In this document: positions 1 to 64,000 of the stretch, one piece after another | Layout of the letters: each line of letters opens with the position of its first letter | Numbering within the stretch: position 1 is the stretch's first letter | Assembly (NCBI RefSeq): GCF_004803895.1 | Contig: NZ_CP021978.1 | Span: 1,116,001-1,180,000, forward strand | DNA: 64,000 nt | Direction of reading: 5' to 3' | From: Streptomyces hawaiiensis | GTDB lineage: Bacteria; Actinomycetota; Actinomycetes; Streptomycetales; Streptomycetaceae | The notes under the pieces: generated by a model | Told to the model about the DNA's origin: nothing | Databases searched by the model: none | Seen by the model: the letters and a program-made list of their open reading frames with translations, nothing else | Program-made: the position numbers and the translations under genes

Positions 1-1352
1 CGGTCGACCGTCTTGTCGAGGTGGGCCCGGGCGGCCGGGTGGCGCAGGTCGAGCTGGTGGCGGCCCTGTTCGGTGAGGCGTACGCCGTCGCGCTGGAAGA
101 ACGCCTCGGGCGGCAGCTCGGCCGCGACGGGGCTGCGCACCCCGACGACCTCCGGCTCCAGCCACAGCCCGGGCACCATCCCGCGCTCCCGGATCCGGTC
201 CAGGACGGCCTGGATGCCGCCGTCGGGGAAGCGGCGCGGCGAGGGCTGCCACGCGCCGACGCTGTCCCACCAGCCCCGGGTGTCGTCGTCGTACCAGCCG
301 GAGTCGATGCAGAAGTACTCGGCGCCCGCGTCGGCGGCGGCGTCGATCAGCGGCAGCAGCTTGGCCGTGGTCGGGTCGCCCATGAGGGTGTTCATGTAGT
401 CGTTGAAGACGACGGGGAGGGCGGTGTGGTCCGGGTGCGGGCGGCGGATGGCCCGGCGGTAGGAGGTGAGGGCGCCCAGCGCGGCGTCGAGGTCCGGGCC
501 GAGGGCCAGGGCGCCGGGGACGGTGGTGAACTCCTCGCCCGGTTCGAGGCGGATCCGCCACTGGTGCTCCGCGTCCGTGGGGCCGTTCAGCGCCAGGTAG
601 CTGCCGTGGGCGCGTTCGCCGAGGTCCCAGCGCCAGCCGGCCGGGGACTCGACCTGCCACACCCAGGCCCGGCCGCCGGCCCGCTCGGTCAGTGCGCCCA
701 TGGCGAGATGGCCGTCGGTGGGCCAGCTGCCGCGTCCGGTGAGGACGAGGGCGGCCCGGCTGTCGTGCTCGTGGACGTCCGTGTTGATGTCGGCGACACA
801 GGCGCGCAGCGGCTCGGCGTACCAACGGCACTCGGCGAGCCAGTCGTTGCGGGCCCGGTGGACGTCGAGGTCGTCCGGGGCGGGCAGAGCGCCGAGCAGC
901 AGGCTGCTGACGGACTGGACGACCAGGGGTTCACGGCCGTCGTTGCGGAGCCGGACCCGCGAGCGCAGGACGGGCAGTCCGGTCGGTGAGGTGAGTTCGG
1001 CGAACACCGTCAGCCCGGTCTCCGGGTCGTGGAGTTCGACGGTCAGCCACTCCCAGCCGTCGCGGCTGCCGGTGCGGTGGGCGCGGTAGGCGAACCGTGC
1101 GCCGAGGGCCGTGCCGGTGAAGCGGGGTCCGGACCAGCCGCTGCCGTGGCCGAGGGCGGTGAGCTCCACCAGCGGGAGCGCGGCGGACGGCGGGCCGGTT
1201 CGGCGATCGTCGTCCGGGTGCGCCAGCCGGATCAGTCGTGGTGTCCCGTCGGCGGCGATCGCGAACCGGGCGTCGAGCGCCTCGTGCCCCCAAGTGAACT
1301 CGTCCTGGCGCTGGTTGGAGGCCATGTGCGCCGCATCCGCCGTGCCGGTCAA
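1..1352 (-). CDS. alpha-galactosidase, GH36 family (C-terminal end lies outside the window)
   Basis: About 450 codons are visible and the frame is still open at the window edge, so the C-terminal part with the nucleophile aspartate is missing. The visible part has the N-terminal beta-sandwich of GH36 followed by the start of the (beta/alpha)8 barrel. Family-typical stretches are FNDYMNTLMGDPTT, AEYFCIDSGWYDD and GLWLEPEVVG. There is no signal peptide, so it should act in the cytoplasm on imported alpha-galactosides. I chose TTG at 1352 because an AGGAGG ribosome site lies about 9 nt upstream (near 1362-1367); the in-frame ATG at 1325 has no such site. It diverges from a LacI regulator, and two identical LacI-type operators lie in the shared upstream region. 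Family confidence is high; exact substrate is inferred. Confidence 0.85.
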   Translation of the reverse strand, partial: MTGTADAAHMASNQRQDEFTWGHEALDARFAIAADGTPRLIRLAHPDDDRRTGPPSAALPLVELTALGHGSGWSGPRFTGTALGARFAYRAHRTGSRDGWEWLTVELHDPETGLTVFAELTSPTGLPVLRSRVRLRNDGREPLVVQSVSSLLLGALPAPDDLDVHRARNDWLAECRWYAEPLRACVADINTDVHEHDSRAALVLTGRGSWPTDGHLAMGALTERAGGRAWVWQVESPAGWRWDLGERAHGSYLALNGPTDAEHQWRIRLEPGEEFTTVPGALALGPDLDAALGALTSYRRAIRRPHPDHTALPVVFNDYMNTLMGDPTTAKLLPLIDAAADAGAEYFCIDSGWYDDDTRGWWDSVGAWQPSPRRFPDGGIQAVLDRIRERGMVPGLWLEPEVVGVRSPVAAELPPEAFFQRDGVRLTEQGRHQLDLRHPAARAHLDKTVD

Positions 1353-1423
1353 GGTGCTCCCCCTCCTGGCCCCGCCCCGTTGCCGACGAGCGGAGGTCCG
1401 CGTGAATCTCTCGTTACGGTCTC

Positions 1424-1452
1424 TTGACGACCCAAGTGTGACCGGTCACAAT
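1424..1452 (+). promoter_or_regulatory. promoter of the lacI-like gene, predicted leaderless
   Basis: TTGACG at 1424-1429 and CACAAT at 1447-1452 are separated by 17 bp. The predicted transcript start, about 7 nt after the -10, falls on the A of the ATG at 1459. No ribosome binding site precedes that ATG, so a leaderless mRNA is likely. The first operator covers the -10 hexamer. Confidence 0.6.
1437..1450. promoter_or_regulatory. LacI-type operator O1
   Basis: The perfect 14-bp palindrome TGTGACCGGTCACA overlaps the predicted -10 of the regulator gene and lies in the region shared with the divergent GH36 gene. An identical copy is centred 27 bp downstream. Confidence 0.75.
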
Positions 1453-1458
1453 CCTCGC

Positions 1459-2496
1459 ATGAATGTGACCGGTCACACAAGGCGCCCGGCGAGCATCCGG
1501 GACGTCGCCACGGCCGCCGGGGTCTCGTACCAGACGGTCTCGCGGGTGATCAACGGCCATCCCAGCGTCCGGCCGTCCACCCGGGAGCGGGTGCTGGCCG
1601 CCATCGAGGATCTGGGCTTCCGGCGCAACGCCACGGCCCTCGCCCTGGCCAGCGGGCGCACCCGTACCGTGACCGTGCTCACCGCGAACACGACCCACTA
1701 CGGCTACGCCTCGATCCTGCAGGGCATCGAGGAGTCCGCCCGCGCCGCGTCCTACGCCGTGGGGATCGGTGTTCTGGAATCCGCCGAGGACGCGGCCGTC
1801 GCCGCCGAGGTGCAGCGCGCGACGGACGCGGGCGGCGGGATCGTCGTGATCGCCTACGATCCCGCCGGTGTACGGGCGCTGGAGGCCGTGCCCACCGGGC
1901 TGCCGGTGGTGGGCGTGGTCGAGACCCCGGCGAGCCCGCCCGGCGGCGAGAGCCCGTGGGTGTGGACCGACGACCGCGAGGCCGCCTACCAGGCGACCCG
2001 CCATCTGCTGTCCCTGGGCCACGAGACCGTCCACTACGTCGCCATCCCGTCCAGCACCCGCCGCACCAGCGCCCGCACCAGCGGCTGGCGGCAGGCGCTG
2101 ACGGAGGCGGGCGCCCCGGAACCCCCGCCGGCGCAGAGCAGCTGGGGACCGGCGGGCGGTCACGCGGCCGGGCTGAAGCTGGCGCGGGACCCGTCGGTCA
2201 CCGCGATCCTGTGCGGCAACGACGACCTCGCGCTCGGCGTGCTCCGCGCTCTGCACGAGTCCGGCCGGTCCGTGCCGGGCGAGGTCAGCGTGGCCGGGTT
2301 CGACGACGCCCCGCACTCGGCCTTCCTCACCCCGGCCCTGACGACCGTACGCCTGGACTTCACCGGCCTCGGCCGGGCCGCGTTCGCCCTGCTGCACGGC
2401 GCCCTGGAGGAGTCCGCACCGGTCGCCCCGCATCCCGTGTCCGTGCCGGAACTGGTGGTGCGGGAGAGCTCGGGGCCACCTCCCGCCGATGGTTGA
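1459..2496 (+). CDS. LacI family transcriptional regulator of the alpha-galactoside locus
   Basis: This 345-residue repressor has an N-terminal helix-turn-helix at about residues 12-35 (SIRDVATAAGVSYQTVSRV), a hinge helix, and a periplasmic-binding-protein-like effector domain to the C-terminus. The recognition helix carries Tyr-Gln and Arg in the positions used by E. coli LacI, and the nearby palindromes have the LacI-like half-site TGTGA. ATG at 1459 coincides with the predicted transcript start; GTG at 1465 is an alternative. The second operator copy is read in frame as Val-Thr-Gly-His near the N-terminus, so the gene carries part of its own control site. It lies 68 bp before a sugar-binding lipoprotein gene and probably represses both that operon and GH36. 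The effector sugar is not known. Confidence 0.88.
   Translation: MNVTGHTRRPASIRDVATAAGVSYQTVSRVINGHPSVRPSTRERVLAAIEDLGFRRNATALALASGRTRTVTVLTANTTHYGYASILQGIEESARAASYAVGIGVLESAEDAAVAAEVQRATDAGGGIVVIAYDPAGVRALEAVPTGLPVVGVVETPASPPGGESPWVWTDDREAAYQATRHLLSLGHETVHYVAIPSSTRRTSARTSGWRQALTEAGAPEPPPAQSSWGPAGGHAAGLKLARDPSVTAILCGNDDLALGVLRALHESGRSVPGEVSVAGFDDAPHSAFLTPALTTVRLDFTGLGRAAFALLHGALEESAPVAPHPVSVPELVVRESSGPPPADG
1464..1477. promoter_or_regulatory. LacI-type operator O2 inside the lacI-like coding region
   Basis: This is a second perfect copy of TGTGACCGGTCACA, located just after the predicted transcript start and within codons 2-7 of the regulator gene. Binding here would block initiation or early elongation. 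Confidence 0.75.
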
Positions 2497-2564
2497 ACAG
2501 CCCTTGAGCGCACCGCAGTCGAGTCCCGCTTCTTGATCCGAACCACTGCTCGGAAAGGCACGAG

Positions 2565-3890
2565 ATGAACAGAAGAGTTCTCCCCGCCCTGGCGCTGATA
2601 TGCGCCACCGGCCTGGCCGCCACCGCGTGCAGTGATCCCACCGCCGGGGACACCGGTTCGGGCGACGCCAAGCAGACGGCGGTCGATCCGACCGCTCGGC
2701 TGGACGGCGTGAAGCTGACCATGTGGACCGCGCAGAACACGGTCACCGCGCCCAAGCAGGTCATCGACGCCTTCGAGAAGGCGACCGGCGCCGAGGTGGA
2801 CACGCAGGCGATCCCGGACCTCTACGAGCAGAACGTGCCGACGAAGCTGGCCTCCGGCGACCGCCCGGACCTGATGTTCTGGCAGCCGTCCATCTCCACG
2901 CTGCCGTTCATCCAGCCGAAGCAGAACCTGCTCACCCTCGACGGGGAGCCGTGGGAGGCCAAGCTCGGCGGCACCGAGAGGTCCCTCGGCGTCATCGACG
3001 GAAAGCGCTACGCGGCGATCGTCACCAGCCCCGCCATGCTCGGCGTCTACTACAACAAGGATGTCTTCCAGCAGGCGGGCATCGCCGAGAAGGACTTCCC
3101 CACGTCCTACGACGAGCTGCTCGCCCTCGGCCACAAGGTCGCCGACAAGACGGACGCGGCCGGCTTCTACGAGGCCGGCGGCGACAAGTGGCCGCTCCAG
3201 TGGCAGATGCAGATCCAGCTCACCGACCTCGACCAGCGGTGGTGGGCCGATCTCAACGCCGGCAAGAAGAAGTGGACCGACCCGGTCGTGGTCGGCGCGA
3301 TCAAGAAGTACAAGGAGAAGCTGCTCGACGCCGGGCTCGCCCAGAAGAACTACCGGACGGGCACGTTCACCGGGCAGGCCGACGCGCTGTGGAAGGGCGA
3401 GGCCGGCATGGTCCTCAACGTCACCTCCTTCCAGAGCCAGTTGCAGGCCAAGTACTCCACCGCAGAGATCGACAAGAAGATCGGCTGGTTCCCGGTCGCC
3501 AACTCCTCGGCCACCGGCCTGTACTCCCCCGACCAGACCAACGGTGTCGTCGCCTTCAAGACCGGTGACGACAAGCGGCAGAACGCGGCCCGGCAGTTCC
3601 TCGCCTTCTGGCTCGGCCCCGACTACCCGGACTACATCAAGGCGATGAAGATCCCGTCGGTGCAGCCGTCCGTGCCCACCCCCGACGGACTGCCCGAGAC
3701 GTCCAAGACCCAGGTGGCGGCCCTGCCGAAGGCCATCGGCGTGTTCCAGGCCAAGGCCATCGTCGCCCCCGACACGCATCTCTACCTGGCCGACATGATC
3801 TTCGGCAAGAAGAGCCCGCAGCAGGTCGCGCAGGCGATCCAGGACCAGTTCGCGCAGGTGGCCAAGGCCCAGGGCGCCCCCGGGTTCTGA
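2565..3890 (+). CDS. sugar ABC transporter substrate-binding lipoprotein
   Basis: This 441-residue extracellular solute-binding protein (family 1 type) has a lipoprotein signal peptide: MNRR, a hydrophobic core, then ATAC with the lipidated Cys at residue 22. The mature part has the periplasmic-binding fold features expected of an oligosaccharide binder, including an aromatic-rich ligand region (for example QRWWADL and MFWQPS). A ribosome site (GGAAAGG) precedes the ATG at 2565. It ends 2 bp before the first permease gene. The protein should sit on the outer face of the membrane and deliver an oligosaccharide to the two permeases; the GH36 and GH-A neighbours suggest a plant galactoside or galactan fragment, but that is inference. 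Confidence 0.9.
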   Translation: MNRRVLPALALICATGLAATACSDPTAGDTGSGDAKQTAVDPTARLDGVKLTMWTAQNTVTAPKQVIDAFEKATGAEVDTQAIPDLYEQNVPTKLASGDRPDLMFWQPSISTLPFIQPKQNLLTLDGEPWEAKLGGTERSLGVIDGKRYAAIVTSPAMLGVYYNKDVFQQAGIAEKDFPTSYDELLALGHKVADKTDAAGFYEAGGDKWPLQWQMQIQLTDLDQRWWADLNAGKKKWTDPVVVGAIKKYKEKLLDAGLAQKNYRTGTFTGQADALWKGEAGMVLNVTSFQSQLQAKYSTAEIDKKIGWFPVANSSATGLYSPDQTNGVVAFKTGDDKRQNAARQFLAFWLGPDYPDYIKAMKIPSVQPSVPTPDGLPETSKTQVAALPKAIGVFQAKAIVAPDTHLYLADMIFGKKSPQQVAQAIQDQFAQVAKAQGAPGF

Positions 3891-3892
3891 CG

Positions 3893-4816
3893 ATGGCGGA
3901 CACGGTCGTACGTACACGCAAGGCGCCCTCCCCGGCACCCGCACGCAAGGGCGTGGGACGGCTTCCACGCGCCGCCGTGCACCACCCCTGGTGGTTCGCG
4001 CTCCCCGCGATCGCCGTCTTCGCGGGCTTCTTCCTGGTGCCCAACCTGCTCAACTTCTACTACCCGTTCACCAACTGGTCCTCGTACCTCGCGGACATCG
4101 CCTTCACGGGCCTGGACAACTTCAAGACCATCGCCGACGACGGTTCGCTGCTGCGCGCGATCCGCACGACGCTGGTGTACGCGCTGCTGGCGGCGGTGTT
4201 CCAGAACGGTTTCGGGCTCGTGCTGGCGCTGCTGCTGGAGGACGACAGCCGCTTCAACCGGTTCTTCCGTGCCGTCTTCTTCCTGCCGGTGCTGATCTCG
4301 GCACTGGCGACCGGGTACGTCTTCCAGGCGCTCCTCGACCAGGACGGAGCCGTCAACTCCGTGCTGGGCACGGACATCCCGTGGCTGGGCTCGACGACCT
4401 GGACGCTGGTGATCGTCACCCTCATCCACGGGTGGAAGTGGATGGGTCTGTCCATGCTGATCTATCTGGCGGGCCTGAAGGGCATCCCCGGCGACATGCT
4501 GGAAGCCGCCCGGATCGACGGCGCCGGGCCCTGGCGGACGTTCTGGTCGGTGCGCTGGCCGATGCTCGCGCCGGCCGTCACCTTCAACGTCACCACGGCG
4601 CTGATCGGCTCGATGAACACCTTCGACATCGTGCAGGCCACGACCGGCGGCGGGCCCGCGGCCTCCACCGAGGTCTTCAACATCTACATGTTCCGGATCT
4701 TCGGACAAGGCCTGTACGCGCAGGCCTCCGCGATGAGCCTCGTCCTCTTCCTGGTCGTGGTCGCCGTGGCGATTCCGCTGGTCGTGGGGCTCCGGCGAAG
4801 GGAGCAGATGCTATGA
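3893..4816 (+). CDS. sugar ABC transporter permease (MalF/UgpA type)
   Basis: This 307-residue integral membrane protein has about six transmembrane helices after a basic cytoplasmic N-terminus. Near residue 203 is the permease EAA loop (LEAARIDGAGPWRTFW), which docks onto the ATPase. It starts 2 bp after the binding-protein stop and overlaps the next permease by 4 bp (ATGA), so the genes are translationally coupled. No ATP-binding gene is present in the locus; Streptomyces sugar importers of this class commonly share the MsiK ATPase encoded elsewhere, and the same is inferred here. Confidence 0.92.
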   Translation: MADTVVRTRKAPSPAPARKGVGRLPRAAVHHPWWFALPAIAVFAGFFLVPNLLNFYYPFTNWSSYLADIAFTGLDNFKTIADDGSLLRAIRTTLVYALLAAVFQNGFGLVLALLLEDDSRFNRFFRAVFFLPVLISALATGYVFQALLDQDGAVNSVLGTDIPWLGSTTWTLVIVTLIHGWKWMGLSMLIYLAGLKGIPGDMLEAARIDGAGPWRTFWSVRWPMLAPAVTFNVTTALIGSMNTFDIVQATTGGGPAASTEVFNIYMFRIFGQGLYAQASAMSLVLFLVVVAVAIPLVVGLRRREQML

Positions 4817-5637
4817 CGCCGCTGTGGCGCTACGGCCGGCCCGCCCTGGTCCTGCTGCTGGCCGGGCTGGCCGTGGGCGTGCCGCTGTGGCTGGTCGCCG
4901 TCACCTCGGCCAAACCGCAGGCGGAGGCCATCAATCCGAACCTGGACCTGCCCCGGCACTGGCAGCCGTCCGCCAACTACGCGGATGCCGTGAGCCAGGG
5001 CGAGATGCTGCACGGCTTCCTCAACTCCCTGCTGGTCGTGGTGCCTTCGGTGGTCCTGGTGCTGATCCTGGGTGCGGGCGCCGCCTGGGTCTTCGCGCGC
5101 CGGAAGTCGAAGCTGGTGTCGGCGGCGTACGCGCTGTGCATCAGCGGGCTGCTGCTGCCGCCCGCCGTCATCACCATCGTGATGGAGCTGCGGCAGCTGG
5201 GTATGGCCAACACCCGGCCCGGCATGATCGCCGTCTACACCGGCATGTACCTGTCGACGTCGATCTTCTTCATGACCGGCTTCATCCGGGCCATCCCCCT
5301 GGAGCTGGAGGAGGCGGCCCGGATGGACGGGGCGAAGCCGGCACGGATCTTCTGGCGGATCGTCCTGCCCCTGCTCCGGCCGGTCATCGCCACCGCGACG
5401 ATCATGGTGATGCTCTACGCCTGGAGCGACGTCTTCTACGCGTTCTTCGTCCTCGGCGGCGGAGACCGGGCGACCCTGCCGCTCAACCTCTACCAGGTCG
5501 CCAGCGCCCAGCTCTACCTCAACAACTGGCATCTCGTCTTCGCGTACGTCGTGGTGATGAGCCTGCCCATGGTCGCCGTGTTCCTCGTCGGCCAGCGAAA
5601 GATCGTGTCCGGAATCACCAGTGGAGCCGTCAAGTAA
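4813..5637 (+). CDS. sugar ABC transporter permease (MalG type)
   Basis: This 274-residue second membrane subunit has about six transmembrane helices and the EAA loop LEEAARMDGAKPARIFW. Its ATG at 4813 overlaps the stop codon of the upstream permease by 4 bp, typical of coupled partners in a heterodimeric transporter. A longer in-frame reading upstream exists but would overlap the first permease heavily and has no membrane-protein character. It is followed 16 bp later by the secreted hydrolase, so all four genes should form one transcript. Confidence 0.92.
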   Translation: MTPLWRYGRPALVLLLAGLAVGVPLWLVAVTSAKPQAEAINPNLDLPRHWQPSANYADAVSQGEMLHGFLNSLLVVVPSVVLVLILGAGAAWVFARRKSKLVSAAYALCISGLLLPPAVITIVMELRQLGMANTRPGMIAVYTGMYLSTSIFFMTGFIRAIPLELEEAARMDGAKPARIFWRIVLPLLRPVIATATIMVMLYAWSDVFYAFFVLGGGDRATLPLNLYQVASAQLYLNNWHLVFAYVVVMSLPMVAVFLVGQRKIVSGITSGAVK

Positions 5638-5653
5638 CCGGAGGTCCAGCAGC

Positions 5654-8194
5654 GTGATCACCCCCACCCGCACGAGATCCCGTACCAGAACCGCCCTGTT
5701 CACAGCACTACTTGGAGCAGCCGTCATGGCAGCAACCCTCCCCGCGACTGGATCCGCGGCCGCGGCCGCGGATCCGCAGCGCCTGACCGTCGACCTCGAC
5801 TCCTCCGAGGGCCCGGTGATGCTCGGCGCCAACGGCTCCCTCTACGGGCTCAGCGACGACGGTGTGCCCAGCGACGCCGTGATGGAGCCCCTGAAGATCA
5901 CCAGCATCTCGCAGAAGCCGGAGGGCGGCGCCCAGCACCCCAACGGCGACGCGCTCACGGTCTCCAAGTCGTTCTTCCGCACGGGCGGCGGCGAGATCAA
6001 CGTGATGATGCAGGACGTCTACGCCAAGTGGCCGTACGAGGACCTCGGCATCGACGACTACCTCCCCAAGGTCGACAAGATCGTCAAGGAGGTCTCGGCC
6101 GACCCGAACAGCGACCGGTTCGTCTACATCCCGTTCAACGAGCCCGACCAGATCTGGTACAAGCTCGACGTCGCCGACCAGGCCCAGTACGAGAAGAACC
6201 GCGACCGCTTCTTCAAGGACTGGAAGACGGTGTACCAGCGGATCCGCGCGATCGACCCGGACGCGCGGATCGCCGGCCCCAACGAAGCCGCTTACCACAC
6301 ACGCCTGTTGAAGGACTTCCTCGCCTTCGCCAAGCGGGAGAACGTCGTGCCCCAGGTGATGACCTGGCACGAACTCGGCTCCGGCTCCCTGCGCGACTTC
6401 CAGGCGCACTACGACGACTACCGCAAGCTGGAGCGCGCGGCGGGCGTCGCCCCGCTGAAGATCAACATCGACGAGTACGCCAACCGCCGCGACCTGTCCG
6501 TGCCCGGGCAGCTCGTGCAGTGGGTGTCGATGTTCGAGCGCAACAAGGTGTACGCCAACATGGCGTACTGGGACGCCGCCGGCAATCTCAGCGGCCAGGT
6601 GGTGCGCTCCAACATCCCCAACGGCGGCTGGTGGCTGTTCCGCTGGTACGCGGGCCTGACCGGGAACACCGTGAAGGTGACGCCGCCGCAGCCGAACACC
6701 GTCGACACCCTCCAGGGGCTCGCCTCCCTGGACACCTCCCGCCGCCAGGCCCAGGTGGTGCTCGGAGGCTCGGACGGCGACTCGGACGTGGTCGTGAAGA
6801 ACGTCCCCCGCTCCGTGTTCGGCCGTACGGTCACCGCGACGGTCGCCGAGGCCGCCTGGTCCGGGTACGAGGGGCAGCACGCGGCTCCGCGGGTCCTGGC
6901 ACGCGTCAAGGTGAAGGTCGCGCAGGACGGTTCGGCGACGGTTCCGCTGCGCGGCCTGCACAAGATGTCGGCGTACCGGATCGTCCTCACCCCCGGCGGC
7001 TCGGGCAGCCCGGCCGCCCCCTCCGTCCCGTGGTCGGCGTCGTACGAGGCGGAGGACGCGGCCCTGACCGACGGCAAGGTCTACACCCAGGGCACGGTGA
7101 GCAACGCCAACGGCTACGCGGCCTCCGGCACCAAGGACGTCGGCTCCCTCAACCAGCCCGGCAGCAAGGTCGCCTTCACGGTGAACGTGCCGAAGGACGG
7201 CACCTACGACCTGGCGATCCTCTACGGCAACCAGTCCGGCGGCCCCGCCACACAGAAGCTGATCGTCGACGGCGCCGACCCGGTGACGGTCACCTACCCC
7301 TCCACCGAGAACTGGACCTACCGCGCCAAGAAGGACGTCGGTATCCGACTGAAGGCAGGAACACACCAGTTGGTCTTGTCCAAGGGTGACGCCGAGGTCA
7401 CGCTCGACCGGATCGACCTGACCACCCGCACCGGCGCGGCATCCGCGTCGTACGAGGCCACCCTGGCGGACATCAGCGGCAAGCCGTCGTACGACTACTC
7501 GTCCTCGGCCGGCGTGGGCACGGGCGCCCTGGTGCTGCGCTCGGGTGACAAGGCCGTCTTCGACGTCTACGCCCCGCGCGACGGCTACTACACGGTGACC
7601 CCGCGGACGTCGGCGGCGGTGAAGCTCGCGCTGCACGGCGAGACGGTCACGGCGGCGCCCGGCCGCCCGCTGCGGCTGTACCTCGTCGCGGGCAACAACC
7701 GGGTCGCGATGACGTCGGGCCACGCCGCCGTCCGCTCCCTCGACGTCTCCGGCGACGGCTCGGCCTCGGGCACCCTCTCCCACGAGGGAGCCTCGGCCAC
7801 GCTCGCGGGTGGCGCGCGGCTCGTGGACTCCCCGCACGCGTCCGCCGGCTCGTACATCGGCTGGCTGGGCAACAGTGCGTCCAGCACAGCCGAGTTCACG
7901 GTGGACGCCCCCAGGTCCGGTCGCTACCTGCTGGTCGTCCACTACGCCCACAACGACCGCCGGGACAACGGCCACGCCTACAACACGGACATCATGTCCC
8001 GTACGGCGGACATCGAGGTCGGGGGTGCCGCGGCGCGGAAGGTCACCTTCAAGAACACCTGGAGCTGGGACGACTACTGGACGGTCGGCGTCCCGGTCGA
8101 GCTGGCGAAGGGCGCGAACAAGGTGACGTTCGGCAACGCCGGTGCCTGGGCACCGAACATCGACCGGATCGAGCTGGGCCGGGTCGTGGGCTGA
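5654..8194 (+). CDS. secreted glycoside hydrolase (clan GH-A-like) with C-terminal carbohydrate-binding modules
   Basis: The GTG at 5654 follows GGAGGT with 8-nt spacing and gives 846 residues. A signal peptide covers about residues 1-38 (basic TRTRSRTRT, hydrophobic core, small-residue cleavage region). The catalytic part to about residue 340 carries an Asn-Glu-Pro motif (Glu163) and INIDEYA (Glu274), placed as acid/base and nucleophile of retaining clan GH-A enzymes such as GH39 or GH30. Two beta-sandwich modules follow, the first starting SYEAEDAAL near residue 460 and the second near 700-846, resembling CBM6/CBM35. It probably releases oligosaccharides outside the cell for the adjacent ABC importer and the cytoplasmic GH36 enzyme. 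The exact GH family and substrate are not certain. Confidence 0.75.
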   Translation: MITPTRTRSRTRTALFTALLGAAVMAATLPATGSAAAAADPQRLTVDLDSSEGPVMLGANGSLYGLSDDGVPSDAVMEPLKITSISQKPEGGAQHPNGDALTVSKSFFRTGGGEINVMMQDVYAKWPYEDLGIDDYLPKVDKIVKEVSADPNSDRFVYIPFNEPDQIWYKLDVADQAQYEKNRDRFFKDWKTVYQRIRAIDPDARIAGPNEAAYHTRLLKDFLAFAKRENVVPQVMTWHELGSGSLRDFQAHYDDYRKLERAAGVAPLKINIDEYANRRDLSVPGQLVQWVSMFERNKVYANMAYWDAAGNLSGQVVRSNIPNGGWWLFRWYAGLTGNTVKVTPPQPNTVDTLQGLASLDTSRRQAQVVLGGSDGDSDVVVKNVPRSVFGRTVTATVAEAAWSGYEGQHAAPRVLARVKVKVAQDGSATVPLRGLHKMSAYRIVLTPGGSGSPAAPSVPWSASYEAEDAALTDGKVYTQGTVSNANGYAASGTKDVGSLNQPGSKVAFTVNVPKDGTYDLAILYGNQSGGPATQKLIVDGADPVTVTYPSTENWTYRAKKDVGIRLKAGTHQLVLSKGDAEVTLDRIDLTTRTGAASASYEATLADISGKPSYDYSSSAGVGTGALVLRSGDKAVFDVYAPRDGYYTVTPRTSAAVKLALHGETVTAAPGRPLRLYLVAGNNRVAMTSGHAAVRSLDVSGDGSASGTLSHEGASATLAGGARLVDSPHASAGSYIGWLGNSASSTAEFTVDAPRSGRYLLVVHYAHNDRRDNGHAYNTDIMSRTADIEVGGAAARKVTFKNTWSWDDYWTVGVPVELAKGANKVTFGNAGAWAPNIDRIELGRVVG

Positions 8195-8399
8195 GCCGTG
8201 CGGTGACGGGTGGGGTCGCGGAGGAGTGAGGCATCGTCCTGCGCACGAACCTCGGTGACGTCAGGTCAGCGGGCCCTGGTGCCGCAGTCCGCCGTGGAGG
8301 CGGGCTGCGGCACTGTCGCGTCGAGAGGTGATCCCTTTTCGGCCGGTCCCGGCGCGCGAGGACGCGCGGCGCGGTCTCCCTCCGTCCGCATCCCCTATG

Positions 8400-8419
8400 C
8401 TTCTACATACTTGTAGAAG
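8400..8419. promoter_or_regulatory. BlaI-like operator upstream of the spo0M-like pseudogene
   Basis: Inverted repeat CTTCTACA-N4-TGTAGAAG, with perfect 8-bp arms. BlaI/MecI repressors bind TACA/TGTA-type dyads. The left arm is identical to that of the dyad at 10664, between the blaI-like gene and terD. It lies 33 bp upstream of the ATG at 8453. The 205 bases from 8195 to here show no gene. Confidence 0.65.
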
Positions 8420-8452
8420 TAAGCTCACGCACACGAAGGAGTGGACGCCACC

Positions 8453-9201
8453 ATGGTGTTCAAACGACTGCTCGGCGCGCTCGGTGTCGGCGGCCCCACG
8501 GTCGACACCGTAGCCTGGGCGTGGTTCTCGGGGTGCGCACCGAGTTGTCGGTGGCGGGCGCGAAGGACAAGGGCGACCTGGACCAGCTGAACGTCTCACC
8601 GCTGCCCGTGCAGGAGTCCGTACTCGAAGCCCTCGGCGGGCTCGGGTTCGGTTTCAAGTCGGCCGACCTCGAGTACGGCCGCATCGGCGGGACGGGCCAG
8701 CGGCTGCCCTTCTACCAGGAGATCGAACTCGTCCCCTCACCGCGGTACGCGCAGCAGGTCAACGAGATCGAGTTGACGTTCCTGGCGAACCCGGGCGGCA
8801 TGGAGATCGTCCTGGAGGCGGACAAGCGGGGTGGCTTCCTGCCGTCGGGCGGTGACGCGCTCACCCGGTTCACCGTGTCCCACGACGGGGTGGAGCAGCA
8901 GGACTGGCCCTCGACCGTCGACGGCTGGATGCGGCAACTGGTCGAGCACCGGGCGTCGTACGGCTCCCCCGCCGGATACGGCTCGCCCATGGGCCACGGC
9001 TCCCCCATCCCCTTCGGGCCGGGCGGGCACGGGCACGAGGGGCAGCACCATGACGGCCGCCGCTCGGGCCCGGGCATGGGCACGGCCGTCGCCGCGGGTG
9101 CGGCCGGACTCGCCGTCGGGGTCGTCGGCGGCATGGTCGCGGGCGAAGTCGTCGACGAGGTCGGTGACTTCTTCGAGGGCGACGAGGAAGACGAGGGCTG
9201 A
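8453..9201 (+). pseudogene. Spo0M-like (arrestin-fold sporulation control) gene with an internal out-of-frame deletion
   Basis: A ribosome site (GAAGGAG) and ATG at 8453 begin the standard N-terminus MVFKRLLGALGVGGPTVDTV. The reading then runs into another frame and stops at 8590, giving only 45 residues. The rest of the protein continues in a different frame from about 8515 (LGVVLGVRTEL) to the stop at 9201. It includes the family-typical GFGFKSADLEYG, LPFYQEIEL and LEADKRGG and a Gly/His-rich tail with an acidic end. From knowledge of the family, about 85-90 residues of the first arrestin-like domain are missing between the two parts, so a deletion of roughly 260-270 bp shifted the frame near 8510-8515. 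Start signals and the C-terminal half look intact, suggesting a recent event. A sequencing or assembly error is possible but would have to remove a long block. Confidence 0.8.
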
Positions 9202-9227
9202 CACCGGGCGCCGCGGCCCCCGGCCCC

Positions 9228-10196
9228 TCAAAGAGGCGTCGCCGCGTGCAGGATGAGGACCATCGTCACCGCCGAGTTCGCGGACGACATCGCCGAGACG
9301 GCCGTCCCCGCGGCGGCGCCCCACGCCGCCAGCCCGACCGCCGTGAACACCGGCGGCCAAAGGTGCACGGCGGGGGCCGGTCCGAGCAGCGCCGCGACCC
9401 GGCGGGGCACCGGTCCGGGAGCGGCGAGTCCCGCGAGCGTGGGCAGTGGGGTGCCCCGCGAGACGAGCGCGGCCGTGCCGATCGCCCTCGCCACCGTGCG
9501 GCGGCTGCCGATCGCCCGGGCCGCCTCCTCGTCCGCCCACCGCTCGGCCGTGTACGCCACGGCGGTACGCAGCGGCCGCAGGAACGGGTTGGCCAGGGCC
9601 GCCAGCCGCACGGCGAGCAGGAAGCGGTCGTGACGTGCGGCGAGGTGCGCCCGCTCGTGGGCGAACAGAGCCCGCCGCTCGGCCGGCCGGAGCCGGTCCA
9701 GCAGGGCCGTGGTCACCACGACACGGCCACGCCCCGCGACGGCACGCGACACAGGACCACTGCGGCGCCACCCGGGCGGCAACGCGTACGCGTAGGGCGC
9801 GGCGTCGGGCAGCACCGCCACCTCCGTCCCCCGCAGTCCGGCCAGGGCGAGATGCGCCTGACGGCGTACCCGCCCGTGCCGCCGCACCGTCCGCACGCAG
9901 GCGACCACCACCGCGCACAGCGCGGGGATCGCGGCCTTGCCCACGACCTCGTCGTACGGCACCGCCGCCCGCACCTCGGGGTCGGACCAGCCGTCCGGCA
10001 GCGGATTGCCGGGCAGCTGGGCGGTGCCGACGACCATCACCAGCGCCAGGCACACCGTGCTGCACAGCGCCAGCACCACGGCCAGCACCGTCAGCAGCCG
10101 GGTCGCGGTGCGCGGATGCAGATGCTGCTCGGCGAGGCGGGCGACCGGCCAGGCCGTGAGCGGCAGGACCAGCGGCAGAAAGACGAACACCCCCAT
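9228..10196 (-). CDS. M56 family membrane metallopeptidase (BlaR1/MecR1-like, no sensor domain)
   Basis: This 322-residue membrane protein has a zinc-protease motif HERAH (His180, Glu181, His184) and a downstream Glu in YTAERWADEE as probable third ligand. Hydrophobic helices lie at the N-terminus, near residues 90-100, and at the C-terminus. BlaR1 proteins of about 590 residues carry an extracellular penicillin-binding sensor; that domain is absent here, so the signal must be different. The gene starts 6 bp after the blaI-like gene ends. By analogy with BlaR1-BlaI, activation should inactivate the adjacent repressor. Its likely targets are marked by the dyads at 8400 and 10664. Confidence 0.85.
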   Translation of the reverse strand: MGVFVFLPLVLPLTAWPVARLAEQHLHPRTATRLLTVLAVVLALCSTVCLALVMVVGTAQLPGNPLPDGWSDPEVRAAVPYDEVVGKAAIPALCAVVVACVRTVRRHGRVRRQAHLALAGLRGTEVAVLPDAAPYAYALPPGWRRSGPVSRAVAGRGRVVVTTALLDRLRPAERRALFAHERAHLAARHDRFLLAVRLAALANPFLRPLRTAVAYTAERWADEEAARAIGSRRTVARAIGTAALVSRGTPLPTLAGLAAPGPVPRRVAALLGPAPAVHLWPPVFTAVGLAAWGAAAGTAVSAMSSANSAVTMVLILHAATPL

Positions 10197-10202
10197 GAGG
10201 CC

Positions 10203-10589
10203 TCAGTCTTCCCCTTCGCTCTGGGCCTGATCCAGCAGGTCGCGCAGCAGCCGCTCCTCGTCCGGACCGAGGCCGGTGACGAAGCTGGCCAGCACGGCCC
10301 CGCGGTCGCTCTCGGCGTCCAGCACCTTGCGCATCTTGCGCGCGGCCAGGCCCGCCTGGTCCGAGGCCGGTGTCCAGGCGAAGGACCGGCCGACCCGCTC
10401 CCGGGTGACCGCGCCCTTGTCCAGCAGCCGGGTCAGGATCGTGATCACCGTCGTGTACGCCAGGTCGCCGCCGAGGCGTTCCTGCACCCAGCCGGCCGTG
10501 GCCGGGCCGTCCGCCTCCCGCAGCGCGAGCAGCACCAGCGCCTCCAGCTCACCCTGTCCCCGCCGGGGACGCTGCCCGGGATCCGTCAC
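10203..10589 (-). CDS. BlaI/MecI/CopY family transcriptional repressor
   Basis: This 128-residue winged-helix protein has the BlaI order: a helix-turn-helix ending AYTTVITILTRLLDKG, a wing with Arg-rich turn (VTRERVGRSFAWTP), and a C-terminal dimerisation helix with several acidic residues. GTG at 10589 is preceded by GAGG at a 7-nt distance. It is transcribed with the M56 peptidase, 6 bp apart. The operator-like dyad 75-94 bp upstream lies between this gene and the divergent terD, so it probably controls both genes and itself; a matching dyad stands before the spo0M-like gene. Unlike clinical BlaI, no beta-lactamase gene is nearby. Confidence 0.9.
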   Translation of the reverse strand: MTDPGQRPRRGQGELEALVLLALREADGPATAGWVQERLGGDLAYTTVITILTRLLDKGAVTRERVGRSFAWTPASDQAGLAARKMRKVLDAESDRGAVLASFVTGLGPDEERLLRDLLDQAQSEGED

Positions 10590-10663
10590 CGCCCTGCCTC
10601 ACTTTCGCCGCTGAGGGTTGCCCTTGCGGACATCGTATAGATCCACCGGCCCGATCCCACCTA

Positions 10664-10683
10664 CTTCTACATTGATGTAGATT
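10664..10683. promoter_or_regulatory. BlaI-like operator between blaI-like gene and terD
   Basis: CTTCTACA-N4-TGTAGATT; the inner arms TCTACA/TGTAGA are perfect and the 4-bp spacing equals that of the dyad at 8400. It sits in the 145-bp divergent region and could control both directions. Confidence 0.65.
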
Positions 10684-10734
10684 TCAGAGTGGCATCCGCA
10701 CCGCACACGTCAAGCGCTCAAGAAGGAGTACCCC

Positions 10735-11310
10735 GTGGGAGTTTCCCTGTCCAAGGGAGGCAACGTCTCGCTCAGCAAGGAGGCGCCCGGTCTCACCGCC
10801 GTCCTGGTCGGCCTGGGCTGGGACGTGCGCACGACCACCGGCACCGACTACGACCTCGACGCCTCCGCCCTGCTCCTCGACGCCTCCGGCAAGGTCCCCT
10901 CGGACCAGCACTTCGTCTTCTACAACAACCTCAAGAGCCCCGACGGTTCGGTCGAGCACACCGGCGACAACCTCACCGGTGAGGGAGAGGGCGACGACGA
11001 GTCCGTCAAGGTGAACCTGGCCGCCGTACCCGCCGGCATCGACAAGATCGTGTTCCCGGTGTCCATCCACGACGCCGAGAACCGGGGCCAGAGCTTCGGC
11101 CAGGTCAGCAACGCCTTCATCCGGGTCGTGAACCAGGCGGGCGGCCAGGAGATCGCCCGCTACGACCTGTCCGAGGACGCCTCCACCGAGACCGCGATGG
11201 TCTTCGGCGAGCTCTACCGGCACGGCGCGGAATGGAAGTTCCGTGCCGTCGGCCAGGGCTACGCCTCGGGCCTGGCCGGGATCGCCTCCGACTTCGGCGT
11301 CAACGTCTGA
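10735..11310 (+). CDS. terD: TerD family protein (tellurite resistance/stress, calcium-binding)
   Basis: This 191-residue cytoplasmic protein starts with GTG at 10735 after AAGGAG. It shows the complete TerD fold pattern: [18 protein letters not shown] at the N-terminus, [21 protein letters not shown], and the acidic [13 protein letters not shown], which forms the calcium-binding loop in solved TerD structures. TerD paralogues in Streptomyces influence differentiation and stress tolerance, but their biochemical role is unsettled. The divergent BlaI-type dyad suggests control by the adjacent repressor, which would be an unusual regulator for terD. Confidence 0.93.
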
Positions 11311-11389
11311 CACGGACCGACCGCGCCGCCGGACCCGCCCGCGTGCGGCCGGGCCCGGCGGCCGCATCAGCAACCGACCGGGAGACCCT

Positions 11390-12055
11390 GTGGCCGACCT
11401 GTCCCGCCTCCGCCCGGACGACCGCGCGGACTTCGACGCCGTCCTGCGTCACGCGCTGGGCACCGCGGACATCCGTGGCGCCCTGGGCGCCGACCCGACC
11501 GGCCGGGCGGCAGCGCACCTGCGCGCCCACGCGCTCGCCCACGCCGACGACATCGCGGCGGCGGCCGACGAGCCGTACCGCTCCTACCTCGCCGTGCGCA
11601 GGGCCGCCCGGCGCGAGGCCCGGGGTCCGCTCGGCGCCGGCAATCTGCTCACGGCCCTCGCGGTGCTCACACCGCTCGTGGCGGGCACGTCCGCCGCGGC
11701 GCTGCTCCTGATCGGCGGTCTGCTGCACGTCGCCGACGCCCTCGGCCCGTTGCCCGGATCGCTGGTCGCGGCCGGCTGGACCCTGGCGCTCGTGGCGGCC
11801 GTGACCGGCCTCGTCACCCTGGCCGCCCTGCTGCACACGGCCCTGCGCCGACGCGGCGCGCCCCCGGCCGCCGGCCAGGTGGAGCACGCCCGACTGGTCT
11901 GGCGGCAGGAGCTGCTCGACCGCGGAATGCTGCCGCACCTGCGCAGGCACCTAGTGCCGCGTCCCGAGACGGCGATCACGCCGTGCTCCCCGCCCGGTAC
12001 GCTCGCGCCGTGCCCGGCCCGGGCGAGAGAGGACAGGACACCATGTTCGGACTGA
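11390..12055 (+). CDS. membrane protein of unknown function
   Basis: GTG at 11390 follows GGGAGA and gives 221 residues. The N-terminal 80 residues are cytoplasmic, Ala/Arg/Asp-rich and helical. Two hydrophobic segments follow at about residues 85-110 and 120-150, then a basic segment with WRQELLDRGMLPHLRRHL. The last 40 residues are Pro/Cys/Arg-rich and look unlike a folded domain; the frame runs 13 bp into the tatA-like gene, so the true C-terminus may have been altered. No function is assigned. It follows terD by 79 bp in the same direction. Confidence 0.65.
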   Translation: MADLSRLRPDDRADFDAVLRHALGTADIRGALGADPTGRAAAHLRAHALAHADDIAAAADEPYRSYLAVRRAARREARGPLGAGNLLTALAVLTPLVAGTSAAALLLIGGLLHVADALGPLPGSLVAAGWTLALVAAVTGLVTLAALLHTALRRRGAPPAAGQVEHARLVWRQELLDRGMLPHLRRHLVPRPETAITPCSPPGTLAPCPARAREDRTPCSD

Positions 12056-12294
12056 GCGAGCTCGCGATCATTCTCGTCGTCGTCATAGCCGTCATCGGAG
12101 TGAAGAAGCTCCCCGAGCTGACCCGCTCGGCCGGCAAGGCGGCCCGCATCCTCAAGGCCGAGGCCCGCGCGGCGAAGGACGAGGAGGCCGGGACGGCCCC
12201 CGCGCCACGGGTGGTCCAGGGCGAGATCGTCCCGCCGGGCACCGGCACGGTCCCGCCCGGCGCCCGGGCGGCGGGCGCCCCGGACCACCCCTGA
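12043..12294 (+). CDS. tatA: TatA/E-like twin-arginine translocase component
   Basis: This 83-residue protein has the TatA plan: a short N-terminal transmembrane helix (LSELAIILVVVIAVIGVKKL), the conserved hinge with Pro, and an amphipathic helix (ELTRSAGKAARILKAEARAAKDE), then a Pro/Gly-rich tail. It starts at ATG 12043 after GAGAGGA and overlaps the preceding gene by 13 bp. It has no tatC neighbour here, so it is probably an accessory paralogue of the main Tat genes. The first residues FGLSELA match the family's usual FGxxE pattern. Confidence 0.85.
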   Translation: MFGLSELAIILVVVIAVIGVKKLPELTRSAGKAARILKAEARAAKDEEAGTAPAPRVVQGEIVPPGTGTVPPGARAAGAPDHP

Positions 12295-12307
12295 TCCGTC
12301 CCCGTGA

Positions 12308-14206
12308 CTACAGCGTGCGCTCCAGGCGGTCGGCCACGAGCCTGACGAAGCGCGCCGGGTCCTTGGGCTGGCCGCCCTCGGCGAGCACCGCCAGGGTGTG
12401 GAGCAACTCGGCGGACTCGGCGAGCTCGGTACGGTCCTCGCTCGCCTGGTACGCCTGGTGCAGGCCCTTCACCAGCGCGTGGCCGGGGTTGAGCTCCAGG
12501 ATCCGCTTGGTGCGCGGCACCTCCTGGCCCATCGCCCGGTACATGTTCTCCAGGGCCGGGGTCAGGTCGTGCGCGTCCGAGACGATGCAGGCCGGGGAGA
12601 CCGTGAGCCGTGTGGAGAGGCGGACCTCCTTGATGTCCTCGTCGAGCTGCTCCCGCATCCAGCCGAGCAGCCCGGCGTACTCCTCGGCCTGCTTCTCCCG
12701 CTCCTCGCCGGCCTTCTCCCCGCCCTCGCCGTCGAGGTCGATCTCGCCCTTGGCGACGGACCGCAGCTTCTTGCCCTCGTACTCGCCGACGGCGTCGACC
12801 CAGACCTCGTCGACGGCGTCGGTGAGCAGCAGGACCTCGATGCCCTTGTCCCGGAACGCCTCCATGTGCGGGGAGTTCTCGATGCTCTGCCGGGACTCGC
12901 CGGTGATGAACCAGATGTCGTCCTGGCCGTCCTTCATCCGCTCCACGTACTGCGCGAGCGTGGTCGGCTCCTCGTCGGAGTGCGTGGTCGCGAACGAGGA
13001 GACGGCGAGGATGGCGTCGCGGTTCTCGGAGTCGGTGACCAGGCCCTCCTTCAGGGCGGTGCCGAACTCACGCCAGAACGTGCCGTAGCGCTCGGCGTCC
13101 TTGGTCATGACCTCCTTGACCGTGGACAGCACCTTCTTGGTCAGCCGGCGCTGCATCATCCGGATGTGCCGGTCCTGCTGGAGGATCTCGCGGGAGACGT
13201 TGAGCGAGAGGTCCTGCGCGTCGACGACGCCCTTGACGAAGCGGAGGTAGGGCGGCAGCAGCGCCTCGCAGTCGTCCATGATGAAGACGCGCTTCACATA
13301 CAGCTGGACGCCGCGCTTGAAGTCCCGCGTGAACAGGTCGTGCGGGGCGTGCGAGGGGACGAAGAGCAGGGCCTGGTACTCGAAGGTGCCCTCGGCCTGG
13401 AGCCGGATCGTCTCCAGGGGCTCGCGCCAGTCGTGGCTGATGTGCTTGTACAGCTCGTGGTACTCGTCGTCGGACACCTCGTCGCGCGAGCGCGCCCACA
13501 GGGCCTTCATGGAGTTCAGCGTCTCGGGCTCGGGCGCGCCCTCCCCGTCGCCCGCCTCCGGAACCATCCGGATCGGCCAGGTGATGAAGTCCGAGTAGCG
13601 CTTGACGATCTCCCGGATCGTCCACTCGGAGGTGTAGTCGTGCAGCTGGTTCTCGGGGTCGGCGGGCTTGAGGTGGAGCGTGACGGACGTGCCCTGCGGC
13701 GCGTCGTCGACCCTCTCCAGGGTGTACGTGGCCTCGCCGCGCGACGTCCAGCGCGTCCCCTGGCTCTCGCCGGCGCGCCGGGTCACCAGCGTCACCTCGT
13801 CCGCCGCCATGAAGCCGGAGTAGAAGCCGACACCGAACTGCCCGATGAGTCCGTCCGCCCCGGCCGCGTCCTTGGCCTCCCGCAGTTCCTCCAGGAACGC
13901 GGCCGTACCCGAGTTGGCGATGGTGCCGATGAGCTGCCCGACCTCGTCGTACGACATGCCGATGCCGTTGTCGCGCACCGTGAGGGTGCGGGCCTCCTTG
14001 TCGATGTCGAGCTCGATGTGCAGGTCCGACACGTCGGCGTCGAGCGAGTCGTCGCGCAGCTTCTCCAGACGCAACTTGTCGAGCGCGTCGGAAGCGTTGG
14101 AGACGAGCTCCCGCAGGAAGACATCCTTGTTCGAGTAGACCGAGTGGATCATCAGCTGGAGCAGCTGACGTGCCTCTACCTGGAACTCAAACGTTTCGGT
14201 CGTCAT
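12308..14206 (-). CDS. htpG: molecular chaperone HtpG (Hsp90 family)
   Basis: This 632-residue protein has all Hsp90 landmarks in order: [34 protein letters not shown]-type N-terminus with the ATP-binding Glu/Asn, [18 protein letters not shown], the middle domain with the catalytic Arg region ([11 protein letters not shown]), and the C-terminal dimerisation part. I chose ATG 14206 because the longer reading adds nine residues that do not match the family. No HspR (HAIR) or HrcA (CIRCE) element is visible upstream, so its heat control, if any, is not evident. It is convergent with the tatA-like gene, 13 bp apart. Confidence 0.97.
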
Positions 14207-14292
14207 GGTTCGCGAATACCTCACAGGTCCCACAGTCGGCTCAACTGGTGGCTGCCACTCTAAAACACCAAGTCAGGCCGGGGCACCGGAAG

Positions 14293-15012
14293 TCAGACGA
14301 GGTGGGCGAAGACGACCAGGTTCTCGGTGTAGTCGCGGGCCTGCCGGTCGTAGGAACCCGCGCAGGTGATGAGCCGGACCTGGGCGTCCGGTGTGTCGCC
14401 GTACACGCGGTCGCTGGGGAAGGAGTCCTTCGCGAAGGACTCCGTGGCGTCGACGACGAAGGTCGCCTTGCCGCCGTCGGCCCGCGCCACCTGGAACCGG
14501 TCGCCCTTCTTCAGCTCGCCGAGCCCGGCGAAGACGGCCGGGGAGGTCACGGTGTCCACGTGCCCGGCGATGATCGCGGTACCGGCCTCTCCCGGTGTGT
14601 GGCCCTTGGCGTACCAGCCGACGAGGTTGGTGTCGTTCGGCGGCGGGGGCTCCAGTTGCCCGGAACGGCCGATGGCGAGGTCGGTGAAGGGCGCGTCGAC
14701 CGAGATCTTGGGGATGAGCAGGCGCACCGGCCGGGACCGCGGCAGATGCGGGCCTGCCCCGGAGGCGGCGGACCGGTGCGGCGCGGCGGATGTGGACGGC
14801 GTGTCGGGCAGGTCGGGGACGGCCGAGGTGGCGGCCACGGCCGGCGGCGCGTGCGGCGGGCCGGCGGCGTCGGACGACCCGTCGCGGCCGCCGACCAGGC
14901 TCACCGTCAGGACGAGGGCGGCCACCACCCAGAGCACCGTCACGAGGGTGCGCAGCCGCCGCTTCGACGGTTCGGGGCGGGGGTCGGGAAGAGCGGGGGG
15001 AACGGCTGCCAT
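14293..15012 (-). CDS. class F sortase
   Basis: This 239-residue membrane-anchored transpeptidase has a short cytoplasmic N-terminus, one transmembrane helix (LVTVLWVVAALVLTVSLV), a Ser/Pro/Ala-rich linker, and a sortase beta-barrel from about residue 95. Catalytic residues are readable: His in AIIAGHVDT, Cys in LITCAGSYD and Arg in the following RQARDY. ATG 15012 has GAGGTGG a few bases upstream. It lies 110 bp downstream of a repetitive secreted protein with C-terminal anchoring features, which is its probable substrate; such pairs are common in Streptomyces. Confidence 0.92.
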   Translation of the reverse strand: MAAVPPALPDPRPEPSKRRLRTLVTVLWVVAALVLTVSLVGGRDGSSDAAGPPHAPPAVAATSAVPDLPDTPSTSAAPHRSAASGAGPHLPRSRPVRLLIPKISVDAPFTDLAIGRSGQLEPPPPNDTNLVGWYAKGHTPGEAGTAIIAGHVDTVTSPAVFAGLGELKKGDRFQVARADGGKATFVVDATESFAKDSFPSDRVYGDTPDAQVRLITCAGSYDRQARDYTENLVVFAHLV

Positions 15013-15122
15013 CAAGGACCACCTCATTCGGGCACGGCGGCGGGGCGCGGGACGACGAGCCGGGCCGCCGCGACGCGAGGGGCACGTGCGGCGGCCACGG
15101 CGGCTGTGCGGTCAGGACTCGG

Positions 15123-15878
15123 TCATGCGGCGCCCTGCGAGGCCTTCTGGCGTCGCAGCGCGTACAGGCCGGTGCCGGCCACGGCCAGCGCCGCCAGCCC
15201 GCCGGCGGTCACGCCCGGCGCGGAGGCCAGCCCGCCGCCACCGGTGTGCATGCCGCCGCGCGGCTTGTCGTGCTTGTCGTGCTTGCCCTCCCAGGAGCCC
15301 TTCTCGTGCTCGTCGTGCTTGCCGTGCTCCTCGTGCTTGCCCTCTTCGTCGCGCTTGTCGCCGTAGCCGTCCTCTTCCTGCTCGCCGCCCCAGTCGTCCT
15401 CGCCGCGCTCGCCGTCCTTGTACGTGTCCGGGTCGTGCTTGGGGTTGTCCCAGTCGTCGTCCGCGGTCACCGCGGCCAGCGCTCCGCCACCCGTGTGCAT
15501 CCCGCCGTGCGGCTTGTGGTGCTTGCCGTCCTTGTGGTGCTTGTCGTGCTTGCCCTCCCAGGCATCCTTCCCGTGCCCGTTGTCCTTGCCGTGCTCCTCG
15601 TGCTTGCCCTCTTCGTCGCGCTTGCCGGCGTAGCCGTCCTCGTCGTGCTCGGAGCTGTCCCAGTCGTCGTCCGCGGTCACCGCGGCGGCCAGCGCTCCGC
15701 CACCCGTGTGTACGCCGCCGCGCGGCTTGTCGTGCTTGCCGTCCTTGTGGTGCTCCTTGCTGTAGGAAGTGGTGTCGTGGTCCCGGTCGCCCATCGTCTC
15801 GGCGTAGGCGGCGGGCGCGGCGATCGCGAGGGCGGCCGTGGCAGTGGCCGTCGCGAGCAGCATGCGGGCAGAGCGCAT
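15123..15878 (-). CDS. secreted His/Asp/Lys-rich repeat protein with C-terminal membrane anchor (probable class F sortase partner)
   Basis: This 251-residue protein starts at ATG 15878 (GGAAGGA upstream). Residues 1-26 form a signal peptide ending AAPAAYA. The mature part has three related modules, each bearing HTGGG at residues 57, 128 and 211. The first two continue with ALAA and TADDDWD, then a charged stretch with repeats of KRDEEGKHEEHGK and WEGKHDKH. The third HTGGG is followed by a transmembrane helix (about 218-240) and a short basic tail (LRRQK), the layout of a sorting signal. The charged stretches are very rich in His, Lys, Glu and Asp and could bind metal ions, which is inference. 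The same-strand neighbour is the class F sortase. Confidence 0.8.
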   Translation of the reverse strand: MRSARMLLATATATAALAIAAPAAYAETMGDRDHDTTSYSKEHHKDGKHDKPRGGVHTGGGALAAAVTADDDWDSSEHDEDGYAGKRDEEGKHEEHGKDNGHGKDAWEGKHDKHHKDGKHHKPHGGMHTGGGALAAVTADDDWDNPKHDPDTYKDGERGEDDWGGEQEEDGYGDKRDEEGKHEEHGKHDEHEKGSWEGKHDKHDKPRGGMHTGGGGLASAPGVTAGGLAALAVAGTGLYALRRQKASQGAA

Positions 15879-15927
15879 CGGTGAGTCCTTCCGTCGCGAG
15901 CCGGGCAGCTGACCCCTCGCCAGCTCA

Positions 15928-15942
15928 CGAGACCCGGTCTCG
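15928..15942. promoter_or_regulatory. 15-bp palindrome upstream of the repeat-protein gene
   Basis: CGAGACCCGGTCTCG is a perfect inverted repeat with 7-bp arms around a central C. It lies 50-64 bp upstream of the ATG at 15878 in the promoter region. It is a candidate operator; no regulator gene is adjacent. Confidence 0.4.
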
Positions 15943-16074
15943 ACGTGAACCACCGTCAGTCACGCCGGGCCGTCCCACCATCCAGGGGCGTTCACACGGG
16001 TTACGAGGGCACTCTGACGGCGGCACGCCCCGGATGTCCGGCCGTCGCCGCGGGGACCCCGAGGTCGCTCCCCG

Positions 16075-16362
16075 TCAGCGGCGCCCGAACCCTCGGTGCG
16101 TCATGCGGGCCGGGTCCGGATCGGCCAGCTGGGCCGCCATGCCGACGAGGACCAGCCCGCCCGCGATGAGCAGCCCCTGGGACAGGGCGATGCCGCAGCC
16201 CAGCACGGCGACGCCGAGTGCCAGCCCCCACCAGGCACCGGTACGCCGGTACTCCCGGGGCCGGACGGGGCGGCCGGACCTCATGGCCCGGGTGAACCGG
16301 GGGTCCTCCCGCTCGAGTCGTGCTTCGAGATCGACCAGACGGTGGTCTTCGGACTGGGGCAC
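16075..16362 (-). CDS. DUF3040 family membrane protein
   Basis: This 95-residue protein starts with GTG at 16362, directly after a GAAGGAGAA ribosome site. It has the DUF3040 layout: an N-terminal cytoplasmic helix (EDHRLVDLEARLEREDPRFTRAM), a basic loop, and two transmembrane helices with a short basic tail. Longer in-frame starts upstream do not match the family. Function is unknown. It is a frequent single-copy small membrane protein in actinomycetes. Confidence 0.85.
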   Translation of the reverse strand: MPQSEDHRLVDLEARLEREDPRFTRAMRSGRPVRPREYRRTGAWWGLALGVAVLGCGIALSQGLLIAGGLVLVGMAAQLADPDPARMTHRGFGRR

Positions 16363-16666
16363 GGCTTCTCCTTCCCGGAACCCGAGCGCTTCGAGGCAGG
16401 GCACGGCCGAGGCCATGACAAGTCCTGGGGTGTCGGGCCCTGCGGCGGTACGGAGGGAGACAGGCCGCCGATGCGGCGGTGCGGCCGGCCGCGGCTGTCT
16501 CACCAGGGCTTCAGCTTCTCCCTCCTCCGGCGGCTTCCACCATCAGGCCCCACCCCCATCCTTCCCGGTGGCCGCCCCCCATGAACGCCCGGCCGACAGA
16601 CGGGTGTTCGGTCCGAGGGTGGATGCTGTCACGGATGGCGACGCGGCCGGGCAGCGCACACGCTCG
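16363..16666. other. intergenic stretch without a recognisable gene
   Basis: These 304 bases hold the upstream region of the DUF3040 gene and the region before the kinase relic. Frames in it are short or lack coding character, and I see no clear dyad or promoter. Confidence 0.5.
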
Positions 16667-17261
16667 GTGAGGACGGTCTCCAGGAGGCGGTACGCGGTGC
16701 CCTTGTTCTGGCGGATCTTCCAGCTGAACGCCCTCGTGCTCATCGCGGCCACGGCACTGCTGCCGGGCCCGGTGACCGTGTCCACGCCGGTTCTGCTCAC
16801 CGAGGCCGCGGTGCTCACGGCGGGACTCGCCGCGCACGCCCTGCTGCCGCGGGCCGGTCCCGCCCCGCTCCAGGGGGCGAGACGGGCCATGGCGACGATC
16901 GGCCTGCCGCGTCCGGCGGTCGGTGGGCAGCCCGAGGTCGCCGAGCTGATCACGGCCGTGCCGGGCCACCATGCGGAGCGAGCCGTTCCTGTGTCCCGGG
17001 GCCGTCGACGCGCTGATCCGCGACCACCTCGGCCGTGTCCGTGAGGGCCACGCACCGTCCTCCCGGGCCATCACCGGCCGCGAGGAGGAGATCCTCAAGC
17101 TCGTCGCCGATGGCCACACCGCGCAGCAGATCGCCGGCCTGCTGGTCATCAGCCCCAGGACGATGGGGCGGCCCCGCGCCAAGCTGCTCCAGAAGCTCGG
17201 CCTGAAGGACCGTCTGGAACTGACCCGCTACGCCATCCGTGTCGGCCTGATCGAGCCCTGA
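16667..17261 (+). pseudogene. relic of a NarL-type two-component system: kinase N-terminus joined to response-regulator C-terminus
   Basis: From GTG 16667 one frame gives the membrane N-terminus of a sensor kinase: RRRYAVPLFWRIF, two hydrophobic segments, then RRAMATIGLPRP and EVAELI, which resembles the start of a HAMP region. Prolines interrupt the helices (ALLPGP, ALLPRAGP). The frame then loses meaning near 16955. From 16971 another frame gives the C-terminal LuxR helix-turn-helix of a response regulator: ITGREEEILKLVADGHTAQQIAG, ending LELTRYAIRVGLIEP at 17261. The helix normally reading KTVERHR is RTMGRPR here. The kinase core and the receiver domain are gone, so this is best read as a large deletion fusing two adjacent genes, followed by decay. 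A short LuxR-type protein of 96 residues from 16971 could still be made but its recognition helix is altered. Confidence 0.7.
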
Positions 17262-17285
17262 GCGCGTCCGCGACCGGCCCGCCCG

Positions 17286-18545
17286 CTAGCGCTCGGCCTC
17301 GGCGTGCCGGGGAGCGGAGGGCGAGCCGGCGCCCTCGGGCTCGTTGTCGTACGCCGGGGCCGTGGGGCGGGGCAGGAGGTCCTGCCCCGCCCGGAGCGCG
17401 CGGGCGAGCAGGGGGGCGTGTCCGGCGGCGATGGGGCCGAGGACCGCGAGGACGAGGACGTACCCGGCGATGAACGGGGCGAGCCGGGCGTCGAGTCCGG
17501 CGCCGGCGGCCATGGCGGCCAGGATCAGCGCGAACTCCCCGCGGGCCACGAGGGTCGTGGCGATCTCGGCGGCGGTCTCGATGCCGTAGCGGTACACACG
17601 GGCGACGAGGAGACCCGCGAGGACGTTCATGACGAGGGTCAGTGCGGCCGCCGCGGCGACCGGTCCGGCGACGGAGACGACGTCGCCGGGGTCGATGGAG
17701 AGTCCGAAGGCGAAGAAGAAGATGGCCGCGAAGGCGTCGCGCAGCGGATGCACCAGTTCCCGTATGCGCGGGCCGGAGGGGGTGCCCGCCAGGATCAGGC
17801 CGACCATGAACGCGCCGATGGCGTCGGCGACTCCGAGGACCTCGGCGACTCCCGCCACCAGGACGGCCGCGCCGAGGAAGCTGATGACGAGCAGTTCGTT
17901 GTCGCGGGTCGCGATGAGCCGCCCGACGAGTTTCGTGCCGTAGCGGGCCGCGGCGGCCAGCAGCAGCAGGAAGCCGAAGGCCTTGGCGCCCTGCAGGACC
18001 ATGTCGCCGACGCCCTGGGCGCCGCTGATGACCGGCTGGAGGGCGGCCAGGTACAGGGCGAGGAAGATGTCCTCGACCACGATGACGCCCAGGATGAGGC
18101 GGGTCTCCGGGCGGCCGATGCGGCCCAGGTCGATGAGGATCTTGGTGACGATGGCGGACGAGGAGATCCCGAGGACACCGGCGAGGACCAGCGCCTCCCG
18201 GACGCCCCAGCCCAGGGCGAAGCCGAATCCCAGCCCCGCGCCGACGTTGAGCAGCAGGTAGATCCCGCCCGCCGTCAGCAGGCGCCGGCCACCGCTCTTG
18301 AGGTCGTCGAGATGGAACTCCAGGCCCAGGTAGAACAGCAGCAGCACGAGCCCGAGCGCGGAGAGCATCTCGAAGTCGTGTGCGTCCTGGACGATGACGA
18401 GGCCCGGGGTGTGGGGGCCGAGCAGGATGCCCGCGAGCATGAACAGCGGGATCGTCGGGAGTCCGATCCTGCCGCCGAGGCGGGCGAGGAAGGCGGCGGC
18501 CAGGAAGGCTCCGCCCATGGCGAGAAGGCTGTCAGCGTGTCCCAC
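17286..18545 (-). CDS. CPA2 family cation:proton antiporter (KefB/Nha-type)
   Basis: This 419-residue protein has about 12 transmembrane helices. Family signatures include LLFYLGLEFHLDDL, GISSSAIVTKIL and GVIVVEDIFLALYL, with the conserved acidic residues of the CPA2 ion path. There is no C-terminal RCK/TrkA-N domain; related Streptomyces genes often have a separate KhtT-type regulatory subunit upstream, which I do not find in the 276 bases before this gene. GTG 18545 is preceded by GGTGG. It probably exchanges K+ or Na+ for H+ at the cytoplasmic membrane. Confidence 0.9.
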   Translation of the reverse strand: MGHADSLLAMGGAFLAAAFLARLGGRIGLPTIPLFMLAGILLGPHTPGLVIVQDAHDFEMLSALGLVLLLFYLGLEFHLDDLKSGGRRLLTAGGIYLLLNVGAGLGFGFALGWGVREALVLAGVLGISSSAIVTKILIDLGRIGRPETRLILGVIVVEDIFLALYLAALQPVISGAQGVGDMVLQGAKAFGFLLLLAAAARYGTKLVGRLIATRDNELLVISFLGAAVLVAGVAEVLGVADAIGAFMVGLILAGTPSGPRIRELVHPLRDAFAAIFFFAFGLSIDPGDVVSVAGPVAAAAALTLVMNVLAGLLVARVYRYGIETAAEIATTLVARGEFALILAAMAAGAGLDARLAPFIAGYVLVLAVLGPIAAGHAPLLARALRAGQDLLPRPTAPAYDNEPEGAGSPSAPRHAEAER

Positions 18546-18821
18546 GGATCACCACCTTCGTGGACGCGCAGGCGGATCGTTTCACCGATCGGGGATGGAT
18601 AGGGGCTCCTCCTTCAAGGGGCTTGACGGCAGCGTCGTGCGCCTCTCGGCAGCGCGGCAGGGGCCGTGCGGTCGGTGCGCGTCCCGGGGCCGCGGCCATG
18701 ACGATAGGCGCGGCGGCCCGGGCGGTGCCGCAAGCCTCACACGGGCCCCGGACCCGTGACCATCGGTGCCGGCACCCACATCCGGGCGGGTGCGACACCC
18801 ATCCTCGACGAGGCGCCCCCG

Positions 18822-20285
18822 TCAGACCTGCCGGTGCTCGATGCCCAGGAGGCTCGCCGCCGCCCGGAAGTCGGCGCCGTGGTGACCGACCGCGAGGGAC
18901 CAGTGGTGGCCGACACCCGTGGCGCTCCAGGCGTCGACCCACTCACCGGGGTCGCGGCCGAAGTCGACGCGGCTGGTGGTGTTGCCGATCTCCAGCAGCG
19001 GTCCGGGTACGACGGTGCCCTCGGAGGTGACGAAGGACAGGCCGCCGTCGGCGTCCTGGCCGAGGCCGAGCAGGGTGACGGGCCCCTGCCGGACGTCGAA
19101 CTCCACGCTGACGCCCCAGCCGCGTTTGCCGTGGTAGACGCCGAGGCCGCGCAACAGCGGATCGCGGGCGCCGACGGCGAGGTGGGCGGGGCCGTCGTGG
19201 CCCATCTCCACCACGCCGTCCTCGAAGTTGAGGGCCTGGATCTCGGTGAAGGAGCCTGCGGCGCCGGCGCTCTGGGTCGCGAGCTGGGCGACGGACGTGC
19301 GCAGTTCGTACTCGCCGGCCGCGGGCACGCCCCGGGCGGTCAGCAGGGAGGCGCCGAGGATCATGCCGGCGCCGAGCCGCTCGTGCAGTTCACCGTCGAG
19401 GCCGCGGTGGTAGTAGGCGAGGCTGTCGAGTCCGAAGTCGGCGACCAGCCGGTCCAGGGCGACGGACACCGTCGCGCCCCAGGCGAAGTCCTCCTCCACC
19501 ACGCTCTCGTCGAGGGTGAAGATCTGCCGGGCCAGGGCCATCCGCTCCCGGGTCTCCGCCTCGGTCACCCGCTCCACTCGGTGCCGCAGGTCGTCGAACT
19601 CCAGGACCTCCACATGCGAGCCGAACGTCGTGGCCAGCAGCGTCGGATCGGTCTGCACATCGAGCATGCCGGGATACACGTGCCCCATGAGGCCGTGCCG
19701 GGCGTGCCGGAGCGCGGCGCGGATGTGCGCGGCCCGGATCCACTGCTCGATGCGCCGCCAGGCGGACTCCTGGCGCAGCCAGCCCGACACCGACCGGAAG
19801 GGGATGCCTGCGCGCCGGAAGACGTTGCCCACCTCGGGGACGGGGCACTGCCCGCAGTAGGCCAGCCAGGCCCCGGTGTCGAAGGAGGCGTGGTCCATCT
19901 TCTCGGACGGCTGGAGGTCGATGACCAGGACCGGCGTGTGCGAGCGCTGCGCGATCGGCAGCACCATCGACGAGGTGAGGTACGTCGTCAGGAACAGCAC
20001 GATCAGATCGCAGTCGGCCCGCCGCAGCTCCTCGGCGGCGCGGGCGCCCTCCCGGGCGTCGGAGACGAACCCGGCGTCGGTCACCTCCGCGTCCATCTCC
20101 CGCAGACGCGCGGCGACATGGGCGGCCGACTCCTCCAGCCGCGGGAGGAGGCCGGGGAACTGCGGCCAGTACGTGCCGAGTCCGCCGGCGACCAGTCCGA
20201 TCCGGGTGCGGCGCCGGGTGACCGGCGGGAGCAGGTCGTGCAGGGCGGCGGTCCGTCCGGCCGCGCGGTCCGCGGTCGTTGCCAT
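18822..20285 (-). CDS. L-arabinose/L-fucose isomerase family protein
   Basis: ATG 20285 gives 487 residues. The N-terminal region (RIGLVAGGLGTYWPQFPGL, then DCDLIVLFLTTYLTSSMVLP) and the central LEFDDLRHRVERV and GHVYPGMLDVQTDP match the arabinose/fucose isomerase fold, in which Glu, Glu and His residues bind Mn2+. The start lies 2 bp after the stop of the upstream MFS gene, so the two are translationally linked. It should convert an aldose to a ketose inside the cell after uptake. The GH106-type enzyme divergent from this operon suggests an L-sugar (rhamnose, fucose or arabinose), but the substrate is inferred. Confidence 0.75.
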   Translation of the reverse strand: MATTADRAAGRTAALHDLLPPVTRRRTRIGLVAGGLGTYWPQFPGLLPRLEESAAHVAARLREMDAEVTDAGFVSDAREGARAAEELRRADCDLIVLFLTTYLTSSMVLPIAQRSHTPVLVIDLQPSEKMDHASFDTGAWLAYCGQCPVPEVGNVFRRAGIPFRSVSGWLRQESAWRRIEQWIRAAHIRAALRHARHGLMGHVYPGMLDVQTDPTLLATTFGSHVEVLEFDDLRHRVERVTEAETRERMALARQIFTLDESVVEEDFAWGATVSVALDRLVADFGLDSLAYYHRGLDGELHERLGAGMILGASLLTARGVPAAGEYELRTSVAQLATQSAGAAGSFTEIQALNFEDGVVEMGHDGPAHLAVGARDPLLRGLGVYHGKRGWGVSVEFDVRQGPVTLLGLGQDADGGLSFVTSEGTVVPGPLLEIGNTTSRVDFGRDPGEWVDAWSATGVGHHWSLAVGHHGADFRAAASLLGIEHRQV

Positions 20286-20287
20286 GG

Positions 20288-21577
20288 TCAGTGCTCCTTG
20301 TCGGAAGGGCCGGCGGGCGAGGTGCTGGGGACGCGCAGGTGCGCATCCGCTCCGTCCCGCACGGCGCTCGCGGCACGCGGGACCAGGACGCGGATGATGA
20401 ACACGCCCGCGAACGCCGCCGCCGTCATGCAGGCGGTGATCGTCCAGAGCAGGACGGACGGGCTGTGGTCGGCGAGGGCCGGGGTGAAGAACGCGGCGAC
20501 CGCGAAGACGCCCCGGGACAGGGCGTAGGTGAGACCCTGGGTGGTGCCGCGGGTGTCCGCGGGCAGCGTGAGCTGCGACCACACCTTGTAGTTGGCCTCT
20601 CCGGCGAAGGGGTTGGAGAGCTGGTAGAGCACGAAGAAGACGAGCATGCCGGCGAGTGCGCCCGCGGTCAGGGACGCGATGACGAAGGCGAGGATCTGCA
20701 CCACCGCGGCCACGTGGAACAGCCGGTCCCGCCAGGGGCTGTCGGCGACCCGCACGAAGGCGAACGTCAGCAGCACCCCGATCGGGATGAAGGCCAGGTT
20801 GATCCCGGTGGCCAGGCTCTGCGAGGCGTCGCTGACGGTGACGAGCAGATAGGTGCCGAACTGACCGAAGGTGTTGGCCCCGAGGCCCCAGGTCACGTAG
20901 AAGACGAACGTCGCGGCCATCGGCAGCAGGGCCGCTCGCGTCCATACGCTGTTCAGGGAGATCGCTTCCGGGGCGGTTGCGGTATCCGTCCGCGGCGGCT
21001 CGGACAGTTTCAGCCGGGACCGGAGGGCCCAGGTGACGAGTGCCGCGACGGCCAGTTGCCCGGTGATCAGCCGGGCCCCGGTCATGCCCGTGGTGGACAG
21101 GACGAAGCCGAGGAAGATGGCGACGGCGATGCCCAGCATCCACATGACCTGTGTGAACGCCACCAATCTGCCCCGGGCCCAGGGGGGCGCCGCGTCCGAG
21201 ACCACGGCGAGGGACGTCGGCAGGTCGGCGCCGGCCGCGAGCCCGGCGATCAGGACGCCGATCAGCAGGGTGATGTCGTCCGGCGCGAGCGTGATGACGA
21301 GTGCGCCGATCGCGAAGCAGAAGATGTCCCAGTTGTAGACGCGGCGGCGGCCGAAGAGGTCGGCGAGCCGTCCGCCGACGAGGGATCCCACGGCGATGCA
21401 GCCGGTGACGATCGCGCTGATCGCTCCGGCCATCCACACGCCCATGTCGTAACTGTCGCGGTAGATGGCCAGGTTGACGGAGATGCTCACGATCAGCCCG
21501 GCGTCGAGATAGGAGGCCATGCCCGACAGGGCGGCGGCTTTCCAGAGCGGTGTGGGGATGGGGCGGGTACCGGCCAT
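20288..21577 (-). CDS. MFS sugar (or metabolite) transporter
   Basis: This 429-residue protein has about 12 transmembrane helices. It shows the MFS loop-2 motif GSLVGGRLADLFGRRRVYNWD and the second-half PWRDRLFHV-type loop. The sequence resembles the metabolite/sugar:H+ symporter group. It is the first gene of the two-gene operon with the isomerase. A readable promoter (TTGTTG-17-TATATT) 54-82 bp upstream has an AACGTT operator in its spacer. The likely regulator is the LacI protein encoded at 25720-26739. Confidence 0.88.
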   Translation of the reverse strand: MAGTRPIPTPLWKAAALSGMASYLDAGLIVSISVNLAIYRDSYDMGVWMAGAISAIVTGCIAVGSLVGGRLADLFGRRRVYNWDIFCFAIGALVITLAPDDITLLIGVLIAGLAAGADLPTSLAVVSDAAPPWARGRLVAFTQVMWMLGIAVAIFLGFVLSTTGMTGARLITGQLAVAALVTWALRSRLKLSEPPRTDTATAPEAISLNSVWTRAALLPMAATFVFYVTWGLGANTFGQFGTYLLVTVSDASQSLATGINLAFIPIGVLLTFAFVRVADSPWRDRLFHVAAVVQILAFVIASLTAGALAGMLVFFVLYQLSNPFAGEANYKVWSQLTLPADTRGTTQGLTYALSRGVFAVAAFFTPALADHSPSVLLWTITACMTAAAFAGVFIIRVLVPRAASAVRDGADAHLRVPSTSPAGPSDKEH

Positions 21578-21630
21578 GATGCGACTCCGTCGTCTGGTGA
21601 CATCGCGGTTCCGGGGGCCTGGTCGCAGCG

Positions 21631-21659
21631 AATATAGGGCGAGAAAAACGTTGCAACAA
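21631..21659 (-). promoter_or_regulatory. promoter of the MFS-isomerase operon
   Basis: On the minus strand TTGTTG (21659-21654) and TATATT (21636-21631) are 17 bp apart, close to the standard housekeeping consensus. The LacI-type operator occupies the spacer, so binding would exclude RNA polymerase. Confidence 0.65.
21641..21654. promoter_or_regulatory. LacI-type operator A (AACGTT core)
   Basis: GAGAAAAACGTTGC; its first 12 bases are identical to the minus strand of the site at 26819-26830. It lies inside the promoter spacer of the MFS-isomerase operon. Confidence 0.7.
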
Positions 21660-21692
21660 GGTGTCGCGCGCGTATGGGTGACGTGACGTCGG

Positions 21693-21710
21693 CCCCCCGG
21701 CTCCGGGGGG
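21693..21710. other. perfect GC hairpin in a divergent promoter region
   Basis: CCCCCCGG, a 2-base loop and CCGGGGGG form an 8-bp perfect stem between two divergent genes. It is not placed as a terminator for either gene. Confidence 0.5.
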
Positions 21711-21752
21711 AGATGTGGCGTGGCCGCTCCAGCTCGCCTACGGTGAAGAGGG

Positions 21753-21769
21753 CCTAAAAACGTTTTAGG
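21753..21769. promoter_or_regulatory. LacI-type operator B upstream of the GH106-like gene
   Basis: CCTAAAAACGTTTTAGG, with 7-bp perfect arms around ACG. It lies just downstream of a possible -10 (TACGGT, 21739-21744) and abuts the ribosome site, so it would act as a block near the transcript start. Confidence 0.75.
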
Positions 21770-21784
21770 GGAAGGACCGTGTCC

Positions 21785-24700
21785 GTGATCTCCCCAGAGC
21801 TCCGGCGACTGTTCGACGACCCGCCCCGCGACTTCGGCCCCACTCCCCTGTGGTGGTGGTCGGGTGCGAAGGTCACCCGTGAGCGACTCGCCTGGCAGTT
21901 ACGGGCGTTCGCGAAGGGCGGGGTCCACAACCTCGTCGTCATCAATCTGGCCCCGGCCGGCCCGGCGTTCGGGGCCCGGGCCGACGATCCGGCGTGGTTC
22001 GGCGAGGAGTGGTGGGCGCGCTTCACCGACGCCTGCGAGATCGCGGCGGAACTGGGCACACGGCTGTGGTTCTACGACCAGATCGGGTTCTCCGGGGCCA
22101 ATGTGCAGGGCGGTGTGACACGGCGTCACCCGGAGGCGGCCGGACTCGCGCTGCGCTGCCGTGACGTGCGCGTCCGGCGGGGCGCCGTCGCCCTGACGGA
22201 AGCCGGGACGCCGCTGGCCGCGTACTCCCGGCAGGGCCGGCGGCTCGACCTCGCCTCGAGCGGGCACATCGCCGCCCCCGACGGAACCGAGGTGCGGCTC
22301 GTCACCACCGTCCCCACCGCGTTCGACTACCTGGACCCGCACGCCGTGGGCCTGCTGATGGACACGGTCCACCACGCGTACGACCGCCGCGTACCGCAGT
22401 ACCTGGGCACCGTCATCGCGGGCAGCTTCCAGGACGAACTGCCCGGCACCAACGCCTGGAGCCACCGGTTCGCCGACGAGTTCCGCGCCCGACGCGGCTA
22501 TGACCTGCTCGACCACCTGCCGGCCCTGTTCGGCACGGACGCGGGCGTGCCGGAGGGGAAGATCCGCGCCGACTACTACGGGGTCCGCGCGGAGCTGACC
22601 GAGGAGGCCCTGTTCCGGCCGCTCGCCGCCTGGCACCGCGAGCGCGGTCTGCTGCTGGGCAGCGACCAGAGCCACCCCGCCCGCGCCGGCTACCCGGCCC
22701 AGTCCACACAGATCTACACCGACTACTTCCGCACCCACCGCTGGTACGGCGCCGCCGGCAGCGACCACCACGGCGACGCCAAGGTGCACTCCTCCATGGC
22801 CCACCTCTACGGCCACGAGCGTGTCTGGATCGAGGCGTTCCACTCCTCCGGCTGGGGCGGCACCCTGGAGGACACCTACGCCTGGCTGCTGCCGTTCCTG
22901 CGCAGCGGCGCCAACCTCTACAACCCGCACGCCACTTACTTCGGCACAGCGGGCGGCTGGTTCGAGTGGGCACCGCCGTCCACCGACTGGCGCCAGCCCT
23001 ACTGGAAGCAGTACCCGGCGTTCTCCCGGGCCGTGGCGCGGATCTGCTCGATCATGTCGTGGGGCGGTTACGCGGCCGAGGTGGCGGTGCTGCACCCCAC
23101 CGCCACGATGCAGGCGCTCGTCCCGCTGGACGCGCCGGTCCGGCACTTCGGCGACGGCCGGCTGGGCGACGGCCACGCCCGGGCCGACGAGACACAGCGT
23201 CACTACCTGGACCTGTGCGGCACGAACAACTGGCTCGGCCCGCACGCCGGTGCCCTGGACCGGCGCGGGATCTCCTTCGACGTCGTCGACGACGACTCGG
23301 TACAGCGCGCCGAGGCCGCCGACGGCGCCCTGCGGATCAGGGACCTGGCGTACCGCGCGGTGCTGTTGCCCTCGGCGGGCGTGCTGGAGGAGGGGACGGC
23401 GCGCCGGCTGGCCGAACTGCTCGACGCGGGAGGGCGGGTGGTGGTCGTGGGCCGTCCGCCCGGGTCGGCGGCGGGCCGGTCCGGTGACGACGCGGTCGTG
23501 GCGGCCCTGCTCGCCCATCCCCGGCTGGAGCGGGTGTGCGACCCCCAGGCCGCCGCCGAGGCGGTGGCCGACGCGGCCGGGCACGCGACGGGCGAGGTAC
23601 CGTTGCTCGTCCGGCGGAGGGGGAACGAGGCAGTGGCACTGGTCACGGCCGCCTTCCCGGAGATCGGCGCGCATCCGCTGCGACCCGGCTCCGCGCCCGG
23701 GCCCGTCCGCGCCTCGTCCGTCACGGTCCGGGCGGGCGTCGCGGAGGCCGAGGTCTGGAACCCGGCGACCGGCTCCCGCAGCCCGGCCCGCGTCACGGTC
23801 GCCGGCGACGGTGCCCTCTCGACCATCGAGGTGCCGCTGGACGGCGCCCCGGCGGCCCTGGTCGTCTGGCGTGAGGGCCGTCCCGCGCCGACGCCCTCCG
23901 CGGGCGGCACGTCTGTCCGGCTGCTCGACGTCTCGGCCGGCTGGCACGGCCGGCTGGTCCCCACGATGGACAACACCTGGGGCGATCTGGCGCTGCCCCC
24001 GGGAGCGTCCGTGCAGGAGCCGCAGATCTGGGCCATGGAGTGGACCGAGGGGGCGGTGTGGCAACGGACCCGGGTCACCTACGGCAACCGGGTCCGGATC
24101 CTGCCCCCGGTGCCGCTCGACCGGGCCCCCGAGCCGCTGGACGCGGCGTGCGCCGAGCGGGTCCTGTCCGGTGAACTTCCCCTCGTACCGCCGGACTCGG
24201 GCTGGGAGAGCGGGGTCTACTCGTCGAGCCGTGGCATCCCCGGCCAGGGCGGGCTGCTGGGCACCAAGGGGCTGGTGAACGAGGAGTTCGTACGCGTCCC
24301 CGTGCCGGTCGGCTCAACGGCCGCCCGGGTCCGGGCGATCGTGGAGACCGGCCGTCGGGGGCCCGCCGAGCTGCACGTCGGCGCGGAGTCGGTCAAGCGG
24401 GTGTGGTGGAACGGGGAACCGCTGGGCCCGTGCGGCGGCTACCTGGCTTCCGCCCCGGTCACGGTGGTCCGCGACCGCAACGTGCTCGAGTACGAGCTGT
24501 CGGACGCCCAGGACCGGCCCTCAACGATCTCGGCCGCCGCCGGCACGCCGCTCGGGAGTTTCTTCTGCCTCTCCGAGCCGGGCGGGCTGGGGCCGCGCCC
24601 GCGGTTCATGCGCCCGCCCGACGGGGTCCGGCCCGACGGCCGGGTCGCCTACCGCGCACGGCTCCGGGCCCCGGCCGGCGATGCGCGGGCGGTGCTCGTC

Positions 24701-25723
24701 GTGGGAGCCGCCTCGGCGGTGACGGTGCTGCTCGACGGGGACGTGGTGGCGCGGCAGGAGAAGGTGGAGTACTACGAGGCGGACTGGGGCGCGGTGCCGA
24801 TGTTCTTCCGTCACGAGCCGGAGCTCGGGGCGGGTGAGCACACGCTGGAGGTCGTGGCCGACAGCGCCGATGTCCGGGACGCTGTGTTCGTCGACCTGGT
24901 GGCGCGTTCGGGGTCCGAGGTGACGGCCCTGGTCAGCGGCGCCGGCTGGGAGGCCGAGACGGGCGCGTGGCGGGGCCTGACCGTCGAGGACGCGCGCAGG
25001 CGGGGCGAGTTGCGGCACTGCCACGCCGCCGTACGGCCGCACCCGCTGCCGGACACCGCGTGGCTGGGCGGCCCTCCGGTGCTCGGCGGTGCCGTATGGC
25101 CGTCGCGCTCCACCGATGACGTCCAGGCGTCGCCGCAGCGTTTCCGGTTCGTCGTTCCGCCGGGAACGGTGTCGCTGGAGCTGCCGTTGGCGCTGCCGGC
25201 ACGGGTGCGGGTCGGGGACGGGGAGGAACTGGCTTTGGAGGGTGACCGTCTGACGCTCCATGAGCCGCTGTCGGTGCCTGCCCCGGTCGAGGTGGTCACC
25301 GAGCCCACGGCCGTCCTGCGGGGCGGCTCCGCCTGGCGCGGGCCGGTTTTGGTGCGGACCGTGCCGGCGCCGCTGGCCCTGGGCGACTGGCGCGAGCAGG
25401 GGCTGGGCGGTTGGAGCGGGGGCGTGACGTATGCGCGGGCGGTGGAGGTGCCGCCCGGGCCCGATCCCGTGCTGGATCTGGGGCGGGTCCGGGGCAGCGT
25501 GGAGGTGTCGGTCGACGGGGAGTTCGCCGGTGAGGCGTTCTGCGCGCCGTACCGCTTCCCGCTGCGCGCTACCGCGGGGCGGACCGTCCGGCTGGAGGTG
25601 ACGGTCCGGGGGACTCTGGCGCCGTACCTCGCGGAGGCCACGCCCACCGCCTGGGCGTTCCCGTCCCAGCTGCCGTCGGGGCTGTGGGGGCCGGTGACGC
25701 TGCGGATCCCGACGGAGGGTTAG
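21785..25723 (+). CDS. GH106-type alpha-L-rhamnosidase-like glycoside hydrolase
   Basis: This protein of about 1312 residues has no signal peptide and should be cytoplasmic. The N-terminal TPLWWWSGAKVTRERL and WFYDQIGFSGANVQGG correspond to the GH106 barrel start. The C-terminal half contains beta-sandwich modules (for example AELHVGAESVKRVWWNG). I chose GTG 21785 because AAGGA at 21772-21776 is 8 nt upstream; GTG 21779 is only 2 nt from it. Codon 39 (21899-21901) is TTA, the rare Leu codon read by the bldA tRNA, so translation may be tied to development. The gene ends overlapping the convergent LacI gene by 4 bp. Rhamnosidase activity is inferred from family resemblance. Confidence 0.78.
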   Translation: MISPELRRLFDDPPRDFGPTPLWWWSGAKVTRERLAWQLRAFAKGGVHNLVVINLAPAGPAFGARADDPAWFGEEWWARFTDACEIAAELGTRLWFYDQIGFSGANVQGGVTRRHPEAAGLALRCRDVRVRRGAVALTEAGTPLAAYSRQGRRLDLASSGHIAAPDGTEVRLVTTVPTAFDYLDPHAVGLLMDTVHHAYDRRVPQYLGTVIAGSFQDELPGTNAWSHRFADEFRARRGYDLLDHLPALFGTDAGVPEGKIRADYYGVRAELTEEALFRPLAAWHRERGLLLGSDQSHPARAGYPAQSTQIYTDYFRTHRWYGAAGSDHHGDAKVHSSMAHLYGHERVWIEAFHSSGWGGTLEDTYAWLLPFLRSGANLYNPHATYFGTAGGWFEWAPPSTDWRQPYWKQYPAFSRAVARICSIMSWGGYAAEVAVLHPTATMQALVPLDAPVRHFGDGRLGDGHARADETQRHYLDLCGTNNWLGPHAGALDRRGISFDVVDDDSVQRAEAADGALRIRDLAYRAVLLPSAGVLEEGTARRLAELLDAGGRVVVVGRPPGSAAGRSGDDAVVAALLAHPRLERVCDPQAAAEAVADAAGHATGEVPLLVRRRGNEAVALVTAAFPEIGAHPLRPGSAPGPVRASSVTVRAGVAEAEVWNPATGSRSPARVTVAGDGALSTIEVPLDGAPAALVVWREGRPAPTPSAGGTSVRLLDVSAGWHGRLVPTMDNTWGDLALPPGASVQEPQIWAMEWTEGAVWQRTRVTYGNRVRILPPVPLDRAPEPLDAACAERVLSGELPLVPPDSGWESGVYSSSRGIPGQGGLLGTKGLVNEEFVRVPVPVGSTAARVRAIVETGRRGPAELHVGAESVKRVWWNGEPLGPCGGYLASAPVTVVRDRNVLEYELSDAQDRPSTISAAAGTPLGSFFCLSEPGGLGPRPRFMRPPDGVRPDGRVAYRARLRAPAGDARAVLVVGAASAVTVLLDGDVVARQEKVEYYEADWGAVPMFFRHEPELGAGEHTLEVVADSADVRDAVFVDLVARSGSEVTALVSGAGWEAETGAWRGLTVEDARRRGELRHCHAAVRPHPLPDTAWLGGPPVLGGAVWPSRSTDDVQASPQRFRFVVPPGTVSLELPLALPARVRVGDGEELALEGDRLTLHEPLSVPAPVEVVTEPTAVLRGGSAWRGPVLVRTVPAPLALGDWREQGLGGWSGGVTYARAVEVPPGPDPVLDLGRVRGSVEVSVDGEFAGEAFCAPYRFPLRATAGRTVRLEVTVRGTLAPYLAEATPTAWAFPSQLPSGLWGPVTLRIPTEG

Positions 25724-26739
25724 TCCTTCGAGGGCGGTCGGGTGGAGTCGCGCAGAACCAGGCCGGGGGCGAAGACGCGGGTTTCGTGGAGGTGGTCCGC
25801 GCGGGCCTCGATCTCGTCGAGCAGCATCTCCACGGCCGCCCGGCCGAGGTCCTCGACGGGCTGCCGCACCGTCGTCAGGGTCGTCGCCCCGAAGGTCGCG
25901 ACGTCGAGGTCGCCGTAGCCGACGACCTGTACGTCCTCGGGGATGCGCACGCCGCGTTCGGTCAGGCCCCGGCAGAGGCCGGCGGCGAGGAAGTCGTTGG
26001 TGCAGAACACCCCGTCGGGCAGGTCCTTCAGCCCGCGGGCGATCTCCGTGCCGTACACGACGGTCATCCGCTCGGCGACGACCTGGTCGAGCCGGGCCTC
26101 GCGGCGGCTGCGCACGGCCTGCCGGGCGCCCTGGTAGCGGTCGGCGCACTGGCGTATGCCGCGCTCGCCGTTGACGACGAGGATATCGCGGGCCCCGCTG
26201 TCGAGGAGGTGCTGTACGGCGATGCGGCCGCCGGCGATGTCGTCGACGGAGGCCGAGCAGCCCTCCCGGTCGGACATCGCGCGGTCGGCCAGGACGAGCG
26301 GGATGCCCCGCTCGCGCAGCCGGGCCAGCCGGCCCGGGTCGGCGCTGAGCGGCACGACGACGACTCCGACCGCCCGCTGCTCGACGAGCATGCTGAAGTA
26401 ACCCTGCTCCCGTTCGGGGGCGTCCCCGCTGTGGCACAGGACGAGGGAGTAGCCGTGGTCGTAGGCCGCGTCGGCGGCGCCTCGCGCGATGCGGGCGTAG
26501 AAGGAGTTGGTGACGTCGGGCAGTACCAGCCCGATCGCGGAGGAGTGACCGGTGCGCAGACCCGCGGCTCCCGGGTGGGGGACGTAGTCGAGCGCGGCGA
26601 CGGCGACGCGGACACGCTCGGCGGTCTGGGCGGTGACCCGTTCGGGCCGGTTGAGCACGTTCGACACCGTGGACACCGAGACACCGGCGGCCGCGGCGAC
26701 GTCCTGGATGCGGGCGGGGCGTGCCGGAACGGCGTCCAC
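25720..26739 (-). CDS. LacI family transcriptional regulator of the rhamnosidase-like regulon
   Basis: GTG 26739 gives 339 residues. The helix-turn-helix is at the N-terminus (RIQDVAAAAGVSVSTVSNVL), followed by the hinge and a sugar-sensing domain. It overlaps the end of the GH106-like gene by 4 bp (convergent). Three sites sharing AAAAACGTT lie before this gene, before the GH106-like gene and before the MFS-isomerase operon, so it should be an autoregulated local repressor. An AACGTT centre is common in operators of LacI-family proteins. The predicted leader is about 50 nt; the GAGGGG just before the GTG is closer than ideal, so the start is less sure than the frame. Confidence 0.85.
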   Translation of the reverse strand: MDAVPARPARIQDVAAAAGVSVSTVSNVLNRPERVTAQTAERVRVAVAALDYVPHPGAAGLRTGHSSAIGLVLPDVTNSFYARIARGAADAAYDHGYSLVLCHSGDAPEREQGYFSMLVEQRAVGVVVVPLSADPGRLARLRERGIPLVLADRAMSDREGCSASVDDIAGGRIAVQHLLDSGARDILVVNGERGIRQCADRYQGARQAVRSRREARLDQVVAERMTVVYGTEIARGLKDLPDGVFCTNDFLAAGLCRGLTERGVRIPEDVQVVGYGDLDVATFGATTLTTVRQPVEDLGRAAVEMLLDEIEARADHLHETRVFAPGLVLRDSTRPPSKD

Positions 26740-26796
26740 CCCCTCGCTGTTGCAGCCGCGCGACCAGGCACGACGATGGCCTTCATGGGCGCCGCA

Positions 26797-26830
26797 AGTA
26801 TAACGTGACCGGGCGTGGAACGTTTTTCTC
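26797..26830 (-). promoter_or_regulatory. promoter and LacI-type operator C of the repressor gene
   Basis: On the minus strand a -10 TATACT lies at 26802-26797. The operator GAGAAAAACGTT (26830-26819, minus strand) overlaps the -35 position 17 bp upstream. Confidence 0.65.
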
Positions 26831-26854
26831 CGCCCGGTCCCCGTCAGCCCCCGC

Positions 26855-27622
26855 TCAGGCGGAGGGCGCTCCGGTGAGGACCTCCACACGACCGGTGTCG
26901 AGCGAGTAGTAGGCACTGACGACGGCCAGTCGGCCCTGCTTCACGAGTGGCGCGAAATCCTTGTTGGTCCGCAGGTCGGCGGCGGTCTGCTTGGTGTGGA
27001 TCCGGACCATCGCGTCGACGGGGTCGGCGTGCTGCTGCTTGACGGTCTCCCGGTAGGCCGGCCGCAGGGCTTCGGCGATCGACTGGAGGTTGCCGGGCAG
27101 GGGCTTGTCGTCCTTGAGTGCCCCGTACGCCGCCTTGACCGCGCCGCATCGCTGGTGGCCGAGGACCACGACGAGTGGGGTTGCGGACGTCATCGGCCCG
27201 TACTCCACGGAGCCGACGACGACCGGTCCGACGACCTGTCCGCCGGTGCGCATCACGAACAGGTCGCCGAGGCCCGTGTCGAAGACGAGCTCCGGCGGCA
27301 CGCGGGAGTCGATGCAGGAGAGGATCACGCCGTACGGGTCCTGCGCCTCGGCGACGAACTCGCGCCGCTCCGGATCGCGGTCGGGGTGCTGCAGCTTGCC
27401 GTCCACCCAGCGCTTGTTGCCGTCCATCAGCCGTGCGAACGCGGACCAGGGCGAATCCGGTCGCGCGGCCGCCGCGGGAGAGGGCGAGGGCGCGCCCGCC
27501 GCGGCCGCGGCCTTGCCCGTGCCCGCGGTGTCCTTCGACGAGCAGGCGGTGAGCAGCGCTGCGCCGGCAGCCAGCCCGCCGGTGAGTATGGCCCTGCGCT
27601 GCGGTGCTTTGGCGGTCGCCAT
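26855..27622 (-). CDS. secreted lipoprotein beta-carbonic anhydrase
   Basis: This 255-residue protein starts at ATG 27622 after AAAGGGG. The N-terminus has twin arginines (QRRAILTGG) and a lipobox LLTACSS, so it should be exported, perhaps by Tat, and lipid-anchored. A Pro/Ala/Ser-rich linker follows. The enzyme domain has the beta-class zinc ligands: Cys and Asp in SCIDSRVPPE, then His and Cys in LGHQRCGAV. It interconverts CO2 and bicarbonate at the cell surface. It is separated from the upstream MFS gene by about 225 bp and is probably its own transcript. Confidence 0.9.
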   Translation of the reverse strand: MATAKAPQRRAILTGGLAAGAALLTACSSKDTAGTGKAAAAAGAPSPSPAAAARPDSPWSAFARLMDGNKRWVDGKLQHPDRDPERREFVAEAQDPYGVILSCIDSRVPPELVFDTGLGDLFVMRTGGQVVGPVVVGSVEYGPMTSATPLVVVLGHQRCGAVKAAYGALKDDKPLPGNLQSIAEALRPAYRETVKQQHADPVDAMVRIHTKQTAADLRTNKDFAPLVKQGRLAVVSAYYSLDTGRVEVLTGAPSA

Positions 27623-27848
27623 GTGGCGGTCCCCTTTCGGTCGCCGCTGTCCCTGGTGGAAGGCGGTGAGACCACTCTTGCGGAAGGCCGGCCAGCACCC
27701 GTCCAACGCCCGTACAACGCAAGGGAAGGACTGATCCAATACGCGGGATGCGACCGCGTCCGGACCCTCGGTGATCGGGCTCAGGGGGAAGACCCGTCTA
27801 CAGCGACCGGCGACGGTCGGCAACGGCGACCGGTAGGGCGCCCTGCGG

Positions 27849-29117
27849 TCAGGACCGCGCCGTGCCGGTCGCCGCGCCGCTCGGCGCCGCCGCCCCGCCG
27901 CTTCCGAAGCGGACCCCCTTGGCCTCCTTGCCGAGCGCGCTCAGCACGATGACCACGGCCAGGGTGGGCACGATGGTCCATGCCATAGCCGACGGGTAGC
28001 CGTGGCGCTCGGCGAGGGCCTCCTGGATCGGCAGGTTGAGCGCGGCGATCAGGTTGCCGAGCTGGTAGGTGACGCCGGGGTAGAAGCCCCGGACGGCGTC
28101 CGGGCTCATCTCGGTCAGATGCGCCGGGATGACGCCCCACGCGCCCTGCACACACACCTGCATCAGGAAGGACGACAGCATCAGCCAGCCGACGGTGGTG
28201 GACAGCACGAAGAACGGCACCACGACCAGCCCCGCGGCCGCCGCGATCATGATGGTCCGGCGGCGGCCCAGCCGCTCGGAGTACGCACCGAGCAGCACCC
28301 CGCCGATCATGGCGCCGATGTTGTAGACCACGGCGATCGCGATCGACGTGTTGGCCGACAGGTCGAGGCCCTTCTTCACGAAGGTGGGGTAGATGTCCTG
28401 GGTGCCGTGCGACATCCAGTTGAAGGCGGTCATCAACGCGACCAGGTAGACAAAGCGCCGCAGCACCGCCGGGTTCTTGAACACGTGGTGTGCGGGGGTG
28501 CGGTTGAGCTGGACACTCTTCTCCCACACCTCGCTCTCCTCCACCTTGCTGCGCACCCACAGCGCGACCAGGGCGGGCAGCAGGCTGAAGGCGAACAGAC
28601 CCCGCCAGCCGAAGACGGGCTCGATGACGAAGAACGCCACGGCGGCCAGGAGATACCCCAGCGAGTAGCCGCTCTGCAGCAGGCCCGACCAGAATCCGCG
28701 CCGTTCGGTGGGGATCTTCTCCATGGCCAGGGCCGCGCCCAGACCCCACTCGCCGCCCATGCCGATGCCGTAGAGCAGGCGCAGCACCAGCAGCACGGTG
28801 TAGTTGGGTGCGAAGGCACAGGCGAAGCCGACGATCGAGTAGAAGACGACGTCGACCATGAGGGGGACGCGGCGGCCTCGACGGTCCGCCCACATGCCGA
28901 AGAGCAGTGCGCCGATCGGCCGCATCACCAGGGTCGCGGTGGTGAGGAAGGCCATGTCGGTGAGGGAGACATGGAAGTCGTCGGCTATCTCGCTGTAGAC
29001 GAGCACGACCAGGAAGTAGTCGAACGCGTCCATCGCCCAGCCGAGATAGGCGGCCACGAAGGCGTTGCGCTGGTCTTTGGTCAGACCCGCTGCCTGCCCT
29101 GTCACGGTCTTCAGCAC
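27849..29117 (-). CDS. MFS transporter (metabolite:H+ symporter group)
   Basis: GTG 29117 follows GGGAGG with 6-nt spacing and gives 422 residues with 12 predicted helices. The motif DRRGRRVPLMVDVVFY and GMGGEWGLGAALAMEKIP are typical of the sugar- and carboxylate-transporting MFS group related to sialic acid or aromatic acid permeases. The end is Gly/Ala-rich and disordered. The substrate cannot be told from sequence, and the neighbours (carbonic anhydrase, MerR regulator) give no clear hint. Confidence 0.88.
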   Translation of the reverse strand: MLKTVTGQAAGLTKDQRNAFVAAYLGWAMDAFDYFLVVLVYSEIADDFHVSLTDMAFLTTATLVMRPIGALLFGMWADRRGRRVPLMVDVVFYSIVGFACAFAPNYTVLLVLRLLYGIGMGGEWGLGAALAMEKIPTERRGFWSGLLQSGYSLGYLLAAVAFFVIEPVFGWRGLFAFSLLPALVALWVRSKVEESEVWEKSVQLNRTPAHHVFKNPAVLRRFVYLVALMTAFNWMSHGTQDIYPTFVKKGLDLSANTSIAIAVVYNIGAMIGGVLLGAYSERLGRRRTIMIAAAAGLVVVPFFVLSTTVGWLMLSSFLMQVCVQGAWGVIPAHLTEMSPDAVRGFYPGVTYQLGNLIAALNLPIQEALAERHGYPSAMAWTIVPTLAVVIVLSALGKEAKGVRFGSGGAAAPSGAATGTARS

Positions 29118-29213
29118 TGTGGCCTCCCGAAGTTCGCAGCCGAGGCTAGGCAGGCGGCGGCGGGAATCGGGCAAAGCACGAGCCAGTTTTGGACCAAGAG
29201 CGCCGATGGTCCG

Positions 29214-29645
29214 TCAACGGCGTTCGGGGAGCCGCCGTCCCGGTGCCGGGACACCGCCGGATGCCGCCGCGTCGATCAGGCGGCGGAAGGTGGGGCACTC
29301 CAGATGGCTGGGCGCGGGGCAGGCGGCGGCGTGCCGCAGGGAGTCCCGCAGGACGCCCAGTTCGCGGATCCTTCTGTCCAGTTCGTCCGCCTTGTCCGAC
29401 AGGGCGCGCCGGTCGATCCGCGGCTGCCCGTCCGGGGCGAACATGTGCGCGATCTCGTCGAGCGAGAACCCGGCCGTCCGCCCCAGCGCGATCAGCGCCA
29501 GCCGCTCCAGGACCCCGGGGTCGTACTGACGCCGCAGCCCGCGCCGGCCGGTCGAGGCGATCAGCCCCTTTTCCTCGTAGAACCTCAGCGTCGAGGCGGG
29601 CAGACCGGCGCGGTGCGTCACTTCGGCGATGTCCAGGTCTGTCAT
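29214..29645 (-). CDS. MerR family regulator, SoxR-like but with only two cysteines
   Basis: This 143-residue protein has the MerR winged helix (TLRFYEEKGLIASTGRRGLRRQY), a dimerisation helix (about 78-104), and a C-terminal loop ACPAPSHLECP. It aligns with SoxR, whose [2Fe-2S] ligands are Cys119, 122, 124 and 130 in E. coli. Here only Cys109 and Cys117 remain, at the places of Cys122 and Cys130, so a four-Cys cluster is not possible. The divergent promoter at 29650-29680 contains a nearly perfect SoxR-type box. It may sense thiol-reactive compounds, metals or a ligand of the adjacent methyltransferase; this is inference. Confidence 0.85.
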   Translation of the reverse strand: MTDLDIAEVTHRAGLPASTLRFYEEKGLIASTGRRGLRRQYDPGVLERLALIALGRTAGFSLDEIAHMFAPDGQPRIDRRALSDKADELDRRIRELGVLRDSLRHAAACPAPSHLECPTFRRLIDAAASGGVPAPGRRLPERR

Positions 29646-29649
29646 TGTC

Positions 29650-29680
29650 TTGACCTCAAGTCGACTTGAAGTAGAACGCT
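29650..29680 (+). promoter_or_regulatory. SoxR-type operator and promoter between the merR-like and methyltransferase genes
   Basis: ACCTCAAGTCGACTTGAAGT at 29653-29672 is a 20-bp palindrome with one mismatched pair. TTGACC (29650-29655) and AACGCT (29675-29680) are separated by 19 bp, the extended spacer of MerR-activated promoters. The arrangement matches E. coli soxS position for position. Confidence 0.8.
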
Positions 29681-29722
29681 GTCATCGCGTCCCGACGAAG
29701 GCAAGCAGAGGGAGAGACGAAG

Positions 29723-30574
29723 ATGGATGCATCACGCAGGTCGGACGACGAGCAGGCCGCCCGCTGGAACGGGCCCTCCGGCCATGCCTGGGTGGATCTC
29801 CAGGGGGTGCTGAACGGCATGTTCAGGCCCTTGGAGGAGCTGCTCGTCGACGCCGTGACCGCCGAACACGTGGCGAGTGTGCTCGACGTCGGCTGCGGCA
29901 CGGGCGGTGTCACCCGGGCCGTCGCCCGCAGGGTCGGTCACTGCGTCGGAATCGACATCTCCGGCCCGATGATCGAGACGGCCCGGGCGCACGCCGAGCA
30001 GGAGGGCGTACCGGCGTCCTTCATCCAGGCCGACGCACAGGAGTACGCGTTCGAAGCCGGTGCCTTCGACGCCGTCATCTCGCGCTTCGGCGTCATGTTC
30101 TTCAGCGACCCCGTGCGGGCCTTCAGCAATCTGCGGGGCACGGTGAGGGACGGGGCCGGGCTGCGGTGCGTCGTGTGGCGGGGCCCCGAGGAGAACCCGT
30201 TCATGACGACGGCCGAGCGCGCCGCGGCCCCGTTCCTGCCGGACCTGCCCGCCCGGCAGCCGGACCAGCCGGGCCAGTTCGCCTTCGCGGACCCGGAGCG
30301 AGTCCACCGCGTCCTGGCGGAGAGCGGCTGGGCCGGGATCGACATCCAGCCGGTCGACGCGGTCTGCGCGCTGCCCGAGAAGGAACTCGTCACCTACTTC
30401 ACCCGGCTCGGTCCGCTCGGCACGGTCCTGCCGGGGGCCGACGAGCGGACCCGCGCCGAGATCGTCGAGGCCGTCCGCCCCGCCTTCGACCCGTTCGTGC
30501 AAGGCGCGGAGGTCCGCTACACCGCGGCCTGCTGGATGGTCTCGGCGCGTGCCGCCGGCGCGAAACTTTCGTGA
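29723..30574 (+). CDS. class I SAM-dependent methyltransferase
   Basis: This 283-residue enzyme has the SAM-binding fold: motif I VLDVGCGTGGVTRA near residue 53, the acidic end of beta-2 (GIDISGPM), and FDAVISRFGVMFF as the post-II region. It resembles the ubiquinone/menaquinone C-methyltransferase-like group of small-molecule methyltransferases. A purine-rich GGGAGAG precedes the ATG. It diverges from the SoxR-like MerR gene and should be activated by it. The methyl acceptor is unknown; detoxification of a redox-active or thiol-reactive compound would fit the regulator type. Confidence 0.85.
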   Translation: MDASRRSDDEQAARWNGPSGHAWVDLQGVLNGMFRPLEELLVDAVTAEHVASVLDVGCGTGGVTRAVARRVGHCVGIDISGPMIETARAHAEQEGVPASFIQADAQEYAFEAGAFDAVISRFGVMFFSDPVRAFSNLRGTVRDGAGLRCVVWRGPEENPFMTTAERAAAPFLPDLPARQPDQPGQFAFADPERVHRVLAESGWAGIDIQPVDAVCALPEKELVTYFTRLGPLGTVLPGADERTRAEIVEAVRPAFDPFVQGAEVRYTAACWMVSARAAGAKLS

Positions 30575-30612
30575 GATCCGGCCCCCTTTTCCGGGCACGG
30601 GCGACCGGCGCA

Positions 30613-30618
30613 TAGTGA
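30613..30618 (+). promoter_or_regulatory. -10 element of the leaderless thuA-like transcript
   Basis: TAGTGA ends 7 nt before the ATG at 30626, placing the transcript start at the start codon. No ribosome site is present. Confidence 0.5.
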
Positions 30619-30625
30619 GATCACG

Positions 30626-31336
30626 ATGACGCAGAAAAGAGCCCTGGTGGTCCGAGGCGGCTGGGAAGGGCATCAGCCGGTCGAGGCCACGGAACTGTTC
30701 CTGCCCTTCCTCCGGAGCAACGGGTACGCCGTCCGGGTCGAGGAGTCGACGGAGATCTACGCGGATGCCGCCGAGATGGCCGGCACGGACCTGGTCGTGC
30801 AGTGCGTGACGATGTCGGAGATCACGCACGACGAGCTGGCCGGGCTGACCTCCGCGGTCGTGGCCGGCACCGGCTTCACCGGCTGGCACGGCGGCATCGC
30901 CGACTCGTTCCGCGCCTCCTCGGACTATCTCCACCTGGTGGGCGGCCAGTTCGCCACGCACCCCGGCAAGGAACCGTGCGAGCGCCGGGGTGAGGCGGCG
31001 GACAACTTCCTGCCGCACACCATCACCCTCACCGAGGCCGGCCGCGAGCACCCGATCACGTCCGGCATCGAGGACTTCGCACTGGACACCGAGCAGTACT
31101 GGGTGCTCCACGACGACCTCATCGACGTCCTGGCCACCACCACGCACCCCGCCCGGCCGTGGCAGCCCTGGCACCGGCCGGTCAGCTCACCCGCGGTCTG
31201 GACCCGCCGGTGGGGTGCCGGGCGGGTCGTGGTGACGACCCCGGGGCACAGCGTCGGCGTGCTGGAGAACCCCCACGTCCGCACCATCATCGAGAGGGGC
31301 ATGCTGTGGGCGACGCGCACCGCGTCGGGATCGTAG
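30626..31336 (+). CDS. ThuA domain-containing protein
   Basis: This 236-residue protein has the class-I glutamine-amidotransferase-like fold of ThuA: N-terminal RALVVRGGWEGHQPVE, TGWHGGIADSFR at the nucleophile-elbow position, and VVVTTPGHSVGVLENP near the end. ThuA-like proteins are linked to trehalose and other sugar catabolism and often neighbour Gfo/Idh/MocA dehydrogenases, as here. It is read from an apparently leaderless transcript, and the next gene starts 31 bp before its stop, so the two products are made together. Confidence 0.88.
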   Translation: MTQKRALVVRGGWEGHQPVEATELFLPFLRSNGYAVRVEESTEIYADAAEMAGTDLVVQCVTMSEITHDELAGLTSAVVAGTGFTGWHGGIADSFRASSDYLHLVGGQFATHPGKEPCERRGEAADNFLPHTITLTEAGREHPITSGIEDFALDTEQYWVLHDDLIDVLATTTHPARPWQPWHRPVSSPAVWTRRWGAGRVVVTTPGHSVGVLENPHVRTIIERGMLWATRTASGS

Positions 31337-32415
31337 GGCTCGGCGTCATCTCCCGCGCGTACCTGGACACGCTCGTCGGCCATGCCGGTGTGCGCGTCAC
31401 CGCGGTCGCCGACCTCGACGCCTCCCGGTCGGCCGCGGCCGCCGCCGAACTGCCCGGCGCCCGGGCGCTGACGGTCGAGGAGCTGCTGAGCAGCCCGGAC
31501 GTGGACACGGTGCTGAACCTGACGACGCCGGCAGCCCACGCCGAGATAGCGCTCGGGGCGATCGGCCACGGCAAGAACGTCTACGGGGAGAAGCCTCTGG
31601 CGGCGACCCTGGAGGACGCCCGGGCCGTCCTGGAAGCCGCCGGGAAGGCGGGCACCGGTGTGGGCTGCGCCCCGGACACCGTCCTGGGCACAGGAGTTCA
31701 GACCGCGCGGGCGGCCGTGGAGGCGGGGAGCATCGGACGCCCCCAGTTCGCCTCGGCCGTGATGGTCACCCCGGGCCATGAACGCTGGCACCCCCACCCC
31801 GACTTCTACTACACGGCCGGCGGCGGCCCGCTGCTGGACATGGGGCCGTACTACCTCACGTCGCTGGTCCATCTGCTGGGGCCGGTGCGTGCCGTGACCG
31901 GGGCGGCCGGGCGGCTGCGCGCCGAGCGCGTCATCGGATCCGGCCCGCGCGCGGGCGAGCGCATACCGGTCGAGGTGGACAGCCATGTCTCCGGAGTACT
32001 GGAGCACGTGAACGGGACGCTGACGACGCTCACGACGAGTTTCGACGGCGTGGCCACCACGGCCGCGCCGATCGAGGTCCACGGCGAGAGCGGCAGCCTC
32101 TCGGTCCCCGACCCGAACCGCTTCGACGGCGAGGTACGCCTCCACGCCCTCGGCGACACCCGGTGGCGCGCCCTTGCGGCGTCAGCGGGCTACGCGGACG
32201 GCGCACGCGGCGTGGGACTGCTCGACTTCCTCACCGCCGACGGGGAGCGGGTGCCGCGCGCGAGCGGTGAACTCGCCCTGCACGTGCTGGAGACGATGAC
32301 CGCTCTGCTGCGTTCGGCTGCCGAGGGGCGTCGGATCGAGCTGACGACGTCGGCCCAGGTGCCCGCGCCCGTGCCCCTGACGGCCGCCGCGCAGTGGCAC
32401 GGCCGGCCCGCCTGA
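31306..32415 (+). CDS. Gfo/Idh/MocA family oxidoreductase
   Basis: GTG 31306, 6 nt after GAGAGGGG, gives 369 residues. The Rossmann NAD(P)-binding motif VGIVGLGVISRAYL is at the very start, the EKP signature (YGEKPLA) is near residue 100, and the C-terminal substrate domain follows (GGPLLDMGPYYLTSLVHLLG). It should oxidise or reduce a sugar or sugar acid together with the ThuA-like protein, whose gene it overlaps by 31 bp. It is convergent with the ligase gene, only 2 bp apart. Confidence 0.92.
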   Translation: MGDAHRVGIVGLGVISRAYLDTLVGHAGVRVTAVADLDASRSAAAAAELPGARALTVEELLSSPDVDTVLNLTTPAAHAEIALGAIGHGKNVYGEKPLAATLEDARAVLEAAGKAGTGVGCAPDTVLGTGVQTARAAVEAGSIGRPQFASAVMVTPGHERWHPHPDFYYTAGGGPLLDMGPYYLTSLVHLLGPVRAVTGAAGRLRAERVIGSGPRAGERIPVEVDSHVSGVLEHVNGTLTTLTTSFDGVATTAAPIEVHGESGSLSVPDPNRFDGEVRLHALGDTRWRALAASAGYADGARGVGLLDFLTADGERVPRASGELALHVLETMTALLRSAAEGRRIELTTSAQVPAPVPLTAAAQWHGRPA

Positions 32416-32417
32416 CG

Positions 32418-33896
<1,479 letters not shown>

Positions 33897-33965
33897 GTGC
33901 CCTCCTGCGCTCCTTCGGCGGATACGTCCGCTCCCAGCGGATGGGTCTCGTCCCAGAGTCGCACC

Positions 33966-33994
33966 TTGTCCTCGACCCCGCACCCACCTAGCCT
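33966..33994 (+). promoter_or_regulatory. promoter of a leaderless MFS gene
   Basis: TTGTCC (33966-33971) and TAGCCT (33989-33994) have 17-bp spacing, and the GTG start at 34001 is 6 nt further, so the transcript should begin at the start codon. Confidence 0.6.
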
Positions 33995-34000
33995 GAGTTT

Positions 34001-35218
34001 GTGCCGCAAATAAACAAACCCCGAACGCACAGTGACGTGCCGGGCAACGGCAGCTCCCTGACCCGACTACGGATCGCTCTCACCGTCTTCTTCGCCCTCG
34101 ACGGCTTCGTCTTCGCCGGCTGGGTCGTGCGCATCCCCGCCATCAAGGCGCAGACCGGCGCCTCCGCCAGTGCCCTCGGCCTCGCCCTCCTGGGCGTCTC
34201 CGCCGGGGCCGTCATCACCATGACCCTCACGGGACGCCTGTGTCGCCGCTACGGGAACCACCGGGTCACCGTCGTCTGCGCCGTCCTGCTCTCCCTCAGC
34301 GTCGCCCTGCCCCCACTGACCCACTCAGCGCTCGCGCTGGGCCTGGTCCTGCTGCTCTTCGGGGCCGCGTACGGCGGGATCAACGTCGCCTTCAACAGCG
34401 CGGCCGTCGAACTGGTGGCCGCGCTGCGAAGGCCGGTCATGCCGAGCTTCCACGCCGCGTTCAGCCTGGGCGGCATGGTCGGAGCGGGGCTGGGCGGGCT
34501 GGTCGCGGGAGTCCTCTCCCCCACGCGGCACCTGCTGCTGCTCACGCTCGTCGGCCTGCTCGTCACCGCAGCGGCGGGCCCCGCCCTCCTGCGGCACGAG
34601 CCGCCGGCGCCCCCGGAGCGGGAGGTTCCCACCGAGGGCGCCCCGCGCCGCCTGGACGGCCGCACCCGGGCGCTGGTGATCGTCTTCGGCCTCATCGCGG
34701 GGTGCACCGCGTACGGCGAGGGGGCGCTGGCCGACTGGGGCGCCCTGCACCTCGAACAGGATCTGCACGCCTCGGCGGGCGTCGCGGCCGCGGGCTACTC
34801 CTGCTTCGCGCTGGCCATGACGGTGGGGCGGCTGTCCGGCACGACGCTCCTGGAACGCCTGGGGCGGACCCGGACCGTCGTCGCCGGCGGCACCACCGCG
34901 GCGGCCGGGATGCTGCTCGGCTCCCTCGCCCCCTCCCTCTGGGCGGCCCTCCTCGGATACGCGATCACGGGCATCGGCCTCGCGAACCTCTTCCCCGTGG
35001 CGGTGGAACGGGCGGGCGCCCTCGCCGGCCCGGGCGGCGTCGCCACGGCCTCCACGCTGGGCTACGGCGGCATGCTCCTCGGCCCACCCGCCATCGGCTT
35101 CATGGCGGACTGGTTCACCCTGCCTGCCGCGCTGACCAGCGTGGCGGTGCTGGCGGCGGTGGCGGCGCTCGTGGGGGCGCTGGTGGGGGCACCGGCGCGA
35201 CGGGCGGCCGGGGGCTGA
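34001..35218 (+). CDS. MFS transporter
   Basis: This 405-residue protein with about 12 helices starts at GTG 34001 with no ribosome site but a good promoter 6 nt upstream, so the message is probably leaderless. The N-terminal 25 residues are hydrophilic. Sequences such as LFGAAYGGINVAFNSAAVELV and GMVGAGLGGLVAGVLSP resemble the YbjJ/fucose-permease-like group. The substrate is unknown. It diverges from the GCS2 ligase gene across 104 bp. Confidence 0.85.
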   Translation: MPQINKPRTHSDVPGNGSSLTRLRIALTVFFALDGFVFAGWVVRIPAIKAQTGASASALGLALLGVSAGAVITMTLTGRLCRRYGNHRVTVVCAVLLSLSVALPPLTHSALALGLVLLLFGAAYGGINVAFNSAAVELVAALRRPVMPSFHAAFSLGGMVGAGLGGLVAGVLSPTRHLLLLTLVGLLVTAAAGPALLRHEPPAPPEREVPTEGAPRRLDGRTRALVIVFGLIAGCTAYGEGALADWGALHLEQDLHASAGVAAAGYSCFALAMTVGRLSGTTLLERLGRTRTVVAGGTTAAAGMLLGSLAPSLWAALLGYAITGIGLANLFPVAVERAGALAGPGGVATASTLGYGGMLLGPPAIGFMADWFTLPAALTSVAVLAAVAALVGALVGAPARRAAGG

Positions 35219-35338
35219 ACGGGGGATGCCGCCAGGTCGTGCGGACACGGCCCAGGGGGGAGACCGGTGATCCTGGGTACCCGTGGCCACGCCCGTGGTG
35301 ATCATCGGGCCCTACGCCGTGTACAAGGAGGCAGACCC

Positions 35339-36217
35339 GTGACCGAACAGCAGCACCCAGGAGAGCAGCACCCGACCCCGGAGTTTCCCTCTCAGGACCA
35401 GCCGCACCCCGGCTGGACGGGGCCGATGGACCCGCCCCCGGACCACGGTGAGGAGTCCTACCGGGGCAGCGGCCGGCTGGCCGACCGCAAGGCCGTGATC
35501 ACCGGCGGTGACTCCGGGATCGGCCGCGCGGTCGCCCTGGCGTTCGCCCGTGAGGGAGCCGACGTGCTCTTCACCCATCTGGAGGACGAGAAGGACGACG
35601 CCGCCGAGACGGCCCGGCTGATCGAGGAGGCCGGCCGGCGTGCCGTGCCCGTCTCGTGCGACGTGCGCGAGGAGGAGAACTGCCGGGCGCTGATCGACCG
35701 TGCCGTGGAGGAGTTCGGCCGGATCGACGTCCTCGTGAACAACGCGGCGTACCAGATGTCCCAGCCCGACGGCATCGAGGCGATCACCACCGAGCAGTTC
35801 GACCGGGTGCTGCGCACCAACCTGTACGGCATGTTCTGGCTGTGCAAGCTGGCCCTGCCGCACATCCCGGAGGGTGGCGGCATCATCAACTCCACGTCGG
35901 TGCAGGCGTACAAGCCCAGTCCGCATCTGCTGGACTACGCGACGACGAAGGGCGCGATCGTCACCTTCACGCAGGGGCTGGCGCAGATGCTGATCGAGAA
36001 GGGCATCCGCGTCAACGCGGTGGCACCGGGCCCGGTGTGGACGCCGCTGATCCCGGCGACCCTGCCGGACACCCAGACGTTCGGCAAGCAGGCCCCCATC
36101 GGACGGCCCGCCCAGCCTGCCGAAATGGCTCCGGCGTACGTCTTCCTCGCCTCGCAGGAGGCGTCGTACATCACCGCCGAGATCGTCAACGCGACGGGCG
36201 GGACGCCGCTGCCCTAG
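35339..36217 (+). CDS. SDR family oxidoreductase (YhxC/YghA-like)
   Basis: GTG 35339 with AAGGAGG 7 nt upstream gives 292 residues. The first 45 residues are a hydrophilic Pro/Gln-rich extension typical of this stress-associated group (QHPTPEFPSQDQPHPGW). The Rossmann motif is TGGDSGIGRA, then NNAAYQ, and the catalytic Ser-Tyr-Lys set is in INSTSVQ and DYATTKGA. It should be an NAD(P)-dependent dehydrogenase; homologues are often induced by general or osmotic stress. A GGGTAC resembling a SigB -10 lies at 35275 but a -35 is lacking. Confidence 0.92.
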   Translation: MTEQQHPGEQHPTPEFPSQDQPHPGWTGPMDPPPDHGEESYRGSGRLADRKAVITGGDSGIGRAVALAFAREGADVLFTHLEDEKDDAAETARLIEEAGRRAVPVSCDVREEENCRALIDRAVEEFGRIDVLVNNAAYQMSQPDGIEAITTEQFDRVLRTNLYGMFWLCKLALPHIPEGGGIINSTSVQAYKPSPHLLDYATTKGAIVTFTQGLAQMLIEKGIRVNAVAPGPVWTPLIPATLPDTQTFGKQAPIGRPAQPAEMAPAYVFLASQEASYITAEIVNATGGTPLP

Positions 36218-36250
36218 CCGCCGGAGCCGGCCGCAGGAAAACCCCGGGCC

Positions 36251-36264
36251 TGGAGCGCGCTCCA
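36251..36264. promoter_or_regulatory. 14-bp perfect palindrome in the promoter of the DinB-like gene
   Basis: TGGAGCGCGCTCCA lies just upstream of a possible -10 (CAGACT, 36270-36275) for the leaderless ATG at 36283. It would occupy the -35/-10 spacer and is a candidate operator. Confidence 0.45.
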
Positions 36265-36282
36265 TACGGCAGACTCGGCTTC

Positions 36283-37011
36283 ATGGAGACCCCGGAGTTC
36301 CTTCAAACGCTGGAGACGGAAGGCCGGTGGCTGGCCGCGGCCGCCGAGGAGGCGGGGACGGACGCGAAGGTGCCCACCTGCCCCGAGTGGCAGGTGCGCG
36401 ACCTGCTGCGGCACACGGGCGCGGTGCACCGCTGGGCCGCCGCCCACGTCGCCGAGCGGGCCACCGCACCTCGCCCGCTGGTCGAACCCACCGACCTCGA
36501 CGGAGCGGAGCTCGTGGCCTGGTACCGCGACAGCCACCGGCACCTCGTCGGCACGCTGGCCGCCGCCGCGCCCGACGTGGAGTGCTTCACCTTCCTGCCC
36601 GCACCGTCCCCGCTGGCCTTCTGGGCCCGGCGGCAGGCGCACGAGACGGCCGTGCACCGGGTCGACGCGGAGTCCGCACGCGGCGGCGACCCGACCGCCG
36701 TCACTCCCCGGTTCGCGACCGACGGCATCGACGAGTTGCTGCGCGGCTTCCACGCCCGCCCCAAGAGCCGGGTCCGCACGCCCGAGCCGCGCGTCCTGCG
36801 GGTCCGCACGCAGGACACCGGCGCGGTGTGGACGGTACGGCTGTCGCCGGAGCCGCCCGTGACCACGCGGGACGCGTCCGGGGAAGCCGAGTGCGAACTG
36901 TCCGGCCCCGCCGAACAGTTGTATCTGGCGCTGTGGAACCGGGCGCCCCTGCCCGGCGCCACGGGCGACCAGGCGCTCGCCACGCTGTGGCGGGAGGCGT
37001 CGGCGGTCTGA
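36283..37011 (+). CDS. maleylpyruvate isomerase family mycothiol-dependent protein
   Basis: ATG 36283 gives 242 residues. The N-terminal DinB-like four-helix bundle has the family's TCPEWQVRDLLRHTGAVHRW with a metal-ligand His, and the second His in RQAHETAVHRVDAE. A C-terminal beta domain follows (ECELSGPAEQLYLALWNR). Members use mycothiol as cofactor or unknown thiol chemistry. No ribosome site is present and the -10-like CAGACT ends 7 nt upstream, so it is probably leaderless. The function of this paralogue is not defined. Confidence 0.88.
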   Translation: METPEFLQTLETEGRWLAAAAEEAGTDAKVPTCPEWQVRDLLRHTGAVHRWAAAHVAERATAPRPLVEPTDLDGAELVAWYRDSHRHLVGTLAAAAPDVECFTFLPAPSPLAFWARRQAHETAVHRVDAESARGGDPTAVTPRFATDGIDELLRGFHARPKSRVRTPEPRVLRVRTQDTGAVWTVRLSPEPPVTTRDASGEAECELSGPAEQLYLALWNRAPLPGATGDQALATLWREASAV

Positions 37012-37029
37012 GCAACTGCCGACGGGAGA

Positions 37030-37425
37030 TCAGCCGTCGGTGAGCATCCGCGCCAGTACCGCGCGCTGCACGGGAAGCACCTCGCCGTGCAGCGCGCGCC
37101 CCTTCGCCGTGAGGCAGACCTTCACGCCCCGGCGGTCCTCGGGGCACATGCCGCGCTCGACGAGCCCCTCCTTCTCCAGCCGGGCGATCAGCCGCGACAG
37201 CGCGCTCTGGCTCAGATGGACCCGCTCGGAGATCTCCTGGACGCGGTAGGACGGCGTACGTTGCGGCGTCCGGCACCCGGCGAGGACGTCGAGCACCTCG
37301 AAGTCGCTGGCACACAGGCCGTGGCCGTGCAGCGCGCGGTCGAGTTCGCACTGCGTTCGCGCGTGCAGCGCCAGAATGTCCCGCCACTGTTCCACGAGCG
37401 CCTGCTCGGCCTGCTGAGCCGCCAT
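37030..37425 (-). CDS. MarR family transcriptional regulator
   Basis: This 131-residue protein has the MarR winged helix: a long first helix, VQEISERVHLSQSALSRLIARLEKEGLVER as the DNA-binding part, and the wing with the conserved Asp-Arg-Arg (PEDRRGVKV). I chose ATG 37425; a TACGGT -10 lies 7 nt upstream, indicating a leaderless message. It is convergent with the mycothiol-family gene and divergent from the DUF6332 gene across a region with a very strong hairpin. Targets are unknown. Confidence 0.9.
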   Translation of the reverse strand: MAAQQAEQALVEQWRDILALHARTQCELDRALHGHGLCASDFEVLDVLAGCRTPQRTPSYRVQEISERVHLSQSALSRLIARLEKEGLVERGMCPEDRRGVKVCLTAKGRALHGEVLPVQRAVLARMLTDG

Positions 37426-37472
37426 GCGCCGCACCGTAGCAGAGAGCCGAAACGGAGGGGAACGCCTCCACC

Positions 37473-37508
37473 GTGCGCCCGGCGGGCTGCCTTGCCCGCC
37501 GGGCGCAC
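37473..37508. other. perfect 15-bp-stem hairpin between divergent genes
   Basis: GTGCGCCCGGCGGGC and its exact complement GCCCGCCGGGCGCAC are separated by TGCCTT. Both flanking genes point away, so this is not an ordinary terminator. It lies 18 bp upstream of the DUF6332 start. Confidence 0.6.
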
Positions 37509-37526
37509 CCCTGTTTCACTCGCCGT

Positions 37527-37811
37527 ATGACCAGTCACGGGGGACGGCGTACTCAGGCCGAACGCGACGCGATCACCGTCGAGATCGGGTACGCGCTGTG
37601 CAGTGCGGCCTTCGCGGCTGCGGTGGTGTTCGGGGCCGTGGCCGGGCCCGCGCTGCTCTTCGACCTGCCGGACACGGCGGAGCGCCTGCTGCCGGGCGCC
37701 GGTCTGGTGCTCGCGCCGGTGCTCTTCGCCGCCCGGGTCGTCAGTGTGCTGGTCCGGTTCCGGACGGCGGATCAGCCCAGCCAGCCCGGCCGCACCAGCC
37801 CCGACTCGTAG
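37527..37811 (+). CDS. DUF6332 family small membrane protein
   Basis: This 94-residue protein starts at ATG 37527. It has a hydrophilic N-terminus (RRTQAERDAITVEIGYAL, typical of the family) and two transmembrane helices, about 25-55 and 65-80. The last 40 bp overlap the end of the convergent response-regulator gene. Function is unknown. Confidence 0.8.
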   Translation: MTSHGGRRTQAERDAITVEIGYALCSAAFAAAVVFGAVAGPALLFDLPDTAERLLPGAGLVLAPVLFAARVVSVLVRFRTADQPSQPGRTSPDS

Positions 37812-38437
37812 GCGAGCACGACCAGTTGGGCCCGGTCGCGGGCGCCGAGCTTCACCATCGTGCGGCTGACGTGGGTCTTCGCGGTGAGCGGGCTGACGAC
37901 CAGGCGGCGGGCGATCTCCTCGTTGGACAGGCCGATCCCGACCAGCGCCATCACCTCCCGCTCCCGCTCGGTGAGCCGGCTCAGGGCGCCGGCCGCCGCC
38001 GGCTCCTTGGAGCGGGAGGCGAACTCGGAGATGAGCCGCCGCGTCACGCCCGGCGAGAGCAGCGCGTCGCCCGCGACCACGGCCCGTACGGCACGCAGGA
38101 GTTCGTCCGGCTCGGTGTCCTTGACCAGGAAGCCGGAGGCGCCGGAGCGGATCGCCTCGAAGACGTACTCGTCGAGCTCGAAGGTGGTGAGCATGACGAC
38201 CTTGACGTCCTTCAGGCCGGGGTCGTCGGTCACCTGCCGGGTGGCGGCGAGGCCGTCGAGGGCGGGCATGCGGATGTCCATCAGGACGACGTCGGGCCGC
38301 AGTTCCCGGATCCGGCGCACCGCCTCCTCGCCGTCGGCGGCCTCGGCGGCCACTTCGATGTCGGGCTGCGCGTCGAGCAGGGCCCGGAACCCCGCCCTCA
38401 CCAGTGCCTGGTCGTCGGCGAGCAGTACGCGGATCAC
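37772..38437 (-). CDS. NarL/FixJ family response regulator
   Basis: This 221-residue regulator has a receiver domain with the phospho-acceptor Asp in VVLMDIRMP (about residue 54), the acidic pair in LLADDQ and the Lys in LVKDT. A LuxR helix-turn-helix follows from about 155 (LTEREREVMALVGIGLSNEEIA). GTG 38437 overlaps the kinase stop codon in GTGA, so the pair is translationally coupled. The 38-bp near-palindrome upstream of the kinase gene is a candidate site for autoregulation. Confidence 0.95.
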   Translation of the reverse strand: MIRVLLADDQALVRAGFRALLDAQPDIEVAAEAADGEEAVRRIRELRPDVVLMDIRMPALDGLAATRQVTDDPGLKDVKVVMLTTFELDEYVFEAIRSGASGFLVKDTEPDELLRAVRAVVAGDALLSPGVTRRLISEFASRSKEPAAAGALSRLTEREREVMALVGIGLSNEEIARRLVVSPLTAKTHVSRTMVKLGARDRAQLVVLAYESGLVRPGWLG

Positions 38438-39678
38438 CGGTCCTCCTGCATCGGTCGTCGGGACGCGTCGGCGGATGCCGTCAGCGGCAGTACGGCCAGC
38501 ACCCGGAACCCTCCGTCCGGGCGGGGACCCGCCTCGATGGTGCCCCCGAGGGCGGCGGCCCGCTCCCGCATCCCGGCGAGCCCGTTGCCACTGCCGCCCG
38601 CGTCGGAGCCGGTCGCGGGCCCGTCGTCGTCGACGAGCAGCCGCAGCACGCCCGCGTCGTGCGCGAGGCGCACGCGCGCGTGCCGCGAACCCGAGTGCCG
38701 TACGACGTTGGTCAGGGCCTCCTGGACGATCCGGAAGGCCGCGAGGTCCGTCCCCGGGGCGAGGCGCGGCGGCTCCCCCTCGACGTCCACCGTGAGGCCC
38801 GCGCTCGCGGCCTGCTCCACCAGTTCGGGCAGCCGGTCGAGCCCGGGCGCGGGAGCGCGCGGCGCGTCACCGGGTGAACGCAGCGTGTCGAGCACCTGGC
38901 GCACCTCGCCGAGCGCCTCCTTGCTCTGGTCCTTGATCGTGGTGAGGGCCGTACGGGCCTGCTCGGGGTCGGTGTCGAGGAGCGCGAGGCCGACCCCCGC
39001 CTGCACGTTGATGACGGAGATGCTGTGTGCGAGGACGTCGTGCAGCTCCCGCGCGATCCGCAGCCGTTCCTCGTCGGCCCGCCGCCGCGCGGCCTCGGCC
39101 CGTTCGGCCCGTTCGCGGGCCCACTGCTCGCGCCGGACGCGGAACAGCTCCGACACCGACGCGATGGCCACGACCCAGGTGGCGACCACGATCTCCTCAC
39201 CCCAGGAGGCGGCAAAGTCCCCGGACGGCGGCAACCACCGGAAGAGCCAGTGCGCCACCAGGACGTGCCCGGCCCAGAGCATGCCCATCGCGGCCCACGC
39301 CGCCCGGCGGTGCCCGGCGACGATGGCGCTGAAGCAGGCCAGGGCGACGGTGAAGAGCACGGGCCCGTAGGGATAGCCGGCCCCCAGGTAGACCGTGACG
39401 GCGGCCGCCGTGCCGAACACCACGGCCACCGGATACCGCTTCCGCCACAGCAGCAGCCCTGTGGCCACCAGCAGCAGCACCCGTGCGAAGAGATCCAGCT
39501 CCGCACGCTCGCCCTGCTGGCCGTGGGCGGCGAAGTTCGACCCGGCCAGGACGAACACGGTCACGAGGACCGTGGACCGCCAGGGCCACCGCGGCGCCGG
39601 CCCCTCCCAGCGGTCCCCCCACGCGGGCCCGTGCCGCCACCACGGTGGCGGAACGCTCCGCGCACGCTGCTCTTCCAT
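38434..39678 (-). CDS. sensor histidine kinase (HisKA_3 type)
   Basis: This 414-residue protein has about five transmembrane helices in the first 170 residues with no large extracellular loop. A coiled segment follows, then the HisKA_3 box with the phospho-His in RIARELHDVLAHSISVI. The ATPase domain has EALTNVVRHSG (N box) and GNGLAGMRERAAALGG (G box). ATG 39678 lacks a ribosome site, but TAGCGT ends 7 nt upstream, so a leaderless start is likely. It belongs to the family that resembles the intact form of the relic at 16667. Confidence 0.93.
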   Translation of the reverse strand: MEEQRARSVPPPWWRHGPAWGDRWEGPAPRWPWRSTVLVTVFVLAGSNFAAHGQQGERAELDLFARVLLLVATGLLLWRKRYPVAVVFGTAAAVTVYLGAGYPYGPVLFTVALACFSAIVAGHRRAAWAAMGMLWAGHVLVAHWLFRWLPPSGDFAASWGEEIVVATWVVAIASVSELFRVRREQWARERAERAEAARRRADEERLRIARELHDVLAHSISVINVQAGVGLALLDTDPEQARTALTTIKDQSKEALGEVRQVLDTLRSPGDAPRAPAPGLDRLPELVEQAASAGLTVDVEGEPPRLAPGTDLAAFRIVQEALTNVVRHSGSRHARVRLAHDAGVLRLLVDDDGPATGSDAGGSGNGLAGMRERAAALGGTIEAGPRPDGGFRVLAVLPLTASADASRRPMQEDR

Positions 39679-39727
39679 ACCGGCCACGCTAGACGCCATG
39701 CCCCCGCGGCGGCGTCACCCCGGCGTG

Positions 39728-39765
39728 GTGATCACGCGTACTCCCCGGGAAGTACGCGAGCTCAC
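39728..39765. promoter_or_regulatory. 38-bp near-palindrome upstream of the kinase-regulator operon
   Basis: Core CGCGTACT-N8-AGTACGCG at 39735-39758, extended by GTGA/TCAC at the outer ends; 16 of 19 base pairs match. It lies 50-87 bp upstream of the kinase start and 12 bp beyond the tetR-like stop, so it could be an operator or a terminator for tetR. Confidence 0.5.
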
Positions 39766-39777
39766 CGCGCCGGCGGC

Positions 39778-40473
39778 TCACGCGGGCCCGGGTACCAGCC
39801 CCACTCCCCGGGCGAGTTGCCCCACCGCGTGCCGGAAGAACGCCTCCCGGTCCTCCACCACCCGGTTGAACTGGCCGAACAGCTCGAAGCCGACCAGTCC
39901 GTACAGCTGGGCCCAGGCCGCGACGAGCGCTGTCACGACCTCCGGGGGGACGTCGGGGGCGAAGTCGGCGACCATCCGTTCGGCCGTCGGGCGGAGGTCG
40001 GCCGGGAGCGAGGGCCGAGCCAGACCCGGGCTCCGGTGGGCGTCGCGGGCGATGCCGATGAGCAGGAGGCCGACGCGGGCGGCGGCCGGGACGGTGATGT
40101 CGGGGGCCGTGTAGCCGGGGACGGGCGTCCCGTAGATCAGCGCGTACTCGTGCGGGTGCTCCAGCGCCCAGCCCCGCACCGCCTCGCAGACCGCGATCCA
40201 GCGCTCGAAGAGGCCGCCGGCCGCAGCGCCGTGGGCCGCCTCGGCACTCTCGCCGAGGGAGTCGTAGGCGTCGATGATGAGAGCGGTCAGCAGGTCGTCA
40301 CGGCTCGGGAAGTAGCGGTACAGCGCGGAGGAGACCATGCCGAGCTCCCGGGCCACGGCCCGCAGGGAGAGCCGGGCGGCGCCCTGCGCCGCGAGCTGCC
40401 TGCGGGCCTCGTCCTTGATGGCCGCGGTGACTTCGATCCTCGCCCGGGCACGGGCGCCGTGTGCGGTGCTCAT
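39778..40473 (-). CDS. TetR family transcriptional regulator
   Basis: This 231-residue protein has the N-terminal TetR helix-turn-helix (LSLRAVARELGMVSSALYRYFPSRDDLL) and a C-terminal ligand domain of the TetR_C group with WxxxHPHEYALIYG. ATG 40473 is preceded by GGGAG. The region between it and the divergent nitroreductase-like gene carries six 19-bp repeats with the dyad GAGCANTGCTC, which is a likely cluster of its operators. By family analogy it should repress both genes and respond to a small molecule. Confidence 0.9.
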   Translation of the reverse strand: MSTAHGARARARIEVTAAIKDEARRQLAAQGAARLSLRAVARELGMVSSALYRYFPSRDDLLTALIIDAYDSLGESAEAAHGAAAGGLFERWIAVCEAVRGWALEHPHEYALIYGTPVPGYTAPDITVPAAARVGLLLIGIARDAHRSPGLARPSLPADLRPTAERMVADFAPDVPPEVVTALVAAWAQLYGLVGFELFGQFNRVVEDREAFFRHAVGQLARGVGLVPGPA

Positions 40474-40495
40474 GCCGGGCAGTCTCCCACGGGAA

Positions 40496-40648
40496 CAGAG
40501 CAGTGCCCACAAACGAGAGCCGTGCACATAAAGGAGAGCGATGCATACAAAAGAGAGCAGTGCTCTTGCGCTGGTGTGAGGGCGTCGTGCAAACTGACGC
40601 AAGACAGAGCGAGAGCAGTGCTCACAGAAGAGAGCACCGCTTCGCCGC
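40496..40648. repeat. array of 19-bp iterons (4 + 2 copies)
   Basis: Four contiguous 19-bp units begin at 40496, 40515, 40534 and 40553 and two more at 40611 and 40630. All begin (C/G)AGAGC. The dyad AGAGCAGTGCTCT is perfect at 40554-40566 and partly kept in the others; units 1-3 end in an A-rich tail (ACAAA, ATAAAG, ACAAAA). The gap between blocks is close to three more units (58 bp between 40553 and 40611). Confidence 0.8.
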
Positions 40649-40664
40649 CACCCGAGGGGGCACC

Positions 40665-41114
40665 ATGTCCACGCACGTCCAGAAGCCCGGCTGGTTCACC
40701 GTCAACGTCTTCAACCGCGTCGTGGCCTGGATGACCCGCCGCGGCATCAGCGTCTGGGGCTCCCGAGTCCTCGCCGTCCGCGGCCGCAAGAGCGGCCAGT
40801 GGCGCACCACCCCGGTCAACCTGCTGGCCCTGGACGGCAAGCAGTACCTGGTCGCCCCCCGCGGCCATGTGCAGTGGACGCACAACATGCGTGCCGCGGG
40901 CGGCGGCGAACTGCACCTCGGCAAGCGCGTGGACGCCTTCACCGCGGCCGAGGTGGGCGACGACGACAAGACCCCGATCCTGCGCGCCTACCTCAAGCGC
41001 TGGAAGGCGGAGGTCGGGGTCTTCTTCAACGGAGTCGGCCCCGACTCCCCGGACGAGCAGCTGCGCCGCATCGCCCCGGACCACCCGGTCTTCGAGATCA
41101 CTCCGGTGAGCTGA
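40665..41114 (+). CDS. nitroreductase/deazaflavin-dependent oxidoreductase (DDN family)
   Basis: This 149-residue protein starts at ATG 40665 after GAGGGGG. It has the split-barrel pattern of the F420-dependent DDN family: TRRGISVWGSRVLAVRGRKSGQWRTTPVNLL, then QYLVAPRGHVQWTHNMRAAGGGEL. It probably uses reduced F420 to reduce a quinone or nitro compound. It diverges from the TetR gene over the iteron array. The end overlaps the convergent flavoprotein gene by 17 bp. Confidence 0.9.
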   Translation: MSTHVQKPGWFTVNVFNRVVAWMTRRGISVWGSRVLAVRGRKSGQWRTTPVNLLALDGKQYLVAPRGHVQWTHNMRAAGGGELHLGKRVDAFTAAEVGDDDKTPILRAYLKRWKAEVGVFFNGVGPDSPDEQLRRIAPDHPVFEITPVS

Positions 41115-42339
41115 CCTCGCCGCCCGTCGCGGGACGGCGGTCCAGCGCGGCCAGGGCCCGCTGGGCCATCGGATGCGTGCGGACGAGGTCACCCAGCGAG
41201 GTCTTGCCCTGGGTGATGTCCTTGAACGCCTTCCAGGCGGGGCGCAGGCCCGTCAGGCCCGCGTGGAACAGGCCGGGGCGGCGCTCGAACGCCGCCAGCA
41301 TCCGCTTGCCGACGCTCATCTCCACCCCGAGTCCGGCCTTGACGGCGAACGCGTAGTTGAGGGCCTGCCGGCGCGTGTCCACGGCGTCGTGCGCCTCGGC
41401 GATCCGCACCGCCCACTCCCCCGCGAGCCGGCCGGACCGCAGCGCGAAGGAGATGCCCTCACGGGTCCACGGCTCCAGCAGCCCCGCCGCGTCACCGCAC
41501 ACCAGCACCCGTCCGCGCGACAGCGGCGAGTCGTCGGCGCGGCAGCGGGTCAAGTGCCCCGAGGACATGCTCGGTTCGAAGCCGGCGAGGCCCAGCCGTC
41601 CGATGAACTCCTCCAAGTACCGCTTCGTCGCGGCGCCTTCGCCACGGGCCGAGATCACCCCGACCGTCAGGGTGTCGCCCTTGGGGAACACCCAGCCGTA
41701 ACTGCCGGGCATGGGGCCCCAGTCGATGAGCACCCGGCCCTTCCAGTCCTCGGTGACGGTCTCCGGCACCGGGATCTCCGCCTCCAGGCCGAGATCCACC
41801 TGGCTGAGCTTGACGCCGACATGCGCCCCTATGCGGCTGGCGCTGCCGTCCGCCCCGACGACGGCCCGGGCGAGCAGGACCTCGCCGCCCTGCAGGACGA
41901 CGGCGACCGTGCGCCGGTCCGGGACCGTCGAGCCGTGCTGCTCGACCCGCTGGACCGTGACGCCCGTGCGCAGCTCGGCGCCCGCCTTCTGCGCGTGCTC
42001 GACGAGCTGTTGGTCGAACTCGGCCCGGTTGATCAGCCCGAACAGCATCTGCTTGGAGCGGCGCGTGCGCGTGAAGCGGCCGTTGTTCGAGAACGTCACC
42101 GCGTGCACCCGGTCTCGGAGCGGCAGCTCGAAGCCGGGCGGCAGGGCGTCGCGCGAGGGGCCGATGATGCCGCCGCCGCACGTCTTGTAGCGCGGCAGCT
42201 CCGCCTTCTCCAGCAGCAGCACGCGTCTGCCGGCCACCGCCGCCGCGTACGCGGCCGAAGCGCCCGCGGGTCCCGCGCCCACCACGACGACGTCCCACAC
42301 CTGACGCACCTCGTCCGCCGAAGAGTTCTCGCTGCTCAC
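41098..42339 (-). CDS. geranylgeranyl reductase family FAD-dependent oxidoreductase
   Basis: This 413-residue flavoprotein starts with GTG 42339. The dinucleotide motif WDVVVVGAGPAGASAAY is at residues 15-31, KTCGGGI follows as the family signature, and the FAD-contacting GD motif is in RVLVCGDAAGLLEPWTREGIS. The family reduces isoprenoid side chains such as those of menaquinone or lipids. No carotenoid or terpene cluster is present, so a role in quinone or lipid tailoring is more likely. Its 3-prime end overlaps the DDN gene by 17 bp. Confidence 0.9.
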   Translation of the reverse strand: MSSENSSADEVRQVWDVVVVGAGPAGASAAYAAAVAGRRVLLLEKAELPRYKTCGGGIIGPSRDALPPGFELPLRDRVHAVTFSNNGRFTRTRRSKQMLFGLINRAEFDQQLVEHAQKAGAELRTGVTVQRVEQHGSTVPDRRTVAVVLQGGEVLLARAVVGADGSASRIGAHVGVKLSQVDLGLEAEIPVPETVTEDWKGRVLIDWGPMPGSYGWVFPKGDTLTVGVISARGEGAATKRYLEEFIGRLGLAGFEPSMSSGHLTRCRADDSPLSRGRVLVCGDAAGLLEPWTREGISFALRSGRLAGEWAVRIAEAHDAVDTRRQALNYAFAVKAGLGVEMSVGKRMLAAFERRPGLFHAGLTGLRPAWKAFKDITQGKTSLGDLVRTHPMAQRALAALDRRPATGGEVSSPE

Positions 42340-42529
42340 GATGGTCTACTGCTCCCGATCAAGCCGCCTGCCGCTGTCTCCCGCATCCTACGGCGGCGGT
42401 CACCGCAGGCCGCTGTGGGAGGATCGGCGACGTGGGCGGCCCTTACAAGGAGCCGCGCCCGCACCACACGATCACCGCGTACCGAGAGGTACGCATCCGT
42501 ACAACGTCGCACCCACGAGGAGCGTGCCC

Positions 42530-43885
42530 ATGTCGTCGAATCCGGTCGCCGAGACCGTCGCCTCGCTGATGCCCAGGGCGAGGGAGGAGCTCACCGAACT
42601 GGTGGCCTTCCGGTCGGTGGCTGACTTCGACCAGTTCCCGAGGAGTGAGAGCGAGGGCGCCGCCCGCTGGGTCGCGGACGCGCTCGCCGCCGAGGGCTTC
42701 GAGGACGTGGCCCTGCTCGACACCCCGGACGGCACGCAGTCGGTCTACGGCTACCTGCCCGGTCCGGCGGGCGCGAAGACCGTCCTGCTCTACGCCCACT
42801 ACGACGTGCAGCCGCCGCTGGACGAGGCCGCCTGGACGACACCGCCGTTCGAGCTGACCGAGCGGGACGGGCGCTGGTACGGGCGTGGGGCAGCCGACTG
42901 CAAGGGCGGCCTGATCATGCACCTGCTGGCGCTGCGCGCGCTGAAGGCGAACGGCGGCGTGCCCGTCGGCGTCAAGGTGATCGCCGAGGGCTCGGAGGAG
43001 ATGGGCACGGGCGGTCTGGAGCGGTACGCCGAGGAGCACCCGGAGCTGCTGGAGGCGGACACGATCGTCATCGGCGACGCGGGCAACTTCCGAGTCGGCC
43101 TGCCGACCGTCACCTCCACCCTGCGCGGCATGACGCTGGTGCGGCTGCGGGTCGACACGCTCGCGGGCAACCTGCACTCGGGCCAGTTCGGCGGTGCCGC
43201 GCCCGACGCGCTGGCCGCCCTGATCCGCGTGCTGGACTCGCTGCGCGCCGAGGACGGTTCGACGACCGTCGAGGGGCTCTCCGGGGGCGCGGACTGGGAG
43301 GGGCTGCAGTACGAGGAGGAGCAGTTCCGGCAGGACGCCAAGGTTCTGGACGGTGTGGAGCTGATCGGGTCCGGATCGGTCGCCGACCGGATCTGGGCGC
43401 GGCCGGCCGTCACGGTCATCGGCATCGACTGCCCGCCGGTCGTGGGGGCCACCCCGTCCGTGCAGGCGAGCGCCCGTGCGCTGATCAGCCTGCGGGTGCC
43501 GCCGGGGGCGGACGCGGGCGCGGCGACCAAGCTGCTCCAGGCGCACCTGGAGGCGCACACACCGTGGGGTGCGCGGGTGAGTATCGAGCAGGTCGGCCAG
43601 GGCCAGCCGTTCCGCGCCGACACCACCAGCCCTGCCTACCAGGCCATGGCGGCCGCGATGGCGGTGGCCTACCCGGGGCAGGAGATGCAGTACGCGGGGC
43701 AGGGTGGCTCCATCCCGCTGTGCAACACGCTGGCCGCCCTCTACCCGCGTGCGGAGATCCTGCTCATCGGGCTGAGCGAGCCGGAGGCCCAGATCCACGC
43801 GGTCAACGAGAGCGTGTCCCCCGAGGAGCTGGAGCGGCTGTCGGTGGCGGAGGCGCTGTTCCTGCGGAACTACGCGGCGAGCTGA
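42530..43885 (+). CDS. M20 family dipeptidase
   Basis: ATG 42530, with GAGGAG 7 nt upstream, gives 451 residues. Zinc-binding and catalytic motifs are clear: LLYAHYDVQPP (His, and catalytic Asp two residues on), GRGAADCKGG (bridging Asp), EGSEEMG (catalytic Glu and metal Glu) and IHAVNESV near the end (His). The lid domain for dimerisation is between residues about 215 and 330. It should cleave dipeptides or N-acylated amino acids in the cytoplasm. It is followed by a strong terminator-like hairpin. Confidence 0.93.
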   Translation: MSSNPVAETVASLMPRAREELTELVAFRSVADFDQFPRSESEGAARWVADALAAEGFEDVALLDTPDGTQSVYGYLPGPAGAKTVLLYAHYDVQPPLDEAAWTTPPFELTERDGRWYGRGAADCKGGLIMHLLALRALKANGGVPVGVKVIAEGSEEMGTGGLERYAEEHPELLEADTIVIGDAGNFRVGLPTVTSTLRGMTLVRLRVDTLAGNLHSGQFGGAAPDALAALIRVLDSLRAEDGSTTVEGLSGGADWEGLQYEEEQFRQDAKVLDGVELIGSGSVADRIWARPAVTVIGIDCPPVVGATPSVQASARALISLRVPPGADAGAATKLLQAHLEAHTPWGARVSIEQVGQGQPFRADTTSPAYQAMAAAMAVAYPGQEMQYAGQGGSIPLCNTLAALYPRAEILLIGLSEPEAQIHAVNESVSPEELERLSVAEALFLRNYAAS

Positions 43886-43901
43886 CCGCTCTGCCCTCAG
43901 C

Positions 43902-43931
43902 CAAGGCCCTCGTCCTCGGACGGGGGCCTTG
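43902..43931 (+). terminator. hairpin after the dipeptidase gene
   Basis: CAAGGCCC pairs with GGGCCTTG and an inner CGTCC pairs with GGACG around a TC loop, making a near-continuous 13-bp stem 17 bp after the stop. It abuts the promoter of the next gene. Confidence 0.7.
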
Positions 43932-43945
43932 CCTACGGTCGTCCC

Positions 43946-44656
43946 ATGGACGTCATCGAGCTGCTCCCCCGCCTGCATCTGCTGCGCTTCCCGGTCGGTC
44001 AGGCCTACCTCTGGCGCGACGGCGGTGAACTGACGCTGGTCGACGCCGGCCCGGCCGGCTCCGGCGCCCCGATCGCCGAGGCGGTGACCGCCCTCGGGCT
44101 GCACCCCCGGGACGTGCGGCGGATCGTGCTCACCCACTTCCACGAGGACCACGCGGGCGGGGCGGGCGAGTTCGCCGCGCTGAGCGGCGCCGAGGTGCTG
44201 GCCCACCGGCTCGACGCGCCTGCCGTACGCGGGGACGTCCCGGGCCCGCCGCCGGTGTTCGAGGACTGGGAGCGGCCGCTGCACGAGCAGGCCGCGAAGC
44301 TCCTGCCCGAGGGCGACTTCGCCCGGCCCCGGCAGGTCACCGAGGTGTCCGACGGCGACGTGCTGGACGTGGGCGGCGGGGCGCAGGTCGTGCATGTCCC
44401 GGGGCACACGCACGGCAGCATCGCACTCCATCTCCCGGAGCACGGGGTGCTGTTCACGGGTGACACGGTCGCCGCGTCACCCGTGGACGGCACGGTGATG
44501 CCGGGGGTGTTCAACCTCGATCGTGAGCAGGTTCTCGCGGCCTGTCTGCGCCTGGCCGGACTGGAGGCGGACGTGGCATGTTTTGGACACGGTGAACCGG
44601 TGACGGGGCGGGCGGCCCGGGCGCTGCGGAACGCGGCGCTCGGGCGGTCCGCCTAG
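43946..44656 (+). CDS. metallo-beta-lactamase-fold hydrolase
   Basis: This 236-residue protein has the MBL zinc motif THFHEDHAGG (residues about 62-71), later His in VHVPGHTHGSIALHL, Asp in LFTGDTVAA, and the final His in CFGHGEP. Such enzymes hydrolyse thioesters, lactones or related bonds; the substrate here is not defined. A TACGGT -10 ends 6 nt before the ATG at 43946 and no ribosome site is seen, so it is probably leaderless. It is unrelated in sequence to the dipeptidase upstream and separated from it by a hairpin. Confidence 0.9.
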   Translation: MDVIELLPRLHLLRFPVGQAYLWRDGGELTLVDAGPAGSGAPIAEAVTALGLHPRDVRRIVLTHFHEDHAGGAGEFAALSGAEVLAHRLDAPAVRGDVPGPPPVFEDWERPLHEQAAKLLPEGDFARPRQVTEVSDGDVLDVGGGAQVVHVPGHTHGSIALHLPEHGVLFTGDTVAASPVDGTVMPGVFNLDREQVLAACLRLAGLEADVACFGHGEPVTGRAARALRNAALGRSA

Positions 44657-44699
44657 GGCCTGAGGCCGCGCGACGCCGGCATGATCCGAACGATGGGCC

Positions 44700-45785
44700 C
44701 TAGCCGAGCGCCGGGTCCAGGACGATGTCCTCCTCGCGTGGCGCGACGGTCGGCTCCTCGGGGAAGTGGCAGGCGGTCAGATGACCCGAGGGGCTGCCCT
44801 CGACGCGCACCAGTCGCGGTTCCTCGAGGGCGCATTTGGCCTGTGCCTTCCAGCAGCGGGTGCGGAAGCGGCAGCCGGAGGGCGGGTCGATCGGCGAGGG
44901 CACGTCCCCGGCCAGCCGGATGCGTTCGCGCCGCTCGACGGCGTCCGGGTCGGCCTCGGGTACGGCGGACAGCAGCGCGTGCGTGTAGGGGTGCCGGGGC
45001 CGGGTGTAGAGCGACTCCCGCTCGGCGACCTCGACGATCTTGCCGAGGTACATCACGGCGACCCGCTCGGAGAAGTGCCGCACGACGGCGAGGTCGTGGG
45101 CGATGAAGAGGAAGGCGATGCCGAACTCCCGCTGGAGGTCCTGGAGCAGGTTGACGACCTGCGCCTGGATGGAGACGTCCAGCGCGGAGACGGGTTCGTC
45201 GGCCACGATCAGCTTCGGCCGCAGGGCGAGGGCGCGGGCGATGCCGATGCGCTGGCGCTGACCGCCGGAGAACTCGTTCGGATAGCGGTTGTAGTGCTCG
45301 GGATTGAGCCCGACCGTCTCCAGGAGTTCCTGAGCGCGCTTCTTGTGTCCCTGCGGCGGGTTGATGCCGTTGAGCCGCATCGGCGTCTCGATGATGGTGC
45401 CGACGGTGTGCCGCGGGTTCAGCGACGAGTACGGGTCCTGGAAGATCATCTGGAGGTTGCGGCGGGCCTCCCGCATCCGCCCGGGCGACTGGTGGGAGAT
45501 GTCCTCGCCGTCGAACACGACGGAGCCGCCGGTGGGTTCGAGCAGCCGGGTGATCAGTCGGCCCGTGGTCGACTTGCCGCAGCCGGACTCGCCGACCAGG
45601 CCCAGCGACTCGCCGGGCCCGACCGAGAAGTCGATGCCGTCGACGGCGCGGACGGCCCCGATCTGCCGCTGGAAGATGATGCCCTGCCGGATCGGGAAGT
45701 GCTTCTGCAGACCGCGTACCTCCAGGAGGTTCTCGCCGGCGGGGCGGTCGGTGCTCTGCCCGGTGAGGGGCTCGGTGGTGCTCAC
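44700..45785 (-). CDS. dppF: dipeptide/oligopeptide ABC transporter ATP-binding protein (DppF type)
   Basis: GTG 45785 gives 361 residues. The Walker A motif is GESGCGKST, the signature [15 protein letters not shown], and Walker [13 protein letters not shown]. The C-terminal oligopeptide-transporter extension has Cys residues in [14 protein letters not shown]; in the mycobacterial Dpp importer a similar region binds an iron-sulfur cluster, so that is possible here. It is the last gene of the operon, 26 bp after dppD. It powers peptide import with DppD. Confidence 0.95.
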
Positions 45786-45811
45786 GGCATGTTCCCTTTC
45801 GTCCGCCGCCG

Positions 45812-46912
45812 TCACTGCGCGGCCCGTGCGGCCGCGGCGCCCCGGTCGTCCGGGCCAGCCCCGCCGCGGATCTCCTGCTTGGCGTCGTCGCTGAGATGGC
45901 ACGCTGCGAGGTGCTGTCCGCTGCCGGAGACGAGACGCAGCTCGGGCCGCTCCGCCGTGGAACCGCCCTCCGGCACCCAGCCCTTGTAGGCGCAGCGCGG
46001 GTGGAAGGAGCAGCCGTCCGGCAGGTTGATCAGGCTCGGCGGGGTGCCGGGGATCGGGTTGAGCCGTTCGCCGACATCGCCGCTGAGGTGCGGCATCGAC
46101 TGCAACAGGCCCCAGGTGTAGGGGTGCTGGGGCTGCTTGAGGACGTCGCGGGTGGTGCCGTACTCGATGCGGCGGCCGCCGTACATCACCAGGATGTCGT
46201 CGGCGACGTCGGCGACCACACCGAGGTCGTGCGTGATGATGACGACGGCGGAGCCGAACTCCTCCTGGAGATCGCGGATCAGGTCCAGGATCTGCGCCTG
46301 GACGGTGACGTCCAGGGCGGTGGTGGGTTCGTCGGCGATGAGCAGCTCGGGGTCGCACACCAGCGACATGGCGATCATGGCGCGCTGGCGCATACCGCCG
46401 GAGAACTGGTGCGGGTAGTCCCTGACCCGGCGTTCGGGCTGCGGGATGCCGACCCGCCTCAGCATCTCCACCGCGCGGTCCTTCGCCTCCTTTTTGGAGA
46501 CCTTGTGGTGCACCCGGTAGGCCTCGGCGATCTGGGAGCCGACGGTGAAGAAGGGGTGCAGCGCGGACAGCGGGTCCTGGAAGATCATGGAGACCGTCCG
46601 GCCGCGCAGGGCGCGCATCCCGGCCTCGGGCAGGGCGACGAGTTCCCTGCCCTCCAGCCAGATCTCGCCGGAGACCTGGGCACGGGTGCCCTTGTGCAGT
46701 CCGAGCAGGGCCAGTGAGGTCACCGACTTGCCGGAGCCGGACTCGCCGACGATGCCGAGGGTCCTGCCCTTCTCCAGGGTGAAGGAGACGCCGTCGACCG
46801 ACTTGACGAGGCCGTCCTCGGTCGGGAAGTGCACCCTCAGGTCGCGTACGTCGAGGAAGGGTGCGGGCGCGGGCGCGACGTCCGCGGGCTGCGGTGAGGT
46901 CTGAACGGACAC
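45812..46912 (-). CDS. dppD: dipeptide/oligopeptide ABC transporter ATP-binding protein (DppD type)
   Basis: This 366-residue ATPase starts with GTG 46912. Walker A is GESGSGKS, the signature [11 protein letters not shown], Walker [13 protein letters not shown], and the H loop is in [13 protein letters not shown]. The C-terminal region has [11 protein letters not shown] and a later Cys, the Cys-bearing element of Dpp/Opp ATPases. It lies 26 bp after dppB and 26 bp before dppF. Confidence 0.95.
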
Positions 46913-46938
46913 GGGTGTTCCTAAGGACGAAGAAGGGC

Positions 46939-47931
46939 TCAGGCGAGGCGAACGCGCGGGTCGACGAGGCCGTACACGAGGTCGACGACGACGTTGGCGA
47001 GGACGACGAACGTCGCGGCGAAGAGCGTGGTGCCGAGGATGACCGGCAGGTCGGAGTTCTGGACGGAGTCGACCGCGAGCTTGCCGATGCCGTTGATGCC
47101 GAACACCGACTCGGTGATGACCGCGGAGCCGCCGATCAGGGAGCCGACGTCCATGCCGAAGATGGTGATGATCGGGGTGATGGCTGCCCGCAGCCCGTGT
47201 TTGAGGACGACTGTGGAAGCCGGCAGGCCCTTGGCGCGGGCGGTGCGCATGTAGTCCTCGGCGAAGACCTCCAGCATGGAGGAGCGGCTGAGCCGGGTGT
47301 ACATCGCGAGGTAGACGATGACCAGGGTGGCCCAGGGCAGGATCAGTCCCTCGAACCAGCCGGCCGGGTCCTCGGTGATCGGCGTGTAGCCGGAGGTCGG
47401 CAGGATCTGGAACTTGTCGACGAACACGTACAGCAGGAGCAGACCGATGAAGTAGATCTGCACCGACACGCCGAACAGGGCCAGTCCGACCGCCGCCTTG
47501 TCGGCGGCCCTGCCCCTGCGCACCGCTGCGACGGTACCGAGGCCGACACCCAGGACCAGGAACGCCACCGCGGCGCCGAGACCGAGGGAGAGGTCCGCCG
47601 GGAAGTCCTGGAGCAGCGTGGTCAGGACGGGGGTGTCGGTCTGGAAGGAGACGCCGAGGCAGGGCGCGCCGCAGTGGATGCTGACGCTCTGGTCGCCGAA
47701 GGTACGGCCGACGAACAGTCCCTTGAGGAACTCCCAGTACTGGGTGAGGTAGCTCTGGTCCAGGCCCAGCGAGTGCTTGATCTCGGCGAGGCGGGAGGGC
47801 GAGCAGGTCTTTCCGCAGGCCAGGAGTGCGGGGTCGGACGGCAGCGCGAAGAAGATGAAGAAGGTGATCGTGGTGATCACCAGCATGATCAGGGCCGCTG
47901 CCAGCAGGCGTCTGACGAGGTAACGAAACAT
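46939..47931 (-). CDS. dppB: dipeptide/oligopeptide ABC transporter permease (DppB type)
   Basis: This 330-residue protein has six predicted helices, the first directly after [18 protein letters not shown]. An unusual extracellular loop of about 90 residues between helices 1 and 2 contains Cys residues ([11 protein letters not shown] and [10 protein letters not shown]), which may form disulfides. The permease EAA-type loop is [20 protein letters not shown]. It pairs with DppC. Confidence 0.93.
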
Positions 47932-48005
47932 GGGGTGCCGGGACCTGACGTGAGTGGGCTGCCCGCCGGCGGCCGGGACCGCCGGCGGGGTTCAGAGGAG
48001 ATGCG

Positions 48006-49682
48006 TCAGTGCTTGACGTAGACGTGGACCAGGCTCGGCTCGGCCACGATCGAGTCGGGGATGACCCCGCCGACCTTGGAGCCGGACATCTCGCTGAAGT
48101 TCATGTACATCAGCGGGACCACGGCGGCGTCCTTCAGGATCTGCTCGTCCATCTGGCCGTAGACCGCGTTGCGCTGCGTGATGTCGGTCATCTTCGCGGC
48201 CTTGTCGATCAGTGCGTTGACCTTCGGGTCGTTCAGGTACGACTGGTCCTGGTTGGCCTGCGGGTTCTTCTTGATCAGCCGGCCGTCGAAGAGGGTGGGC
48301 AGCACCGTGGAGGCGTTCGGCCAGTCGGCGATCCAGTCGACCCAGGTCAGGTCGTACTGGTTCTTCACGTTGTCGACGGTGCTGAAGTAGTTCGACGCGT
48401 TGATGGGGGTGATGTTGACGGTGATGCCGATCCGTCCCAGCGCGGTCTTCACCGCGTCGGCGAAGTGCTCCTCGGTGGCGGTGTTCTCCACGGCGATCGA
48501 CATGGTCGGCTTCGGGTTGCCGGCCTGCTTCATCAGTGCCTTGGCCTTGGCGAGGTTGCCCGCCGGGTTGGCGCTGTACAGGTTGAACTTCTTGTAGCCG
48601 CCGATGCCGGGGCTCAGCATGGTGCTGGCGTAGTCGCCGTACGCGGAGCCGCCGAAGGCGCCGCGGGCCGTGGTCTTGTCGAGGGCGTACTCGATCGCCT
48701 GGCGGACCCGGAGGTCCTTGACGCGGGTGGTGTTGATCGCCAGGTAGTTGATGCCGGGCGCCGGGATCTTGTAGTAACGGCTCTTCAGAGACGGGTCGTT
48801 GGCGAGCTGGGACAGGTCGGAGCCCGCGATCGGCCACTGCTGGATCGAGGTCTGGGCGGTGCCGGCGTCGGCCTTGAGCTGCTGGTCGATGGCGGCCTCG
48901 TCCTGCCCGAACTTGACGTCCATCTCGTCGACGTTCTGCTGCCGTATCGGGTCGGTCGACTGCGACCAGTGCTGGTTTTTGGCGAGAACGAGTTCCTTGT
49001 TCTTGGTGTACGACTTGATCATGTACGGGCCGTCGGACCAGACCTTGGTGTCGTAGGTCGAGCCGGTGTCGTGGGCCTTGGGCACGGCGGACCAGCCGGT
49101 CATCGTGGTTGTCTCGTTGAAGTCGGCCACCGGTTGGTTCAGGTGGAAGACGATCGTGTACTTGTCGGGCGTCTGGATGGAGCCGAGCTCCTTGCCCTGG
49201 TACGGGCCCTTGTAGTCGGCGCCGCCGACGAGCCACTGGGCCGCGTAGGGCGGGCCGCCGTTGATGTCGGAGGAGAAGAACCGCTCGACGCCGTACTTCA
49301 CGTCGGGTGCGGTGACCTCGGTGCCGTCCTGGTACTTGACCCCGTGCCGCAGGTGGAAGGTCCAGACCGTGGCGCCCTTGCTGGCGGTTCCGGTGTCGGT
49401 GGCCAGGTCGCCGACCAGCTTCGGCTTCGGCCCCGTCTCGTCCCAGCCGGTGAGGGTGCGGACGATCTCCTGGTCCATGCTCTGGCCCTCGGTCGTGTAG
49501 ACGCGCTGAGGGTCGAGGTGGTCGTAGTCCGCCTTGTTCAGGATGGTCAGGGTGCCACCCTTGCCGGGCGTGCCACTGCCGCTGTTGCCGGAGGACCCTC
49601 CGCATGCGGTGGCCCCCAGGGCGATCGCCACGGCGGTTGCCGTGAGAGCGACCGTGCGCGATCTGCGCGTGCTGCGCGTCAT
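48006..49682 (-). CDS. dppA: dipeptide/oligopeptide ABC transporter substrate-binding lipoprotein (DppA type)
   Basis: This 558-residue family 5 solute-binding protein starts at ATG 49682. It has a lipoprotein signal with ALGATACGGSS. The mature part shows family 5 features such as TVWTFHLRHGVKYQDGT and YALDKTTARGAFGG. It should bind short peptides at the membrane surface. The gene is placed between dppC and dppB, not first in the operon. Confidence 0.93.
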   Translation of the reverse strand: MTRSTRRSRTVALTATAVAIALGATACGGSSGNSGSGTPGKGGTLTILNKADYDHLDPQRVYTTEGQSMDQEIVRTLTGWDETGPKPKLVGDLATDTGTASKGATVWTFHLRHGVKYQDGTEVTAPDVKYGVERFFSSDINGGPPYAAQWLVGGADYKGPYQGKELGSIQTPDKYTIVFHLNQPVADFNETTTMTGWSAVPKAHDTGSTYDTKVWSDGPYMIKSYTKNKELVLAKNQHWSQSTDPIRQQNVDEMDVKFGQDEAAIDQQLKADAGTAQTSIQQWPIAGSDLSQLANDPSLKSRYYKIPAPGINYLAINTTRVKDLRVRQAIEYALDKTTARGAFGGSAYGDYASTMLSPGIGGYKKFNLYSANPAGNLAKAKALMKQAGNPKPTMSIAVENTATEEHFADAVKTALGRIGITVNITPINASNYFSTVDNVKNQYDLTWVDWIADWPNASTVLPTLFDGRLIKKNPQANQDQSYLNDPKVNALIDKAAKMTDITQRNAVYGQMDEQILKDAAVVPLMYMNFSEMSGSKVGGVIPDSIVAEPSLVHVYVKH

Positions 49683-49759
49683 TGAGGAAACTCCGTTTCT
49701 TGCTACGGGCTCGGCGGTCGTTCGTGGGACCGCCGGGCCGAAACTCGGGGGGTGGCTTG

Positions 49760-50791
49760 TCAGCCGCGCCGGGCGCGGGGATCCAGGGCGTCCCGGACGC
49801 CGTCCCCGAGAAGGTTGAGCGCCAGGACCAGAAGGAGGAGCAGGACGCCGGGCACGAAGAGGTACATCGGGTCCTGCAGGAAGAACTGGGAGGCGTCCGA
49901 CAGCAGGGCTCCCCAGTCGGGGTTGGGCGGGATGACGCCGACGCCCAGGTAGGACAGGGCCGCCTCGGTGGTGATGTTCTGCGGGACGGCGAGCGCGAAG
50001 GAGATCAGGATCGGCGCCCACAGGTTGGGCAGCAGCTGCCGGAAGAGGATGTGCCGCCGGCCGGCGCTCATCAGCCGTGCGGCGTCGACGAACTCCCGCT
50101 CGCGCAGGGACAGCACCTGCCCTCGCACCAGCCGGGCGGTGTACGCCCAGGCGAAGACCGAGATGTTGAGGACCAGGACGAGCAGCCGGAGGTTCTCGTC
50201 GGTGCCGCCGTGGCTGTTGGTCTGCAGCGCGTTCTGGATCACCGGGGTGAGCGCGATGATGAACAGCAGCTGCGGGAAGGCCAGCATCACGTCCATGACG
50301 CGGGAGAGCAAGGAGTCGACCCAGCCGCCGAAATAGCCGGCGGCGAGCCCGGCCACGACGCCGACCACGGTGGACAGCACGGCCGAGGCGAATCCCACGT
50401 AGAGGGACGTGCGCAGACCATAGACGATGCGGGCGAACAGGTCGTATCCCGTGCCCGGTTCGACGCCGAGCAGGTGCTCGGCGCTGATGCCGCCCAGCGA
50501 TCCGTAGGGGAAATTACCCGTGTCCGGATTGATCGCCTTGTTGTCGGGGGTGATCGGTCCCCAGCCGGTCACCGCGGTGAGGACCGGCGCGAGCAGTGCG
50601 ATCGCGATGAACAGGAGGGTGGCCGCCAGGGCAACCGTGGTGACCTTGTCCCGCCTGATCCGCCTCCAGGCCATCCGGGCCGGTGAGCGTCCGGCGACGA
50701 CCGTGCCGCCGGGTCTGGAGTCCTGCGTCGACGGCTCGGTCAGCAGCGCGGTGCCGCCGCCGGGGTCGACCGGCTGGTGTTGCGTGGTCAT
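49760..50791 (-). CDS. dppC: dipeptide/oligopeptide ABC transporter permease (DppC type)
   Basis: ATG 50791 gives 343 residues with a 50-residue hydrophilic N-terminus and six helices. The EAA-type loop is FVDAARLMSAGRRHILFRQLLP. It is the first gene of the five-gene operon, which is unusual because the binding protein commonly leads. The C-terminus ends LGDGVRDALDPRARR, standard for DppC/OppC proteins. Confidence 0.93.
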   Translation of the reverse strand: MTTQHQPVDPGGGTALLTEPSTQDSRPGGTVVAGRSPARMAWRRIRRDKVTTVALAATLLFIAIALLAPVLTAVTGWGPITPDNKAINPDTGNFPYGSLGGISAEHLLGVEPGTGYDLFARIVYGLRTSLYVGFASAVLSTVVGVVAGLAAGYFGGWVDSLLSRVMDVMLAFPQLLFIIALTPVIQNALQTNSHGGTDENLRLLVLVLNISVFAWAYTARLVRGQVLSLREREFVDAARLMSAGRRHILFRQLLPNLWAPILISFALAVPQNITTEAALSYLGVGVIPPNPDWGALLSDASQFFLQDPMYLFVPGVLLLLLVLALNLLGDGVRDALDPRARRG

Positions 50792-51097
50792 CGTACGGAC
50801 ATCCCGGATCTGCCCCTGGGGCAAGGAAATTGGGTGGCGGTCGTAAGTGCCGCCGTGAGACATTGCGGACTTTCGCAATGCCGTGCGAGTCCGGTCAAGC
50901 CGCGCAGGGGTCAGAAAAGGGATTGTTTGCGCTCATGGAAAAGTGTTGACGAGAATGGGGAATGTGATTGCCCGCAGCGTGAAGGATTGCGGGAGATTCC
51001 TTGGGCAGTGATTGGCCGTGGCCGCGGCGCCGTTTCCTCTTGCTTTTCCCTCGGAATCCCCCGCGCCGGGTAAAGGGCGCTTCGACGGGGGCCGGCG
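50792..51097. other. intergenic control region of the dpp operon
   Basis: These 306 bases are less GC-rich than their neighbours and hold no credible gene. They contain the predicted dpp promoter and the inverted repeat at 50861. Confidence 0.6.
50861..50898 (-). promoter_or_regulatory. possible dpp promoter with inverted repeat
   Basis: On the minus strand TTGACC (50898-50893) is a good -35. The inverted repeat CATTGCG-N6-CGCAATG (50861-50880) covers the expected -10 and start site, so it is a candidate operator; the regulator is unknown. Confidence 0.5.
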
Positions 51098-52141
51098 TCA
51101 GCCGACCGGCACCCCGGCCTCCAGATAGAGCGCCGCTCCGCGTTCGCGTGCCCGCAGGGCCCAGCGCAGCCGCTCGTAGCGCACCGGGGGCAGCAGCTCG
51201 GCGGCCTCCTCCTCGGTGACGAACCGCCAGGCGCGCAGCTCCGGGCCCGGCAGCAGCAGCCGGCCGGCCTCCGCGGAATGCAGGAGACCGCCGTCGAAGA
51301 GGAGGCGCAGGCCGCCGTATCCGGGGGGTGCGGGGCGCTCCCAGTCGACGACGAGCAGGCTCGGCACCTCGTCGAGGCTGATGCCGGTCTCCTCGGCGAC
51401 CTCGCGCATCCCGGCGCGTGCGGGCGCCTCGCCGGGTTCGACGACGCCGCCGGGGAACTCCCAGCCGGCCTTGTACGTGGGGTCGACGAGCAGCACCCGG
51501 CCCTGCTCGTCGAAGAGGAGCACTCCGGCGGCGACGGTCTCGGCGGTGGGCTCGGGCGTCTGCACGATGTCGCAGACGGGCACGGCACCGCTGGAGACGG
51601 CCTCGGCGATCCGGACGGCCGTCTCGTACGGCGTGAGGTCGCCGGTGTCGACCGGGTGGGCGTCCGTGGTGAGCCAGGAGGCGAGGGCGGCCCGGTACGG
51701 CTCGATGTGGTCGGAGGACCACTGGCGTATTCGTATCTCGCCGTCGGGCAGGTCTCGCGGAACCTCACGGGCCGCTATGCGCTCCCGCAGTATCGTTTCG
51801 GCCGGAGCGAGCAGGATGTGGTTGACCGGAATCCTGCGCGCGGCCAGGCCGCCGAAGATCTCGTCGCGGTACTCCTGGCGCAGCAGGGTCATGGGGACGA
51901 CCAGGGTCCCGCCGAGCTCGGCGAGCATCGCGGCCGCGGTGTCGATCACGAGCCGTCGCCAGATCGGCAGGTCCTGGAAGTCGCCGGCTTCGGCGAGGCG
52001 TTTGGGCGGCAGCAGGTGGGCGAGCGCGCCGCCGATGACCTCCGGGTCGAAGAGCGTGCTGTTCGGGATCAGTTCGATCAGCTCCCGTGCGGTGGTGGTC
52101 TTCCCCGCACCGAACGCGCCGTTGATCCAGACGACGGTCAC
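51098..52141 (-). CDS. P-loop kinase and Nudix hydrolase fusion protein
   Basis: This 347-residue protein has two domains. Residues 1-180 form a P-loop nucleotide kinase-like domain with [11 protein letters not shown] at the start. Residues about 200-340 form a Nudix hydrolase with a full Nudix box ([24 protein letters not shown]), which hydrolyses nucleoside diphosphate-linked compounds. A linker with [16 protein letters not shown] joins them. Such fusions are common in Streptomyces but the substrate is not known. The upstream gap contains a strong hairpin that ends the preceding small gene. Confidence 0.9.
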
Positions 52142-52226
52142 AGGTCCCCCTCTTCTGTTGGCCCCCTGAGGCTTGCCCGCTTCACCCTGCCACGGAAACC
52201 AGCCGCAGTTGAGGGCGCATGACGAC

Positions 52227-52264
52227 GGCGCCGGCGCCCCCCTCAGTCGGGGAGCGCCGACGCC
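52227..52264 (-). terminator. hairpin after the Lys-rich secreted peptide gene
   Basis: GGCGCCGGCGCCCC faces GGGGAGCGCCGACGCC across CCTCAGTC, with one mismatch and one bulge. It lies 25-62 bp downstream of the stop of the gene at 52289-52519. Confidence 0.65.
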
Positions 52265-52288
52265 GTGGGCCGTAGCCGGAGCGGCTCG

Positions 52289-52519
52289 TCAGCCCTTCTT
52301 CTGGGCACCCTTCTTCTGGGCACCCTTCTTCTTCTTCTGGACGCCATCCTTCCTGTCCACGGACAGGCCGTCCCTGGCCACGGTCTGGTCGAGCGTCTTG
52401 AGGGTCTCGTCCACGTTGATGGCGGGGAGCGTTTCTCCGATGGCGTGGGACGGGGTGACCGCCGCGACGACGAAGCCGGTGGCGAGGGAGGCGATGGCGA
52501 GCATGCTGCGCTTCTTCAT
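52289..52519 (-). CDS. small secreted protein with Lys-rich repeat tail
   Basis: This 76-residue protein starts at ATG 52519. Residues 1-27 form a signal peptide (MKKRSMLAIASLATGF, ending SHA). The mature part is short and acidic-basic, and the last 15 residues contain KKKKGAQKKGAQKKG, a repeat of GAQKK. The corresponding DNA has tandem 15-bp units. No function is recognised; the tail could bind nucleic acid or teichoic acid. Confidence 0.65.
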   Translation of the reverse strand: MKKRSMLAIASLATGFVVAAVTPSHAIGETLPAINVDETLKTLDQTVARDGLSVDRKDGVQKKKKGAQKKGAQKKG

Positions 52520-52586
52520 GCCCGACACAACGGCCGGACCCGCTCCGGAGTCACGCAGCCGCGCACGACCGGGCGAAAGCGGGGCT

Positions 52587-52823
52587 TCACGCGGGGTCAC
52601 CGTCGCGGTCGGTGCCCCACACTCCGGAACCCCCGCCGCGCCACTCGATCAGCCCCGTGGCCACCACGTACGCCTCGTCCGCGTCCTCGATCCCGGCTCG
52701 CCGCAGGAACTCGGCGACGTCGAGCGGCCCGTAGGCGATGCCGAGGAACTGGTCGTCCACACGGACCCGCCGGCCGCCGTCCGCGGCAGGCGGGTAGACC
52801 ACGACGGGCTTCACGGACGCCAT
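52587..52823 (-). CDS. hypothetical protein (78 aa)
   Basis: This 78-residue protein starts at ATG 52823. It reads as a small soluble protein, with the N-terminal SVKPVVVYPPAADGGRRVRVDDQFLG and an acidic stretch AGIEDADEAYVV before a Gly-rich end. I do not recognise a family. It lies 67 bp upstream of the Lys-rich peptide gene in the same direction. Confidence 0.6.
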   Translation of the reverse strand: MASVKPVVVYPPAADGGRRVRVDDQFLGIAYGPLDVAEFLRRAGIEDADEAYVVATGLIEWRGGGSGVWGTDRDGDPA

Positions 52824-52873
52824 GGCACCAGGGTGCGCGGGAGCGGTGCCGGCCGCGCGCCGGACTGGGCCGT

Positions 52874-53149
52874 TCAGCCCGCCTTCCGCGTCTGCCGGAA
52901 CTCGTGGACGTCGGCGGTGAGGGTGCCGTCGTGCTGCTCGTAGTGGGACAGTGCGAGGCCGAGGCCGAAGAAGGTGGGGGCCCATTCGCCGACGAAGATG
53001 CCCCAGCGGTCGGCACGGGCGAGGCCGGTGCCGGCTTCCATCTTCAGGGAGCCCACCCAGGCGACGACGCTGAGACCGATGGAGGCCATGCCGGCCATGT
53101 AGGCGTGCTCGCTGCGGACGCCCATCTCGTGCATCTTCTTGATGATCAT
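52874..53149 (-). CDS. small membrane protein of unknown function
   Basis: This 91-residue protein has a basic, His-containing N-terminus (MIIKKMHEMGVRSEHAYMAG) and two hydrophobic segments, about 17-36 and 53-68, then a charged tail (EQHDGTLTADVHEFRQTRK). The frame is supported by codon bias. Function is unknown. It is followed by an apparent series of small same-strand genes. Confidence 0.7.
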   Translation of the reverse strand: MIIKKMHEMGVRSEHAYMAGMASIGLSVVAWVGSLKMEAGTGLARADRWGIFVGEWAPTFFGLGLALSHYEQHDGTLTADVHEFRQTRKAG

Positions 53150-53237
53150 CAGCGGCTCCGTTCCGTGGGGGATTCAGGAGACGGAGTGCCCTCGACTGGC
53201 GCCGATATTCGCCCGATTTGCGGCTTATGTTCGATAC

Positions 53238-53281
53238 GGGGGCCGTGAGGCGGGCCCTGGAGCGCTCGCCTCACGGCCCCC
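53238..53281 (-). terminator. terminator hairpin after the UvrA-like gene
   Basis: GGGGGCCGTGAGGCG and CGCCTCACGGCCCCC form a perfect 15-bp stem with a 14-base loop, 11 bp after the UvrA-like stop codon. Confidence 0.85.
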
Positions 53282-53292
53282 GAAGACCTCCG

Positions 53293-55686
<2,394 letters not shown>

Positions 55687-55734
55687 GGTGTCTCCATCTG
55701 TCGGGCGGGGCTGCCGCGCTCGGACTGTCTCGTT

Positions 55735-55767
55735 CCCCCGCGCCGGTGCCGAGGGGCGGCGCGGGGG
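55735..55767 (-). terminator. hairpin upstream of the UvrA-like gene
   Basis: CCCCCGCGCCG and CGGCGCGGGGG form a perfect 11-bp stem with an 11-base loop. It is the second of two hairpins between the VOC and UvrA-like genes and may attenuate read-through. Confidence 0.6.
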
Positions 55768-55769
55768 AT

Positions 55770-55812
55770 GCGGGACCCGTACGGCCACTGTGTGGCCGTA
55801 CGGGGATCCCGC
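55770..55812 (-). terminator. terminator hairpin after the VOC gene
   Basis: CCCGTACGGCCAC and GTGGCCGTACGGG form a perfect 13-bp stem with a TGT loop, extended by GCGGG and CCCGC outside. It starts about 30 bp after the VOC stop. Confidence 0.75.
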
Positions 55813-55842
55813 GGGGTGACGCGTCGTGCTGTGGGGCTGCTC

Positions 55843-56256
55843 CTACGCCTTCAGCTGCTGGATGCGGACCATGTTGCCCGCGGGGTCGCGGAAGGCGCAG
55901 TCGCGCACGCCGTAGGGCTGGTCCACCGGCTCCTGGACCACCTCGGCGTCGCCCGCCTGCACCCGCTCGAAGGTGCCGTCGACGTCGGTGGTGGCCAGGA
56001 CGATGCTGGCGTAGGTGCCCTTGGCCATCATCTCGGCGATGGTGCGGCGTTCGTCCTCGGTGATGCCGGGGTCGGCGGCCGGCGGGTGCAGCACGAGGTT
56101 CGTGCCGGGCTGGCCGGCGGGGCCGACCGTGATCCAGCGCATGCCCTCGTATCCGACGTCGTTTCTGACTTCGAAGCCGAGGGTGTCGCGGTAGAACGCC
56201 AGGGCGGCGTCCGGGTCGTCGTGCGGAAGGAAACTGGCGTGAATCCGAAGGTCCAT
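55843..56256 (-). CDS. VOC (glyoxalase/bleomycin resistance-like) family protein
   Basis: This 137-residue protein starts at ATG 56256. It has paired beta-alpha-beta-beta-beta modules: HASFLPHDDPDAALAFYRDTLGFEV and YASIVLATTDVDGTFERVQ, ending with the metal-ligand Asp/Arg segment CAFRDPAGNMVRIQQ. TAGCGT ends 7 nt before the ATG, so the message appears leaderless. It lies 10 bp after the AraC regulator gene. With the UvrA-like gene it looks like a small drug-response unit. Confidence 0.88.
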   Translation of the reverse strand: MDLRIHASFLPHDDPDAALAFYRDTLGFEVRNDVGYEGMRWITVGPAGQPGTNLVLHPPAADPGITEDERRTIAEMMAKGTYASIVLATTDVDGTFERVQAGDAEVVQEPVDQPYGVRDCAFRDPAGNMVRIQQLKA

Positions 56257-56266
56257 GGCTCTCACG

Positions 56267-56710
<444 letters not shown>

Positions 56711-57295
56711 AAGCGCGATCGTGCCACATCACACGGACACGCGGTCGATTTCCGGCTATCCCGGACCAGCCCGGCCATCCGATGGCGTCGGCCGGTGACG
56801 GAGCCGGTACGGCAGCCGGCCCCGGCCCCCGGAACCCACGCAGCCGACCTCGACCGCCTCCGAGGAACCGGGTGCCGAACCCCCGAGATCGGCCCGCACT
56901 CAGCCCGGCAGGTGGCGGTTCGGGGCCTTGGCCCGCTCCTCGTGCTCCGGGAGGACGACGACCTCCACCCTGTGGGCTTCGCCGCCCCCGGCGCCTTGCT
57001 CGTCGCCCGCCGGCACCGGCCCCTGACGACTGCGTCCGCGACCGCGACCGCGACGAGGACCCCCTGCACGCGCGCGTGGTGCTGCTCCGCGACCGCCCCA
57101 TCGGCGGCCTCACCCCCGCCCCCGGCGCCCGCGCCCACGCGGGCGGTTTCGGCAGCCTCCGGCGGGCCTCAGGCCGGAAACCCGCGCAACCGCACCCGGC
57201 AACCCCCGCACAGGCCCGCGCCCCAGCGCCCCGCACGCCCGCACGCCCGCACGCCCGCAGGCTGAACGTTCCTGCCGGATCGGCCGGGGGCGGTC
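56711..57295. other. long intergenic region with degenerate sequence and 8-bp repeats
   Basis: These 585 bases show no complete gene. One frame near 56930-57020 reads GPLLVLREDDDLHPVGF and another near 57060-57110 reads EDPLHARVVLLRDRPIGG, which look like parts of one decayed gene in different frames. At 57233-57256 there are three tandem copies of GCACGCCC. Confidence 0.4.
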
Positions 57296-58249
57296 TCACA
57301 CCCCGGCCGCCGCCGCGTCCGTCCGCTTCGCCAGTGCTGCCGCCGCCGCGCCCACCAGCCCGGCGTCGGTGCCCATCTGCGCCGGCACCACGGTCAGGTG
57401 CCGGACGAAGGACAGCATCGCGTAGGTGCTCAGGGCCTTGCGCAGGGGCTCGAAGAGGATGTCGCCCGCCTTGCCCACTCCCCCACCGATCACGGCGATG
57501 TCGATCTCCACGAGGGTCGCGGTCGCGGCGATTCCGGCAGCCAGGGCCTGGGCGGCCCGCTCGAAGGAGGCGACGGCGACCGGGTCACCGGACCGGGCGG
57601 CGTGGGCCACCGCGGCGGCCGACGTGTCCCCGCCGGGACCGGGCCGCCAGCCGTTCTCCAGGGCGCGCCGGGCGATGTTGGGGCCGCTCGCGATGCGCTC
57701 CACGCAGCCGTGCGAGCCGCACGGGCACAGATCGCCGTCGAGGTCCACGCTGATGTGCCCGATGTGGCCCGCGTTGCCGGTGGGCCCGGTGTGCAGCCGG
57801 CCCCCGAGCACCAGGCCACCGCCGACGCCCGTGGAGACGACCATGCACAGGGCGTTGTCGTGGCCGCGGGCGGCGCCCTGCCAGTGTTCCGCCGCCGTGA
57901 TCGCCACACCGTCGCCGATCAGCTCGACGGGCAGGTTCCCGGCGGCGGCCCGAACCCGGGCGACGAGCGGGTAGTCGCGCCAGCCGGGTACGTTCACCGG
58001 GCTCACCGTGCCCGCGGAGGCGTCCACGGGCCCGGCACTGCCGATCCCGACGGCCGTGGCGCGCTCCCACAGCGGCGACGTGGTGAGCTCGCCGAGCACC
58101 TCCTCCACGGCCCGCATCACGGTGTCGCCGTCCTCCCGGGCGGGCGTCGGCCGCTGGGCGCGGACCAGGATCCGGCCGCGGCCGTCCACCAGAGCGCCGG
58201 CGATCTTGGTGCCGCCGATGTCGAGCGCGGCCACGAGGTCGGTGTGCAT
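57296..58249 (-). CDS. ROK family sugar kinase/transcription regulator-like protein
   Basis: This 317-residue protein starts at ATG 58249. It has the ROK phosphate motif ALDIGGTKIAGALVD, the sugar-binding loop with STGVGGGLVLGG, and the zinc motif HISVDLDGDLCPCGSHGCVE. There is no helix-turn-helix, so it is a kinase of the glucokinase/NagK type rather than a NagC regulator. The LacI gene diverges from it and their shared region contains a strong palindrome. It should phosphorylate a hexose or amino sugar. Confidence 0.92.
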   Translation of the reverse strand: MHTDLVAALDIGGTKIAGALVDGRGRILVRAQRPTPAREDGDTVMRAVEEVLGELTTSPLWERATAVGIGSAGPVDASAGTVSPVNVPGWRDYPLVARVRAAAGNLPVELIGDGVAITAAEHWQGAARGHDNALCMVVSTGVGGGLVLGGRLHTGPTGNAGHIGHISVDLDGDLCPCGSHGCVERIASGPNIARRALENGWRPGPGGDTSAAAVAHAARSGDPVAVASFERAAQALAAGIAATATLVEIDIAVIGGGVGKAGDILFEPLRKALSTYAMLSFVRHLTVVPAQMGTDAGLVGAAAAALAKRTDAAAAGV

Positions 58250-58390
58250 CAGAGTCGGATCTCCCCGTCGGGCATGAGAAAAACACCGAGAAAGGCCATC
58301 AAGCCGAGAATGGCCGTCAAGCAGGGCAAAACAGCAGACCGGTCCCGCGACGGTGCGTGGGGCCGGAGATTGCGATGGACAGTCTCCCCC

Positions 58391-58415
58391 GAGCCTGACA
58401 ACGTTGTCCAGGCTC
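58391..58415. promoter_or_regulatory. palindromic operator between the ROK and LacI genes
   Basis: The perfect 12-bp core GACAACGTTGTC (58397-58408) is flanked by GAGCCT and AGGCTC, giving a second inverted pair. A TATGCT -10 follows at 58416-58421, so the site covers the -35 of the LacI promoter and could control both genes. Confidence 0.7.
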
Positions 58416-58490
58416 TATGCTCGACGCCACATCCTCATACAAACCCAGGATCGACGCACCCCCGTGGACGACAGGACAGGACACCGCACC

Positions 58491-59528
58491 GTGCCCCAGA
58501 CCCCCCTCCGATCCGCAACGCGCTACGGAACCCGGCCGACCATGAAGGACGTAGCGGCACGCGCCGGAGTCGGCCTCAAGACGGTCTCCCGTGTCGTGAA
58601 CGGGGAGCCGGGGGTCACCCCGGAGACGGAGCGGCGGGTCCAGGAGGCGATCGACGCCCTCGGCTTCCGCCGCAACGACAGCGCGCGGGTGCTGCGCAAG
58701 GGCCGCACGGCGAGCATCGGCCTGGTTCTGGAGGACCTCGCGGACCCGTTCTACGGGCCCCTGAGCCGCTCGGTCGAGGAGGTGGCCCGCGCGCACGGCG
58801 CCCTGCTGATCAACGGCTCCAGCGCGGAGGACCCCGACCGAGAGCAGGAACTGGTGCTGGCCCTGTGCGCGCGGCGGGTGGACGGGCTGGTGGTGATCCC
58901 GGCCGGCGACGACCACCGGTATCTGGAGCCCGAGCTCAAGGCGGGTGTCGCCACCGTGTTCGTGGACCGTCCGGCCGGGCACATCGACGCCGACGTGGTC
59001 CTGTCGGACAACTTCGGCGGCGCCCGCGGCGGCGTCGCCCACCTCATCGCGCACGGGCACCGCCGGATCGGCTTCATCGGCGACATGCCCCGCATCCACA
59101 CCGCCGCCGAGCGGTTGCGCGGCTACCGGGCCGCGATGGAGGACGCGGGCATACCGGTGGCGGGTTCCTGGATGTCCCTAGGCGTCACCGACCCCGAGCG
59201 GGTGCGCAGGGCGGCCGAGGAGATGCTGAGCGGCCCGGACCCGGTCACGGCGATCTTCGCGGGCAACAACCGGGTGACGGTCACCGTGATCCGGGTGCTC
59301 GCCGAGCAGGCCCGCCGTGTCGCCCTGGTCGGCTTCGACGACATCGAGCTCGCCGACCTGCTCCAGCCGGGCGTCACGGTCGTCGCCCAGGACGCGTCGG
59401 ACATCGGCCGCACCGCCGCGGAACGCCTCTTCCGGCAGCTGGACGGCGCCCTCGTCACACCCGAGCGCATCGAGCTGCCGACGCGGCTGATCACCCGCGG
59501 CTCGGGCGAGATCCCCCCGGCGGACTGA
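58491..59528 (+). CDS. LacI family transcriptional regulator
   Basis: GTG 58491 gives 345 residues; AGGA-rich sequence lies just upstream. The helix-turn-helix is TMKDVAARAGVGLKTVSRVVNGEPGV, followed by an effector domain. The final part, RIELPTRLITRGSGEI, is typical. It diverges from the ROK kinase gene across the palindrome at 58391 and probably controls both itself and the kinase. The next gene starts 8 bp downstream on the same strand. Confidence 0.92.
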   Translation: MPQTPLRSATRYGTRPTMKDVAARAGVGLKTVSRVVNGEPGVTPETERRVQEAIDALGFRRNDSARVLRKGRTASIGLVLEDLADPFYGPLSRSVEEVARAHGALLINGSSAEDPDREQELVLALCARRVDGLVVIPAGDDHRYLEPELKAGVATVFVDRPAGHIDADVVLSDNFGGARGGVAHLIAHGHRRIGFIGDMPRIHTAAERLRGYRAAMEDAGIPVAGSWMSLGVTDPERVRRAAEEMLSGPDPVTAIFAGNNRVTVTVIRVLAEQARRVALVGFDDIELADLLQPGVTVVAQDASDIGRTAAERLFRQLDGALVTPERIELPTRLITRGSGEIPPAD

Positions 59529-59535
59529 GCGGCCG

Positions 59536-60351
59536 ATGGACGACGCCGCCGATCGCACGCTGCGAGCACTGGGCCTGGCCGAGGCGCCGCGCGAGCATCC
59601 CCTGCTGTATCCGGGCGCGTGGCCCGCGGATTCCGGGCTCCTCGACGGGGACCGCTTCCTGCCGCTGGAGCAGCTGGTGTACGAGGACCGCACCCCGGTC
59701 ATCGCCATCGGCTCCAACGGCTGCCCGGGGCAGTTGCGGCACAAGATGACGGAGTTCGGGATCGGGTCGCCGCTGCCGATGGTGCGGGCCCGGGTGACCG
59801 GTGTCGACGCCGGTGTCTCCGCGCATGTGAGCCGCATGGGGTACGTGTCGGCCTCACCGGTCGGCGCCCCGGACACCGTGCGGGAGCTGTTCGTGCTGTG
59901 GCTCGACGCCGAGCAGCTCGCGGTGATCGACGCGAGCGAGGGCGTACCGGTGCCGGGCGGCAACTTCGACCGGGCCTGGCTGCCGTCGTCCGATGTCCGG
60001 ATCGACCTCGCGGACGGCACCCGCCTGCCCGGGGCGTACGCCTACGTCAACCGGCACGGTGTCCTCCACGACGGCACGGGCACTCCGCGCACGCACCCGG
60101 GCGAGCGGGAGCTGCTGACCGAACTCCTGGTCGGACTGCCGGGCTTGCGGGAGCTGTTCGGTGTCGTGCCCGAGGAGTTCTGTGCGCGGGCCCGCGGGGA
60201 CCGGCGGCTGTGCGAGCGGGGCACGCGGCTGTTCATCGAGGAGAAGCTGGTGACGGCGTCCGGTCTCGAGCGGTACGTGGCTGCCTCGGCGCGGATTCAG
60301 CAGAGCGGGAGCCCGGGGACCGGCGTGTCGTTGTCGCCGCCCTTGATGTAG
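59536..60351 (+). CDS. hypothetical protein, GGCT-like fold possible
   Basis: This 271-residue protein starts at ATG 59536. The segment TPVIAIGSNGCPGQLRHKM resembles the Ser-Asn substrate loop of the gamma-glutamylcyclotransferase fold, but the rest does not give a sure match. It starts 8 bp after the LacI gene. Its last 55 bp overlap the convergent Ser/Thr kinase gene, and the residues encoded there look like read-through, so an earlier stop may have been lost. Function is not assigned. Confidence 0.65.
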   Translation: MDDAADRTLRALGLAEAPREHPLLYPGAWPADSGLLDGDRFLPLEQLVYEDRTPVIAIGSNGCPGQLRHKMTEFGIGSPLPMVRARVTGVDAGVSAHVSRMGYVSASPVGAPDTVRELFVLWLDAEQLAVIDASEGVPVPGGNFDRAWLPSSDVRIDLADGTRLPGAYAYVNRHGVLHDGTGTPRTHPGERELLTELLVGLPGLRELFGVVPEEFCARARGDRRLCERGTRLFIEEKLVTASGLERYVAASARIQQSGSPGTGVSLSPPLM

Positions 60352-62522
60352 ACGTCGCTGACCCAGACGTTCGTGTTGCCGCTGTCGTCGTCGGTCTTCG
60401 CCCACCAGACGTTGGTCCACTCCCCTGACGTTTCCCGGCGGCCCAGGTTCTGCTGGCAGTAGAAGTAGTTGGTGCCCGCCTTGAGGATGCCGACCTTGGT
60501 GCCGGAGGCGGTGTAGGAGTCAGCGGTCTTCCAGACCTGGCAGTTGTATTTGCCGCCGCCGATGGCGTGGCAGGCCGGGGCCGGGGCCGGGGTGGTCGAG
60601 CCGCCGCCTGTCGTGGCGCCGCCTCCGGAAACCCCGCCCGAGGTGCCGCCGTCCGATGTCCCTCCGGTGGTGTCTCCGGTGGTGCCGGAGGTGCCGCCGC
60701 CGGTGGACTTGGCAGGGGCCGAGTCGGTCGCCCGGCCGGTGGGCTCGGGGTCCTTCTGGTCGCGGGGCTTCGAGGACGGGGTCTTGCCCTTGTCGTCGGC
60801 CTGTTGCGTGGCTCGCGGGGCGTTCGAGCCGTCGTCCGCGCCACTGGGCTCGGGGGACCCGGCATCCGCACGGGCGGCATCGGTCCGCGCGCCCGTCTCC
60901 TTGCCGCCGGAGTCGCCGAGCAGGGCGACCGTGGTACCGGCGGCGGCGAGGACGACGGTGACGGCCGCGGCCGCGAGCAGGACGCGAGCCTTGCGGCGGG
61001 GCGCCGCGCGGTCGGCGATCACCGGGACGGTGGCAGCGGAGGCCTCGTGGGCGGCGCTGCGGGCGCCGACCGGACCGAAACCCTGGGGCCCGGCCCCTGG
61101 ATCCTGCGGGCCGGGTCCGGCATGCGCGGGGTGGCCGTGGCCTGCGTGCGCGGGGTGGCCAGGGCCTGCATGCCCGGGGCCTGCGTGCGCGGGGTTCCCA
61201 GGGCCCGCGTGCGCCGGGCTCCCGGACCCCGCGTGCGGCGGATTCCCGGACCCCGCGTGCGCCGGATTCCCGGGATGCCCCGGGTTCCCGGGCCCCGCAT
61301 GCCCGGCGCCTGCGTTCTCAAAGTGCCCAGGGCCCGACCCCTGCGCGCCGGGACCCGACCTCTGCGCACCCGGGCCCGCCGGCGGGACCTGGCCGGCTCC
61401 CGGGCCCCGCACGCCGGAGCCTTGCGGCGCGGGGTGGCCGGGGTCGGAGTGCCCCGGGCCGCCGTCGCCCGCGGCCCCCGCCACCCCGGCCGCCCCGAAC
61501 GCTGCCGCCGTGCCGAAGCCCGGTGTGCGCGGGCCCTCTTGAGGTCCGCCGGTGTCCTGCTGCGGGGGCCCGAACCCCGGCGGTATCGACGGGACGCTGC
61601 GCTCCGTCTCCGCGCGCGGGGGCGAGACCGCGGGGCCCCGCAAAGGAGAGGTCGGCGCGTCCGTGCCGCCGTCCGCGACGGCCTGGAGCAGTTCGCGGGC
61701 GTGGTCGGCCTCCGGGCGGGACTCGGGGCGCTTGTCCAGCAGTCGCTGGAGGACGGGCGCGAGGGGGCCGGCGCGGCGGGGCTCCGGCAGCGGCTCGGTG
61801 ACGATCGCGGTGAGCGTGGAGAACGTGGACGTGCGGCGGAAGGGCGAGGCGCCCTCGACAGCCGCGTAGAGCGTGGCGCCCAGGGCCCAGATGTCGGAGG
61901 CGGGACCCGGGTCGGCGCCCTGGGCGCGCTCGGGGGCCAGGTAGTCCAGGGAACCGACGAGTTCGCCGCTGCGCGTGAGGTGCGTGGCCGAACCGTCCCC
62001 GGGATCCTCCATCGTGGCGATGCCGAAGTCGGTGAGGACGACCCGGCCCGAACGGTCGAGCAGGATGTTGCCCGGCTTCACGTCCCGGTGCAGGACGCCC
62101 GCGCGGTGGGCGGCGGCCAGCGCGTCCATGACCTTCGCGCCGATCCCGGCCGCCTCACCCGAATCCAGCGTGCCGCGCTCGCGCAGGACGTCGTCCAGGG
62201 ATGGCCCGTCGACCAGTTCCATGACGATGATCGGGCGCCCGTCGACCTGGGCGATGTCGTGCACGGCGATGACGCCGGGGTGGCGCACCCGGGCAGCCGC
62301 ACGCGCCTCGCGCCGCATCCGCAGCTGCAGATCGGCCAATTCGGGACCGGCCGCGTCGGTGTAGGTGCGCAGTTCCTTGACCGCGACCTCGCGGCCGAGG
62401 ACCTCGTCGACGGCCTTCCAGACGACGCCCATGCCGCCACGCCCCAGCGCCGCCGTGACGCGATAGCGGCCCGCCAGCAGCCGTCCGGCCCCGTCCGACT
62501 GCCCGTACTCCCCCGTTGACAC
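60297..62522 (-). CDS. membrane Ser/Thr protein kinase with repeat-rich linker and extracellular domain
   Basis: This 741-residue protein starts with GTG 62522. The kinase domain (about 18-280) has GRGGMGVVW, Lys49 in VAVKEL, HRDVKPGN (Asp147) and DFG at 165-167. A long cytoplasmic linker of Gly/Pro/His/Ala follows with 8-residue repeats like GNPAHAGP. A transmembrane helix (VLLAAAAVTVVLAAAGTTVALL) leads to a Gly/Thr/Ser-rich stalk and a C-terminal extracellular domain of about 90 residues with Cys residues (CHAIGGGKYNCQVW, FYCQQNLG) that resembles an SH3-like or cell-wall-sensing domain. Its 3-prime end overlaps the convergent GGCT-like gene. Confidence 0.93.
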   Translation of the reverse strand: MSTGEYGQSDGAGRLLAGRYRVTAALGRGGMGVVWKAVDEVLGREVAVKELRTYTDAAGPELADLQLRMRREARAAARVRHPGVIAVHDIAQVDGRPIIVMELVDGPSLDDVLRERGTLDSGEAAGIGAKVMDALAAAHRAGVLHRDVKPGNILLDRSGRVVLTDFGIATMEDPGDGSATHLTRSGELVGSLDYLAPERAQGADPGPASDIWALGATLYAAVEGASPFRRTSTFSTLTAIVTEPLPEPRRAGPLAPVLQRLLDKRPESRPEADHARELLQAVADGGTDAPTSPLRGPAVSPPRAETERSVPSIPPGFGPPQQDTGGPQEGPRTPGFGTAAAFGAAGVAGAAGDGGPGHSDPGHPAPQGSGVRGPGAGQVPPAGPGAQRSGPGAQGSGPGHFENAGAGHAGPGNPGHPGNPAHAGSGNPPHAGSGSPAHAGPGNPAHAGPGHAGPGHPAHAGHGHPAHAGPGPQDPGAGPQGFGPVGARSAAHEASAATVPVIADRAAPRRKARVLLAAAAVTVVLAAAGTTVALLGDSGGKETGARTDAARADAGSPEPSGADDGSNAPRATQQADDKGKTPSSKPRDQKDPEPTGRATDSAPAKSTGGGTSGTTGDTTGGTSDGGTSGGVSGGGATTGGGSTTPAPAPACHAIGGGKYNCQVWKTADSYTASGTKVGILKAGTNYFYCQQNLGRRETSGEWTNVWWAKTDDDSGNTNVWVSDVYIKGGDNDTPVPGLPLC

Positions 62523-62678
62523 CGCTGCCCCGTTCCTGTGACCCCACCGCGGATACGCCGACGACCCACACCCTCGGCGCGTGGCGTAAAGACTACGGGG
62601 CGGCGGTGACGGCGAAAGCCGCCGGCGACGGCTGTGACAGGGCCGGTACGTGCCGGCCGGTACGTCGTACGGACGCCG

Positions 62679-63980
62679 TCAGGCGGAGGCCGTCAGATCC
62701 CCGCGCCGGGGCGCCGCGAAGCTCTCCAGGTCCGCCCGGGTCAGGCCGGCCAGGCGGGCGACCTCCCCGATGTCCAGGGCGCCGCAGTCCAGGCCGCGCA
62801 GCAGGTAGCCGCTGAGGGCCTTGGCGGTGGCGGGCTCGTCCATGACGTCGCCGCCGGTGCGGTTGGCGTAGCGGGACAGGCGGGCGGCGGCCTGCTCGAA
62901 GCCCTCGCGGTAGAAGGCGAAGACGGCCGCGTAGCGGGTGGGGATGTGGCCGGGGTGCATGTCCCAGCCCTGGTAGTAGGCGCGGGCCAGGGCGCGGCGG
63001 GTGAGGCCGTAGTGCAGCCGCCAGGCGTCGTGGACCTTCGCGGTCGGACCGACCGGCAGGACGTTCGTCGAGCCGTCCGAGACGCGTACGCCGGTACCGG
63101 CCGCGGCGACCTGCATGACGGCCTTGGCGTGGTCCGCGGCGGGGTGGTCACTGGCTTGGTGGGCGGCGGAGACGCCGAGGCAGGCGCTGTAGTCGAAGGT
63201 GCCGTAGTGCAGGCCGGTGGCGCGGCCCTCGGCGGCCTGGATCATGCGGGCGACGGTGGCGGTGCCGTCGGCGGCGAGGATGGACTGGCTGGTCTCGATC
63301 TGGATCTCGAAGCCGATCCGGCCGGGCTCGAGGCCGTGCGCCTTCTCGAAGGCGTCCAGCAGCCGTGCCATGGCGGTGACCTGCTCGGCGTACGTCACCT
63401 TCGGCAGGGTGAGCACCAGCCCGCCGGGCAGGCCGCCGGCCTCGATCAGTCCGGTGAGGAAGATGTCGAGGGTGCGGATGCCCCGGGCGCGTACGGGCGC
63501 CTCCATGCACTTCATGCGGATGCCCATGTACGGGGCGGCGGTGCCGTCCTCGTAGGCCTCGGCGACGATCCGGGCGGCGCGGGCGGCGGCCTCGTCCTCC
63601 TCGGCGTCGGGGCGGTTGCCGTAGCCGTCCTCGAAGTCGACGCGCAGGTCCTCGATCGGCTCGCGCTCCAGCTTGGCGCGCACGCGCGCGTGGACGGGCT
63701 CGGCGAGTTCCTCGGAGAGACCGAGGACGGCGGCGAAGGACGCGGCGTCCGGGGCGTGTTCGTCGAGGGCGGCCAGCGCCCGGTCGCCCCAGGAGCGGAC
63801 GGTGTCGGCGTCGAAGGCGTCGCCGGGTACGTAGACGGTGTGGACGGGCTGGCGGGTGCCGGGGTCCCCGGGGTAGCGGCGCTCCAGCTCCGCGTCGACC
63901 GGCGCGAGGGAGGCGCTGATCTCCTCGCTGACCGCGCCCGCGAGGCTCGTCGCCACCTTCTCCTGCTGGCCCTGACCCAT
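62679..63980 (-). CDS. DUF6986 (HpcH/HpaI aldolase/citrate lyase-like) protein
   Basis: This 433-residue protein starts at ATG 63980 after GAGGAGGG. The barrel motifs are present: LRVDFEDGYGNRPDAEEDE, IGIRMKCME with Arg for CoA or phosphate contact, and FEIQIETSQSIL as the Mg2+-binding region. The family is related to malate synthase/HpcH aldolases. It often neighbours purine (allantoin) catabolism genes in Streptomyces, but those would lie outside this window. Confidence 0.9.
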   Translation of the reverse strand: MGQGQQEKVATSLAGAVSEEISASLAPVDAELERRYPGDPGTRQPVHTVYVPGDAFDADTVRSWGDRALAALDEHAPDAASFAAVLGLSEELAEPVHARVRAKLEREPIEDLRVDFEDGYGNRPDAEEDEAAARAARIVAEAYEDGTAAPYMGIRMKCMEAPVRARGIRTLDIFLTGLIEAGGLPGGLVLTLPKVTYAEQVTAMARLLDAFEKAHGLEPGRIGFEIQIETSQSILAADGTATVARMIQAAEGRATGLHYGTFDYSACLGVSAAHQASDHPAADHAKAVMQVAAAGTGVRVSDGSTNVLPVGPTAKVHDAWRLHYGLTRRALARAYYQGWDMHPGHIPTRYAAVFAFYREGFEQAAARLSRYANRTGGDVMDEPATAKALSGYLLRGLDCGALDIGEVARLAGLTRADLESFAAPRRGDLTASA

Positions 63981-64000
63981 TCCGAGACCCTCCTCTTTTC

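Follow-up and report, generated by a model that had tools for sequence, protein, structure and literature searches.

Regulators of the TetR family belong to the most common bacterial switches, and they are generally viewed as single-dimer devices with one or two sites. Among the closest described systems, EthR of Mycobacterium tuberculosis is presented in the available portions of two papers (PMC9210681, PMC5403819) as binding its 55-bp operator, which is flanked by two divergent genes, in the form of a cooperative octamer. The Streptomyces regulators SCO7222 and ActR, also of the TetR family, have three footprinted operators each, according to excerpts of PMC3511530. More than one TetR-type dimer per operator is likewise described for QacR, CgmR and RolR (PMC9210681, same portions). 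Outside the family, BldC of Streptomyces forms cooperative multimers on DNA with direct repeats and sites of variable length (PMC5859096).

The window analysed here is a stretch of 64,000 nucleotides of Streptomyces hawaiiensis DNA, in which an array of repeat units lies between a tetR gene and a divergent reductase gene, ddn. The positions are as follows.

39778 to 40473, minus strand: tetR, TetR-family regulator (TetR_N and TetR_C_33, by Pfam) of 231 amino acids, its promoter inside the array
40481 to 40486, minus strand: putative -10 of tetR, GAGACT, about 7 nt before the start codon; the element is conserved
40497 to 40509, plus strand: unit 1 (U1), AGAGCAGTGCCCA, right half altered, would overlap the tetR -35
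40516 to 40528, plus strand: unit 2, variable middle unit, AGAGCCGTGCACA, with the middle-unit profile
40535 to 40547, plus strand: unit 3, variable middle unit, AGAGCGATGCATA, with the middle-unit profile
40554 to 40566, plus strand: unit 4 (UL), full dyad, AGAGCAGTGCTCT, runs into the putative ddn -35; near-invariant, 145 regions
40566 to 40571, plus strand: putative -35 of ddn, TTGCGC; TTGCNN comes after UL in almost every one of 153 regions
40590 to 40595, plus strand: putative -10 of ddn, CAAACT, spacer 18 bp
40612 to 40624, plus strand: unit 5 (D1), AGAGCAGTGCTCA, just 3' of the inferred ddn start
40631 to 40643, plus strand: unit 6 (D2), AGAGCACCGCTTC, 19 bp past D1
40665 to 41114, plus strand: ddn, F420H2-dependent quinone/nitroreductase-type gene, 149 amino acids, divergent from tetR
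41098 to 42339, minus strand: geranylgeranyl-reductase family gene (TIGR02032, 276 bits, over the cut-off), outside the array

Layout of the array and the overlapping promoters

The flanking genes were assigned with family models. The tetR product matched PF00440 with 47.2 bits (cut-off 24), giving the TetR_N helix-turn-helix domain, and PF13305 (TetR_C_33) with 91.4 bits (cut-off 26.8), giving a C-terminal ligand domain. Its closest solved structures by sequence were Rv1816 (5d1r, 2.4e-38) and SCO4313 (2oi8, 2e-33), and the literature search found no paper giving an operator for either. MSMEG_3765 was rejected as a relative, being orthologous to Rv1685c and not to Rv1816 and having another operator motif, of 36 bp. 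By TIGR00026 (53 bits, cut-off 46.35) and PF04075 (42 bits, cut-off 22) the ddn product is assigned as a Ddn-type F420H2-dependent reductase. The geranylgeranyl-reductase gene is convergent with ddn, overlaps its end and is a neighbour in 118 of 119 orthologous loci; the two genes possibly share an isoprenoid or quinone role.

The stretch between the start codons of tetR and ddn carries six units headed by AGAGC, with the first A at 40497, 40516, 40535 and 40554 in block 1 and at 40612 and 40631 in block 2. These coordinates bear out the six units in two blocks (4 + 2) that the sequence-only reading had described between tetR and a Ddn-type reductase gene. The steps are 19, 19, 19, 58 and 19 bp. 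The exact 19-bp phasing claimed there thus holds inside each block and is lost across the blocks, which are out of register; their distance of about three units was nearly right, the 58 bp being 3 x 19 + 1. GAGAGC, said to be shared, occurs in five of the six units, unit 1 having CAGAGC, and AGAGC is common to all six. The shared dyad is complete as AGAGCAGTGCTCT in unit 4 only. Of the others, unit 5 differs from it at one position, and in units 1, 2, 3 and 6 the left half-site is retained and the right half decayed. The A-rich tails reported for units 1 to 3 are present as ACAAAC, ATAAAG and ACAAAA, and the tail of unit 5 is ACAGAA.

In this single sequence, the identity at lag 19 was 70 against 47.5 +/- 5.9, a value reached by 1 of 5000 dinucleotide shuffles. 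When the best lag between 10 and 59 was allowed, the array signal was reached in 74 of 5000, so the signal is significant, yet moderate with all lags allowed. Tandem Repeats Finder detected the array with a score of 78. The decisive evidence for the array, drawn from sequence comparison, is the set of 156 orthologous regions, together with the confinement of the exact tandem pattern to one place in the own genome, both described below.

The search for the same 19-mer family elsewhere, proposed earlier as a check, was run on the own genome (one 8.88-Mb contig) and found the exact tandem pattern confined to the tetR/ddn locus. With up to two mismatches the pattern had 28/21 matches against 25/19 in the reversed control, which is no enrichment, and a second TetR of the same type was absent at E<=1e-8. 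As the exact pattern occurs at one locus and the looser matches stay at the control level, the array looks like a local switch with one target. The nearest other array candidates, at 2.631 and 2.636 Mb, both fall inside long open reading frames and were attributed to chance. A perfect AGAGCGGTGCTCT at genome positions 3787115-3787127, outside the window, continues into ATCCCCTGAGCTA; it was left out of the operator count since it looks like part of a tRNA gene.

The units overlap both predicted promoters. A CACACT/AGACT-type element is kept at the -10 place of tetR across the orthologous regions, and the tetR mRNA is probably leaderless, since this -10-like element lies directly before the start codon. 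In almost every species U1 carries TGC(A/C)CA in place of TGCTCT as its right half, which fits a tetR -35 on the other strand. On the ddn side, every one of the 153 regions with a located promoter had a -10-like CAGACT/CACACT at UL+35 or +36, so that the spacer is 17 or 18 bp. The distance from UL to D1 was 52-58 in 148 of 152 regions (58 in the window), and many species have D2 at 19 bp beyond D1. Many species have a weak in-register unit, GGATCACCGATCT, between the ddn -35 and -10, which is degraded in the window. The arrangement corresponds to that of the TetR family, with predicted palindromic operators over the regulator's own promoter and the divergent one.

The reading that we prefer, and consider probable, is that the array forms the operator set of the adjacent TetR, which would repress tetR and ddn, with cooperating neighbours and a unit number that tunes the switch. 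A dimer on unit 1 would cover the -35 of tetR and lead to autorepression, a dimer on unit 4 would cover the -35 of ddn, and dimers on units 5 and 6, just past the ddn start, would help to shut the ddn promoter. Units 2 and 3 would bridge units 1 and 4 in one 19-bp register, where adjacent dimers, 1.81 helical turns apart, would touch and aid each other. Both promoters would be switched together, unit number would set affinity and steepness, and a small ligand of the TetR_C_33 domain may release the dimers from the array.

The size of such an effect was estimated with a toy nearest-neighbour model and an illustrative cooperativity of 20-100. Going from one to four sites lowered the half-saturation about 9- to 30-fold and gave a slope of about 2-2.6 at four sites, and further units added little. 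For two to four sites compared with one, the half-saturation fell about 4- to 30-fold and the slope was about 1.6-2.6.

Conservation of the register and variation of the unit number

A search at E<=1e-30 recovered the TetR from 269 of the 296 genomes sampled in the genus; the weakest of these matches may be paralogues. The comparison set consisted of 156 distinct intergenic regions from members of the genus; the relatives of the locus that carry names are all Streptomyces. With a minimum of 9 of 12 matches, 626 sites were counted in these regions, where shuffles gave an expectation of 28.5. The nearest-neighbour spacing was 19 bp in 225 of 470 pairs, followed by 38, 53, 34 and 57 bp, and neither 18 nor 20 bp was among the spacing counts listed.

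In 142 of 149 regions the distance from U1 to UL was divisible by 19 without remainder. It amounted to one step in 57 regions, two in 55, three in 14, four in 5 and five in 8, and one region each had seven, eight and nine steps. Block 1 accordingly has 2 to 10 units across the regions, the window with its three steps having four. In the region with nine steps (L025), three units in a row are identical, which points to a recent tandem duplication, and in some long arrays (L072) the middle units have decayed.

Changes in copy number alone do not prove a function, because unequal recombination between repeats by itself yields 19-bp steps. Changes were therefore counted along a tree of 119 TetR proteins, which is weakly resolved and makes these counts approximate: the U1-UL distance changed at least 41 times and its remainder modulo 19 only 5 times, and the UL-D1 gap changed 45 times, mostly in steps of 1-6 bp. 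The safer count came from 38 disjoint close pairs, in which the unit number differed in 17, by a multiple of 19 in 14, and the UL-D1 gap differed in 16. Both comparisons argue for selection on the spacing beyond slippage.

The 71 regions of a more distant set, from many genera of the class and with TetR proteins 43-58% identical, point the same way. A weaker second site lies exactly 19 bp tetR-ward of the first strong palindrome in 49 of them, and other nearby upstream offsets were seen in 0-8 of the 71. The 19-bp step is not obligatory, as sites in some relatives are spaced by 34-35, 40 or 21 bp. Many of L217-L240, which come from a further set of families, have their two strong operators at a distance of 34-35 bp instead of 53, which suggests that the promoter is covered differently there. 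L261 and L274, with sites 21, 22 or 27 bp apart, are possible exceptions to the register.

These data also bear on the explanation that competes best with the preferred one, in which UL and D1 block ddn and U1 blocks tetR as independent sites, without interaction between dimers, and slippage has left the middle units behind as neutral remnants. UL and D1 are indeed near-invariant, and the middle units are weaker in their right halves, mostly with 7-9 of 12 matches. The identical units of L025 are what slippage would give, and the 57 one-step regions have no middle unit at all. Against neutral remnants speak the 56 middle units of two-step arrays, none of which falls below 6 of 12 and in which the contact positions are kept. 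Single-base insertions and deletions accumulate in the UL-D1 gap but hardly inside the array, and the weak site 19 bp off the palindrome persists in the distant relatives. We regard independent sites as unlikely.

Variation of the unit number in a region under presumed tetR autoregulation could also mean that extra units titrate the repressor and produce a threshold or a delay without contact between neighbours. A few chromosomal sites would titrate little unless the repressor is very scarce, and titration does not need a 19-bp register; this explanation appears very improbable.

The gene behind the array varies as well. The reductases of the orthologous loci form two clades, with 77-100% and 47-57% identity to the ddn product of the window. 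A fully supported branch separates them on their own tree, they are scattered on the TetR tree and their neighbours are the same. By this pattern the reductase seems to have been replaced in place beneath the same array. D2 has at least 8 of 12 matches in 60 regions, mostly loci with the type A reductase; by clade, it was found in 51 of 69 loci of the first and 5 of 45 of the second. Between reductase type and the unit number of block 1 there was a trend that was not significant, with 4 supported independent pairs.

Covariation of the operator with the recognition helix

Some distant relatives carry AGAACANTGTTCT as operator instead, and this difference follows residue 48 in the recognition helix of TetR. 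Serine at this position went with a GAGC operator in 64 of 64 cases and proline, threonine or alanine with GAAC in 5 of 5; one proline case was mixed and five had no clear site. The rule was seen in the first 15 relatives and then tested on 60 new ones, in which it held but gained only one new non-serine case (L254). The Fisher p value of 9e-8 is too optimistic because of shared ancestry. In L203-L211, from another family of the same order, a related TetR faces a gene with a dinucleotide-binding-like start (VIVGAGPVGTATAKVLAERGE) in place of ddn; the operator layout is the same and the operator spacing is similar, mostly 53 bp.

The covariation also speaks on the A-rich linkers. At linker positions 15-17, A makes up 67-85% in U1 and the middle units, and the linkers are conserved, as might be expected if they curved the region intrinsically and the units were secondary. 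It is the half-sites, however, whose letters are conserved, and these covary with the TetR helix. The tracts are also rotated by about 69 degrees per step, so that their bends sum poorly and almost cancel out over five units. The earlier suggestion that the tails bend the DNA on a near two-turn period is weak on the same ground, 19 bp being 1.81 turns, and a planar A-tract bend was rejected by this helical-phase arithmetic. Bending as the main purpose of the array is thus highly improbable.

Replication or partition iterons, or sites of another protein, are the least credible explanation and can practically be dismissed: phased repeats look alike, but this array sits in the middle of a conserved chromosomal tetR/ddn/GG-reductase locus, at which no association with an origin or an initiator gene was found, and its operator letters covary with the TetR helix.

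Taken together, the conservation, the promoter overlap and the covariation of operator and recognition helix strongly support the multi-site array of the adjacent TetR that had been proposed from the sequence. Its place in the class of TetR operators is secure by sequence, and the array is the predicted operator set of this TetR. Repression of both tetR and ddn is very likely, and cooperative or graded control is plausible in view of the conserved spacing. A more detailed picture, which we put forward tentatively as a possibility, has dimers side by side every 19 bp, an evolvable copy number of 2 to 10 that would set strength and steepness and that shifts by whole units from one sister Streptomyces species to another, and a controlled enzyme that can be swapped.

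Comparison with known multi-site regulators

Growth and shrinkage across Streptomyces by whole 19-base steps suggests side-by-side binding of neighbouring repressors and a site number that can evolve as a setting of the switch. The natural series of units in exact steps could be used to measure how affinity, steepness and noise depend on the number of sites, and it offers a case for how regulatory repeats arise, stay in register and get lost. For this TetR subfamily, a simple specificity rule is provided by the covariation between residue 48 and an operator base. A search of the literature on multi-site TetR regulators in Streptomyces gave no match to the tetR/ddn array system. Within the PMC full texts, the exact operator strings retrieved only one unrelated paper.

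The array resembles the EthR system, as described in the available portions of its papers, in having a divergent oxidoreductase gene and, as predicted for the array, a TetR-family autorepressor with several dimers on direct repeats, the cooperativity being shown for EthR. Both place several phased sites within a single divergent promoter region. The operator sequences differ, the units here being of the type AGAGCANTGCTCT (EthR repeat in PMC9210681, portions available). EthR also binds as an octamer to a compact 55-bp stretch of repeats, and those portions report neither a 19-bp register nor a variable unit number. SCO7222 and ActR resemble the array in the genus and the divergent gene, with three palindromes of their own in one intergenic region, whereas their site sequences are different and SCO7222 protects three discrete regions; the excerpts of PMC3511530 describe neither a constant register nor variation in copy number. 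The operators of QacR, CgmR and RolR, as covered in the same portions of PMC9210681, take exactly two dimers on 28-32 bp and are not extendable. BldC is a MerR-like protein of 68 residues from an unrelated family, which forms head-to-tail oligomers on another repeat (PMC5859096). Multi-site control by TetR regulators is therefore less rare than the sequence-only reading had assumed, given the three sites of SCO7222 and ActR and the EthR octamer. Measured against these systems as their sources present them, a TetR array with a constant, strict 19-bp register and a variable copy number seems, provisionally, to be new.
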